Shown: piece after piece, positions 1 to 40,433 of the stretch
Position numbering within the stretch: position 1 is the stretch's first letter
Layout: each line of letters begins with the position of its first letter
IMG/VR virus record: IMGVR_UViG_3300031825_000403
Span: 1 to 40,433 of that record
Length of the DNA: 40,433 nt
Origin: a virus
Strand: one strand, 5' to 3'
The notes under the pieces: generated by a model
Database searches by the model: none
The model's input: the letters and a program-made list of their open reading frames with translations, nothing else
Told to the model about the DNA's origin: nothing
Program-made: the position numbers and the translations under genes

Positions 1-147
1 AGTGCTGCGGGACAGCAGCGCCCGGTTCGTGGTGGCGCCGGCCATCAGGCATGCGGCCGTCAGCGCGAAGTAGAGGCCAAAGCTCTGCTTCGGCACGTGG
101 AACACCTCGATCAACACAAACGGAGAAGCGCTGACGATGTAATTTAG
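1..147 (-). pseudogene. MFS drug transporter (Bcr/CflA-type) fragment
   Basis: Read on the minus strand, the frame is open from about 165 to the left edge and encodes NYIVSASPFVLIEVF, then VPKQSFGLYFALTAACLMAG. This is the pattern of the middle of Bcr/CflA-family major facilitator drug exporters, where a SPFV motif is followed by a short loop and the next membrane helix. The resemblance stops at about 139-150, and the frame meets a TAG at 166-168, so the upstream half of the transporter is missing here. The rest lies beyond the left edge. The simplest reading is a host gene cut at a prophage boundary. An old degraded gene or an assembly junction is also possible. Family recognition is from memory of the motif, not from a search. 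Confidence 0.5.
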
Positions 148-165
148 AGTCACGCATTCATCCGG

Positions 166-495
166 CTATCTCGATTCTCTCCGCGCTGGTACAGGGTACT
201 CGCGCTCTATGGCATCGAGATCCAGGGGCGCAGAGCTGTCGAGCGCATCCATGACAGCCTTCAACCGGGCGAAGTGGAGTTGCCCTTCTTCCTCGGTTAC
301 GCCGGTCAGGAATGGGGCAAAGTATTTGCCTACTACCCGGGCCCCGTAGACCCGACCCCTGCGCGCGCCGTAGTTGTGGGCGTGCTCGATAAGAGACAAG
401 AGGGCGTCCTTCGACTGCAACTCACTGCGATCCGCAGGGAGCGATCCGATCCACTCTTCTATGATGTGCTCGAAATGCTGGTTGTCGCTGGTCAC
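166..495 (-). CDS. hypothetical protein, 109 aa
   Basis: A 109-residue acidic, mostly helical protein with no domain I recognise. It starts with GTG at 495 and its start overlaps the stop of the upstream HTH gene by 4 bases, so the two are probably translationally coupled and made together. It ends at the TAG that also closes the transporter fragment's frame. The middle holds a small basic stretch (YGARRGRVYGARV) between two helical segments. A role as partner or modulator of the neighbouring DNA-binding protein is only a guess from the coupling. Confidence 0.6.
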   Translation of the reverse strand: MTSDNQHFEHIIEEWIGSLPADRSELQSKDALLSLIEHAHNYGARRGRVYGARVVGKYFAPFLTGVTEEEGQLHFARLKAVMDALDSSAPLDLDAIEREYPVPARRESR

Positions 496-755
496 GTCGT
501 CGCCTCGGCCTTTCCCGGCAGCTTCACCGGCCGCCCCCGTCCCGCTTTCCCTTCGCCGCTCTGTTGCCGCTGCATCAACAGCGCGTCCGCGACCTCTCGC
601 TTGATCAGGCGTTGCGTGCGCCCCTCTGGCGTGATTTCCAGTCGCGATGGGATTGCGTCGGCCTTCACCATCTGGTTCAGCCGACTACGGGTTACCCCCA
701 GCAAGTCCGCGACCTCCTGCATGGTGAGTTCTTCGATTGGGTTATCCATAACCAC
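492..755 (-). CDS. small HTH DNA-binding protein, excisionase/MerR-like
   Basis: An 87-residue protein whose first half (MQEVADLLGVTRSRLNQMVK, about residues 12-31) is a helix-turn-helix of the excisionase/MerR type. It is followed by a wing-like segment (LEITPEGRTQRLIKREVADA). The C-terminus carries GRGRPVK, an AT-hook-like core. The start is GTG at 755 or ATG at 749; neither has a clear ribosome site. The gene is divergent from the operon beginning at 904, and the space between them holds a promoter with a 14-bp palindrome, so this protein may bind there and control both directions. It could equally be an excisionase acting at the nearby boundary. Confidence 0.7.
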   Translation of the reverse strand: MVMDNPIEELTMQEVADLLGVTRSRLNQMVKADAIPSRLEITPEGRTQRLIKREVADALLMQRQQSGEGKAGRGRPVKLPGKAEATT

Positions 756-793
756 AGGATACCGCTATTTCTCTGACGTGTAAATATTTCCCG

Positions 794-822
794 TTGACAT
801 TTACTAATACGTATTAGATAAT
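794..822 (+). promoter_or_regulatory. strong sigma-70 promoter with palindromic operator in the spacer
   Basis: TTGACA at 794-799, a 17-base spacer and GATAAT at 817-822 make a near-consensus promoter pointing right, with transcription expected from about 829. The spacer contains a perfect 14-bp palindrome, CTAATACGTATTAG, at 804-817, whose last base is the first base of the -10 box. A dimer bound there would block RNA polymerase. The leader from 829 to 903 ends with AAGGAG nine bases before the ATG at 904. Confidence 0.75.
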
Positions 823-903
823 AGGGATAGACAAGACGAAGGCCCGGCGCCTCCCTGGAAAGATGAGCCGAGCCTTCCCGACCTCCCGAAGGAGATCACG
901 CTC

Positions 904-1362
904 ATGGTAGCACAGGCAGTCCGACCTATCCACCTCTCGCCGCTGGTGAAGGCGTGCGCGCAGTTCCACGATTACCACATTGCGCCCCGCAGCCTGACCG
1001 GCAACGACTGGACGGTCATCAACAAGACGGGCGCTGAGTATGTGGTGGACGCCGACCGCCAGACCTGCACCTGCCCTGCGTTCGCCAGCCGCCACCGACG
1101 CAACGAGACCAACTGCAAGCACGTGGAAGCCGTGAAACTGCATCGCGCAGGCGGCTACGCTCCCGCGCTCCCTGACGAATGCCTGCCACTATCGCCGGCA
1201 GATGATCCGTTTGCCCCTGAACCGGTAGGCGACGACGACGACCCGTTCCGCCGTCCCACGCTGGACGAGGAACTGCGCCTGGGATTCCAGGACGAGGAGC
1301 GGTCCAACCGCCGCACCCTGTCCGCTGCCGCGCGTGCCGCGCTGCTCTCCCTCTGGGACTGA
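904..1362 (+). CDS. SWIM zinc-finger domain protein
   Basis: A 152-residue protein with a SWIM-type zinc site: Cys55-x-Cys57 in QTCTCPAF and Cys71-x-His73 in NCKH, preceded by the typical strand (YVVDADRQT) that leads into CxC. SWIM domains bind DNA or proteins. After residue 80 the chain is acidic (GDDDDPF) and probably disordered, with a short helical end. AAGGAG lies nine bases before the ATG. It is the first gene of the rightward operon behind the 794-822 promoter. There is no helicase or transposase domain, so it is a stand-alone SWIM module of unknown target. Confidence 0.75.
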   Translation: MVAQAVRPIHLSPLVKACAQFHDYHIAPRSLTGNDWTVINKTGAEYVVDADRQTCTCPAFASRHRRNETNCKHVEAVKLHRAGGYAPALPDECLPLSPADDPFAPEPVGDDDDPFRRPTLDEELRLGFQDEERSNRRTLSAAARAALLSLWD

Positions 1363-1425
1363 TCGCCATCGACACGACACCAGCGGCGCGGTTCTCGGGC
1401 CGCTCCTTCTTCTGGAGATCAACCC

Positions 1426-1746
1426 ATGAGCCGCACTGCTGTTCTTCTTGCTTCCGTGCCCTGCGACTGCTGCAACAACCAGCTCCTGGAGAGCGAGGCC
1501 CGGTTGTCCGTCCGCGCGCTGAACGCCTGCCTGTGCTGGCGCTGCCGGGCGCGACTGGGAAGCCTGCCCAGCGTCCACCAGGCGCCGCCGGGGTGCTCGG
1601 TGCTGGTGACCGGCACCGGTTATGGCCTGTGGAATGCCGTGCTAACGGTGCCAGATGGTCGAGAGTTCGAAGGGAGCGCCTGGACGGATCACCAGGCGCT
1701 CTCCGCAGCGTGCGCCCAGGCTCGCGCCGCCGGGTCGCTGTCGTGA
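1426..1746 (+). CDS. Cys-rich probable zinc-binding protein, 106 aa
   Basis: The first 45 residues carry two cysteine clusters, Cys13/15/16 (PCDCCNNQLL) and Cys35/37/40 (CLCWRCRARL), the spacing of a treble-clef or zinc-ribbon knuckle. The C-terminal half has a beta pattern around GYGLWNAVLTVPDGREFEG. The stop TGA overlaps the ATG of the next gene by one base. The ATG at 1426 is preceded by CTGGAGATCAACCC, with GGAG at a normal distance. The function is unknown. Its place after the SWIM protein suggests a second small zinc protein of the accessory operon. Confidence 0.65.
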   Translation: MSRTAVLLASVPCDCCNNQLLESEARLSVRALNACLCWRCRARLGSLPSVHQAPPGCSVLVTGTGYGLWNAVLTVPDGREFEGSAWTDHQALSAACAQARAAGSLS

Positions 1747-1931
1747 TGCTCCTGCTCCTGCTGCGCCTCCTGGTCGGGCTCTATACCGGGATGGCGCAGT
1801 GGTGGCTCGCGATGCTCGATGGCGTGGTCACTCGCGAGGAGCGGAGGGCGATCGTGCGCGCCGTGCTGGTCCCGGAGTGTCGGGCGATTCCGGTCGCCCG
1901 GGAGATAGCCGCGGAGATCGAGCGCACTTAG
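1746..1931 (+). CDS. small membrane protein, 61 aa
   Basis: The ATG overlaps the TGA of the preceding gene by one base, which fixes the start and implies coupled translation. The N-terminus MLLLLLRLLVGLYTGMAQWW is strongly hydrophobic and fits one membrane helix. The remaining 40 residues form a charged amphipathic helix ending in IAAEIERT. No family is recognised. It could be a regulator or inner-membrane exclusion peptide, but nothing in the sequence decides this. Confidence 0.55.
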   Translation: MLLLLLRLLVGLYTGMAQWWLAMLDGVVTREERRAIVRAVLVPECRAIPVAREIAAEIERT

Positions 1932-2050
1932 GGGGAGGAAACGTCACGGGGTGCGACTTTTACCGCATAGCATAACTGGGTGACATTACGGAGCCCGGCG
2001 AGCCTTTGACGGCCCAGTGTCGGCTGTGGTACTAAGCATGCAGGAACCTG

Positions 2051-2087
2051 GCAACCGGTTGCGAACTACCTGAGCAACCGATGCGAA
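2051..2087 (+). repeat. two direct GCAACCG..TGCGAA repeats, the first a perfect palindrome
   Basis: GCAACCGGTTGCGAA at 2051-2065 and GCAACCGATGCGAA at 2074-2087 are near-identical. The first contains the perfect 12-bp palindrome GCAACCGGTTGC. They lie 17-53 bases before the start of the signal-peptide gene at 2104, where an operator or promoter element would be expected. Confidence 0.55.
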
Positions 2088-2103
2088 ACGAGGGGATTTC
2101 GAG

Positions 2104-2363
2104 ATGAAACGATTTCTTGCCCTCGCCGCGCTGGCCATGGTCGCCTGCGCCGCTCGGGCTGATTACTTCAGTGCCCACACCAGGAAGGACCGTAAGTACG
2201 TCCTCGGCTACCATCGCTCCGAATCGTCACGGATAACTACGGCTTCAAAGGCAATACGAATCCGTAAACTGGCACGAGTGGCACCCAGAAGTACACGAAA
2301 TCCCCGTCCAGCCCGCACCAATCCAGCACGTACAAGTTCAACAAAATACTCGAGCAACTATGA
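2104..2363 (+). pseudogene. frameshifted small secreted protein
   Basis: The ATG at 2104 follows GAGGGG and opens with a clean signal peptide (MKRFLALAALAMVACAARA). The next part, HTRKDRKYVLGYHRS, fits a family of small secreted bacterial proteins with a K/R-D-G-x-Y-V...H-R-S/T motif, followed in intact members by a DNY-x(3)-GN-x-NPYTG motif. That second half is present here but in another frame: VTDNYGFKGNTNP from about 2226, then a TAA at 2265-2267 where Tyr is expected, then TGTSGTQKYTKS. The second frame ends with TGA at 2361-2363, overlapping the next gene's ATG, as an intact ancestral gene would. One frameshift near 2220-2230 plus one nonsense codon explain the region. Confidence 0.6.
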
Positions 2364-2599
2364 TCCCGCCCCACTACCTCGACCAACTAGCGCTGATCCG
2401 AAACCAAGCGTACTTTGACGCCAAGCGGGGGCATGTCGAGCTCGGATACCTCGAATTGCGCCGAGGCTGGGAGCGTGCCTGCCTGCTCACGGAGCCCTGG
2501 AGCGAAGCGCTTTCCCAGCGCTGGGAGCAGACGATTGCGGAGTTTCTCGATTCGAATCCGGACTTCACGCCTGCCCGGCATCACCCGGCGTCAGCCTGA
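2360..2599 (+). CDS. hypothetical protein, 79 aa
   Basis: A 79-residue, mostly helical protein (MIPPHYLDQLALIRNQ..., ELRRGWERACLL, LSQRWEQTIAEFLD) with no recognised domain. Its ATG overlaps the TGA of the broken upstream gene in the ATGA arrangement, which supports the start and indicates that the pair was once translated in tandem. There is no ribosome site of its own, so expression may now be reduced because the upstream frame is broken. Confidence 0.5.
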   Translation: MIPPHYLDQLALIRNQAYFDAKRGHVELGYLELRRGWERACLLTEPWSEALSQRWEQTIAEFLDSNPDFTPARHHPASA

Positions 2600-2945
2600 C
2601 GGTTACGCCTAGCTGGGGCGACTTCGGCTGGGCCATTTGAGCCAGGTATATTCTTTCTAAATCTACGGGCTGGAATGAATCCGCCGCCCGGGAGTCTATG
2701 CTTCCTCTTCATCCTGCCCGGCAGTGCTGTCCGGGAGTTCTCTCCGTGGCTCGTGGCCTCGCTCATCCGCCCTTAAACCGACCTAATTCTCCCAGGCTCC
2801 CGAGACGACCCGCGAGAAGGCGGAGAAGGACGGTAAGGCGGCGTGTAAGGTGTGCAAGCCTTGAGTAGTACGGCTCGGGGCATGATGGTAGTCATGCGGG
2901 GCCTGTCTGCCTGGGGGTCCCGCGGAAGAAGCAAGAGGAAACCTA
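2600..2945. other. 346-bp region without an intact gene; possible 3-prime gene remnant at 2787-2864
   Basis: No intact gene fits here. On the plus strand, 2787-2864 is an open tail ending in AEKDGKAACKVCKP and a TGA. A C-terminal CKVCKP after an AE-K-x-G helix is typical of the short zinc-binding module at the end of Ada-like and secreted nuclease-like proteins, so this may be the 3-prime end of a lost gene. A TAA just upstream at 2784 closes the frame. A small stem, GCATGA/TCATGC, sits at 2880-2897 just before the duplicated leader. Confidence 0.35.
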
Positions 2946-3300
2946 GTGGAACGCCCAATCCCAGAACAGGTTCCGGAGCCGCCTGTGGCTCCTTTGCCGC
3001 GCAAGCGCCGGAGCGCTCCCGAGATCGTGGTTCAGAGCGTCAACCGGCCCAGCGGAGCCGCCGTAGTCCGCGCCGCATTGGCGTTGATGCGGCTGGACAG
3101 GGAGCGCCGCGCCGCGGAAGCGGGAGACGAATAGAACTTCCACCGCACCAGCCCGGAATTGGACTTTATCCGGGCTGCTAGTCGGTCCTGATCTTACTCC
3201 GTGGTCGCGCAGGACCTATCTGCCTTGAGGTCCCGCGAAAGTAACTAAAGGAAGCCAAATGGAGCGCGTAATTCCTGAACATGTTCCGGAGCAGCCGGCG
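2893..3300 (+). repeat. duplicated leader plus gene start (about 2893-2985 and 3204-3300)
   Basis: Two stretches about 310 bp apart align from the leader into the first codons of the following genes. Shared blocks include CCT.TCTGCCT, GAGGTCCCGCG or GGGGTCCCGCG, a purine-rich ribosome site, and the codons for MER-x-IPE-x-VPE. The second copy starts with ATG and the first with GTG. This is a diverged tandem duplication of the regulatory region together with the first dozen codons. Confidence 0.65.
2946..3134 (+). CDS. small protein, 62 aa, N-terminus shared with the next gene
   Basis: The GTG start at 2946 follows AAGAGGAAACCTA. The N-terminus MERPIPEQVPEPP matches MERVIPEHVPEQP of the gene at 3259. 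After that the two diverge: here a basic stretch (PRKRRSAPEIV) is followed by an arginine-rich amphipathic helix (VVRAALALMRLDRERRAAE). No function is recognised. Confidence 0.55.
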   Translation: MERPIPEQVPEPPVAPLPRKRRSAPEIVVQSVNRPSGAAVVRAALALMRLDRERRAAEAGDE

Positions 3301-3531
3301 GACCCCGACGAGGTGATGCGGACGCTGCCGCTGCCGACGGACATCCGCCCCCTGCCGGCTGGCCCGCTTTACGGCGATGCCGTCTGGGGCGCAGAGATCG
3401 AAGGGCGCCGCTACGTGGGATACGCGGACGGCTCGGTGGACGAGATGCCCGCCCCCGGCACGGCTGCCAGCCAGGCATTAGATGAGAGCCTGCTTCGGCA
3501 CGCCGCGCGCCTGGCAAAGGCATCCAAGTGA
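3259..3531 (+). CDS. small protein, 90 aa, DGS/MPAPGT family
   Basis: The ATG at 3259 follows AAAGGAAGCCAA. The protein has a Pro-rich N-terminus, then beta-like segments and the motif YADGSVDEMPAPGT at about residues 55-68, followed by a helix. The same motif (DADGSICTMPAPGT) and the preceding LP-x-G pattern occur in the gene at 30312, 27 kb away on the other strand, so the two are paralogues. Its first 13 residues match the neighbouring 62-residue protein. The function is unknown. Confidence 0.65.
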   Translation: MERVIPEHVPEQPADPDEVMRTLPLPTDIRPLPAGPLYGDAVWGAEIEGRRYVGYADGSVDEMPAPGTAASQALDESLLRHAARLAKASK

Positions 3532-3665
3532 CCACCCGCGAGCCCTCCCCGTTGCCGCGCATACCGTTCGATTGCTCGTAAAACGACACGCTGACCGCAG
3601 GAACTACCTGGGTAGCCGGGGAAGCGGTGGGGGAGATCCTGCGAGGGTAAGCCGTACGCAGCAAG

Positions 3666-3696
3666 GCCCCCGGAGTCCAACGCGGACTCCGGGGGC
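3666..3696. terminator. 13-bp perfect hairpin after the rightward operon
   Basis: A perfect stem of 13 bp (GCCCCCGGAGTCC with its complement) encloses the loop AACGC. It lies between the end of the rightward operon (3531) and the convergent gene ending at 3764. There is no T-run on either side, so it is not a classic intrinsic terminator; it may protect 3-prime ends or act with Rho. AGCCGTAC occurs on both flanks (3651-3658 and 3702-3709). Confidence 0.45.
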
Positions 3697-3763
3697 AAGC
3701 AAGCCGTACAACGCCAGGCGTTATACCGTTAGGTGATCGCACCGGAAGACCTAGTAGGCCCTC

Positions 3764-3958
3764 CTAGCTACCATTGAGTCGTCCCTGGGACTCGAGTTTT
3801 TGCACGCAGTCCGGGCAGAACACCCGGACCTCACGGCCCTGAAAGTAGATCGGGAAGGGCTGATCCGGTGGCACCGAGAAGGGGCGCCCGCACTCGTAAC
3901 ACACGGTGATCCGCGGCGGAACCGCCGCGGCCGGCTCGCGGGGTGGCTGATCAGACAT
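3764..3958 (-). CDS. zinc-ribbon protein, 64 aa
   Basis: A 64-residue protein with two CxxC knuckles, Cys20/Cys23 (CYECGRPF) and Cys48/Cys51 (FCPDCVQKL), about 25 residues apart, as in zinc-ribbon proteins. The first 16 residues are Pro/Ala-rich and probably disordered. It lies beyond the terminator of the late operon on the same strand, so it depends on read-through or on a promoter in 3959-4040 that I could not identify. The role is unknown. Confidence 0.65.
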   Translation of the reverse strand: MSDQPPREPAAAVPPRITVCYECGRPFSVPPDQPFPIYFQGREVRVFCPDCVQKLESQGRLNGS

Positions 3959-4045
3959 CGTGAGTTTGTCCAGGTGAAGAGAGAGCAGCTTCAGGATACC
4001 CGCCTATGGAGCGGTGAATAATCCCGGGCCAGAAATGCGCAAAAC

Positions 4046-4082
4046 GCCCCCGGTCTGCACCAATGCGCCGCAGATCGGGGGC
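4046..4082 (-). terminator. late operon terminator
   Basis: A 13-bp stem (with one G-T pair) around an 11-base loop. On the minus strand it is followed by GTTTTGCGC, and on the plus strand by TTTCTC, so it may work in both directions. It sits 24 bases after the last structural gene. Confidence 0.75.
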
Positions 4083-4106
4083 TTTCTCGTGTCGATCGTA
4101 GCGGCG

Positions 4107-4490
4107 CTACCCCGGCCGCACCGCCAGCATCCCCGTCCGGAATGTGTGGGGCTTCCCGGCCGCCGTCGTCCAGAGGCATCGGACGTAGAGGTTGACCGTC
4201 TGCGAGGGCAGGCCTGCCGTCTTATCCGGCGCGATGGTCGCCTGCGCGGTGCCATCCGGCGCGGAGACGGTCACGATGCCGCCGAGGTCCCCGTTGTCCA
4301 GATCGAACACCGCGTCGTCGTCGGAATCGGAGAGGGACTTCTTCCCGATGATCCGGACCACGCCGGTGCTGATGTCCTGGGCGCTCTCCGTGTCATCCAC
4401 GATGGTCTTCACCGCGAGGTTGAGCTTCAGTTCGTCGCCGCGCGTCATTACCAGCGAGAAATCGTTAAACGCGTGTCCGGTCTCACTCAT
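4107..4490 (-). CDS. baseplate upper protein N-terminal-like (BppU-like) domain protein
   Basis: A 127-residue all-beta protein: MTRGDELKLNLAVKTI, then ISTGVVRIIGKK, then DLDNGDLGGIVTV, then a C-terminal YVRCLWTTAAGKPHTFRTG. This strand order, with GD near the start and a final GML-V-x-P, resembles the Ig-like N-terminal domain of phage baseplate upper proteins, which dock receptor-binding parts to the tail tip. Its start overlaps the preceding fibre gene by 8 bases. It is the last gene of the structural operon. Family assignment is by pattern only. Confidence 0.6.
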   Translation of the reverse strand: MSETGHAFNDFSLVMTRGDELKLNLAVKTIVDDTESAQDISTGVVRIIGKKSLSDSDDDAVFDLDNGDLGGIVTVSAPDGTAQATIAPDKTAGLPSQTVNLYVRCLWTTAAGKPHTFRTGMLAVRPG

Positions 4491-5901
4491 TACCGCAGAT
4501 CTCCACTGTTCCGCCGTAGGTCACGGCCGGAGTAACCGTCCCGCCGTAGGTCGGCACCACTACCTCGACACTCCCGCCGTAAGCCGCAGCCAGGCTGATG
4601 CCGCCACCATAGGCCACGGCCGCCGCCACCAGGCCGCCCCAAAGCTCGGCGATCTCGACCGACCCGCCGTAGCACACCACCGCGGCGATGATGAGGAGCT
4701 CGCCGGAGAGCGTGCCCGTGCCGAACACCTCGCCGGCCAGGAGCCGCGAGACGAGCAGCTCCGCCGCGGCCGTGCCCACCCCAGCCACCGCCCCCGCCAG
4801 GCGCCGCGCGATCTCCAACTCACCCGCCGCGCTGCCGGCGCCCGCGAGTGCGCCGGTGAGCAGTCGCCGTATCTCCAGCGAGCCGGCCACGTCGCCTGCA
4901 CCATCCGCGCTGCCGGCGAGGAGCCGCTCAATTCGGAGTGCCGCCTCCGTCGCGCCGAGGCCGGAGACATTTCCCGCGAGGAGCCGCCGTAGCTCCAACG
5001 CTCCATTGACCGCACCCACTCCCGCCGCCGCGCCTGCCAATAAGCGCCGGACCTCGGCCGCGCCTGTGACGCTGCCCTGCCCGGACAGAGCGCCCGCGAG
5101 GAGCCGGGAGACCTGCAGCGCTCCGGACGCGCCGCCTACCCCGTTGATGGTCGCAGCGAGGAACAGGGGCACTGCGGGCCAGCGATAGGCGCCCCCCGTG
5201 CGGACGCGGTATAACCCCCACGGGTCCGAGTAGGTGGCCCGTAACTCCCACGGTGAGAGCGCTCGGGTATAGAGCCGGGTGAGCTGGATCGCGCCCGCAA
5301 AGAGTTGCTGTATGCTGGTTCGCGCACCGATATTCAGCGTGTCGAGGCCCGCGTCCAGCGTCCTGCTCGTGCTGCTTGTCGCCACCCGCACGCCGTCCAC
5401 CCAGACCTCGTGCGCGGTGGGACCGCGGCTTACGAACGCAAAGACGTGCGGTGCTCCGTCCGCAATGGATGGCCCTGCTGCCGCGATTATATTCGTGCCG
5501 TAAAAAACGCGCACACCGTTGCCGGTCACGTTGTCGTACGGGGCGAAGAAAAACCGGTTGGTGCTGGTGTTGCCCTGGTTAATACCGAAAGAGCAGTGAT
5601 CCGTGGTGTAGGACGTCGCACTCGCGATCTGAATGAGCGTCCACTCGGAGCGCGACGACATCAGCGAGGCGGGCACAGCCCCAAACGTCGTTACTCCGTT
5701 GGTGCCGTTGTAGGTCTGCTCCGGCCCAGCAGCCCCGCTCGTCCAGGAGACGCCGGAGGTATTCGTGCCGGGATAGCGGCCCACCAGGTCCCGCGGATTG
5801 CCACCCCGCTCCCAGAAGGGGAGGTCGAACACCAGCTTGCGCGCCAACGGGTGCCGGGCCTGGATGACGGGTCGGCGCGGCTTGACGGCTAGGCGGCTCA
5901 T
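4483..5901 (-). CDS. tail fibre with LamG-like domain and tandem repeats
   Basis: A 472-residue fibre. Residues 70-230 look like a concanavalin/LamG jelly-roll domain, with HEVWVDGVRVA and FAGAIQLTRLYTRALSPWEL, the usual closing motif. Residues about 249-405 are seven 20-residue repeats beginning RLLAG-x(3)-G-x-G, preceded by a partial copy. Residues 410-469 are five YGG-(S/T)-V repeats. The LamG part probably binds a surface sugar or protein and the repeats form the shaft. The start ATG overlaps the stop of the upstream gene by 4 bases, with GAGAT close before it. The domain order, binding head at the N-terminus and repeats at the C-terminus, is unusual for a fibre. Confidence 0.7.
   Translation of the reverse strand: MSRLAVKPRRPVIQARHPLARKLVFDLPFWERGGNPRDLVGRYPGTNTSGVSWTSGAAGPEQTYNGTNGVTTFGAVPASLMSSRSEWTLIQIASATSYTTDHCSFGINQGNTSTNRFFFAPYDNVTGNGVRVFYGTNIIAAAGPSIADGAPHVFAFVSRGPTAHEVWVDGVRVATSSTSRTLDAGLDTLNIGARTSIQQLFAGAIQLTRLYTRALSPWELRATYSDPWGLYRVRTGGAYRWPAVPLFLAATINGVGGASGALQVSRLLAGALSGQGSVTGAAEVRRLLAGAAAGVGAVNGALELRRLLAGNVSGLGATEAALRIERLLAGSADGAGDVAGSLEIRRLLTGALAGAGSAAGELEIARRLAGAVAGVGTAAAELLVSRLLAGEVFGTGTLSGELLIIAAVVCYGGSVEIAELWGGLVAAAVAYGGGISLAAAYGGSVEVVVPTYGGTVTPAVTYGGTVEICGNE
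4687..5166 (-). repeat. 60-bp tandem repeats coding the fibre shaft
   Basis: Seven diverged in-frame units of 60 bp, plus a partial eighth, encode RLLAG-x(3)-G-x-G-x(3)-G-x-L-E-(I/V/L)-R. Divergence between copies is mostly in the variable positions, so the array is old or under selection. It is a coding repeat, not CRISPR. Confidence 0.8.
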
Positions 5902-6356
5902 TGGATCTCGTCGTAGTAGTACTCATACGCCGCGCGATGGTTGCCGCCGGTGGCGTTCAGCGCTTGATCTGTCGCGTTCTTGATGGCAATGCCCCACTCG
6001 CTCCCGAGCGGTCCCAACACTCCCGTGTCGAACACGCCATAGAACGCTTTGTTAGTGCTCGCGGTGACCACGATCGTACCGAGTAGAGCGGCGTTCTCAA
6101 TGGTGATCGCCGCGTCAGAGCTGCCGGCGTTGTCATCCCGCGTCGTGCCGTCGCCGCGGATGAGATAGACCTCGTAAACCTTGTTGGCAGTCGGCGCGCT
6201 GCCGTTGCTCATCAGGCTCACGAACACCAGCGCCCCCGGCCGATTGTTGCTGTTGGTGAGCAGCGTAGACTGCCGGGCTGCCGCTGCCGCGAGGGAGGCC
6301 AGCGTGATTGTGAACGCGGCGGTTGCGTCGATCTTACGCGCGACTGCATTAGCCAC
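5898..6356 (-). CDS. phage structural protein, 152 aa
   Basis: GTG start at 6356 after GGAGGTGGCCC, overlapping the upstream gene by 8 bases. The protein is Ala/Thr/Asn-rich with alternating strands and small-residue turns (ALVFVSLMSNGSAPTANK, VYLIRGDGTTR, WGIAIKNATDQALN). This composition is common in small phage tail-tip or fibre-associated proteins. No catalytic motif is seen. The end, YEYYYDEIQ, is acidic and aromatic. A role at the tail tip is inferred only from position between fibre genes. Confidence 0.6.
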   Translation of the reverse strand: MANAVARKIDATAAFTITLASLAAAAARQSTLLTNSNNRPGALVFVSLMSNGSAPTANKVYEVYLIRGDGTTRDDNAGSSDAAITIENAALLGTIVVTASTNKAFYGVFDTGVLGPLGSEWGIAIKNATDQALNATGGNHRAAYEYYYDEIQ

Positions 6357-6852
6357 GGGCCACCTCCCATGCGGCGTTGAAATCCGCCGCCTCGATGGCG
6401 TTCGGCATCCCCACTACGCCCACGAACGCGGAAGCGATGCGGGCCGGCGTCCAGACGGTGATCTCCGGCGCCAGGGCGAGGAGCGCCGCGGATTGCTCGG
6501 TGCTGAAGACGGTCCCGGTGAGGGACTGGATCATCGCGCGCGTGGCAGAGTCTCCCAGGTCTACGCCGCCCGTAGCCGGGTCATTGAGCCAGCCAATGGC
6601 CCGCGTCAGGATCGGCGCGAAGGGGCTATCGCTGCCGGTGATGGCGCTCATGGTGAGCATCATCGTTTCCCCGGCCTCTGGCCCAAATACCGAGTAGAGG
6701 CCCCGGGCGTCCAGGAAGTGCGCGGCGCGCCCCGTAGTCACGTTCCGTGGCTCATGGAGGAGCGTGAAGGCCTGCTCGCGCGTAAGGCCGTCGTACGCGT
6801 CCTCTTGCAGCTCGGCCACCAGGGCGGCGGCTTGTTCGACGTTCAGGGGCAT
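6349..6852 (-). CDS. hypothetical phage protein, 167 aa, tail region
   Basis: ATG at 6852 with GGAGG eight bases upstream. The protein is helical throughout (VEQAAALVAELQEDAYDGLT, FTLLHEPRNVTT, AMIQSLTGTVFST) with no signal peptide or membrane segment. I recognise no family, though the pattern resembles small phage proteins found beside tail-fibre genes. The stop overlaps the next gene's start. It may be a tail-tip component or fibre chaperone. Confidence 0.55.
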   Translation of the reverse strand: MPLNVEQAAALVAELQEDAYDGLTREQAFTLLHEPRNVTTGRAAHFLDARGLYSVFGPEAGETMMLTMSAITGSDSPFAPILTRAIGWLNDPATGGVDLGDSATRAMIQSLTGTVFSTEQSAALLALAPEITVWTPARIASAFVGVVGMPNAIEAADFNAAWEVARG

Positions 6853-6855
6853 GGC

Positions 6856-7269
6856 CTAGTCCTCCGTGCAGACGAGACTGCCGATCGGGAAGCTTACCGG
6901 GTTCCCGTTCTGTACGATCTGTGGTACCGCGAAGGTGTAGGGACCATACAGCACGTCCCCCGTCTGGTCCACGATGGCGAAACCGAGCACTGTCACGTTG
7001 GCGGAACACGCCGCCGTTCCGAAGTCCACCGCCACGTCATTCGCCGCCTGGGTCGGGCTGGCGCCGGATACGGCGCCAAACGACGCGGCCGCAGGCGCGT
7101 AGTTGCTCCATACTCCGGTGTCCACCTCGGTGCCGCCGGAGTTCGCCTCGTTCGGCATCACCGTATACAGCTTCACGTTGCGGGCCGTAGGCCGGGTGGG
7201 GGCTACGCCTCCCGCGTTCAGGAGCCATTGCAGGCTCAAGGTCTCGCCGCGGTCGCCTTTGCTAGCCAT
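6856..7269 (-). CDS. tail fibre-like structural protein, 137 aa
   Basis: ATG at 7269 with GGAGAT upstream. The segment LYTVMPNEANSGGTEVDTG, followed by VWSNYAP, is the hallmark of a small phage protein family often annotated as tail fibre-like: a beta strand LYT, a Gly-rich turn with GTEV, then an aromatic Y-x-R/P. The rest is beta strands including VTVLGFAIVDQTGDVLYGPY. It follows the FN3 gene after a strong hairpin at 7292-7325. Confidence 0.65.
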   Translation of the reverse strand: MASKGDRGETLSLQWLLNAGGVAPTRPTARNVKLYTVMPNEANSGGTEVDTGVWSNYAPAAASFGAVSGASPTQAANDVAVDFGTAACSANVTVLGFAIVDQTGDVLYGPYTFAVPQIVQNGNPVSFPIGSLVCTED

Positions 7270-7291
7270 TGGTCAGGATCTCCATGAGGAA

Positions 7292-7325
7292 GGGCCGGTG
7301 TCTGCCATGGCAGACAAACCGGCCC
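7292..7325 (-). other. strong intercistronic hairpin
   Basis: An 8-bp stem (GGGCCGGT/ACCGGCCC) is stacked, after a two-base bulge, on the perfect 16-bp palindrome GTCTGCCATGGCAGAC. It lies between the FN3 gene and the 137-residue gene. No T-run follows, so it may be an mRNA-processing or partial stop site within the late transcript. Confidence 0.6.
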
Positions 7326-7353
7326 GGAATGAGTGCGGAAAAATCAAGCGGGG

Positions 7354-7677
7354 CTACGACCACGAGACCGGGCCGGCGATGTCGGACCATACCGAGGGTA
7401 GCAAAGCGGTGGCCCGTACCCGGTAGTAATAAGTGCCAGGGCCGGACTCGTCTTCGTAATGGGTGGCGTCCACCGCCACGGTGGCGATGGTGGCCCACGT
7501 AGACCCATCTGGAGATCGCTGAATTTCGAACCCGGTTTCGTCGGTGCTGTTATCGGTCCAGTTAAGAGCGATAGCGGGCGTGCTGATCGTTTCCGCAGTA
7601 AGGCCAGACGGCGCGTTAGGTTGCGTCGGAAACGACTCGGAAGCGCGTCTACGGTAAGAAGGGACTACAGAACTCAT
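7354..7677 (-). CDS. fibronectin type III domain protein
   Basis: A 107-residue protein starting at ATG 7677, which overlaps the stop of the upstream fibre gene by 4 bases (ATGA). Residues 18-105 form one FN3 domain: PNAPSGLTAETIS, then IALNWTDNSTDETGFEIQRS, DGSTWATIATV, and YYYRVRA near the end. All the usual strands and the conserved Trp and Tyr are present. FN3 domains decorate phage tails and fibres and are thought to help weak binding to cell-surface carbohydrate. The first 17 residues are basic and may anchor it to the fibre. Confidence 0.8.
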   Translation of the reverse strand: MSSVVPSYRRRASESFPTQPNAPSGLTAETISTPAIALNWTDNSTDETGFEIQRSPDGSTWATIATVAVDATHYEDESGPGTYYYRVRATALLPSVWSDIAGPVSWS

Positions 7678-9248
7678 GCCAGTTCTCCGGCTAGGGTGAT
7701 GGCCAGGAAGGCTAGGGTGTCGTCCGGGGTGGCCGGGGCGTCCACTTCGATCAACTGGTGCTGGGTTAAAGTCACCGGGTCCGGGAAGTTGATCACCCCC
7801 GCGTAGCTCCCGGAGGAGAAGGTAATCGTCCCGATCTCGGTCCGGCCCGTACCCAGGATGTTCTTGTAGATTTTGCATACCGCGGTAGCGGTAGCCTGGG
7901 TTTTCGACCTGGCGCTCGACTTCGCGCTGGTCATGCTTCCACCCCAGACAACATCCTGCGGCATAGACAAGCAGCCCAGCAGTTCCCCAGAGGTGAATGC
8001 CACGTCTGCCGGCCGGCCGTCGATGCCGAAGAAGATCGGCTGCCCCGTCCCTGCTGCGATCCGATCCGTGAACCATGCGAGGGGTACTCCATCCGTGTCG
8101 GCTACGGGGTCGGGCAAGCCCGTGAGTGTATTTCCATCCAGGTCGATGTCGCCTGTCATCGTCCCTCCCGAGAGCGGGAGCCGGGTGCCGACGCGCGTAT
8201 TGGTCCAACCCTGGTTTGCGGCGTGGTGATCGGCGGAGGGGTCGGAGACGTGGATGATCTGGTGGGTCCCCGCGTCGAGGGGGCCGGTCATCGCTTCCGA
8301 TCCCGAGAGCGGCAGGAACCCCGTGACAACATAGCTGCCCAGCGCCGTCAGCAGATAGCTGCGGGTGACGAGCGCCTGATCGGTAGTCGGATCGGCCGCA
8401 TTGACTACCTGATGCCCGCCGGCATCGAGGTTCCCGCCCATTACCGAGGTCCCGTCGATCTTCAGGAACGAGAGGGTGCCGCCGCCGCCCACGAGCGCGA
8501 CGACCCACTGCTTGTTCACGGCGTGGTCGTCCGCGGTGGGGTCCGGCACATCCGTCAGGTGGAACCCACCCATAGACTGATCGGCGGCGAAATCGATTGA
8601 TCCGTTCGAGCGAATGACGCCGGTGAGGCTCGGGATACTGAGGGCGGCGATGGCGGCCGTAATGGAGTCGGTCACCCAGCCGGCCGGAGCCGCGTCACCG
8701 TCGTCTACGGGGTCCGGGAGATCGGTGAGCGCAAACCCGGCCATCGACTGCGGGCCCGTGAAATCCCGGCTGCCGTCCCGCAGGATCGCCTCGTCGACCC
8801 GCAGCACTCCGACGTACTTCCCGGCCGGGTCCACCACGGAGGTGACCCCGCTGCCGTCGCAGACCAGGTTCGTGAGCGGATGATGGTCGGCGCTCGGCGG
8901 CGTGTTGATGGTCGTGTAATCGACGGAGAGCGCCCAGGTGTCCAGGTTGGTGACCGCCGCCTGGCTCGCGGCGGTCCGCGTCAGCTTCCACCAGGCGTAG
9001 TTCGTAGCGCTCGGGGTCGGCGCTGTGAGCGCCCGGGCCACCGAGATCGTATACGCCACGCCCTTGGTGAAGAAGGTCGTGCCGGCAGCCACTTCGGCCC
9101 CGAACCCCGCGGTCGGCGTAACCACCCCGCCGGCCATGATCCCGGACCCAATCGCGCCCTCGAAGGCCGCCTCCAGCACCGTGCGCAGCTGGGTGTCGCG
9201 GTCGAGAGAGTACGCCTTTTGATAGCTCGTGCCCTGCAGGGGAAGCAT
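7674..9248 (-). CDS. tail fibre protein with five shaft repeats
   Basis: A 524-residue fibre. ATG at 9248 follows GGAGTGATCCCGC. Residues about 1-150 look like an N-terminal attachment domain. Residues about 155-400 contain five copies of a unit ending in L-x(4)-DP-x(2)-D (examples: SMAGFALTDLPDP, SMGGFHLTDVPDP, TMTGDIDLDGNTLTGLPDP). This is the repeat type of trimeric fibre shafts in lambda- and P2-like phages. The C-terminal 120 residues are a beta-rich tip. It probably carries host recognition, with the FN3 protein downstream as an accessory. Confidence 0.8.
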   Translation of the reverse strand: MLPLQGTSYQKAYSLDRDTQLRTVLEAAFEGAIGSGIMAGGVVTPTAGFGAEVAAGTTFFTKGVAYTISVARALTAPTPSATNYAWWKLTRTAASQAAVTNLDTWALSVDYTTINTPPSADHHPLTNLVCDGSGVTSVVDPAGKYVGVLRVDEAILRDGSRDFTGPQSMAGFALTDLPDPVDDGDAAPAGWVTDSITAAIAALSIPSLTGVIRSNGSIDFAADQSMGGFHLTDVPDPTADDHAVNKQWVVALVGGGGTLSFLKIDGTSVMGGNLDAGGHQVVNAADPTTDQALVTRSYLLTALGSYVVTGFLPLSGSEAMTGPLDAGTHQIIHVSDPSADHHAANQGWTNTRVGTRLPLSGGTMTGDIDLDGNTLTGLPDPVADTDGVPLAWFTDRIAAGTGQPIFFGIDGRPADVAFTSGELLGCLSMPQDVVWGGSMTSAKSSARSKTQATATAVCKIYKNILGTGRTEIGTITFSSGSYAGVINFPDPVTLTQHQLIEVDAPATPDDTLAFLAITLAGELA

Positions 9249-9271
9249 GCGGGATCACTCCAGAAACGCGC

Positions 9272-9299
9272 ACGGCCCGCCCCGGGGAGGGCAGGCCGT
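9272..9299 (-). other. hairpin before the tail fibre gene
   Basis: An 11-bp stem with one G-T pair on the minus strand (a C-A mismatch on the plus strand), followed several bases later by GTTTC. The strand bias fits an RNA hairpin in the late transcript. The T-run is short and displaced, so it would be a weak terminator at most. Confidence 0.5.
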
Positions 9300-9332
9300 A
9301 AACCGAAATACTGATCTAATGAGAAAGCAAGA

Positions 9333-11156
9333 TTACGCCGGCGTATGCCACGTGGCGGCATCGTCTCCGGAATAGCGGATGACGCGCCCGCTTTCGTCCA
9401 GGCCGGCTACGTAGTGGTGCAGCTCCTGGTGATCCACGAGCGCCCCCAGGTAGCCCGGAGTGAAACCGGTGGGCGCGCTCGCCGCGTCTCCCACCGCTCC
9501 GAACGTCTCGTCGGTATGGAGCGCGTGCAGCGTGCCCCCATCCCAGTAGAGTAGGAGCCCGCGCCGCAGTCCCAGCGCGAGTGCCGGATGTGAGCCGCTC
9601 GCCGCGAGGGTGGCCGGAGAACTCCACGTGTCATCACCGCCCAGGTAGCGGTGCACGATCGCGCCGCCCGCCGTGGTGAGCACCAGGTGCGGCGTGTCGT
9701 GTCGATCGACGGCAAACGCGGCGAGCTGCTCCGGACACTCCAGGGCGAGCCCGGGGAGCTCCTCCAGCGTCAGGCCGTCATCGTCCGACTGGTAGACCCG
9801 CAGCGTGGTCCCGTCGTGCGCGCAGAGGAGTGTCCGGTGGAACTGGCGGCAGGCGCGCGGGAAGTGTTTGCCCGCGTGGCTCGCGTAGTGAGCCCAGGTC
9901 GCGCCGAGGTCCTTCGAGAGGTAGGCCTGGGCGTTGCCGCTGGCGTTGTGGTACCAGCACCACACCTGGTCGAGGCTGTTGCGCGTGAGGGTTGGCGTGG
10001 TGCTCGGTCCGGCATCGCTGGCCACCGTCACCGGCGCGTCCCACGTGGCGCCCGCCGTGCCGGAGCGCTCCACCTGCACGTCCGCGTCGCTCGCTCCGGA
10101 GCGGAAGAGGTGCAGCGTCTGCGTCTGCAGCAGGTCGACTCCCGCGGCGGGGCAGGGGATCTCACGCACCTGGTAGACCGCCAGGGTCACAAACGCGTAG
10201 GCGTCGTGGTCGCCGGCCCAGGTCGCCGCTCCCAGCGTGATCGTGTCCTCCACGGTGCCGGGCGGCACCACGCGGTAATAGACCTGGTAATTCCAACCGA
10301 ACGAAATGGTGCCGGCGATGGTGGCCAGGTAGTACGCGATCAGCTCCGGGGTATCGAGCAGGCCCGGGTCGTAGACGTGGTGCTCGGAAAGGTTGCTGCT
10401 GATGCTCCCCGCCGAGGTCCAGCCGTCCGGGATCGTGTAGCCTGGCGAAGCTGGCGCGGACCCGGTATTAGCGTCGGCGAGGGCGGGATACAGGCTTGGG
10501 GCCGACCAGGTGCACCGGCCAACGCCATAGATCGCGAGCTGCAGACGCGGAGCGTAGGGCGGCCCGCCAAGCGGCGTCGTGTCGATCACCTCTCCGGGAT
10601 AGCGATAGTTGGCCCCGTCCGCGCCGTGTCCGCTCAGAGCGAGATCGGCCAGGACGAAGGGGCCGAGGCATGAGAAGCCAATGAGCGTGAAGCCGGCCGA
10701 GGCCGTGTAATTGATCGGCCGGAGCGGCAGGTCGTAGTGCCCATACTCCCAGCCCGGCGTATCCCGCGTCGGGCCGTTCTGGAAGCCAATGAACGACGCC
10801 GCCACCCAATCCTCGTTTGCCGGGTCGAGCGGCGTCGTGACGATGCAGCGCCAAATCTTCCGGGCCATGGAGCCGTAGGGCGAGGTAGGGAAGTCCCTCT
10901 GCCAGGCGTTGCCCTGGCTGTCATACACTGGCAAGCGGTCCGGCGTGTCCGGGTAGAACCAGTTGCGAGACGGCGTCCATGTGGCGGGGTCGCGATGGTC
11001 CGGCAGCCGGCCGGCGCCAAAGATGGCGAACAGGACCGTGCCCTTCTCAATCCGCTCCGTTACGTAGGCTTTCGCCTCCGGCTGCGGCACTTGCGTGAGC
11101 CAGGGCGAGGCTCCCACGGCGACCGTGGCGCCGCCGTAGTTGGTGAAGCGGATCAT
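9333..11156 (-). CDS. tail protein with BNR/sialidase-like repeats
   Basis: A 607-residue protein. The C-terminal half carries BNR-type repeats of the form S-x-D-x-G-x-T-W: LFRSGASDADVQVERS, YLSKDLGATW, YQSDDDGLTLEE and YSGDDAATW at the very end, indicating a beta-propeller like sialidases and other sugar-binding fibres. The N-terminal half (IRFTNYGGATVAVG..., ARKIWRCIVTTPLDP) is unrecognised and may dock to the tail tip. The sialidase catalytic Arg triad cannot be assigned, so binding is safer than hydrolysis as a role. It follows the 63-residue gene with one base between and no good ribosome site, so it is probably coupled to it. Confidence 0.65.
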   Translation of the reverse strand: MIRFTNYGGATVAVGASPWLTQVPQPEAKAYVTERIEKGTVLFAIFGAGRLPDHRDPATWTPSRNWFYPDTPDRLPVYDSQGNAWQRDFPTSPYGSMARKIWRCIVTTPLDPANEDWVAASFIGFQNGPTRDTPGWEYGHYDLPLRPINYTASAGFTLIGFSCLGPFVLADLALSGHGADGANYRYPGEVIDTTPLGGPPYAPRLQLAIYGVGRCTWSAPSLYPALADANTGSAPASPGYTIPDGWTSAGSISSNLSEHHVYDPGLLDTPELIAYYLATIAGTISFGWNYQVYYRVVPPGTVEDTITLGAATWAGDHDAYAFVTLAVYQVREIPCPAAGVDLLQTQTLHLFRSGASDADVQVERSGTAGATWDAPVTVASDAGPSTTPTLTRNSLDQVWCWYHNASGNAQAYLSKDLGATWAHYASHAGKHFPRACRQFHRTLLCAHDGTTLRVYQSDDDGLTLEELPGLALECPEQLAAFAVDRHDTPHLVLTTAGGAIVHRYLGGDDTWSSPATLAASGSHPALALGLRRGLLLYWDGGTLHALHTDETFGAVGDAASAPTGFTPGYLGALVDHQELHHYVAGLDESGRVIRYSGDDAATWHTPA

Positions 11157-11157
11157 T

Positions 11158-11349
11158 TCAGGTCGTCATCGTCGCGAGGGTCGTGAAGCCAATGATGCTC
11201 TCGTCACTCTGATCGTGAAAGAGCGGGTTCGTGCGGATGGCTGCGCCCGCCTGTACGGGGTGTTGCACGTCCAGCGACTGTCCAAATTCTCGCGCCCCGC
11301 GCGTCCGCTGCTTGAGCTTGTCGCGATAATCCGAGCCTTCGTAAGCCAT
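11158..11349 (-). CDS. small tail-associated protein, 63 aa
   Basis: ATG at 11349 is preceded by GAGGAG at the right distance. The frame extends upstream, but that part overlaps the preceding gene. The protein is polar (MAYEGSDYRDKLKQRTRG, then DQSDESIIGFTTLATMTT). No family is known. Its tight position between the tail-hub and BNR genes points to a minor tail part or assembly factor. Confidence 0.6.
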   Translation of the reverse strand: MAYEGSDYRDKLKQRTRGAREFGQSLDVQHPVQAGAAIRTNPLFHDQSDESIIGFTTLATMTT

Positions 11350-11351
11350 CT

Positions 11352-13988
11352 TTACTCCTCGTCTTCTTCCGGTTCCCCGCCGCCGGGATAGTCTCCGGGA
11401 ATACTGCTGGCCACTGCGCTGCCGTTCAGCTTTTCGCACGCGAGGCGGGTCCAAAAGATTGTCGTGCTGTCATCAGTGCGGTAGCCGAGCTCCAGATGAA
11501 TGATGAGGAAGTCGCCCTTGCCTTCCAGGGTCAGCACCCGCCCCACGTCCAGAGGGTTAGGCTCCACTTGCCAGGGCGCCAGGGGGATCGTCACCTTCCA
11601 GATCCGGCGACGGCGAGCCGCGCGGAGCCGCCGCACCCGCGCGATCTGGCTGGCCGCACTGCTTCCCACCGCGAGCTTTGGGACCAGGGAGATTGACTTC
11701 TCATCCCCGATGAAGTTCTCGTCGTGGATGTCGTCGATGCTCGGACGGTCCTTGTCGATCACCTGCGGAGTCTGCCGCTGTTTGGGATCAGTGCCCGTGA
11801 CCCGCACGACGTTCCCTTCCGGCTCGATCACCAGCCGCTGCGGCGCCAGGTAGTATTGCCCGGGGTAGCCGGCCAGCTCGGCATTGCCGGAGGTGCGGTA
11901 GATCGTGGCGCTCACGTAGTAGGGCAGCCCGGTGCGCGTGGCGATCATCAGGTCCATGCAGTAGACCACTCGGCCGGCCAGCTCTTCGAAGAGCCGCCAC
12001 CCTCGCCACTCGGTGGCAACTCGCTCGCAGTAGCCCAGGCGGGTCTCGTCCCAATCCGGCGCCCACGGGTCAGTCACGTCCTGGCCGGGCGAGCTGGCAA
12101 TCTGGTCGGCGGTGCCCGGCAACTTGGCGATATCCGTGCCGGCGTGCGGGTCCGTCTGCAGGTAGACCGCGGCCGCATCGGTCACATCGAACTTGCTCTT
12201 CGCGAGGGCTTCCCGCACGGCCACGTGATGTTCGACATAGCCCTTGCCGTCCGGGTCAATCAGCTCCGGAATATACGTCCAGCGTTCGTCGGCCCGACAC
12301 AGTAGCCCCTTACCGCGCAGTTGGTAGACATTCAGCGAGGCGGCGACGTCCTCTCCGGTGAAGAGCTCGTCCGTATCCGGGTCGCCAATCCAGCCTTTCG
12401 CCAGGATCGTGACCGGGATGCCGTCCCCGTTCGTATCGGACATGAGGTGAACCGGGTAGCCGTTGCGCTCATGCAGCCCGGCTCCTTCCAGCAGCCCGGC
12501 GCCAACGTCGAACAGGACGGCCGAGAAGCGCTTGCCATTCGGCTCGTAGAGGGCCGCCTCCACCCGCACGCCAGCGAACTGGGTGTCGTTGAGGAGTAGC
12601 GTCGCGTGGGGTCGCTCCGAGCGCTTCTCCGGGAAGCGGAGCTGTACCTTGCGCACTTGCGGCGCCAGATAGCCCGGGCTTTCGTCCGGGATGTCCGCCG
12701 GGTCCCCGGTGTGGCCGGGCTGCAGGTAGAGATACACGTGGCCGCGGGAGTGGTTACCGTCCGAGTCCCAGACGTTATTCGCTTCGTCGCGCACCGCGTA
12801 GGAGAGCACCTCGTTTGTCGTGGTGGTCTCGAGCTGCAGCAGTCCGGACCCGCCGCCGGAGATCGACTCCGTGATGTCGTCCGCATCCCGCATGTCCAAC
12901 TTGCCGAACACGGCGACCACGGGCTGCTCGGTCGGCTTGTAAGTGCCGCCGAGATCGAACATGGTGAGCTCCTGCCCCGGCTGTGCGAAGATGGAGCCGG
13001 CGACGTCCGCCGTGCTCGCGATCTCGTAGCCCATTACCTGCACCTGCAGGGCGTGCCGCTGGTTCGGAGCCGCCGCCAACCACCACGGCCCCGGTGGGAA
13101 CAGGCGCGGCGTCGGGTTCTCCATGTGTCCGCTCAACACATCCTGGGAGAACGCGTCGCGCAAACGCACCGGATGAACGGCGCCGTCGGACAAGTGAATG
13201 TAGAGCGTGTCGTAGCCCACCGGCAAGAAGCCGGCCACCCGCACGCCGGCGTTGAACCGGTCCCCCAGGCTCGGCGCTTCCTGTGGGATCTGCGGCACCC
13301 GGCTCTTCTCGGCGCCGCGGAGTGGGCCGGTCGATTGGAGATTGACCCAGGCGAGCACTTCCCAATTGGTGCCGTCGTTTTCGGGGCTGCGCGCTACGAC
13401 CACGGCATCACGCTCGAACAGGACGGCCAGGTTACTCCAGCCGAACACGAGCCGGTCATTGGGCGAGGGATACTGGAGGATCTTCAAGTAAGGGCAGTGG
13501 TCCGCTTCGTCCAACCGACCGCCATAAGGCGTCTTGTTGGTCATGGCGAAGACGTTCACCTCGGACAGGTCGAAGCCCATCTGCAGCCCCAGCTCCACGA
13601 AGTTCGTACTCGTGAGGGGACTGAACTCGCCGGTGTAGACGGATAGCCACCAGTTATGCCGGTCTTCCGGGGGAGTGGTGTCATTGGGCTGGCGGGTGGG
13701 TTCCCATTCGGACGGACGGACCCCGGCGGCGAAGGTCCAATCGGCCTGGCGGATCACGTGCTGACCCAGCCGCGGGTCCTTATACCAGTCGGGGTGCCAC
13801 TGCCGGGGAATGGGCATGATCCACTCGGAGCCGGGCGGGCTGTAGAACTTCGAGGGCACATAGCCCGGCCCGACCTGGTCCCGGTGGAAATACGTGGCCA
13901 GCGCGTCGGCATTGTAGGTGTGATCCCAGCCGGGCTCGGAGAGGCGCGTATAGCCGCCGGGATCGAGCTTCAAGTACAGGCGATCCAC
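11352..13988 (-). CDS. large tail protein (tail hub/tip candidate), 878 aa
   Basis: GTG at 13988 follows AGGAGAG with six bases between, and is preferred to an upstream in-frame ATG without a site. The chain is rich in beta strands and aromatic residues, with a long N-terminal part (WDHTYNADALATYFHRD) and a C-terminal part (VEPNPLDVGRVLTLEGKGDF, LEGKGDFLIIHLELGYRTDD) like the hub proteins that follow the tape measure in siphoviruses. The very end is acidic (GGGEPEEDEE). The assignment rests mainly on size and on its place just after the tape measure. No peptidase motif was found. Confidence 0.6.
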   Translation of the reverse strand: MDRLYLKLDPGGYTRLSEPGWDHTYNADALATYFHRDQVGPGYVPSKFYSPPGSEWIMPIPRQWHPDWYKDPRLGQHVIRQADWTFAAGVRPSEWEPTRQPNDTTPPEDRHNWWLSVYTGEFSPLTSTNFVELGLQMGFDLSEVNVFAMTNKTPYGGRLDEADHCPYLKILQYPSPNDRLVFGWSNLAVLFERDAVVVARSPENDGTNWEVLAWVNLQSTGPLRGAEKSRVPQIPQEAPSLGDRFNAGVRVAGFLPVGYDTLYIHLSDGAVHPVRLRDAFSQDVLSGHMENPTPRLFPPGPWWLAAAPNQRHALQVQVMGYEIASTADVAGSIFAQPGQELTMFDLGGTYKPTEQPVVAVFGKLDMRDADDITESISGGGSGLLQLETTTTNEVLSYAVRDEANNVWDSDGNHSRGHVYLYLQPGHTGDPADIPDESPGYLAPQVRKVQLRFPEKRSERPHATLLLNDTQFAGVRVEAALYEPNGKRFSAVLFDVGAGLLEGAGLHERNGYPVHLMSDTNGDGIPVTILAKGWIGDPDTDELFTGEDVAASLNVYQLRGKGLLCRADERWTYIPELIDPDGKGYVEHHVAVREALAKSKFDVTDAAAVYLQTDPHAGTDIAKLPGTADQIASSPGQDVTDPWAPDWDETRLGYCERVATEWRGWRLFEELAGRVVYCMDLMIATRTGLPYYVSATIYRTSGNAELAGYPGQYYLAPQRLVIEPEGNVVRVTGTDPKQRQTPQVIDKDRPSIDDIHDENFIGDEKSISLVPKLAVGSSAASQIARVRRLRAARRRRIWKVTIPLAPWQVEPNPLDVGRVLTLEGKGDFLIIHLELGYRTDDSTTIFWTRLACEKLNGSAVASSIPGDYPGGGEPEEDEE

Positions 13989-14120
13989 TGTCGACTCTCC
14001 TCGCAAAGGCAAGCGCCTGTCCGTGCGTTCAGCTGGGTACGGCAGTGCTCATAGGTAGGAAGTAAAGCTTGCGGATCTGAAATGCCCACTCACCCGTTAC
14101 AGGTATGGGAGGCACCCGCG

Positions 14121-14480
14121 ATGCAGTCATTCAATGACTTCCAAAAGGCACATCCAATTGCAAGCAGTATGGTGATCGGGGCGATCCTTGTGCTTGCGGT
14201 TAACTTCCTGGGAGGAAGACCGCGCACGATCCCTCCCGAGGGGGACCGCCCAAGCGCGATCTTCACTGCCCAATTCGAGGTGCGGCAGCGCCTGCGCGCG
14301 CCTTCCACCGCACGGTTCCAGCGACCCACCGCTGAGAGCCCCGGTGCAGGTAAGTGGGTGGTTGCAGGTACAGTCGATTCGCAAAACGCTTTCGGCGCCA
14401 CCGTTCGCTCTAGCTACGTCTGCGAGCTTACCCACCAGCAAGGGGAGCGCTATCAGGTGGATGCAGTAAACGTATACTAG
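14121..14480 (+). CDS. opposite-strand membrane-anchored moron protein
   Basis: ATG at 14121 follows GGGAGG with eight bases between. The 119-residue protein has a short cytoplasmic start (MQSFNDFQKAHP), one membrane helix (ASSMVIGAILVLAVNFLGG), then a soluble domain with RQRLRAPSTARF and GKWVVAGTVDSQNAFG, followed by VRSSYVCEL and a final YQVDAVNVY. That domain pattern (LK-x-PSTA-x-F, then W-x-V-x-G-x-VD-x-QN-x-FGA) is a widespread small conserved module of unknown function in bacterial and phage proteins. It points against the late operon, between the tape measure and tail-hub genes, so it should be transcribed separately, in the lysogen. Its stop is 17 bases from the convergent tape-measure stop. 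Superinfection exclusion or host fitness is a guess. Confidence 0.75.
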   Translation: MQSFNDFQKAHPIASSMVIGAILVLAVNFLGGRPRTIPPEGDRPSAIFTAQFEVRQRLRAPSTARFQRPTAESPGAGKWVVAGTVDSQNAFGATVRSSYVCELTHQQGERYQVDAVNVY

Positions 14481-14497
14481 GGTGTAAACCGAGTGAA

Positions 14498-16522
14498 TTA
14501 CGCGATCAGCTGCCCCATGCTTGCTAGTGCCCTCTGCTGGGCTCCGGGCACGTCCTTTCCGGAGACGAGTGCGCCCGTCCGGATGCCGCGCAGTTCATCG
14601 ATCTGTTGCTGCTGCTGGTCGATGATCTTCTGAAGCTTCTCGACTACCGGATCAGCGCCCTTGCCGCTCTGAGTGTTCGCGGCCGACGTATGCTGCTGGT
14701 GCTCGGCGTTGAAGTAGCCTGCGGTGCCGCCGACGACCCCGCCTATCGCGGCCCCGGCGGCATTCCCGAGACCAGGCACTACGCTGCCCAGCAGCGCCCC
14801 CGTGCTCGCCCCCGCAATTGCACCTGACGCAGCTCCCTTGAAGAGGCCCGCCGGCCCCTCGTCGGGTAATTGGCTCAAAGCAATCTCCGCCGCCATGGCG
14901 GTCAAGATGCCTGCCGGGCTACCCATGAAGCTACCAATCCGTGACCCCATTCCGGCCGCGGCCGCTCCCTCCACTGCGGCGCCAGGCGCCAGCGCATTCG
15001 CGGCGCTGTAGGTTACGGCTTCCTCCAGCCGCGGCCGGCGCAAGCGCTCCCACAACCCGCGCTTGGCCGGAGAGGCCATGCTCTGGCGCAACTCACGCAC
15101 ACCCACCGTAGTGGCAGGCGCGGGGCCGTTCCGGACGGCGTCCACCGCCTCTTCGACCAACTGTTCCCGCACCGAAACGGCATCACGGGCAATCTCTGCC
15201 GAGATCTCGGCTGCCACGGCGTTCTTCGCGACCTGGCGGGTGCTCGACGCGGAGTTACGAATAGCGGTGATCGCATCATCGACCGAGCCAGTCTTAGCAT
15301 CATCGGCCGCCAGCTCCGCCGCGATCTCGGCCGCCACATCCGTTACGCGACCGCGCTTGCGAGAACCACCTGATTTCGAACCGCCGTTTGTCTTCGCCAC
15401 GGCAGTCCCTGCCGCCCCGGCGACGGTTCCGGCGACGGCTTCGGGGAGCGAAGACCCTGGAACTTGAGCGGCCGCACCGGCTCGGTTATGAGCTGCGGCA
15501 ACATTGTTCAACTCTGCCGCCAGGAGTGTGGCATCTGCGGCCGCGCCCTTCATCGCCCGACCAGCGTCCGCCTCGCTGCCGGCCTGCGATTTCGCCGCGT
15601 TCCCCGCTTTCAGGTTCTCATTGGTGAGCTTGGCATTCTCGGTCGCTAGCTTGCCGAGATCAATCAAGCTCAGCACGGCCTTGCCGGACAGGACCGTGAG
15701 AGCGGCGGCGGTGAATAGCGCGGTGTAGCCGAAGGCGCGGAGGGTGCCTTCGGGAAGGTTGGCGATTCCCCGAGCCCACTTCTCTACACTCTCGGCACCC
15801 TGGGTAGCAGGCTCTGTAAAGGCGTTGCCGATCCCTTCCCCGATATCTCCAACTGCATTTGTGGCGGCCTGGATCGCGCCGGGCAGGGTCTTCTTAAAGC
15901 GCTCCGCCGCGTCTGCGCCGCCCTGGTTATTGAGGGCTTTCGCCAGTGCGGCGACCCGCTGCTCGGCGGTTAGGGACTTGAAGCCTACATCGTCGATGAT
16001 TATCCCGACCCGCCGGAGAGGCGACGCATCGCCGGTTTGCGCGGCCTTGCCAATCTGCACCGCCAGGCCTTCGGTCGAGACTCCCTGTGCTTTGAGAGCT
16101 TCGGCGGCATTCAGAATGGGCAGCGCCAGTTCGCTAGCCGCGCGCTTACTCAGGTTGAAGGTGCCCAGAAGCCCAATGAACGAGCCGATCTGATCGTCAG
16201 CCACTCCCGTTAGGGACTGCATCTGGGCCGCCAGGCTCGCCACCTCATCTGCCGGGAACGCCCCTTTGAAGTTGGCGGCGGCCCGGTTGTAGATGCTCTG
16301 CTCATCCGCTGCGGCGAGCGTAGCCTTGCCCAACCCAACCACGATGCTGGTTGCGACGGCGAGGCCGGCCACTCCGAAGGAGATCCGGCGGCGCTCCACT
16401 TCTCCCAGCTTATTGTCCAGCAAGCCTACGGCGGCGATGGCCTGGCCGTAGCCGGAGGTCCATTCTCCCAGGCCCACCAGATCGAGCCTGGTTTGGAGGA
16501 CATCATCGACTACGGCTGACAT
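14498..16522 (-). CDS. tail tape measure protein
   Basis: A 674-residue, helical, Ala-rich protein in the standard place after the tail chaperone. It has hydrophobic stretches typical of tape measures (SFGVAGLAVATSIVVGLG near residue 50 and ALFTAAALTVLSGKAVLSLI near 275), a coiled-coil or linker region at about 380-500, and a C-terminal glycine-zipper segment (GAIAGASTGALLGSVVPGLG then GAAIGGVVGGTAGYF) that may insert in the host membrane during DNA entry. The last 50 residues include a Gln-rich coiled coil (IIDQQQQQIDELRG). The length predicts a tail of roughly 100 nm by the usual 0.15 nm per residue. Confidence 0.8.
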   Translation of the reverse strand: MSAVVDDVLQTRLDLVGLGEWTSGYGQAIAAVGLLDNKLGEVERRRISFGVAGLAVATSIVVGLGKATLAAADEQSIYNRAAANFKGAFPADEVASLAAQMQSLTGVADDQIGSFIGLLGTFNLSKRAASELALPILNAAEALKAQGVSTEGLAVQIGKAAQTGDASPLRRVGIIIDDVGFKSLTAEQRVAALAKALNNQGGADAAERFKKTLPGAIQAATNAVGDIGEGIGNAFTEPATQGAESVEKWARGIANLPEGTLRAFGYTALFTAAALTVLSGKAVLSLIDLGKLATENAKLTNENLKAGNAAKSQAGSEADAGRAMKGAAADATLLAAELNNVAAAHNRAGAAAQVPGSSLPEAVAGTVAGAAGTAVAKTNGGSKSGGSRKRGRVTDVAAEIAAELAADDAKTGSVDDAITAIRNSASSTRQVAKNAVAAEISAEIARDAVSVREQLVEEAVDAVRNGPAPATTVGVRELRQSMASPAKRGLWERLRRPRLEEAVTYSAANALAPGAAVEGAAAAGMGSRIGSFMGSPAGILTAMAAEIALSQLPDEGPAGLFKGAASGAIAGASTGALLGSVVPGLGNAAGAAIGGVVGGTAGYFNAEHQQHTSAANTQSGKGADPVVEKLQKIIDQQQQQIDELRGIRTGALVSGKDVPGAQQRALASMGQLIA

Positions 16523-16528
16523 GATGGG

Positions 16529-17254
16529 TTACTCGGTTTCAGTGCTGGAAGGCGCTGCCGTCAGGTCCGTCAATAAACCTTGCATTGCGGCAACGTCCTG
16601 CTCATCCCAGGTCCTGCGCTGCACGATACGCCCAACGCAGGCAGCGAAGGCCTCCAGGGAGCTGCGCCCACGCTCCGGTAAGTCCGTGGTCCACTGCGAA
16701 AGCCAGGTCGTGAGCCAGGTCTGGGCGTTCCCGAAAAAATCCAATACCTGCTGGTATTCGGCGTCTGAAGAGGCACCCAGCCGATCCGAGAGCGCGCAGA
16801 GCTGCTGCAGCGTTTCGCTGGGCAGGTTGCGCCGCAGCGCCTCCGCGTGGTCGGGGTGGAACACCGCGCGCGCGGTAGACTCCGGGCCCACCCGGCAGGC
16901 ACACACCGCCTGGTAAGACTGGGCGCGCAACCGGGACTGCAGTGCCGCTTCCTGCGGGTCCGTGAGGTTCATTCCCCGGACTTCCTTGAGCGCCTGGACA
17001 TTGAGCCAGATAGCCTCTTCCGGCGATACCGGATGCACCCAGACCACCTTGCCGTTTGGCATGGAGTACGGCTGCGAGCGAGCGGGGAGGGACAGGAGGT
17101 CGCTGGGATCAAAGACCCCGTCCGGCACCGCCGGCCCACTCTTGCCCTTGAGTTGGGTAAGTGGGCCGGTAGGCCGGTGAAAGCCGTACTGCGCGAGCTC
17201 CTGCGCTTTCGCCAGGAGCTCGGCGGGCGTCGGTTTACCTTTGGAAGTGCTCAT
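16529..17254 (-). CDS. tail assembly chaperone candidate
   Basis: A 241-residue, largely helical, soluble protein lying between the tail tube and the tape measure, the position of tail assembly chaperones that hold the tape measure during tail building. No second chaperone frame fits in the six bases before the tape measure, so a classic G/GT frameshift pair is not evident. Segments such as VVWVHPVSPEEAIWLNVQAL and LNVQALKEVRGMNLTDPQEA have the pattern seen in tail-chaperone or head-tail accessory proteins. The assignment is mainly positional. The start ATG has no clear ribosome site. Confidence 0.55.
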   Translation of the reverse strand: MSTSKGKPTPAELLAKAQELAQYGFHRPTGPLTQLKGKSGPAVPDGVFDPSDLLSLPARSQPYSMPNGKVVWVHPVSPEEAIWLNVQALKEVRGMNLTDPQEAALQSRLRAQSYQAVCACRVGPESTARAVFHPDHAEALRRNLPSETLQQLCALSDRLGASSDAEYQQVLDFFGNAQTWLTTWLSQWTTDLPERGRSSLEAFAACVGRIVQRRTWDEQDVAAMQGLLTDLTAAPSSTETE

Positions 17255-17257
17255 GGC

Positions 17258-17641
17258 TTAGCTGATGGACGCCGAGTCGCTGCCACTGCTGCACACTACC
17301 TTGGCGCGGATCTCGATCCCCCGATCAATAGGGACCGTGATTGGCGCCTCGGCGAGGATGCCGGTCTTGGAGATGCTGATGTCGGGTGTCACGGCCGAGT
17401 CGGATTTCAGCACGAGCGCCACGTCATCCCCAATCGCGTCCGTGAAGTCCGTAAAGGTGCCATCATCCATCACGCCGCGGATGTTGGCCTCCCAGTCTTC
17501 CCGGATCTTGGACCGGGCGGTGCCCGTGTCCCCGGCACCCGGCACTTCCACGATGGTGGCCTTGGGGAGATACTCCCACTCCGTCAGAATGAAGGCAGAC
17601 CCGCCAATGGTCGCGACCCCGTCATAACCTGTCTTGCGCAT
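17258..17641 (-). CDS. major tail tube protein
   Basis: ATG at 17641 is preceded by GGGGGAG, so the true protein is 127 residues, not the longer open frame. It is beta-rich with the features of siphovirus tail tube proteins: early strands (GVATIGGSAFILTEWEY), an alternating core (IREDWEANIRGVMDDGTFTD) and a C-terminal strand set (APITVPIDRGIEIRAKVVC). It precedes the chaperone and tape measure, as usual. The family is inferred from these patterns and order. Confidence 0.65.
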   Translation of the reverse strand: MRKTGYDGVATIGGSAFILTEWEYLPKATIVEVPGAGDTGTARSKIREDWEANIRGVMDDGTFTDFTDAIGDDVALVLKSDSAVTPDISISKTGILAEAPITVPIDRGIEIRAKVVCSSGSDSASIS

Positions 17642-17664
17642 ACTCTCCCCCTCTGCAGTGGCGG

Positions 17665-18195
17665 CTATCTGGCGCCGCCGGTGAAAGCTCGTAAGAGTGC
17701 CCGGCGGCGCTCTTCGAGGATGAACTGTCGCATCCGCCGCAGCGCCTCTTGCTGCCACTGGACACTCTTCACGCCCGGGCTGCGGATCTCGCGCCCCTCG
17801 GCGGTTCCCAGCACGTAGCGTGCCGCGGAGTACAACATTGGATTGAAGAAGACCACGTTCGAGCCTTCCGTCCGGCCACCTTCGCGCGCCAGAAGCTGCC
17901 CCGTGCGCTTCCAGAGCTTCTCCTTCTTCGGTTTCCGCCGCGTCTCGAAGGTGTGCCCCACTTCGCGACGGCTTTCGAGGGAGAAGGCGCGGTGCTCACT
18001 CCGCTTTTCGCTCCGCCGCGTAACCGTAGGGATCGGCACCGAGTAGATCTGCTCGGAGATGATTTTGCGATCTTCTCCGAGCACGACGAGCTTGATGCGC
18101 ACGGCCGCATGGGAAAGCTCTCCGGCTACGGCATCCCTCCGCGCGTTCATCCGCTTCAAGATAGCGCTGGCGTTGGAGCTAATCCGGGCGCGCAT
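17665..18195 (-). CDS. head-tail joining / tail completion protein candidate
   Basis: A 176-residue strongly basic protein (RRSEKRSEHRAFSLESRREV). The pattern ARYVLGTAEGREIRSPG, then a C-terminal LRRMRQFILEERRRALLRAF, resembles HK97 gp10-like and minor tail proteins, which have a conserved Y-x(3)-E/GT-x(2)-R-P-I/F segment. The position between the connector and tail tube supports this. The stop is 24 bases before the tail tube start. Confidence 0.6.
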   Translation of the reverse strand: MRARISSNASAILKRMNARRDAVAGELSHAAVRIKLVVLGEDRKIISEQIYSVPIPTVTRRSEKRSEHRAFSLESRREVGHTFETRRKPKKEKLWKRTGQLLAREGGRTEGSNVVFFNPMLYSAARYVLGTAEGREIRSPGVKSVQWQQEALRRMRQFILEERRRALLRAFTGGAR

Positions 18196-18199
18196 CGGC

Positions 18200-18667
18200 T
18201 TACCACTGATCGCCGGAGCGATGGAAGACGGGGCAGCGGTCCACCGTGGCGCTCACGCAGCCGCCCGAGAGCACCTGTGGGTTCTCCGTGCCGCCGCCCG
18301 CCGCCACCAGGCGGGAGAGGTTGCGGGTCGCGATCTGGCATTCCTCGATCACGTCCCCAATCGCCCGGCTGGACTCGACCAGGAGCGGTTGGTGGGTGCC
18401 CGTGGCCTTCCGCACCTGCGGGCTACGGAGAAACCGCCAGCCCACACCGTTGCACACGGCTTCCGCCAGGCTTGCCGCCTGGCGGTCGGTCAGGCTGGCG
18501 CTGTCGAACCGGGCCTCACCCACGATCTGCGCCACCTCGGCCTCCGCTTTGGTGGTGAGTTCGGAGATGAGGCTGTTCATCTCATCCGGAGCAAGACCCA
18601 ATGCGGCGAGGTTGATACCCGTCGTGGATTGGATTTCGTCCTGATCCGGACGTTCGTAGCTGGCCAT
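18200..18667 (-). CDS. head-tail connector candidate
   Basis: A 155-residue helical protein beginning DEIQSTTGINLAALGLAPDE, followed by a long helix and a Cys-containing segment (GGCVSATVDRCPVF). ATG at 18667 follows GGGAGCTCCTCCG. The length, helical fold and place between capsid and tail genes match the head-completion adaptor (gp6-like) family. No sequence motif is diagnostic. The two cysteines near the end (about residues 135 and 143) may bind metal or be incidental. Confidence 0.55.
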   Translation of the reverse strand: MASYERPDQDEIQSTTGINLAALGLAPDEMNSLISELTTKAEAEVAQIVGEARFDSASLTDRQAASLAEAVCNGVGWRFLRSPQVRKATGTHQPLLVESSRAIGDVIEECQIATRNLSRLVAAGGGTENPQVLSGGCVSATVDRCPVFHRSGDQW

Positions 18668-18682
18668 CGGAGGAGCTCCCGG

Positions 18683-19315
18683 TTAAGCGACGCTGACGTT
18701 AGTTTTTCCCAGGATGTACCAGATGCCGTTGTAGGCGACGAGGGTCAAGCTGTCCCCGACCGCGCCCCCGAACGTGGCCACATCCCCGGAAGTGCCGAGG
18801 TTGTTGAGCCCCGGAGTGGTCTGGGTCACGGTGTGAGCGTTCGCGGTGGTCGCCACGATGCGCAGGATCTTCCCATCATCCGTGCCGGCCGTGGGCGCTG
18901 CCAGCGTCATCGCCGCCACCCCCGCTTTCGTGAGGGCGGCTAGACCCTGCTTGATGCCGATCGCGCCGTTCGCGCTCTCCACCTCCACGGCGGAAAGGTC
19001 GAACTTCGCGGACGCTCCGGGGTCGGGAATGGTGAACGTCCGCGCGGCCGCCATGCTCGCGTTGGTGAGCGTGGTTGTGGTATCACCCGCACTGGCCGCC
19101 GCCGCGAGGCTCAACTTGCCCTTGCTCGCGGTGGCCGGGTAAACGTAGAGATTACCCGCGGTGCCGGAAACTCCGGCCTGGAGGGTGGTCGCCCGCGCAG
19201 TGCCGAAGAGGGCCGTGCCGTAGGTGATCCGCTCCGGACCAGCCGAGAGCGCGCCCGCGCAGAGGAGCGCGGCGAACGCACCGATCAGGGCGAGGGGGCG
19301 GAAGTTACTGCGCAT
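18683..19315 (-). CDS. predicted exported or virion protein, 210 aa
   Basis: ATG at 19315 follows GGGAGCGTCCG and overlaps the upstream gene by 11 bases. The N-terminus (MRSNFRPLALIGAFAALLCA) is a textbook signal peptide, cut probably after GALSAGP. The rest is Ala/Thr/Gly-rich and beta-type (NLYVYPATASKGKLSLAAAA, TLTNASMAAARTFTIPDPG), like phage head fibres or decoration proteins, and ends GDSLTLVAYNGIWYILG. A signal peptide on a protein encoded among capsid genes is odd: it may be exported in the host envelope, or the hydrophobic start may have another function. Confidence 0.6.
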   Translation of the reverse strand: MRSNFRPLALIGAFAALLCAGALSAGPERITYGTALFGTARATTLQAGVSGTAGNLYVYPATASKGKLSLAAAASAGDTTTTLTNASMAAARTFTIPDPGASAKFDLSAVEVESANGAIGIKQGLAALTKAGVAAMTLAAPTAGTDDGKILRIVATTANAHTVTQTTPGLNNLGTSGDVATFGGAVGDSLTLVAYNGIWYILGKTNVSVA

Positions 19316-19628
19316 CGGACGCTCCCTTCTCCGCAGCTGCCTGCAGCTTCGCCAGTTCGGCGCGGAGCGCTTCGTTGACGGTTTCGAGGTCGGACGCCTT
19401 CTTCTGGGCTTCCTTCAACTCGGCGCGGGTGTCCTTAAGCCGCTTCTCCAGGGCGCTGGTGTCGGCACCAGTCCCGGCGGCGCCTGGCTTCGGCACGTCG
19501 CCCGGCTTGCAGGCCGCGCCGGTGTCGAGCAGGCGCTGTGCGATCTCCGGGTCGGTGATCTCCAGCACCTGGCCGGGCGAGTAATGCTCGCGGCGATACT
19601 TCACGGACTTGAGTAGATGTAGCTTCAC
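19305..19628 (-). CDS. coiled-coil head-region protein, 107 aa
   Basis: GTG at 19628 follows GGAGAT with seven bases between; the longer upstream frame is out of place because it overlaps the capsid gene. The N-terminus (VKLHLLKSVKYRREHYSPGQ then VLEITDPEIAQRLLDTGAA) has the pattern of a small beta domain found in phage head proteins, and residues 60-105 form a clear coiled coil (LEKRLKDTRAELKEAQKKAS). It sits directly after the major capsid gene. It may help head assembly or be a minor head protein. Confidence 0.65.
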   Translation of the reverse strand: MKLHLLKSVKYRREHYSPGQVLEITDPEIAQRLLDTGAACKPGDVPKPGAAGTGADTSALEKRLKDTRAELKEAQKKASDLETVNEALRAELAKLQAAAEKGASDAQ

Positions 19629-19680
19629 GGGATGGATCTCCGGCCGGCCCGTCTCCAGGCCGGCCAGGTCAGGGCAGGGA

Positions 19681-20793
19681 TTAGGCGAGGACGTCTTCGT
19701 AGAGGAAGCCCGCGCCCGCGGCGGTCTTCTTGGCGTCCCAGGCCTCGAAGCACCGGTGGATGTCGCTGCGGGACTGCGGCTCCCGATACATGTCCGTGCT
19801 GCGGCCGGTGCTGAAGACGTAGGCCGCGCTGGGGGTCTCCAGGGCGGGCGCGCTGGCCACATGGCCAAACCAGACCTTGTCGCCCCAGATGTGGGAGAAA
19901 GCGTCCGTGCCGCCTTCCACGCCGGTGTTCTCGATCCCCTTGCCGATGAGGAGGTTATCGACCTCGAACAGGGCAGCGATCATCATCGGGGTAACCATGG
20001 ACGGCCGCTCACTGGTGCCGGTGTACTTGATCCGGTTCAGCAGGTCGCCATGGAGCGCGAGGGTTTCGTAAACCGCGTAGCCCATCACGCAGGTGTTGGC
20101 CGGGAAGCCGCAGCCCAGAAGCACAGCCTGCCGCGCGGTGGATGCGTCCATGATCGGAGTGGAGTCGGGATCGCTCCATTGGTCCGGGCCCACGAGCGTG
20201 GTTGCCGTGCCCCAGTTGGCGCCGGTGAAGAGGAGCGATTTGGCGCTCTTCTCATAGGCCAACTCGATCTTGTCCGACGCCATGTTGATCGCGTTGCGGT
20301 CCGGCCCCAGCACGGAATCGGAGTTGTTCCGGATGCGGTCCGGCACCGGCATTTCGAACGACCGCTCCTTCACGGAGTAGTTGTCGTCCGAGATCGTGTA
20401 GCCCCCGCGCGGAGACCGGTCACCCGGGCCAGTCACCTTCGCTTCGTCCCGCAGCCAGGAGCCCCGGTCGAAGATGTAGTAGTTGTCCGACTCCTTCACC
20501 ACCGGCACCGTGGGCACCGCCAGGCGCCCGATATACATCGGGTTCCGGTAGGCGATGCTGATGTTGGTCATCGGCACGTTGGTGTGCACGTCGGAAAGGT
20601 CGGGCTGGCCAAAGCCCATGCCTTGCCGCTTGGCGAAGCGCTTTCGGATCTCGTGCATCCCGTACACCTGGACCTTGCGGGAGGTGTGGGAGAGGTTCTG
20701 CGGCGACTGGGCGAGCTTGCCGGACCGCAGGAGCGCGAACAACTGCTCGACGGTCGCAGCCTGCTCGCGGGGGACGGTAATCGTCTCTTTCAT
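19681..20793 (-). CDS. major capsid protein, HK97 fold
   Basis: A 370-residue protein in the place of the major capsid gene. ATG at 20793 follows GGGAGCAAACCC. It has the organisation of HK97-fold capsid proteins: an N-terminal helical arm (residues 1-60), a long central loop and strands (LAVPTVPVVKESDNYYIFDR), a middle domain (DRNAINMASDKIELAYEKSA) and a C-terminal domain with VFSTGRSTDMYREPQ. Neighbours (decoration protein upstream, protease/scaffold before that) support it. No separate signal for chain cross-linking is visible. Confidence 0.85.
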   Translation of the reverse strand: MKETITVPREQAATVEQLFALLRSGKLAQSPQNLSHTSRKVQVYGMHEIRKRFAKRQGMGFGQPDLSDVHTNVPMTNISIAYRNPMYIGRLAVPTVPVVKESDNYYIFDRGSWLRDEAKVTGPGDRSPRGGYTISDDNYSVKERSFEMPVPDRIRNNSDSVLGPDRNAINMASDKIELAYEKSAKSLLFTGANWGTATTLVGPDQWSDPDSTPIMDASTARQAVLLGCGFPANTCVMGYAVYETLALHGDLLNRIKYTGTSERPSMVTPMMIAALFEVDNLLIGKGIENTGVEGGTDAFSHIWGDKVWFGHVASAPALETPSAAYVFSTGRSTDMYREPQSRSDIHRCFEAWDAKKTAAGAGFLYEDVLA

Positions 20794-20875
20794 GGGTTTG
20801 CTCCCGGCAGAAAACAGTTAGGGCCGAGGGAGAACCCCCGACCCCAACGCCCACGCCGTTACTGTGAAGGGTCCG

Positions 20876-21256
20876 TTAGGACGCGCGCTGCGCCCCCGGC
20901 GTCAGCAGGATTTCAACCAGCTCTCCGTCATTGCTGACGGTCGTAAGGGCAATGCCGGCGATCTTGTCCGCGTCAGCGGCCTTCGTGACCGCTTTCCCGG
21001 CGTTGGTGGTGCCGACCAGGGCCCCGGCGTTGATGGCGGCCGAGGCGATCACCTTGGCCACGCCCTGAACCAGCACGGAAGCGGCCTCGCCGGCCGCGGC
21101 GGGCTTGTTCTGCAGGACGCCCAACACCTGATCAGTGGCGCCGCTGCAAACGTCTACGGTGTCGGACGCGCTGACTTTCACGAAGAGGTGTTGCTTCGTG
21201 GAGAGGTCGCCGGCGGCCAACATGGGGAGCTGAAGGATCGGGGTAATTCTTGCCAC
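20876..21256 (-). CDS. capsid decoration/cement protein, DUF2190-like
   Basis: GTG at 21256, with AAAGG upstream, 126 residues. The sequence has LSTKQHLFVKVSASDTVDVC, then ATDQVLGVLQNKPAAAGEAA, then VLVQGVAKVIASAAI, the repeated beta pattern of DUF2190-type phage capsid-stabilising proteins that cover the head surface. It is encoded between the protease/scaffold and major capsid genes, as decoration genes usually are, and starts 5 bases after the protease stop. Confidence 0.8.
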   Translation of the reverse strand: MARITPILQLPMLAAGDLSTKQHLFVKVSASDTVDVCSGATDQVLGVLQNKPAAAGEAASVLVQGVAKVIASAAINAGALVGTTNAGKAVTKAADADKIAGIALTTVSNDGELVEILLTPGAQRAS

Positions 21257-21261
21257 TGGAC

Positions 21262-21867
21262 TTAAGCCTTTCCGCTGTAGCTAGCCTGGCGGTGCGCTTC
21301 GTAAAGCTCGGGCCGCTCGTTTGCTACCTGCTCCATGGCCTCGATTTCACTGAGGCCGAACTGCTTGACCGCGGCCGCGACCGCCGCGCTGAACGTCTCC
21401 GCGCCGCCTTCGCCGCTCGGAGTGGTGGACAGGTTCGCGTGTCCCCGGCTGCCCAGCTCGACCAGGGCCGGCGCCGCGTCGTACATCTGCTTGAACGCGT
21501 CCGGGTTGGTGGTCGCGAAGTTCAGCAGGGCCTTTCCGGCCTCGCCTTCCCGCATCGCCGGCGTCAGCTTGCCCTGCCGGGCGTACTGCTCGATCAGGGC
21601 GTTCGCGTTGTTCGTGGCGGTGGTCCGCTGGAACTCCTGGAACTCCTGGTTGCCCTTGCGGAGCTGGTCGGCTTCCGCCTGGGAGAGCACCACCATTCCG
21701 GCCGGAGCGGAGAACGTGCCTAGTCCTTCCAGCGGCTTGAGCTCCGTGCCTTCGGCGGCCGGGGCGGAGTTGATGGCAGCCTGAAACTGCTCGGTGGTAG
21801 GATTCTCGCCGAGCCCCAACATCCGGCAGAACCGCTGCCAGGGGGTCGGCTGTTGAGCCTGACTCAT
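21262..21867 (-). CDS. nested in-frame scaffold protein, 201 aa
   Basis: Inside the protease gene, ATG at 21867 (residue 301) has its own ribosome site, AGAGG with seven bases between. Translation from it gives a 201-residue scaffold (MSQAQQPTPWQRFCRMLGLG...) in the same frame. This is the classic nested arrangement known for lambda C/Nu3 and Mu I/Z, where the scaffold is made in excess of the protease. The site is visible; production is inferred. Confidence 0.6.
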   Translation of the reverse strand: MSQAQQPTPWQRFCRMLGLGENPTTEQFQAAINSAPAAEGTELKPLEGLGTFSAPAGMVVLSQAEADQLRKGNQEFQEFQRTTATNNANALIEQYARQGKLTPAMREGEAGKALLNFATTNPDAFKQMYDAAPALVELGSRGHANLSTTPSGEGGAETFSAAVAAAVKQFGLSEIEAMEQVANERPELYEAHRQASYSGKA

Positions 21868-22767
21868 CTGCTTACCTCTGGCGGGCTGCCCCGCCGGATC
21901 GGAGTTCGCTCCCGATTGAGCTCGCTCCAGACGCCACGCTTGCTTCTGCGCGGTGGCGAACGCCTGCCGGGCCACATCGACCCAGACTTCCTCTACCTCG
22001 ACCACCTCTGCGTCGAGGGTTACCTGTCGGCCCGCCACGGTGTAGCCGCGCCGGTAGTGCCGCTCCTGCTCCATCCCGCCGGAGTAGTCACACTCCTCGT
22101 AGATGAAGAAGGCCGGGAACACTTCTTCCACGTAGCGATAGCAGGACGGCCGCAGCGCGACCTCGGCCCGCACCGCATCCCGCAAGAGGCACCGGATCTC
22201 GTCAAACGAGAGGTCGCCTTCCAGGGTGGCGAACTGCTTGAGCCCCTCGGAGAACTGCTGAACCAGGTCCGTGCCCGCCTTGCTGAACAGGCCGGGCATC
22301 GTGTCATGGAACGGCGTGTTGGTCAGGGCGTAGCCGGAGATGACGTCCTGAAAGGTCGCTCCCTGGCTGTTGGCGTAGGTCTCGTCTACCTCGGCGGAGA
22401 TGTAGCGGTACCGCTTGTTCGTGATCGCCTCTTCGCCCAGGTCGGTGAGCTCGATGATCGCGAAGAGCCCCTCTCCCGGCACGTGCTCCATGGACTTCGG
22501 CCACCCGTAAGCCGGCGCGCTCGCGGCGAAGGGGTTCCGGGTGGCGTGGTCGGCGTTGAGCACCGGGGCCGCGCCCGTCACGTTGGCGTTGAAGTTCTGG
22601 ATCATCCGAGTGAACTTCTCGGTGGTCCAGGAGAGCTTGCCGTAAAGTGGATGTGAGAAGGAGCCCTCCGGCAGCACCGGGATACGGAGCACCGCCGGGC
22701 CGTTCGGGTCCGGCCGCTGGAGGGGCGCGCTGAAGAGATCGAGTGAACTGTGAAAACGTCGACGCAT
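21262..22767 (-). CDS. prohead protease with fused scaffold (Mu I-like)
   Basis: ATG at 22767 follows GGGAG with seven bases, two bases beyond the portal stop, and is preferred to an upstream in-frame start. The 501-residue protein opens with a protease domain of the Mu I type (about residues 1-240): FSHPLYGKLSWTTEKFTRMI, NADHATRNPFAASAPAYGW and RYRYISAEV. His in the NADH motif and Ser in the YISAEV motif are candidates for the catalytic pair. The C-terminal 200 residues are a helical, Gln-rich scaffold (EFQEFQRTTATNNANALIEQ). A separately started scaffold lies inside it. It matures the head by cleaving scaffold and capsid parts. Confidence 0.75.
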   Translation of the reverse strand: MRRRFHSSLDLFSAPLQRPDPNGPAVLRIPVLPEGSFSHPLYGKLSWTTEKFTRMIQNFNANVTGAAPVLNADHATRNPFAASAPAYGWPKSMEHVPGEGLFAIIELTDLGEEAITNKRYRYISAEVDETYANSQGATFQDVISGYALTNTPFHDTMPGLFSKAGTDLVQQFSEGLKQFATLEGDLSFDEIRCLLRDAVRAEVALRPSCYRYVEEVFPAFFIYEECDYSGGMEQERHYRRGYTVAGRQVTLDAEVVEVEEVWVDVARQAFATAQKQAWRLERAQSGANSDPAGQPARGKQMSQAQQPTPWQRFCRMLGLGENPTTEQFQAAINSAPAAEGTELKPLEGLGTFSAPAGMVVLSQAEADQLRKGNQEFQEFQRTTATNNANALIEQYARQGKLTPAMREGEAGKALLNFATTNPDAFKQMYDAAPALVELGSRGHANLSTTPSGEGGAETFSAAVAAAVKQFGLSEIEAMEQVANERPELYEAHRQASYSGKA

Positions 22768-22769
22768 CG

Positions 22770-25019
22770 TTAACTCCCAGGCACCACGGGAATCGTGGTG
22801 TCCATGCAATGGGGGTGGAAGGGGCCGACGTTCTCACCGGGCACCGCTTCCGAGACCTTCACGCGCACGCCGGCGAACGCCTGGCAGACGCTGCACGCGA
22901 GCGCGGAGACGAGGTTCTCCAGCTCTTCCACGCCCTCGGCGCCGTATTCGTCGATCTGCCCCTGGTTGGCCGCGAACGCCGCCTCGGTGCGCGCCAGCCG
23001 CTCCCACTCGTGCTCCTCGTAGCCGGTGAAGCGGTCGTTCAGTTCATCCGCCACGTCGAGCGGACTGCGGCCGGAGAGCATCCCCTCGGCGAGCACCTCT
23101 TTGATGTCGCCGAGCTGGCTCCCGATCCGGAGCTTGCCGTTCTCGGACAACCGGCCGAAGGCCCCCTGAAGCAATGCCTGGATCTCCGGGCTTTCGCGCG
23201 TGGGCTGGAAGGCCGCTGCCTGGGCATCGGTGAGCCGGACCGCCTCGTTCACGCCCACTGCGTGCGCCAGGCGCTCGTAATGCTGCACGGTCCCATCCGC
23301 GCTCTCGGTGCCGGAGAACCCGGCTTCGGTCTGGTCCTTCCCGACCATGTCAGCGATGAAGGAGCTGATCGCTTTGTCGATCGCCTTCGTCTGCGCGTCC
23401 GTGAGCTCGAAGGTCTCGTCTTTGAACTGCCGGCGCCCGAACGGCCAGAGCCGCCGGAAGCCGGCCGGCGCGGTCTCTGTCGGGTCCGGCAGCTTGGCCA
23501 GGCGGAACACCTGCCGCTGCAGCTCGCGGGAGCGCTCCACGATAGCCGCGTGGAAGTCCGCCGCGACCTGGTTGAGCGCTTCGTAAGAGGCCGTCTCCCG
23601 GAATGCGCCCGGCGTCTGGAACACCCGCAACTCGATCCGCTCCCGCCGGCTCATCTGCTCGGTGGCCTTCGGGTCCGCTTTGGGATCGGTCGGCGGCGCG
23701 TTCGGGTCGGTGCTCTTCGGGGTGGCCTTCTGCGGCGGGACGACCTCCGTCCGGGCCGGCCGGGGCTCGGTGCGAGCCGGGAAGCTGCAGCGCTCGCGCA
23801 GCCAATCCTCATCCGCCTCTCCCCAGGTCACCGGGGCGTTCTGACCGGAGGCGAGGGAACGGACCACCGTTGCTAGCGCCGCCGCCGACTGCCGGGCCAC
23901 GGTGCAGGAAAGCTTCGGGTATTGGTCGGTGGCGATGTTGTAAGAGACCAGCTCCGGGATGACCTCCCGGTTGATCTTCGCGGCCACGTAATCGCCGAGA
24001 CACTCCAGCGTCAGCAGGAAGAGGTCCGTCTGATCGGAGCTCAACGCGTACGCGCCACCCTTACCCTCGGTCCCCAACTGGAGGAACTGCGCGAGAACCG
24101 ATTGGGTGATCTTCGTGTCGTGGTGCTGGATCTGCTTCTCCAGCGTCTCCGTGTCCACTTCCAGACTGAAGTTCTCGACGGCCCAGTCTTCCTGGATGGT
24201 GATCCCCGCGCGCTCGTGCGTGGCGAGGCCGACAATCGCCTGCTGGAATTCGTCCTGGCGGTCTTTCGGCGTGCCCTTCGGATACTTGCCCACCGGGGTG
24301 CCGGTCCCGGCCCGCTCGCCGCCGATGGCCCAGAACCGATACATCTCGTCTTTGATCCACCAATGCTTGTAGGCAGCACGGAGGATGGAGCGCCCTTCCG
24401 GGTTCCAGAACTCGACCTCATTGCCCAGGTGCACGAACGCCTGGCGCGGCAAGTAGTCTTCGCGCCAGCCGAACTGACCGTCGTGGCCGGCCTGCCAAAC
24501 GCCGATCAGCTTCCCGTTCTGGTCAAAGTCCCAGTTCCCACCCTTGCGGCTGGACTGAAGGAGAGTGCGCGGGTGCAGCGGCCGCAGCTCGCCGAGCAGA
24601 ATCTCACCGCGGTCCAGGACCCAGTTCTTGCCGGAGCAGGTGAACCCGAACACCAGGAAGGTGAGTAGGTTCCGCACCTCTTCCTCCCAGCAGTCGCCGA
24701 GCCGCTCCATCAGGTTGTGCTCAACCAGGTCCGCCGCCCGCTTCGCGTTCCCGTCCTTACCGGCCGGCTCGATCACCCACGAAGCCGCGACCACCGGCAG
24801 GATGAGCGCGCGCAGAATGGCGGCCACGGTCCCGTCCGAGCGCATTCGCTCATAAGTGTCGATCTTGCGCGGACCGGAGAGCTTGTCGAGGTACTCTTCC
24901 CGGATGAAGCCGCCGAAGCGGTTGAGCCCGGTAAACCCGACACTGGCGGTAGGCGCGGCCGGCTTCTCGAAGGGCCGGCCATTCGGCCCGAGGATCACGC
25001 TGGTCATAGTTCCTACCAT
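22770..25019 (-). CDS. portal protein fused to Mu F-like head morphogenesis domain
   Basis: A 749-residue protein. Residues 1-450 are a portal of the DUF935/Mu gp29 type (ERMRSDGTVAAILRALILPV, FTCSGKNWVLDRGEILLGEL, HHDTKITQSVLAQFLQLG). After a Pro-rich linker at about 430-455 comes a second domain to the end. Its last 150 residues match the Mu F-like domain: ARTEAAFAANQGQIDEYGA, CSVCQAFAG, then PFHPHCMDTT, with the Cys/His set of that family. In most phages these are two genes; here they are one. It starts at the end of the terminase gene with a 7-base overlap. Confidence 0.85.
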   Translation of the reverse strand: MVGTMTSVILGPNGRPFEKPAAPTASVGFTGLNRFGGFIREEYLDKLSGPRKIDTYERMRSDGTVAAILRALILPVVAASWVIEPAGKDGNAKRAADLVEHNLMERLGDCWEEEVRNLLTFLVFGFTCSGKNWVLDRGEILLGELRPLHPRTLLQSSRKGGNWDFDQNGKLIGVWQAGHDGQFGWREDYLPRQAFVHLGNEVEFWNPEGRSILRAAYKHWWIKDEMYRFWAIGGERAGTGTPVGKYPKGTPKDRQDEFQQAIVGLATHERAGITIQEDWAVENFSLEVDTETLEKQIQHHDTKITQSVLAQFLQLGTEGKGGAYALSSDQTDLFLLTLECLGDYVAAKINREVIPELVSYNIATDQYPKLSCTVARQSAAALATVVRSLASGQNAPVTWGEADEDWLRERCSFPARTEPRPARTEVVPPQKATPKSTDPNAPPTDPKADPKATEQMSRRERIELRVFQTPGAFRETASYEALNQVAADFHAAIVERSRELQRQVFRLAKLPDPTETAPAGFRRLWPFGRRQFKDETFELTDAQTKAIDKAISSFIADMVGKDQTEAGFSGTESADGTVQHYERLAHAVGVNEAVRLTDAQAAAFQPTRESPEIQALLQGAFGRLSENGKLRIGSQLGDIKEVLAEGMLSGRSPLDVADELNDRFTGYEEHEWERLARTEAAFAANQGQIDEYGAEGVEELENLVSALACSVCQAFAGVRVKVSEAVPGENVGPFHPHCMDTTIPVVPGS

Positions 25020-26770
25020 CCATCCCGGTATTTGCTGGCCCCGCGATTACTGCTGCGACTGGCTTCCGCTTCCTCGCGGGAGATCGAGCGGAAGGAGCCG
25101 CCGCCAAAGAGGAAGTCCGGGGCCACGCAGAGGACGAAGCCGTCCCCGTCGTCGGGGGAGCGGCCGGCCCGGTTCGGCTTGCGGAAGTCGTCCTTGCTCT
25201 CCAGCTTCTTGACCGAGCGGCCCTGCAGGTTCACCCACTTGAATTCGCGCTCGCAGAGGTCGCCTTCCAGCGTCTCCGGCGGGCTCTCGATCCGGATGCC
25301 CTTGAGCGTTTCCGCCGCGTGGGAGTGCATCTCCGTGATCAGGTCGGCGAAGGCTTCCTCATCCGAAGGAGTGCCGTTGAAGTGCACCTCCAGGACATCG
25401 AACTGCGCGAACAGGCGCCGCAGCTCCTCGTCGCGAATGAGCTGGTCGACCAGGCCGCCGCCGTAGCCGCCGCCCGCATCGACCCGTATCCGCAGCCGGC
25501 GCACGCCCTGCGCGTGGAGCGACTTGGCCTCCTCGCGGACCACGTCGTAATACTCGCCCGTGTCCTGATGCCAGAACTGGGCGACCCGCTTGACGGTGCC
25601 CAGGTGCCGGCGGTAAAGCGTGCCGAAGTCCTTGCCGAACCGCGCCACGTCCACCCCGAGCCAGGCGTCTTGCTCGTCTTCCCAGGGCGCTTCTCGCTGA
25701 CAGGCCGCCTCGAAGCGTCCGACCGGCACGAGGGTCTTGTCCGCGATGTTCTTCGGGGCGATCCCCAGCACGCGGAACATGAACTCGGCGTTCGGCAGGA
25801 ACACCGTGCCGGCCGGGTGGACCGTCTCCCCGATCTGCACCGCGAAGGCCAGCTCGAAGGTGTGGCGGTCCTCATCGTGGCTGGTGATGACCTCACAGTG
25901 CTTCTCGATCATCTCCGCCACGTACTCGCGGCGGACGGCCCCCGGCACCACCTCGCGCCCCTGGACCACGTTCGGATGATGGATGCACGAGATCCGGAAG
26001 GAGCGGACCGTGGAGAGGTTCTTCTGCTTGTGGAAGGTCGAGCTGCGCGTCTCCGGGTTGGCCACCATCACCACGATGACGATCCCGCCGGAGGCCATCG
26101 AGTCCACGGCGCGCCACACGAAACCGGGGATACCCTCGGCCTCGTCCAGGACGAACATCAGGTAGCGGTTGTGCTGCCCGTGAATCCGGTGGGAGCCGCG
26201 GCCGCCCGCGTCGTTCGTCGCCTTCCCGGTCGCGAAGTGGTTGGGGCTCACATCGAGCCGCAAATCGAGGATGCGGCCCGGGAGGCCCTTATCCGTCCGG
26301 TCTACCTTGATCTCTTTCCAGAGGAGATCGTGGATCTGATCCCAGGTCGGAGCGAAGGTGTAGATGATCGCCGGCGGGAAGCAGTCGAAGAAGTGGTTGA
26401 CCAGGCCGGAGCAGAGCTTCGTCTTGCCTACCGTGTGGCCGGCCTCGATGCGCAGCCGGTTCTGGATCGACTGCCCCGGCGTCCAGTACTCGAGCTGTTC
26501 CGCTGACCGTAGCCCCTGCTCCCAGTCGTCCTTTTCGTGGAGCTGCCGGAGCGCCAGGGTGTAGGCGTCGATGACTTCCACCTGCCCCGGATGGCCGCCT
26601 TCGCCGGCCCAGGGCTCCCAATCCAACTTCTCCTCGATGTAGGCGGTGGGGTCGAACCGGAACCGCTCGAAGCGCTTGCCCGGGTTGATCATCAGCCCAC
26701 GCCGCTGCGCCTCAATCTGCGCCAGCCGTCTCCTCTCCGTCTCCGGCAATAAACCCAAGCAGCTCGTCAT
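25013..26770 (-). CDS. terL: terminase large subunit
   Basis: A 585-residue packaging motor. Walker A is GHTVGKTK (residues 111-118), Walker B is YLMFVLDEAE (203-212), with the catalytic Glu after Asp. The C-terminal nuclease domain shows its first acidic motif at GVDVARFGKD (372-381) and further Asp/Glu in RIRVDAGGGYGGG. Both ATPase and RNase H-like nuclease are therefore intact. The start is uncertain: ATG at 26770 overlaps the small-subunit gene by 59 bases, whereas ATG at 26692 (residue 27, before NPGKRFERFRFDP) does not overlap and fits the start of many relatives. The next gene, the portal, overlaps its end. Confidence 0.92.
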   Translation of the reverse strand: MTSCLGLLPETERRRLAQIEAQRRGLMINPGKRFERFRFDPTAYIEEKLDWEPWAGEGGHPGQVEVIDAYTLALRQLHEKDDWEQGLRSAEQLEYWTPGQSIQNRLRIEAGHTVGKTKLCSGLVNHFFDCFPPAIIYTFAPTWDQIHDLLWKEIKVDRTDKGLPGRILDLRLDVSPNHFATGKATNDAGGRGSHRIHGQHNRYLMFVLDEAEGIPGFVWRAVDSMASGGIVIVVMVANPETRSSTFHKQKNLSTVRSFRISCIHHPNVVQGREVVPGAVRREYVAEMIEKHCEVITSHDEDRHTFELAFAVQIGETVHPAGTVFLPNAEFMFRVLGIAPKNIADKTLVPVGRFEAACQREAPWEDEQDAWLGVDVARFGKDFGTLYRRHLGTVKRVAQFWHQDTGEYYDVVREEAKSLHAQGVRRLRIRVDAGGGYGGGLVDQLIRDEELRRLFAQFDVLEVHFNGTPSDEEAFADLITEMHSHAAETLKGIRIESPPETLEGDLCEREFKWVNLQGRSVKKLESKDDFRKPNRAGRSPDDGDGFVLCVAPDFLFGGGSFRSISREEAEASRSSNRGASKYRDGW

Positions 26771-27509
26771 CGGACATTCCCTTGAGCTCGCCGGCGACCT
26801 TCTTGAGGAAGGTATGCTCCACCCGCTCCTTCCACTGGCCGAGTTCGCTTGCCGCCTGGCGCTCTAATTCCCGGATTTCCGAGAGGAGCCGGCCGTCCGT
26901 CTCGTACTCGAACACCGTCTCCGAGAGGCGAGCGGATGCCAGTTGGTCGGTGTCGCGCCAGCGGTCCAAGCACTCGGGACAGAGCAGGCTTTCCCGCTCC
27001 TTCCCGTTCTGCGGGTGCAGGGTGGTGCGGAAGCGCAAGCGGGGCGCATCGTCGGCGTCGTCGTAGCGGTCCACGCAGTACGGGCAGACCTCGCCTTCCT
27101 CGGCTGCGGCTTCACCCATCTGCACCGGCGCGTAGACCTTGACGAGCTTGCTCCGGCGGATCAGGAACCCGGTCTTGCCGCCGGGCACGTCCTGCATGCT
27201 CGGGTCCGCGGCGCGCTCCCGGCGGATCTCCTCCAGCAGCTCCCAGCGCGTGTTCAAGGCCTCGACCCGGTTCTCCAGGATGGCAATCCCGCGCGCGCGG
27301 ATCTGCTCCCGCTGCTCCTTCAGGCCGGCCTCGATGGCTTCGGCGACCAGCGGGTTGAGACGCAGGCGGGACCCCTGCTGCATGGCCTGCTTATAGCCGG
27401 CCTCCTCGGCTGCCTTCGTGGCATTGCCCTTCGTCTTGTGGACGTAGGCGTCTACGAACGCTTGCTGCTTCGTGTTCAGCCGGTCGTATGCCGTCTTGGC
27501 CGAGTCCAT
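26712..27509 (-). CDS. terS: terminase small subunit with zinc-ribbon insertion
   Basis: ATG at 27509 is preceded by GAGGAG; the longer frame starts in poor context. The 265-residue protein has the terminase small-subunit N-terminus (LNTKQQAFVDAYVHKTKGNA, AEEAGYKQAMQQGSRL then LNPLVAEAIEAGL), a DNA-binding helix-turn-helix region. A middle segment carries two CxxC pairs, Cys142/Cys145 (CPYCVDRY) and Cys177/Cys180 (CPECLDRW), a probable zinc ribbon. The C-terminal end is helical and acidic. It recognises the packaging site and loads the large subunit. The zinc ribbon is not usual in this family. Confidence 0.85.
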   Translation of the reverse strand: MDSAKTAYDRLNTKQQAFVDAYVHKTKGNATKAAEEAGYKQAMQQGSRLRLNPLVAEAIEAGLKEQREQIRARGIAILENRVEALNTRWELLEEIRRERAADPSMQDVPGGKTGFLIRRSKLVKVYAPVQMGEAAAEEGEVCPYCVDRYDDADDAPRLRFRTTLHPQNGKERESLLCPECLDRWRDTDQLASARLSETVFEYETDGRLLSEIRELERQAASELGQWKERVEHTFLKKVAGELKGMSDDELLGFIAGDGEETAGAD

Positions 27510-27516
27510 CGCCGCG

Positions 27517-27672
27517 CTACTCCTCGCCGTCCGGCCTCGTCCGGATCGATTGCCGGTCCCGCATCGCAATGATCGTGTCCAGGGTGCCCGCGGCGTACCC
27601 GCAGTACCAGCCCGCTAGTCCCGCCGCGATGATGGCCCCCATGATCAGCACCGTTTGCCAGGCGGGTATCAT
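27517..27672 (-). CDS. 51-aa single-span membrane protein, holin or spanin candidate
   Basis: A short frame with ATG at 27672 overlapping the endolysin stop by 4 bases (ATGA), which supports real, coupled translation. The protein MIPAWQTVLIMGAIIAAGLA... has one membrane helix (about residues 8-29), then a charged tail ending RTRPDGEE. Its place right after the endolysin and its size suit a small holin, or the inner-membrane part of a spanin. With only one span and no lipoprotein partner seen, it could also be a packaging-region protein. Confidence 0.55.
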   Translation of the reverse strand: MIPAWQTVLIMGAIIAAGLAGWYCGYAAGTLDTIIAMRDRQSIRTRPDGEE

Positions 27673-28055
27673 CCGTTCCACCGCGACCGATACCCGCGCC
27701 GGTCCACGTGTGTGAACGTGGCGTAGGAGCCGAGGCCGTTCTGCCGCGACGGGCTGCCCAGTTCCTCGAGCTTCGTCTGCACCTGGTGCGGCGTCAGCCC
27801 CTCGACGGTGATATCCGCCGCGAAGCCGCGCAGGTGGTAGCTGTTCTGCTCGCCGCCGACCGCCGCGTTGTGCTTAGGGCAGCGATAGCCGCTGTTCACG
27901 TGGATGGCGTGGTTGCCGAGGAAGGACCGCACCTTCTCCAGGAACTCCGCCGTCTGCTTGATCTCGGCGCCGTCCTTCGGGCCGAAGGAATAGCAGCAGG
28001 GGCAGGCCAGCTCACCAGCGGTGAAGTGCGGGGTCAGGTGGTCGGAAGGCTGCAT
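27669..28055 (-). CDS. endolysin, M15-type peptidase
   Basis: A 128-residue peptidase of the M15 (D-Ala-D-Ala carboxypeptidase / endolysin) family. The zinc ligands are visible: His74 in SYHLRGFAADI, Asp81 in the same motif, and His116 in FTHVD; SGYRCPKHN at 55-63 is the usual upstream motif. It cuts peptide cross-links in the cell wall at lysis. It has no signal peptide, so it needs a holin. ATG at 28055 follows GGAGGG. There is a Cys pair near the N-terminus (ELACPCCYSF) of unknown use. Confidence 0.88.
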   Translation of the reverse strand: MQPSDHLTPHFTAGELACPCCYSFGPKDGAEIKQTAEFLEKVRSFLGNHAIHVNSGYRCPKHNAAVGGEQNSYHLRGFAADITVEGLTPHQVQTKLEELGSPSRQNGLGSYATFTHVDRRGYRSRWNG

Positions 28056-28059
28056 CGGA

Positions 28060-28452
28060 TCAGCCCTCCAGCACCACGCCGGCCAGCGCGGCTTTCACTG
28101 CAGATGTACCGGCGTTCCGCACTCGCCGGGCTTCTGCCAGGTCGCCGCCCTTCGTCTTCGCGGTGACGACGCCGGCCTGAAGCGGGGCGTAGGCGCGGAC
28201 CGTAGCCGCCGCTGCTTCCAGCTCCTTCGCCATCTGTTCGCACAGGGCGCTCCCGGCCGCGATGCTCTGGTCAACGGGGAAGGAGGCAGAGTGGCCTTCC
28301 ATGACCTGATCGACGCTCTCGGTGATCGCGCGGCCCAGCATCTCGCCGCCCCGTCGTCCCTCTTCGTGCTCCAGGGCGCTGGTGATCCGTCGTCGCGCCT
28401 GCGCCTGCAGGTCACCGAGGCCGGCCTCGTTCAACACGTCTTGTAATTTCAT
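28060..28452 (-). CDS. hypothetical helical protein, 130 aa, lysis region
   Basis: ATG at 28452 follows AGAGGACCCC. The protein is almost entirely helical and soluble (MKLQDVLNEAGLGDLQAQAR, EGRRGGEMLGRAITESVDQV, AKELEAAAATVRAY) with no membrane helix and no motif I recognise. Its stop is 4 bases before the endolysin start, so it is made with the lysis genes. It could regulate lysis or be a small structural protein. Confidence 0.6.
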   Translation of the reverse strand: MKLQDVLNEAGLGDLQAQARRRITSALEHEEGRRGGEMLGRAITESVDQVMEGHSASFPVDQSIAAGSALCEQMAKELEAAAATVRAYAPLQAGVVTAKTKGGDLAEARRVRNAGTSAVKAALAGVVLEG

Positions 28453-28462
28453 GGGGTCCTCT

Positions 28463-28771
28463 CTACTTCCAGTGCGCGAGGCACCAGACGGCTAGTTCGC
28501 GAATCCAGGGCACACTACCGAGGGCCGCCGTCGTCAACGCGAACACGGCGGTCTTTGGAGCGTGAAGCGTGGCCCGCACGGTGCGGCGGGTGGACGACAA
28601 CGTGACGATCTGTCCGGTAGGCGGCGGCACCAGCGAGATAGCCAGCGCGATGCGGCACCAACTGCGGAGAGGGGGGAGCGCGGTCTCCAGCGGCTCACCC
28701 TCGGCGTCCACCAGGGGCGGAGCGTCCTTCTTGGCGCGGCGTCCGGCGAAGTGATGAAGAGCATCGAGCAT
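28463..28771 (-). CDS. hypothetical protein with a hydrophobic C-terminus, 102 aa
   Basis: The preferred start is ATG at 28771 with GGTGAG eight bases upstream; a longer frame reaches 28882 but would begin inside a tRNA-like element. The protein has a charged N-terminal part (FAGRRAKKDAPPLVDAEGE) and two hydrophobic stretches, IALAISLVPPPTG and TAVFALTTAALGSVPWI, ending WCLAHWK. It may be a membrane protein of the lysis group (a holin candidate). The function is not established. Confidence 0.55.
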   Translation of the reverse strand: MLDALHHFAGRRAKKDAPPLVDAEGEPLETALPPLRSWCRIALAISLVPPPTGQIVTLSSTRRTVRATLHAPKTAVFALTTAALGSVPWIRELAVWCLAHWK

Positions 28772-28851
28772 GGCAGTTCTCACCGCGACCAGGCGGGGCC
28801 AGAAACGACGAACGGCCGGCCCGTCAGGACCAGCCGGTACAACAAAGAAGT

Positions 28852-28934
28852 GCAGGTGAGCCGGACTCGAACCGACCGTCACTGAGGCGGGCGAGCCCCG
28901 CGTCGGTAGGCTTGCGCAGCAGCCTCGTCACCCG
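28852..28934 (-). ncRNA. tRNA-like element with defective anticodon arm
   Basis: On the minus strand the sequence folds as a near-cloverleaf: a 7-bp acceptor stem (CGGGTGA/TCACCTG, one G-T), a D-like stem AGGC/GCCT with a 10-base loop, a GCGGG/CCCGC stem with a 5-base loop, and a T-arm GTCGG-TTCGAGT-CCGGC. A true anticodon arm needs a 7-base loop with T at position 33, which is missing, and the expected variable region is altered. No CCA follows. It is either a dead tRNA gene or a structural tRNA mimic. Confidence 0.5.
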
Positions 28935-28944
28935 CAGGTACAGC

Positions 28945-28971
28945 AAAAACGCCCCGTCCGAAGACGAGGCG
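28945..28971 (-). terminator. intrinsic terminator with UUCG loop
   Basis: A 9-bp stem closed by a C(TTCG)G loop, followed by TTTTTG on the minus strand. A G-T pair on that strand is a C-A mismatch on the other, so it acts leftward. It ends transcription of the genes at 29015-29862, just before the tRNA-like element. Confidence 0.9.
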
Positions 28972-29014
28972 CAATTTAGGATTGCGGATATCTTACGCGT
29001 TTCTTACAAACCCG

Positions 29015-29305
29015 TCAAGCGTCCAAGCCATTATTCTTCAAGCATTCGCGACACACATGGGTAAGCACCCATCCCGACCCGGCGCACCCCGAGCAGTTAC
29101 CTGTACCGGCGCAACGTCGGCAGTCTGCTCTCTCACAGCCAGTGCCCTGGCACTGGTAGCACTTCACTCCACCGGTGATTTCCATGCGATTGCAAACGGG
29201 GCACACGGTTGCGCCGTCGTAGGTCACCCCTTGGCCTTCACACCGTATACAAATCCCATTACCGCCGCATTGGCCGCACTTTACCGCGCCTGCTTGTCCG
29301 CTCAT
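29015..29305 (-). CDS. DnaJ-type zinc-finger protein, 96 aa
   Basis: ATG at 29305 has GGAGG eight bases upstream; two codons above it are also open but badly placed. Fifteen cysteines are present, many in DnaJ-like CxxCxGxG motifs: CGQCGGNG (10-17), CIRCEGQG (19-26), CYQCQGTG (49-56), CRRCAGTGNCSGCAGSG (62-78). This is the central Cys-rich domain of DnaJ without the J domain. In DnaJ it binds two zincs and unfolded protein. Here it is expressed with a regulator and may be a chaperone or redox-like factor. Confidence 0.8.
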   Translation of the reverse strand: MSGQAGAVKCGQCGGNGICIRCEGQGVTYDGATVCPVCNRMEITGGVKCYQCQGTGCERADCRRCAGTGNCSGCAGSGWVLTHVCRECLKNNGLDA

Positions 29306-29346
29306 CAACACGCCCTCCGATTAAGGGTTGACGCGGACCTCGCCCA

Positions 29347-29862
29347 TTATCCTCCCTTCCGATGGAACGGCGCGGTCACTCGCTCCTCCCAGGCGCTCGC
29401 CACCGGCGGCTTGACGAAGTCGTCCAGGGTGACCGGACACCCCGCGTTAACCCGGATCGTCTCGGCGTAGTAGATATCACGTCCATCCGGGCGCTTCCCT
29501 TGCCAGTAGGTACGGCTCACCAGCGGCGGGGAGGGGTTGGGCCGGCGCGGACCCCGCAGGACGCGGAAGAGGAAGGTAAGCTCACCCCTGCGCGTGGAGA
29601 CGCTGGCGGCTTCCTCGGTCTCTTCGTCCCACTGCTCCTCCGACTTTGCCTTCAGCGCGGCTTCGGCCTCTTCCCAGGCCCGTTCGATCTTGGCGGTGAT
29701 CCGGGTGAGCATACTGCTGGCGGTAGACGGCTCCACCTTCAACTCATGGGCGATCTGCCGGTACGTGAGGTCAAGGCACTGCAGCCGAAAGGCCTCCGTC
29801 TCTCGGGGTGAGAGCTTGGCCGCCTCGATGATGGGCTCAACCGATTTGCTATCCAGTCGCAT
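29347..29862 (-). CDS. sigma region-4-like late transcription regulator
   Basis: A 171-residue protein with LSPRETEAFRLQCLDLTYRQ then IAHELKVEPSTASSMLTRI at about residues 17-55, the helix-turn-helix of sigma-70 region 4 and LuxR-type proteins. The middle is an acidic coiled helix (EEAEAALKAKSEEQWDEETE), and the C-terminal half (FLFRVLRGPRRPNP...) is unrecognised. It lacks a visible region 2, so it is more likely a region-4-only activator than a full sigma factor. The gene heads the leftward region before lysis and late genes, and ATG at 29862 follows GGGAGGGACGAGG. Confidence 0.7.
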   Translation of the reverse strand: MRLDSKSVEPIIEAAKLSPRETEAFRLQCLDLTYRQIAHELKVEPSTASSMLTRITAKIERAWEEAEAALKAKSEEQWDEETEEAASVSTRRGELTFLFRVLRGPRRPNPSPPLVSRTYWQGKRPDGRDIYYAETIRVNAGCPVTLDDFVKPPVASAWEERVTAPFHRKGG

Positions 29863-29897
29863 CCTCGTCCCTCCCGTGAGTTAATAATGGGAATTGT

Positions 29898-29929
29898 TAC
29901 ACTCCATCGCGGCGCCGCGATGGAGTGTA
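29898..29929. repeat. perfect 32-bp palindrome
   Basis: TACACTCCATCGCGGC followed directly by its exact complement, with no loop. It lies in the 113-base gap between the gene at 29976 and the regulator at 29347. No T-run follows on the minus strand, and only a weak one on the plus strand. It may be an operator, a cruciform or a Rho-aided stop. Next to it is the small palindrome GCATATGC. Confidence 0.85.
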
Positions 29930-29975
29930 TTTGCATATGCACTTTGGCCCTACTGCCGGGCTACCGCACGTGCGG

Positions 29976-30197
29976 TCAACGCAGCCGCTTTCTGCCTCGT
30001 CGCCCCTTCCGCCGTCCCCAGCGTCCCTGGGGCTGGTACTTCTCTGGTGGCGCTATCTCCCGCGCCGCTCGGCAATACCCGCGAATAAAGGTTCGTCGCT
30101 CGGCAGCCGTAGGGGCGCGGTTCGGGTCCCGCGCCACCTTGAGTATCCGCACCATCCACTGCAGCCGGTGCCGGCGTCCGTGCACTGCGCTACTCAT
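29976..30197 (-). CDS. small highly basic protein, 73 aa
   Basis: ATG at 30197 is preceded by GGAGGT eight bases upstream, the best ribosome site in the region. A small stem, TGCTTA/TAAGCA, at 30215-30235 lies just before it. The protein is strongly basic (GRWGRRKGRRGRKRLR at the end) and likely to bind nucleic acid. A family is not recognised. Confidence 0.7.
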   Translation of the reverse strand: MSSAVHGRRHRLQWMVRILKVARDPNRAPTAAERRTFIRGYCRAAREIAPPEKYQPQGRWGRRKGRRGRKRLR

Positions 30198-30311
30198 AAG
30201 CTATTACCTCCATTTGCTTACTCTCCGAATAAGCAGGGTCCTTCAGAACGCCGACCGATCCCTGCGCCTCAACTTTTCACAACAGGTGTTGCCCGTCTCC
30301 GTCGCTCGCCG

Positions 30312-30566
30312 TCACTCCGTGTCCTTCGCTGCGGCTCGCTGTCTCCGCAGTTGGTGCACCGTATCCACGCAGCCGTGAACCAGGCGCCGGTGCCCTTCGG
30401 TTCCCGGCGCTGGCATCGTGCAGATGCTGCCGTCCGCGTCCACCATTACCCGCCACTCGCAAATGTCGTAGCCGACGATGACGCCTTCCGGTAGTTCGCT
30501 GGCGGGCACCGGTACTGGCACTGTGTCGAGCCGTTCACCTTTCGGCTTCGAAGCGGATTTCCTCAT
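30312..30566 (-). CDS. DGS/MPAPGT-family protein, 84 aa
   Basis: ATG at 30566 follows GGAGAG with seven bases. The N-terminus is basic (MRKSASKPKGERLD), followed by VPVPVPASELPEGVIVGYD, a beta segment EWRVMVDADGS and the motif ICTMPAPGT, then a helix. The DGS-x(3)-MPAPGT motif recurs in the gene at 3259, so the phage carries two copies of this unknown family in distant operons. The role is unknown. Confidence 0.65.
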   Translation of the reverse strand: MRKSASKPKGERLDTVPVPVPASELPEGVIVGYDICEWRVMVDADGSICTMPAPGTEGHRRLVHGCVDTVHQLRRQRAAAKDTE

Positions 30567-30625
30567 GGTCTGCTCTCCTTCGCTTCCCCGTGCGCCTTTA
30601 GGGCTTCGGGGCGCTGACGATAACG

Positions 30626-30868
30626 CTATTCCGACGCTACTTCCCGGGGCTTGTCCCGGTCCCGCAAGCTCTGCCCGCACGGCTGGCACAGGCGCCCGGA
30701 TGGACCGATCCGCCGCACGTAAGCCAGGCTGCCCGGCTTCAGCGGCCGCTCGCAGTGTCCGCAGGCCCGCTCCTTACGCAGGACCCCCAGAGACCACCAA
30801 TGCTCGTCCTGGTGGAAGGTGATGCCGCAGGCGATCAACTCCGGCGTGTCCCAGACCGCTCGGTTCAC
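30626..30868 (-). CDS. zinc-ribbon protein, 80 aa
   Basis: The best start is GTG at 30868, which overlaps the stop of the upstream gene (GTGA) and follows AGGTGAA; an upstream TTG is in the same frame. Two CxxC pairs, Cys36/Cys39 (ACGHCERPL) and Cys61/Cys64 (LCQPCGQSL), are 25 residues apart, a zinc ribbon or treble clef. The N-terminal part holds ITFHQDEHWWSLGVL. The function is unknown. It is coupled to the winged-helix repeat protein. Confidence 0.65.
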   Translation of the reverse strand: MNRAVWDTPELIACGITFHQDEHWWSLGVLRKERACGHCERPLKPGSLAYVRRIGPSGRLCQPCGQSLRDRDKPREVASE

Positions 30869-32427
30869 TTCACCTGCTCCCAAATGCTCACCGCCTTCAG
30901 CAGCGCTTCCCGGTCGTCCAGGTCCGCGAGCTTGCCGGCCAGCTTGAGTCCGAGGGAGCGCACGTCATCCGCTACCAACACGGCGGGCGGTGCCGGTGCC
31001 TGCGCCGGAGAAGCGGGGGGATTTTCTACCGTATTTAAAGCCGCCGCTGCCGCTGGACGCTCCGCGGCGGGTGCCGTCCGTGTAGAGGCGGGGGGGTTCG
31101 ATGTTGGGGTTATCGACCGATCCCGGCGAAGGGAGCCGACCGCATTCCGCACCTGGTTTGCTGGCATACCGATCTGCTGCGACAGGATCGAGGAGTAAGA
31201 CTCGGGCAGGTTCCGCAGGTCCCAGCCGTTAGCCCGAAGCGCCTCTTGCACCCGCTGCGCCACGCTGCCGTCTCGCCGTCCGGCATTGTTGGGAGTAGCA
31301 CGCTGCCCGGTTTCGTCACGGATGATCCTCAGGGCACTCGCCACACTGTTCCGATTGACCTGCAGCACCTCGGAGATCTTCTTGACGCCACCAATTGGAA
31401 ACGGCTTGCCGAGGTCCCACTCCCACCGCTCCACCAACTCGCGAACCCGGTCCTTGGTGCTCATCTGGGCAATCACGCCGCCTGCCTGCTTTTGCTCGTG
31501 AATGCGGATACCCCGGGCCGCACGAAGGCGCCGAATGGCATCATGAACCGACTTTTCAGGGATCTGGAGTTGCCCTGCGATTTCCTGTACCAACTCCCGC
31601 TCGATGACCTGGGTGAGATCAATATCGAGGCGACCCACCCACGCCTCAACTCGCTGTTGAATGCTACCGTCGATGCGCTCGGGTCGCATGTCCCCGATCC
31701 GCCCCTCCGAGAAGCTCTGCCGCTGCTCCATCGTCTCCACGTAGTCTCGGACGGGATTGCTAACTGCCTCGATACCACTGACCACTGCCATGGTCGTTGT
31801 CTCCTGGGTCAGGGAGCCTTCCGGCTCGAAGGGGTCGGTGTGGGTCTGATTTGCCGGTAAACCAGAAGCATTTTGGGTAGCCAAAACAGGCGGGATGACG
31901 GTCGATGAACGGTCGATGACTTCGGCCGGCTTCGTGCCTGCAGGGGGCGACAGTGGGCGCTCCGCAGGCACGGAATGCAGGGCGACGACTACACCCGCCG
32001 CGGGCGCCTGTTGGGCTTCCCGCTCTGCCGGGGCGGTTTGGTTTCCTAAACTCTCCGGGCGGTTCAGGACGGTCGTCACGGCACGGAAGTTGCCGTCTTT
32101 GAGCCAGCGGGTTAACTCGCGCTGCAAGATGCTCGCCTGGAAGCCGGAGAGGCGCGAGGCGCGCACCAGATCCGGGACCGCCTCTTCCGTGAGGGTGAAG
32201 CCGGCCAGGAGTACCGCGAGCTTCCCGTGGTCGAGACGTCCGTCCACAATCCAGCGCTCGGGAGCGCCCGCGAGGTGGAAGTTGCGGTCCAACGCTTCCA
32301 GGGCCGACCGTTCCCCGGCCGCGAGCGGCATGCGCGCCCGGCTGGACAGGGAGGCGTTGCGCCACTGGCTGAAGCTCGCGAGCAGGCGGCGCGTCAGCGG
32401 GATGGAGGCGGAAGGGATCATATTCAC
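30865..32427 (-). CDS. protein with three tandem winged-helix-like repeats
   Basis: GTG at 32427 overlaps the previous stop and follows GGGAGGTG. The 520-residue protein has a helical N-terminal domain (residues 1-120), a long Pro/Ala-rich linker, and three related units at about 252-310, 322-378 and 386-440. Each contains an (S/Q)-V-x-x-A-(I/L)-x-x-(L/I)-R segment: EKSVHDAIRRLRAARG, RNSVASALRIIRDETG and ANQVRNAVGSLRRDRS, the pattern of a recognition helix and wing. The C-terminus is another linker and a short helix. It is the best candidate to bind the iteron dyad at 33249-33487, but no known initiator family is recognised. Confidence 0.65.
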   Translation of the reverse strand: MNMIPSASIPLTRRLLASFSQWRNASLSSRARMPLAAGERSALEALDRNFHLAGAPERWIVDGRLDHGKLAVLLAGFTLTEEAVPDLVRASRLSGFQASILQRELTRWLKDGNFRAVTTVLNRPESLGNQTAPAEREAQQAPAAGVVVALHSVPAERPLSPPAGTKPAEVIDRSSTVIPPVLATQNASGLPANQTHTDPFEPEGSLTQETTTMAVVSGIEAVSNPVRDYVETMEQRQSFSEGRIGDMRPERIDGSIQQRVEAWVGRLDIDLTQVIERELVQEIAGQLQIPEKSVHDAIRRLRAARGIRIHEQKQAGGVIAQMSTKDRVRELVERWEWDLGKPFPIGGVKKISEVLQVNRNSVASALRIIRDETGQRATPNNAGRRDGSVAQRVQEALRANGWDLRNLPESYSSILSQQIGMPANQVRNAVGSLRRDRSITPTSNPPASTRTAPAAERPAAAAALNTVENPPASPAQAPAPPAVLVADDVRSLGLKLAGKLADLDDREALLKAVSIWEQVK

Positions 32428-33224
32428 TTCGCACCTCCCGCGTAGGCTAGCGCGTCGTCCAGGGCAATCAGGAGATCCACCTTCTCGCTGCTGCAGAGGG
32501 TGAACCAGGCCTCCCGGTCGGCGCCGACGAAGACGCCCTCACTGATGCGGTATTCCGGGAAGCCGAGGGCCTGCCCCGCGAGGAAGACACGGTCCCGCAG
32601 CTCCGCATCGGCGACCACCGGGGTAGCCGCCTCTTTCACACTGACCGCCCAATCGAGAAGGGCCGTCGCCGCAGCCGTGACGGCTGCCAGGTCTTCTGCG
32701 TCCACTGCTTCACTGAGCGCGGTCTCCAGGCGGGTCCGGCGGCGGCTGGAGAGGTCGGCTTCGGGGATATCCGCGAGGATCTCGAATACCTGCCGGCAGG
32801 TCGCCTCCGCCACCTCTTCGGCAGCGGTCCCGCGACCCTTGGCCGGCTTCTCGCCGATCACGTGCCAGATACCGCGGGTAGTGGTCCAGCCGTGGTCTTC
32901 GATGCGGGTGCCGGTCTCAGCCAGCGCCGCATCTACCTGTGGGTGCAGATCGGCCAACCGCTGCGCGTACTTGGCGCGCATCTCCGGCGTCATGGTCGCC
33001 CGGTTCACCGCGAAGTAGCGCTCACCGCGGCCGAGGTTGTTCACCAGTGCCGCGACGGCCTGGTGATCGACCGGAGCGCTTGCCTGTTCAACCAACCGAG
33101 CGACTGACGCGACGTTGGGAAGGTTACGTTTTGGTAACATAGCCACTCCCCCTCTCTTAGAAGAAGGAGAGGTATTACTCTCTCTTTCTTCTTCTAGGAA
33201 CTCTCCGAGCCAAGCGTTTTTCAT
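32424..33224 (-). CDS. unknown helical protein, replication region (266 or 238 aa)
   Basis: Two in-frame starts are plausible: ATG at 33224 after GGAGGACCC, and ATG at 33140 after the strong site GGGGGAG with seven bases. The protein is helical and acidic (MTPEMRAKYAQRLADLHPQ, ETALSEAVDAEDLAAVTAAA) with a C-terminal LIALDDALAYAGGAK. It has no recognised domain. It lies between the primase and the winged-helix protein and overlaps the latter's GTG by 4 bases. A 37-base GA/CT-rich hairpin at 33159-33195 sits between the two starts. A replication accessory role is suggested by location. Confidence 0.6.
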   Translation of the reverse strand: MKNAWLGEFLEEERESNTSPSSKRGGVAMLPKRNLPNVASVARLVEQASAPVDHQAVAALVNNLGRGERYFAVNRATMTPEMRAKYAQRLADLHPQVDAALAETGTRIEDHGWTTTRGIWHVIGEKPAKGRGTAAEEVAEATCRQVFEILADIPEADLSSRRRTRLETALSEAVDAEDLAAVTAAATALLDWAVSVKEAATPVVADAELRDRVFLAGQALGFPEYRISEGVFVGADREAWFTLCSSEKVDLLIALDDALAYAGGAK

Positions 33225-33248
33225 GGGTCCTCCGGGTGCTCTGCCAAG

Positions 33249-33487
33249 CACCTGTCGAGTAACTGTCGAGTCAAGTGTCGAGTGAAAATCCGTGCCTAGC
33301 GCGTGGCTGCACAGGCACAAAATCCGGCATCTGTCGAGTGTCGAGTGACCTCGCGTATTTTTTGAAATTTCAAAATGTGTCGCCCCCCACTCGACACTCG
33401 ACACTTCGCCCGTTTTGTGCCTGAAGCGGGGTGCCCGTAGGCACGGGGGAGCGCTCGACACTTGACTCGACAGTTACTCGACAGGTG
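33249..33487. other. iteron dyad, candidate phage replication origin
   Basis: Five TGTCGAG repeats begin at 33253, 33264, 33276, 33332 and 33339. Five CTCGACA repeats begin at 33390, 33397, 33454, 33466 and 33477. The spacings mirror each other (11, 12, 56, 7 and 7, 57, 12, 11) about a centre at 33367.5-33368. The centre is the perfect AT-rich palindrome TTTTGAAATTTCAAAA at 33360-33375. The outer 34 bp of both arms are identical in inverted order. The right half lies in the last codons of the primase gene. This geometry fits an initiator-bound origin. Confidence 0.75.
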
Positions 33488-35694
33488 AGGTGAACTGTGA
33501 GTGAGCCCTTCTCACCGCGCTCCAGGCGGGCATAGCCCCGACTCTTGAGGAGTTGGGCGAGGAGCTGCGCGTCGTCACGGGTCTTGACGTTGGCGACCTT
33601 GTAACGCTGCATCTCCCGGGCGGTGCCGGTACCGCCGCGCCGCCGGAGCCAGGCGACTGCGAGTTGGATCTGCTTGTCCTGGCCGTCTGCGTGCAGCCAG
33701 TCATGGGCGCGGCGGGCGTGGGTCTTGAAGTAGGCGACCAAGGCGGCCGCGGCGAGGATGCTCTTCCGGTCTACCTGCTCGCTGGTGGTCTCCCCACAGG
33801 CCCACCGGCAGAGGTGGAGAATGAGCGCCAGCCGGGCGCAGTAGGTGCGGAACTTGGCCCACGGCGCGTACATCCGGGGCGCGAAGTCCGGGTGGTTCAT
33901 CTCGGCGTTGTGCCCGTCGATCCACTTGCGCCAGGTCTCCTTCCCGTCTGGGCTCATGCCCACCACGTGCGGGACCATCTCCGCTTCTTCGATCCCGGCC
34001 GGCTGGAGTTGGAGCAGGTAGTCGATGACCTGCTGGTACTCGCTGCGGGTCGCGTCGTCCACGCCGTTTTCGTCGTAGTCCTCTGGCCAGGGATCGGGGA
34101 AGCACCAGAGGATACGCGGGGTGAAGCCGTCCTCTTTGCCTTCCGTGGCGATCAGGTCCGAGAGGAGCGATGGCTGGATACCGCCGGTCACGCTGATGAA
34201 GGGCCGGGGGACCCAGAGCGGTTCTTTCTTGCCGACCCGGTTGACCATGATCGAGGTCGCGGACCAGCAAGAGAGCCACCAGGGCCGGTCTCCGCCCTGC
34301 CGGTAAGCGTCCATCGCCCCCACCCACCCGGCGAGTTCGTCCTGCTCGTACACCATCGAGCGCGGGTTGGCATGGAGCAGCTGCGCGAGCGCTTCCCGGG
34401 TCGCGTCGTTCGCGATGATCTGGGACATGACCGGCTCGACCGGCTGCTCGGGGGGCGCCGCGAAGTTGGCCTTATTCTTCCGGGCGTTGTCCCGGATCAC
34501 CGCCAGCTCCCGGTTATAGGCGTCCAGATCGGCCGCGTACTGTTTCTTGCGCTCTTTGAATTCGGCCTGGAGCCGGGACTGGTATTTCTTCAGCGGCTCC
34601 ATGGCCGCGCGCATCGCGGGCGTCTTGGCGGAGCCGGCCACCCCGACGACGGCCGTCCAGAGGATCGGCGGCTCCACCCAGCCCGGCTTAATGGCTATGG
34701 CGTAACTGTTGCCGATGGCGGTGCCGGCGACCGTGAGGACGAAGAGGGCGGGGAGATCCACCGGGCAGTTGACCGCTTCAGCCACCGCCTCGCAGAAGGT
34801 GCGCAGGGTGAAGGGCAGCACCTGGACCGGGAACTCCAGGACTTCGGCGTCTGGGTGGAACTCCTCTTCCTCCGCACTCTCCCCGGCTGCGGCCACTCCC
34901 GGCTGCCAGAGGGGTGCGGCTTCCGCCAGTGCTTCGAGCTGCTCCCGCGTATGTCCCAGGGCCTGCCAGTCGGAGAAGTCCGCATGTTCCTCGGTCAATC
35001 CGGGCAGGGGGACAATCCGGACGCTGGCCGCGAGCCCATGGCACAGAGAAGCGCCGAGGGCGCAGTGGTCCCGGCCCACCTGATCGTTGTCGGGAACGAA
35101 GCGGACGTCCGCGCCCTTCAGGGACTCGGCGTGTGCAGCGAGGAACTTCCCGGCACCCATCGGGCTGCTGGTGGCGTTCAGTCCCCACCGCCGAGCGTTG
35201 TCCGCATCCTTCTCGCCTTCAAAGACCCAGATCGGTTCTTCCCGCTCGATGGCCGCGAGGATCTCCGGCAAGTGGTAGAGGATGGCCGCGCGCCCTGCCA
35301 GGCCGGCGACCCACTTCCCATTTTCCCAGCGGTCCTGGCGGAAGCTCTTACCGGAGGGGGTGAGCAGCCGGCGCACCCGCATGTAATTGCCGCCCTGCGC
35401 GTCCTGGTAGATGTAGCTGCAGACGTGGTCCGTCCCGCCACTGCTCCGCAGGGGCCGCTCCGGTCGGCTGCCTTCCGGGAAGAGCTTGCTCATCTCCATC
35501 CCGGCGGCGCGCGCCAGGTCTTCCGCCGGGGCATTGCAGCCAAAGCACTTGAGGAGGACCTTGCCGTCTTCGCCTTCCGAGATCCGAAAGGAACCCGTCC
35601 TTTCGGTATGGCTGGGGCAGCAAGCCCACCAGCCATCCTTCTTCTTCTTGGCTCCCTGGAAGAAGGAGAGCGCGTAGTCGATAGGGGAGGTCAA
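33370..35694 (-). CDS. DNA primase (CHC2 + TOPRIM) fused to DUF3987-type NTPase
   Basis: The start is TTG at 35694, overlapping the previous stop and following AGGAGGTTC; upstream in-frame ATGs are in the previous gene. Of 774 residues, the first 60 are a CHC2 zinc finger (CCPSHTERTGSF, with Cys26, His29, Cys50 and Cys53), then a TOPRIM core with FEGEKDADNARRWG and VPDNDQVGRDH. The second half is a DUF3987-type ATPase with GVAGSAKTPAM as P-loop-like motif and MVYEQDELAGW as Walker B. A primase fused to a helicase-like NTPase is common in phages and makes primers at forks. Its last 40 codons overlap the right arm of the iteron dyad. Confidence 0.85.
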   Translation of the reverse strand: MTSPIDYALSFFQGAKKKKDGWWACCPSHTERTGSFRISEGEDGKVLLKCFGCNAPAEDLARAAGMEMSKLFPEGSRPERPLRSSGGTDHVCSYIYQDAQGGNYMRVRRLLTPSGKSFRQDRWENGKWVAGLAGRAAILYHLPEILAAIEREEPIWVFEGEKDADNARRWGLNATSSPMGAGKFLAAHAESLKGADVRFVPDNDQVGRDHCALGASLCHGLAASVRIVPLPGLTEEHADFSDWQALGHTREQLEALAEAAPLWQPGVAAAGESAEEEEFHPDAEVLEFPVQVLPFTLRTFCEAVAEAVNCPVDLPALFVLTVAGTAIGNSYAIAIKPGWVEPPILWTAVVGVAGSAKTPAMRAAMEPLKKYQSRLQAEFKERKKQYAADLDAYNRELAVIRDNARKNKANFAAPPEQPVEPVMSQIIANDATREALAQLLHANPRSMVYEQDELAGWVGAMDAYRQGGDRPWWLSCWSATSIMVNRVGKKEPLWVPRPFISVTGGIQPSLLSDLIATEGKEDGFTPRILWCFPDPWPEDYDENGVDDATRSEYQQVIDYLLQLQPAGIEEAEMVPHVVGMSPDGKETWRKWIDGHNAEMNHPDFAPRMYAPWAKFRTYCARLALILHLCRWACGETTSEQVDRKSILAAAALVAYFKTHARRAHDWLHADGQDKQIQLAVAWLRRRGGTGTAREMQRYKVANVKTRDDAQLLAQLLKSRGYARLERGEKGSLTVHLTCRVTVESSVERSPVPTGTPLQAQNGRSVECRVGGDTF

Positions 35695-36080
35695 AGAACC
35701 TCCTCCAGCGGCTTCTCGCCCGGCATGTCCCGCCACCAACTGAAGAGCCGTACCACGTCGCCCGGAAGCCCGTCCGGCGCACCGGGGCTTTCCCGGAACG
35801 TGACGGAGAAACTGTGCCCTGCCGCGCACAGGAGGTCCACGTCCGCCTTCCGTCGCCAGGCGTGGGTTGAACTGAGGGAGAGGTGCGGGGAGCTGCAGAC
35901 CGGGCAGCGCAGGAAGGCGCCGCGGTCGAAGCAGCGCGCGGCGAGCAGGTCCACCGGCAGCCCGGCCGGGAAGCCGCTCTCTCGTTCCCGCAGCGCCGCC
36001 TGTAGGCGCTCCACTTCCGCGCGTAAGCGCTGCACCTCGGACCTCTCGACCGGTAAGGTATCTGGCATGGTCTCGTGCAT
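35691..36080 (-). CDS. coiled-coil zinc protein, 129 aa
   Basis: ATG at 36080 has GGGAGG ten bases upstream. Residues 10-35 are a short coiled coil (RSEVQRLRAEVERLQAALRE); then a metal-binding part with Cys59/Cys62 (RCPVCSSPHL) and Cys85-x(3)-His89 (LLCAAGHS). The end, EKPLEEVL, overlaps the primase start. It may assist primase or bind DNA. The function is not known. Confidence 0.6.
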   Translation of the reverse strand: MHETMPDTLPVERSEVQRLRAEVERLQAALRERESGFPAGLPVDLLAARCFDRGAFLRCPVCSSPHLSLSSTHAWRRKADVDLLCAAGHSFSVTFRESPGAPDGLPGDVVRLFSWWRDMPGEKPLEEVL

Positions 36081-36099
36081 CAACGTGGTTCCTCCCAAG

Positions 36100-36169
36100 G
36101 AGGCGTCCAGGGACTCGAACCCTGAGCGGCGGTGAAAGGAGAAAGCCCGCCGCGCCCTACGCACGCCTC
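36100..36169 (-). ncRNA. tRNA-like element without D-arm
   Basis: On the minus strand: a perfect 7-bp outer stem GAGGCGT/ACGCCTC, nine linker bases, a 7-bp stem GCGGCGG/CCGCCGC with a 14-base loop, then a perfect T-arm CAGGG-TTCGAGT-CCCTG and one extra G before the acceptor end. The total is 70 bases. The acceptor and T-arm are tRNA-like, but the D-arm is missing and the anticodon arm is too long. No CCA follows. Like the element at 28852-28934, it stands between an upstream terminator and the next gene. Confidence 0.5.
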
Positions 36170-36180
36170 GTATGTGGTTG

Positions 36181-36216
36181 AAAAGGCCCCGGGAGAGGCC
36201 GGAGCCTCCCCCGGGG
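36181..36216 (-). terminator. early operon terminator
   Basis: A 13-bp stem with one G-T pair on the minus strand, tetraloop TCCG, then CCTTTTC. It lies after the sigma factor and zinc-ribbon genes and before the tRNA-like element. Confidence 0.88.
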
Positions 36217-36299
36217 TTCGTTCGAGTCGGTATCGGAGCGGCGTCCCCACACGGTCCCTCCACCGAGTCGAACAGCCCTACCCGGATCGGTAGGACGGC

Positions 36300-36455
36300 T
36301 TACAAACTCTCGCCGCACCCGCCGCAGCGGTCGGCCGGCTCCGGGGTTACCTCGCCGCATTCCAGGCACAGCACGGCGGCGTCCAACGTTTCGCCCTCGC
36401 AGTCCAATCGCTCGGCCGCTTCCGGGGCAGGAGACTCCTCGAAAGTGGTATTCAT
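36300..36455 (-). CDS. zinc-ribbon protein, 51 aa
   Basis: ATG at 36455 follows GGAGTTCCCCC. The last half carries two CxxC pairs, Cys30/Cys33 (LCLECGEVTP) and Cys44/Cys47 (RCGGCGESL), a rubredoxin-like zinc ribbon. The first half is acidic (MNTTFEESPAPEAAERLDCE). It follows the sigma gene with 10 bases between and may modulate the host RNA polymerase, but this is inference. Confidence 0.65.
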   Translation of the reverse strand: MNTTFEESPAPEAAERLDCEGETLDAAVLCLECGEVTPEPADRCGGCGESL

Positions 36456-36465
36456 GGGGGAACTC

Positions 36466-37077
36466 CTAGAGGGCGAAGGAGAGGTCGGAGCGACCGACCA
36501 GGGAGCGCTCGATGGACGACAGGGAGAGGCGCTCGATGCGCCGGGCCACCGGTAGCGGCATGTTGATGCGGCGGGCGGCTTGCGGGAGGGGGAGCTCCAG
36601 CCAGAACAACCCCAACAGGAGTTCCCGGTGGCGTTCGGGGAGATCGGCCAGCGCTGCATGCACGGCGTTGAAGAGGGCTTGCTCTTCGTCCGTGGCGGTG
36701 ACCGTGTCGGCGGGGTTCGGCTCGTCGCTGGCGAGCAGTTCCTCCAGCCGCGCGTCACCGTCACCGACCGGGAGGTCCAGGGAGCAGACCGAGATACCGG
36801 CCGGAGGCTTCTGGCGCCTGTACTCTCGGAGGAGTGCCTTCTCCACCAGGTAACCGGTGTAGCCCGCCAGGCTGGCGCCCCGAGCGGGGTCCCAGTTCTC
36901 CATGGCACGGATCACGGCCACCAGCGCCGCCTCTTCATAGCCTGCGGCGTCATGGTGAGCCGGCTTCCCGAAGCGCCGGGCCATCCGGAGCGCGAGCCGG
37001 ATCAATTCGCGCTCGTCCGTAACCAACGGCCCGGTCGGCCGATTAACGTTGTCGGGGGAGAGGTTTCGGGTTATCAT
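36466..37077 (-). CDS. phage sigma-70 family factor
   Basis: ATG at 37077 has GGAGG eight bases upstream; two earlier in-frame ATGs lack it. Of 203 residues, residues about 30-85 form sigma region 2 (LIRLALRMARRFGKPAHHDA, VIRAMENWDPARGASLAGYT, LLREYRRQ) and about 145-195 region 4 (LPERHRELLLGLFWLELPLP, AARRINMPLPVARRIERLSL). It therefore can bind RNA polymerase core and both promoter boxes. It belongs to the leftward early operon. It probably directs transcription of the replication genes downstream of the terminator. A structured leader sits just before it. Confidence 0.85.
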   Translation of the reverse strand: MITRNLSPDNVNRPTGPLVTDERELIRLALRMARRFGKPAHHDAAGYEEAALVAVIRAMENWDPARGASLAGYTGYLVEKALLREYRRQKPPAGISVCSLDLPVGDGDARLEELLASDEPNPADTVTATDEEQALFNAVHAALADLPERHRELLLGLFWLELPLPQAARRINMPLPVARRIERLSLSSIERSLVGRSDLSFAL

Positions 37078-37098
37078 TCTTACTGCCTCCGCAAAAAG

Positions 37099-37153
37099 AA
37101 GCCGCATCACTTCGCAATCAATGGGCCTGCCAGCCCGCGAGGGGATGCGGCTT
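37099..37153 (-). promoter_or_regulatory. terminator-like leader hairpin before the sigma gene
   Basis: A perfect 10-bp stem (AAGCCGCATC/GATGCGGCTT) encloses a loop of 35 bases with its own small stem (GGGC/GCCC). On the minus strand it is followed by CTTTTTGC and then the ribosome site GGAGG. It resembles an attenuator. A further stem, GCCGGC/GCCGGC, lies upstream at about 37163-37181. Confidence 0.65.
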
Positions 37154-37187
37154 CGCCGTTTCTGCCGGCCTGATTGCCGGCCAATCC

Positions 37188-37439
37188 TTACGCCGCGACT
37201 ACCTCGGCAGGCTGGCGATAGTCGATCTCCACCGTTGTCAACACGCCGTCCGCGGACAACTCCGTGCGACTGATCTGCCCGTCCCGCTTGTGGCGGACGG
37301 TGTGCAACGCGAACACCTCACCGAAGGTGGTCCGCACGGTGAGGTCCAGTTCCGCGGCGCGGGAAGGCGTGACGTTGAGGTGCTCGTCGCGCGAGACCAC
37401 CGCCCCGTTGACCTTGCGGATGATGCGCACGTCGGGCAT
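37188..37439 (-). CDS. small early protein, 83 aa
   Basis: The ATG at 37439 overlaps the TAA of the upstream gene by one base (TAATG), with GAGAAGG before it. The protein is beta-rich (RIIRKVNGAVVSRDEHLNVT, DLTVRTTFGEVFALHTVRHK) with no metal motif and no family I recognise. It is made with the other early genes and may be a host-takeover factor. Confidence 0.6.
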   Translation of the reverse strand: MPDVRIIRKVNGAVVSRDEHLNVTPSRAAELDLTVRTTFGEVFALHTVRHKRDGQISRTELSADGVLTTVEIDYRQPAEVVAA

Positions 37440-37615
37440 TAGGCGACCTTCTCTTCAGCCGCAGCGGTCAGCGCGCGCCGGTCGGCGGCGTGTCCCTTCA
37501 TGAACTCGTGCAGGGCCTTCCCGAAGATTTCCGGGTCGGGCTGGTTCATCTCGATCACGGTCACCGTGCAGGTGGACCGGGGCTTCTTGGGGGTGGGGGA
37601 AGAGGTGGCGTCCAT
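37439..37615 (-). CDS. small early protein, 58 aa
   Basis: ATG at 37615 begins one base after the stop of the HTH gene; a longer frame would overlap it. The protein has a Ser/Pro/Lys start (MDATSSPTPKKPRSTCT) and a helix (DPEIFGKALHEFMKGHAADR). No family is recognised. The GGAGG site within the preceding gene lies about 13 bases upstream. Confidence 0.5.
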   Translation of the reverse strand: MDATSSPTPKKPRSTCTVTVIEMNQPDPEIFGKALHEFMKGHAADRRALTAAAEEKVA

Positions 37616-37616
37616 T

Positions 37617-37820
37617 TCAGGCGACCGCCTCCAAGCGCGACTCGACCAGATCCCGCTTCCAATTCCGCAGGGTTGTATCGGACACACCGAGCTTTGCAGC
37701 AGCGGCTTCCGGGGTATCGGTGCTGGCTACAGCCTCCCGAACAAGCTGATCGATTGGCTTCTTGTGGAGCTTTTCGAGCGTCCGCATCAGGGAGCTCTTC
37801 TTGGGAGTGGACTGTTCCAT
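37617..37820 (-). CDS. early HTH regulator, 67 aa
   Basis: ATG at 37820 follows GAGGTG; the longer frame to 37859 would begin in the operator region. Residues 38-60 (TPEAAAAKLGVSDTTLRNWK) form a helix-turn-helix of the transposase/terminase-small-like or Cro-like kind, preceded by a helix (SLMRTLEKLHKKPIDQLVRE). It is the first gene behind the TATAAT promoter and could be a Cro-like autoregulator. Family type is uncertain. Confidence 0.65.
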   Translation of the reverse strand: MEQSTPKKSSLMRTLEKLHKKPIDQLVREAVASTDTPEAAAAKLGVSDTTLRNWKRDLVESRLEAVA

Positions 37821-37837
37821 TACCACCTCGCTGCCGT

Positions 37838-37914
37838 GCTGTTCACTAGTTACCAGCATTATAGACGAGTCCGCTGTTCACTAGTTACTAATATTTGCGC
37901 AGAAGTTGGTAACT
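37838..37914. promoter_or_regulatory. operators and divergent promoters for repressor and early operon
   Basis: Two exact copies of GCTGTTCACTAGTTAC lie at 37838-37853 and 37873-37888, 35 bp apart; a half-site, GTTGGTAAC, is at 37905-37913. On the minus strand a perfect TATAAT (37858-37863) faces the early operon, with a weak -35 in the second copy. On the plus strand TAATAT at 37889-37894 could serve the repressor. Each copy is a partly symmetric site centred on ACTAGT. Confidence 0.7.
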
Positions 37915-37943
37915 TTTTTCCAGAAGCTCCGTTAGGGGATATC

Positions 37944-38483
37944 GTGACTACGGGGTGCCTGTTAATGCCAGAGAGACGGACCGAGACGTTCGGGGACGTG
38001 ATCCGCGAACTTCAAGGGAGCCTTACACAGCGGAAGTTCGCCGATCTTGCGGCGGGCGTTAGCAACGCGTACGTCAACGATTGGCTCCAAAACCGTGTTC
38101 CGCGCCTGAAGACGCTTGTCCAGGTGGCTGACGCGCTAGAGTCCGCAGGGCGGCTTACCCCTTCGCAGCGTGCTCGTCTCTTTACGGCGGCTGGATACGT
38201 TGATCCAAGGCCGGCATCCACGGGCGCAGAAGCCGGCTTGGGGCCGGTCGATCTCAAGAGCTTTTTCACTAACCGGATCGGTAACGAATCCCCGTTCGAC
38301 CGCCTCCTCCGCTTATTCGGCGAGCTGGTCAAGTGGGCCGAGGAGCAGCAGCTCCCGAAGCCGGTACTCGACAGCGGCTTCTTCGGCGGGTGGGACACGC
38401 TGACCGACGCCGACGTGGACGACTACATCGAGCGGTTGCGGGACGAGGCGATCCGGGCGGGGAAGCGACGGGAGCGAGGGTAG
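37944..38483 (+). CDS. phage repressor, lambda-type HTH
   Basis: GTG at 37944 follows AGGGGA; an in-frame ATG at 37965 is the other choice. The 179-residue protein has a Cro/CI-type HTH at about residues 28-58 (RKFADLAAGVSNAYVNDWLQ, then RLKTLVQVADALESAG). The C-terminal part (DLKSFFTNRIGNESPFDRLL, YIERLRDEAIRAGKRRERG) is helical and lacks the Ser/Lys pair of LexA-like self-cleavage, so induction must differ from lambda. The promoter and operator region lies just upstream and drives the early operon the other way, which supports its identity as lysogeny repressor. Confidence 0.75.
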   Translation: MTTGCLLMPERRTETFGDVIRELQGSLTQRKFADLAAGVSNAYVNDWLQNRVPRLKTLVQVADALESAGRLTPSQRARLFTAAGYVDPRPASTGAEAGLGPVDLKSFFTNRIGNESPFDRLLRLFGELVKWAEEQQLPKPVLDSGFFGGWDTLTDADVDDYIERLRDEAIRAGKRRERG

Positions 38484-38487
38484 GGGA

Positions 38488-38832
38488 GTGGCCGAGGAGC
38501 AAGCACCGGAGGACACCGCTTATTTGGCGAAGTGGGAGCGCCTGCTCTTCACGCATCCTGACGTTCTCCCAGAGGACCGATCGACGCTGCTGGGGATGAT
38601 TGCCGAGTTCCAGCGCGACAGGCACCGGCGAGAGGAGACGGACGCGATGCGCGAGCGCGAGGAGCCCCAGACGGAGCCGCCGGCCGAGCCGGTGGTGGAG
38701 CTGACCTATGAGCCGGAGTGGGACGACGGTTACGCCTCACATCCGGACATGAGCGAGAACGACCGGCGGATTCTGCGGCGCATTCAGGAAGACCACGCGC
38801 GGAAGCTGCGGCGGAAGCAGGGGCGGGAGTAG
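38488..38832 (+). CDS. acidic hypothetical protein, 114 aa
   Basis: GTG at 38488 lies 4 bases after the repressor stop, with GGGGA just before it, so the two are likely co-translated. The protein is helical and highly charged; LLFTHPDVLPEDRSTLLGMI and SHPDMSENDRRILRRIQEDH are two related segments (HPD-x(3)-E-x-D/N-R-x(2)-L), a weak internal repeat. The function is unknown; an antirepressor or a repressor partner is possible. Confidence 0.6.
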   Translation: MAEEQAPEDTAYLAKWERLLFTHPDVLPEDRSTLLGMIAEFQRDRHRREETDAMREREEPQTEPPAEPVVELTYEPEWDDGYASHPDMSENDRRILRRIQEDHARKLRRKQGRE

Positions 38833-38915
38833 TCGGCCGAACGATTGGGCTGCCGCCCGGCAGTATCATGCAAACACTTGTTTTATAGAGTGATTCAGCG
38901 GAGAATTACTTAAAG

Positions 38916-39407
38916 GTGCCGAGGCCATCCCGAAAAACAGATTACCCTCCCCTCTTGCAAGAGGGGTTTCACCCGATAACTGTAGAACAGTTGCGTGAAC
39001 TCTGCGTTGATCACGCCATGTTCAAGTATGCCAAAGCCCGGGGAAAGTTGTTTGACGGTCTCCTGCGCGCCCTGACGCATGCCGCGCAGTCTGGGGTCCC
39101 GTTCGAAGCGTGGGTGGATGGGAGTTTCTTAACCCAGAAGCTGAATCCCAAGGATGCAGATGTAGTACTCCGCATTCAGTATACAGACTGGGATCGAGCG
39201 TCCAAGCAACAAAGGGGTATGATCGAGTGGATCGGTAGTGTCGAGTGCAAGCTAGAGTGTTACTGCAAGGGATACTACTTTCTGGATTGCGAAGGCAGCC
39301 ATCCGAGGGCAGCCATCGCAGAAGCTGATCGGAAGATGTGGGTCGATGACTTCGCTTACGCGACCTACACGAAGGAACCCAAAGGCGTCGCGGTTTTGGC
39401 ATTCTGA
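38916..39407 (+). CDS. nucleotidyltransferase-fold protein, DUF6932-like
   Basis: GTG at 38916 is the best start visible, though GGAG lies 14 bases away. The 163-residue protein opens with GFHPITVEQLRELCVDH and has the NTase signature WVDGSFLTQKLNPKDADVVL at about residues 66-85 (G-S followed by D-x-D). This matches small stand-alone nucleotidyltransferases of the DUF6932 type. Such folds appear in toxins and antiphage enzymes. The DNA is less GC-rich than the structural genes. It is followed 6 bases later by a partner gene. The reaction is not shown by sequence. Confidence 0.65.
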   Translation: MPRPSRKTDYPPLLQEGFHPITVEQLRELCVDHAMFKYAKARGKLFDGLLRALTHAAQSGVPFEAWVDGSFLTQKLNPKDADVVLRIQYTDWDRASKQQRGMIEWIGSVECKLECYCKGYYFLDCEGSHPRAAIAEADRKMWVDDFAYATYTKEPKGVAVLAF

Positions 39408-39413
39408 TTTCTG

Positions 39414-40433
39414 ATGAGCCGAGTACTGGAGTTGGCAGGCCGAATACAGGCATTAGAGAAGACGTTAAACCGTCTTGAGGCTGCCGCACGCCAGGACCTC
39501 CGGGATGAGGCCGTTACCGTCAATCTACAACAGCTACTTAAGCGGCGCGATGACCTTGAAGACGAGTTTCTGGAAGCTGCTGCTGAAGAATGGGTTGATG
39601 TTTGCAGTTACCGCCTATTCAAGGAGGACGGAGGGCGTCCTAACCTTACCGGGCTAACAAACGCTCTTCGGGATTTCCAGCAAGTCTACACCTATGTCTA
39701 TGATGCTTTGACCAAAGGCCCTCGGAAGAAGGGGGCTCCAGGCAGCGAGTCGGTGGACGCTACCGAGTTTGAGTTTGCCTACTCATTCCCAGGCTCGGTC
39801 GGGGTCGTGTTAACCATACCCAATCAACGGGCGCTCTTTGACGAGTCCAACCTTGACAGGGCAATGGAAACCGTCTTTGAGTTGGCTTCGGCTGATGATT
39901 CCGAACAGATCGCAAAGCTCGCAGAGAGGTTGGGTCCCGCTCCAATCCGCAAACTTTATACCTGGACGACTGATCACCTTACCGCTGGTGTCGGTGTTGA
40001 CATCGAATGGATGCGGAAGGATGTAGTCCGCGCCAGCGTCTTGGTCCAAGTGCCTGAACTGGAAAACTTGAAGCAGGTCATAGACGAAACGAGTGATCGT
40101 AAATCTGACATGATTGAAATAACAGGCGAGCTTCAAGGGGCCAACATTCGGACGCACGGTTTTGAGTTGCTGGCCGATTCGGGGGAGAGCATTCGCGGAA
40201 AGATGGCTGAAGCGCTTGGAGTCGCCCGGCCCGTAGAACTCTCCAAGCGCTACAAGGCTACTATCGCGCGAACCAGGTGGATTAACTTTGCTACCGAAGA
40301 TGAGGGAGTGGAGTACTACCTACACGACCTTTCGGAGACCAATGCACCTGCTCCGCCTCAATCCAGTAAGCGAGGCAGGAAAGCCACGCGCGAGGAAGCG
40401 GCTCAACCTATGATTGATCTATTCAGCGAATAG
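39414..40433 (+). CDS. partner protein of the NTase, 339 aa, unknown family
   Basis: ATG at 39414 lies 6 bases after the NTase stop. The protein starts with a coiled coil (LAGRIQALEKTLNRLEAAAR, then LLKRRDDLEDEFLEAAAEEW). The middle has mixed strands and helices (FEFAYSFPGSVGVVLTIPNQ, VGVDIEWMRKDVVRASVLVQ), and the end is a basic tail plus QPMIDLFSE. I recognise no domain. Its TAG is the last three bases of the window. The tight pairing with the NTase and low GC suggest a two-gene cargo module next to the repressor. It could be a sensor, toxin or antitoxin. Confidence 0.6.
   Translation: MSRVLELAGRIQALEKTLNRLEAAARQDLRDEAVTVNLQQLLKRRDDLEDEFLEAAAEEWVDVCSYRLFKEDGGRPNLTGLTNALRDFQQVYTYVYDALTKGPRKKGAPGSESVDATEFEFAYSFPGSVGVVLTIPNQRALFDESNLDRAMETVFELASADDSEQIAKLAERLGPAPIRKLYTWTTDHLTAGVGVDIEWMRKDVVRASVLVQVPELENLKQVIDETSDRKSDMIEITGELQGANIRTHGFELLADSGESIRGKMAEALGVARPVELSKRYKATIARTRWINFATEDEGVEYYLHDLSETNAPAPPQSSKRGRKATREEAAQPMIDLFSE

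Follow-up and report, generated by a model that had tools for sequence, protein, structure and literature searches.

The window (the whole stretch of DNA that was analyzed, 40,433 bp) is a virus contig encoding a portal protein, head protease, major head protein and small terminase; these structural genes of its own ruled out a PICI element for the record. No direct terminal repeats were present in the record, and none of four query proteins (the primase, major head protein and products of the genes at 30865 and 32424) retrieved close relatives from the collections searched. A primase-helicase gene on the minus strand (33370–35829) was assigned using Pfam, PHROGs and a structural model, and comprises a CHC2 zinc ribbon, a TOPRIM-type primase region, DUF3987 and a C-terminal winged helix. 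Its start codon is uncertain, the frame being open upstream of the GTG. The next gene, also on the minus strand (32424–33224; no family in Pfam or PHROGs), begins with an ATG at 33224 after GGAGG, just beyond a large mirror-symmetric repeat dyad (33249–33487). Near the start of the 32424 gene is a purine/pyrimidine-rich inverted repeat (33155–33199) with terminator-like matches on both strands. Elsewhere in the window, two sigma-factor-like proteins are phage-encoded (36466–37110 and 29347–29862, both minus strand), and a tail-fibre-like gene contains four direct copies of CCGCCGTAG (4511–4992).

Ten of the 19 exact TGTCGAG/CTCGACA copies in the window fall within 231 bp (33253–33483), five per strand, and are ordered as outer iterons, spacer, inner iterons, centre and then the reverse. 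In the left arm (plus strand), TGTCGAG starts at 33253, 33264 and 33276 (outer iterons, 33253–33282) and at 33332 and 33339 (inner iterons, 33332–33345), with the spacer at 33290–33328; in the right arm (minus strand), CTCGACA starts at 33390 and 33397 (inner, 33390–33403) and at 33454, 33466 and 33477 (outer, 33454–33483), with the spacer at 33408–33446. Start-to-start, the copies are spaced 11, 12, 56 and 7 in the left arm and 7, 57, 12 and 11 in the right arm. The outer three pairs are centred at 33368 and the inner two at 33367.5, which is the centre of TTTTGAAATTTCAAAA (33360–33375), a perfect palindrome of only 16 bp. The outer 34 bases of the arms (33249–33282 and 33454–33487) are exact inverted copies. 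The primase frame stops at the dyad centre (TGA, 33370–33372), therefore the gene-proximal half of the dyad is coding; the dyad straddles the stop, directly 3′ of the gene. The first-pass annotation had described five copies facing five with mirrored spacings, the shared centre at 33367.5–33368, the 34-base inverted ends and the half-coding position, and all four were confirmed on recounting. The centre is 80% A+T over 20 bp (33360–33379) and 65% over 40 bp; most relatives are more AT-rich.

The density of TGTCGAG across the genome, a check proposed in the same annotation, was calculated from the rest of the window, which predicts 0.05 copies per 231 bp (a count of ten has a Poisson probability of ~4e-20), and no second TGTCGAG cluster was found in the whole record. 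In a window-wide scan for rigid symmetry (half-width 130), the top centre was 33368, with 67 of 130 positions paired (mean 35.4, sd 5.65). Gapped comparison of the dyad halves scored 58, against a shuffle maximum of 11. With the iterons masked, the left and right spacers still aligned as inverted copies of each other with a score of 15 (shuffle maximum, 8), and the mirroring is therefore not confined to the iterons. A reading of the dyad as coincidence, or as a protein-level repeat in the primase C-terminal tail, could appeal to the coding half, but the other half lies outside the primase gene, copies on opposite strands encode different peptides, the tail is predicted to be disordered and the chance of such a cluster is vanishingly small, so that this reading has practically no likelihood.

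PHROGs placed the primase-helicase product in phage primase and helicase families. A Rep helicase of the PICI/SCC kind (DUF927 or D5/Primase_Cterm) was considered and rejected, as only DUF3987 (PF13148; E 1.9e-73, 248.2 bits against a cut-off of 27) and the zinc ribbon were matched in Pfam. An AlphaFold2 model of residues 320–819 (24 sequences, mean pLDDT 80.7) contains an ATPase-like core followed by helix, strand, helix, helix and hairpin, which form a predicted winged helix at residues ~714–782 (33484–33690, minus strand; pLDDT about 80), a candidate iteron binder. The remaining C-terminal tail (residues about 783–819; 33373–33483, minus strand) is encoded by the dyad and is predicted to be disordered (pLDDT 32–43). 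Since the codon of residue 782 is at 33484–33486 and the edge of the dyad at 33487, the folded protein ends where the dyad begins. A sequence search of the helicase part against solved structures returned no relative. Foldseek against the PDB gave weak matches, none with E below 2.5e-3, to MCM, ORC, ComM, papillomavirus E1 and the SaPI5 primase-helicase; these are suggestive of the DUF3987 part being an AAA+ replicative helicase. Published predictions make DUF3987 a mobile-element helicase and assign origin recognition to the C-terminal winged helices of such proteins (PMC5862659).

For comparison, plasmids, phages, viral contigs and genomes of several phyla were mined for DUF3987 genes (mostly 20–30% identity), which were reduced below 70% identity to 52 loci. 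An opposed cluster was defined as one 7-mer occurring twice or more on each strand within 350 bp, and the count threshold was at least five copies. Opposed arrays were present at 23 of 52 gene 3′ ends, compared with 0 of 52 5′ ends, 3 of 443 other 1.4-kb windows and 1 of 1040 dinucleotide shuffles (3′ versus 5′, Fisher p 1e-8, with ten of the 23 loci belonging to one group and thus not independent). Using 9-mers with one mismatch, arrays were detected at 32 of 52 3′ ends and 4 of 52 5′ ends. By the two methods, 20 to 29 of the 52 loci have no array, including E. coli YfjI (L035) and a Sulfitobacter plasmid (L103). Absence of the dyad from related phages had been named at the outset as evidence against an origin; the relatives available are all distant, and an array accompanies 44% (exact) to 62% (one mismatch) of their loci and is missing from the remainder. 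Among 299 sampled Bacillota genomes, seven had DUF3987 above the family cut-off; no viral relatives were recovered with the cyanobacterial alignment, and the exact inner-dyad sequence had no match among viral contigs.

The ten non-independent loci are a Bacillota-phage group with a common GACAAAA, while the iterons of the other 13 differ; in all, the 3′ ends of DUF3987 genes carry about a dozen distinct iteron sequences. These include TGACAGAAC in a Streptomyces plasmid, AAGTGTCGC, AGTGGACTC and AAAGTAGAC in cyanobacterial plasmids (where they are wholly coding), CCTTCAAAA in a Bartonella plasmid, ACTGAAA in a Bacteroides plasmid and, also outside the Bacillota group, AACTGCA, ACCCGACA and others. 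GAC or GTC occurs in 17 of the 23 motifs (ten of them from the Bacillota group) and in the motif of the window, AAGTAGA being counted as its longer form AAGTAGACA. The finding of different repeats in the same place points to a function that was kept while sequence changed. Mirrored spacers also occur in L042, L046, L090 and L021; in L021 the array (395–735) is upstream rather than downstream of the DUF3987 gene.

Several loci had further features. The array of L021 is the most perfect mirror array seen, with three plus three TTTTGTCAC-type iterons per arm and mirrored spacers. In the cyanobacterial plasmids L009 (6094–6467), L017 (4522–4838) and L019 (6314–6650), the opposed array lies entirely within the DUF3987 gene, encodes repetitive peptides (VDS, STL) and is followed by extra domains. 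An Acinetobacter plasmid (L102, 3446–9193) has facing GACAAAA copies at the end of its DUF3987 gene and adjoins ISAba1 and aminoglycoside-resistance genes. The Rhodovastum plasmid RHOAph (L007) combines a prohead protease/major capsid fusion with ParA and DUF3987, and looks like a phage-plasmid or its remnant.

Ten sister loci, which share a homologous primase domain with the Bacillota DUF3987 proteins, served as controls (not reduced for redundancy; the three that were typed have a D5_N/DUF5906 helicase instead of DUF3987), and none had an opposed cluster of at least five copies anywhere. The primase of array-bearing DUF3987 genes is TOPRIM (the window), AEP-type or not fused at all (L008, the Streptomyces NBC_00562 plasmid, and L016); the arrays, being seen across primase types, therefore follow the helicase and winged-helix part. 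In a reverse scan of DNA only, 2.9 million viral contigs (some already in the survey set) were searched for a mirrored TTTTGTC pair, and six of the eight places found abut the 3′ end of a DUF3987 gene. A looser scan for TGTCGAG gave 23 places, mostly with three copies, as chance predicts in GC-rich DNA. The best three clusters elsewhere, L130 (eight copies), L134 (nine) and L120 (four), all follow primase-helicase genes: those of L130 and L134 are divergent DUF3987-like genes with a winged helix (L130 by hhalign, 94%; L134 by hmmsearch in a very small search space), and in L120 (7900–8004) two plus two TGTCGAG copies lie where a D5-type helicase gene has its 3′ end. The iteron of the window is therefore used beside other replication genes. 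A Salinibacter phage (L011, 7699–7893) has an opposed array of CTAACACAG downstream of a TOPRIM-DUF5906 primase gene, and the layout is thus not exclusive to DUF3987.

The dyad is most probably a phage replication origin that is recognized by the protein encoded beside it. Predicted from symmetry and repeat counts, its origin function is well supported in sequence comparisons by the recurrence of arrays at DUF3987 gene 3′ ends in unrelated replicons. Cumulative GC skew, which had been proposed as an additional check, has its minimum at 31789, 1.6 kb from the dyad (p 0.058), and is only weakly consistent with a start at the dyad.

Alternatively, the iterons could be operators or partition sites of a separate DNA-binding protein acting in operon regulation or segregation. 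Iterons often have a second, regulatory role, and two candidate proteins are encoded in the window: that at 30865, with winged-helix-like repeats and a weak GntR-type match (E 0.005), and the repressor-like product of 37500–38483, with an HTH match. This explanation is nevertheless unlikely, for the arrays recur beside DUF3987 genes whose neighbours are unrelated, and their shared feature is location at the helicase gene 3′ end. The first-pass annotation had named the 30865 protein as a possible binder of the dyad. That assignment is not supported: the protein has no detectable relative in the phage collection, whereas the DUF3987-winged-helix protein travels with the arrays, and binding of the iterons by the 30865 protein is both unlikely and dispensable to the explanation.

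An RNA or single-stranded DNA hairpin, lying between the primase and the next gene and acting in attenuation, termination or processing, was judged quite improbable, even though the whole 239-base dyad folds into a single stem (−154.6 kcal/mol, z −17) and L042 and L008 fold similarly. Opposed iterons occur without a common stem in L012 (z −1.9), L080 (z −1.5), L107 and L016 (fewer than 10% cross-half pairs); several arrays thus have no long stem, and what all share is the opposed iterons. A hairpin would have no need of several identical iterons in each arm, the array of the cyanobacterial plasmids is wholly intragenic, and at the dyad there was no match to an Rfam family and no terminator-like T run. 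Recombination and telomere-resolution sites can likewise show extensive inverted symmetry around a central palindrome, which is cut by an integrase or protelomerase. Such a site is highly improbable here given the shortness of the perfect palindrome, the tandem iterons, which are foreign to such sites, and the lack of an integrase or protelomerase in the families scanned on the main genes (small ORFs partly covered).

For the dyad as an origin, the following mechanism is proposed. The winged helix at the C terminus of the DUF3987 primase-helicase would bind the five TGTCGAG iterons of each arm. The mirrored arms would seat two ATPase oligomers face to face across the AT-rich palindrome (33360–33375); these oligomers would melt the centre, load onto both strands and move apart, and the fused TOPRIM primase would prime both forks in a bidirectional, theta-type start. 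Such a start agrees with how published analogues replicate (PMC6092414, PMC7581432). Iteron binding by the adjacent DUF3987 protein is likely. The palindrome is a likely melting site, and melting there, the loading of two rings and bidirectionality are inferred. On a broader reading, for which the chances are evenly balanced, DUF3987 proteins would form a phylum-spanning class of self-loading initiator helicases with mirror arrays at the ends of their own genes, selection or fold-back copying would keep iterons and spacers mirrored for symmetric loading of two rings, and gene plus origin would be a travelling cassette.

DUF3987 is still listed as of unknown function in Pfam, with only a helicase prediction so far (PMC5862659). 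A recognizable origin at the gene 3′ end gives the family a testable function, and the array offers a means of finding origins from sequence in uncultured phages and plasmids. DUF3987 replicons could also supply compact gene-plus-origin cassettes. No link between DUF3987 and iterons was found in the literature searched, which covered few subscription journals, and the novelty is provisional.

Parts of this arrangement are found in well-known origins. The phage lambda ori has iterons inside the coding sequence of the initiator gene O, but these are four and form no mirrored dyad, and O, itself no helicase, brings in DnaB by way of P. In P4, which has ori and crr, the initiator is the alpha protein, a primase-helicase whose DNA-binding part is C-terminal, and iterons are present; unlike the window, P4 has two sites far apart and another helicase family. 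In SV40 and papillomavirus origins, inverted sites for T-antigen and E1, respectively, seat two helicase hexamers head to head. The likeness to the window is a functional analogy only, as the DNA-binding domain of those proteins is N-terminal, the viruses are eukaryotic and the E1 fold match is weak.

SaPI Rep has itself been likened to SV40 T-antigen and papillomavirus E1 (PMC7581432). SCCmec Cch2 is a helicase of the self-loading type whose C-terminal domain binds repeats just after its own gene; it is D5-type with three direct iterons, and its replication in vivo was not shown (PMC7581432), whereas the window has DUF3987 and opposed iterons. In PICI/SaPI origins, two iteron sets flank an AT-rich region 3′ of the rep gene (PMC6092414). 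The dyad had first been annotated as a candidate new origin type: the origin part of that proposal is well supported by the recurrence beside DUF3987, but the type is not new, this layout having been published. Compared by published description rather than by SaPI sequences, the two systems share an initiator with helicase function (pri-rep-ori, often with a fused primase in SaPI/PICI; PMC6092414). They differ in the helicase, which is DUF3987 in the window, DUF927 in SaPIbov1 and D5/Primase_Cterm in SaPI5; in the primase, which is TOPRIM-type in the window and AEP in SaPI; in the coding gene-proximal arm and mirrored spacers of the window; and in their carriers, which are a tailed phage and plasmids rather than satellites. 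The predicted dyad origin is therefore best described as a PICI/SaPI-like variant built on another helicase family, and as a member of a widespread and apparently unreported class, by which a layout described as confined to phage-inducible islands is extended to phages and plasmids.
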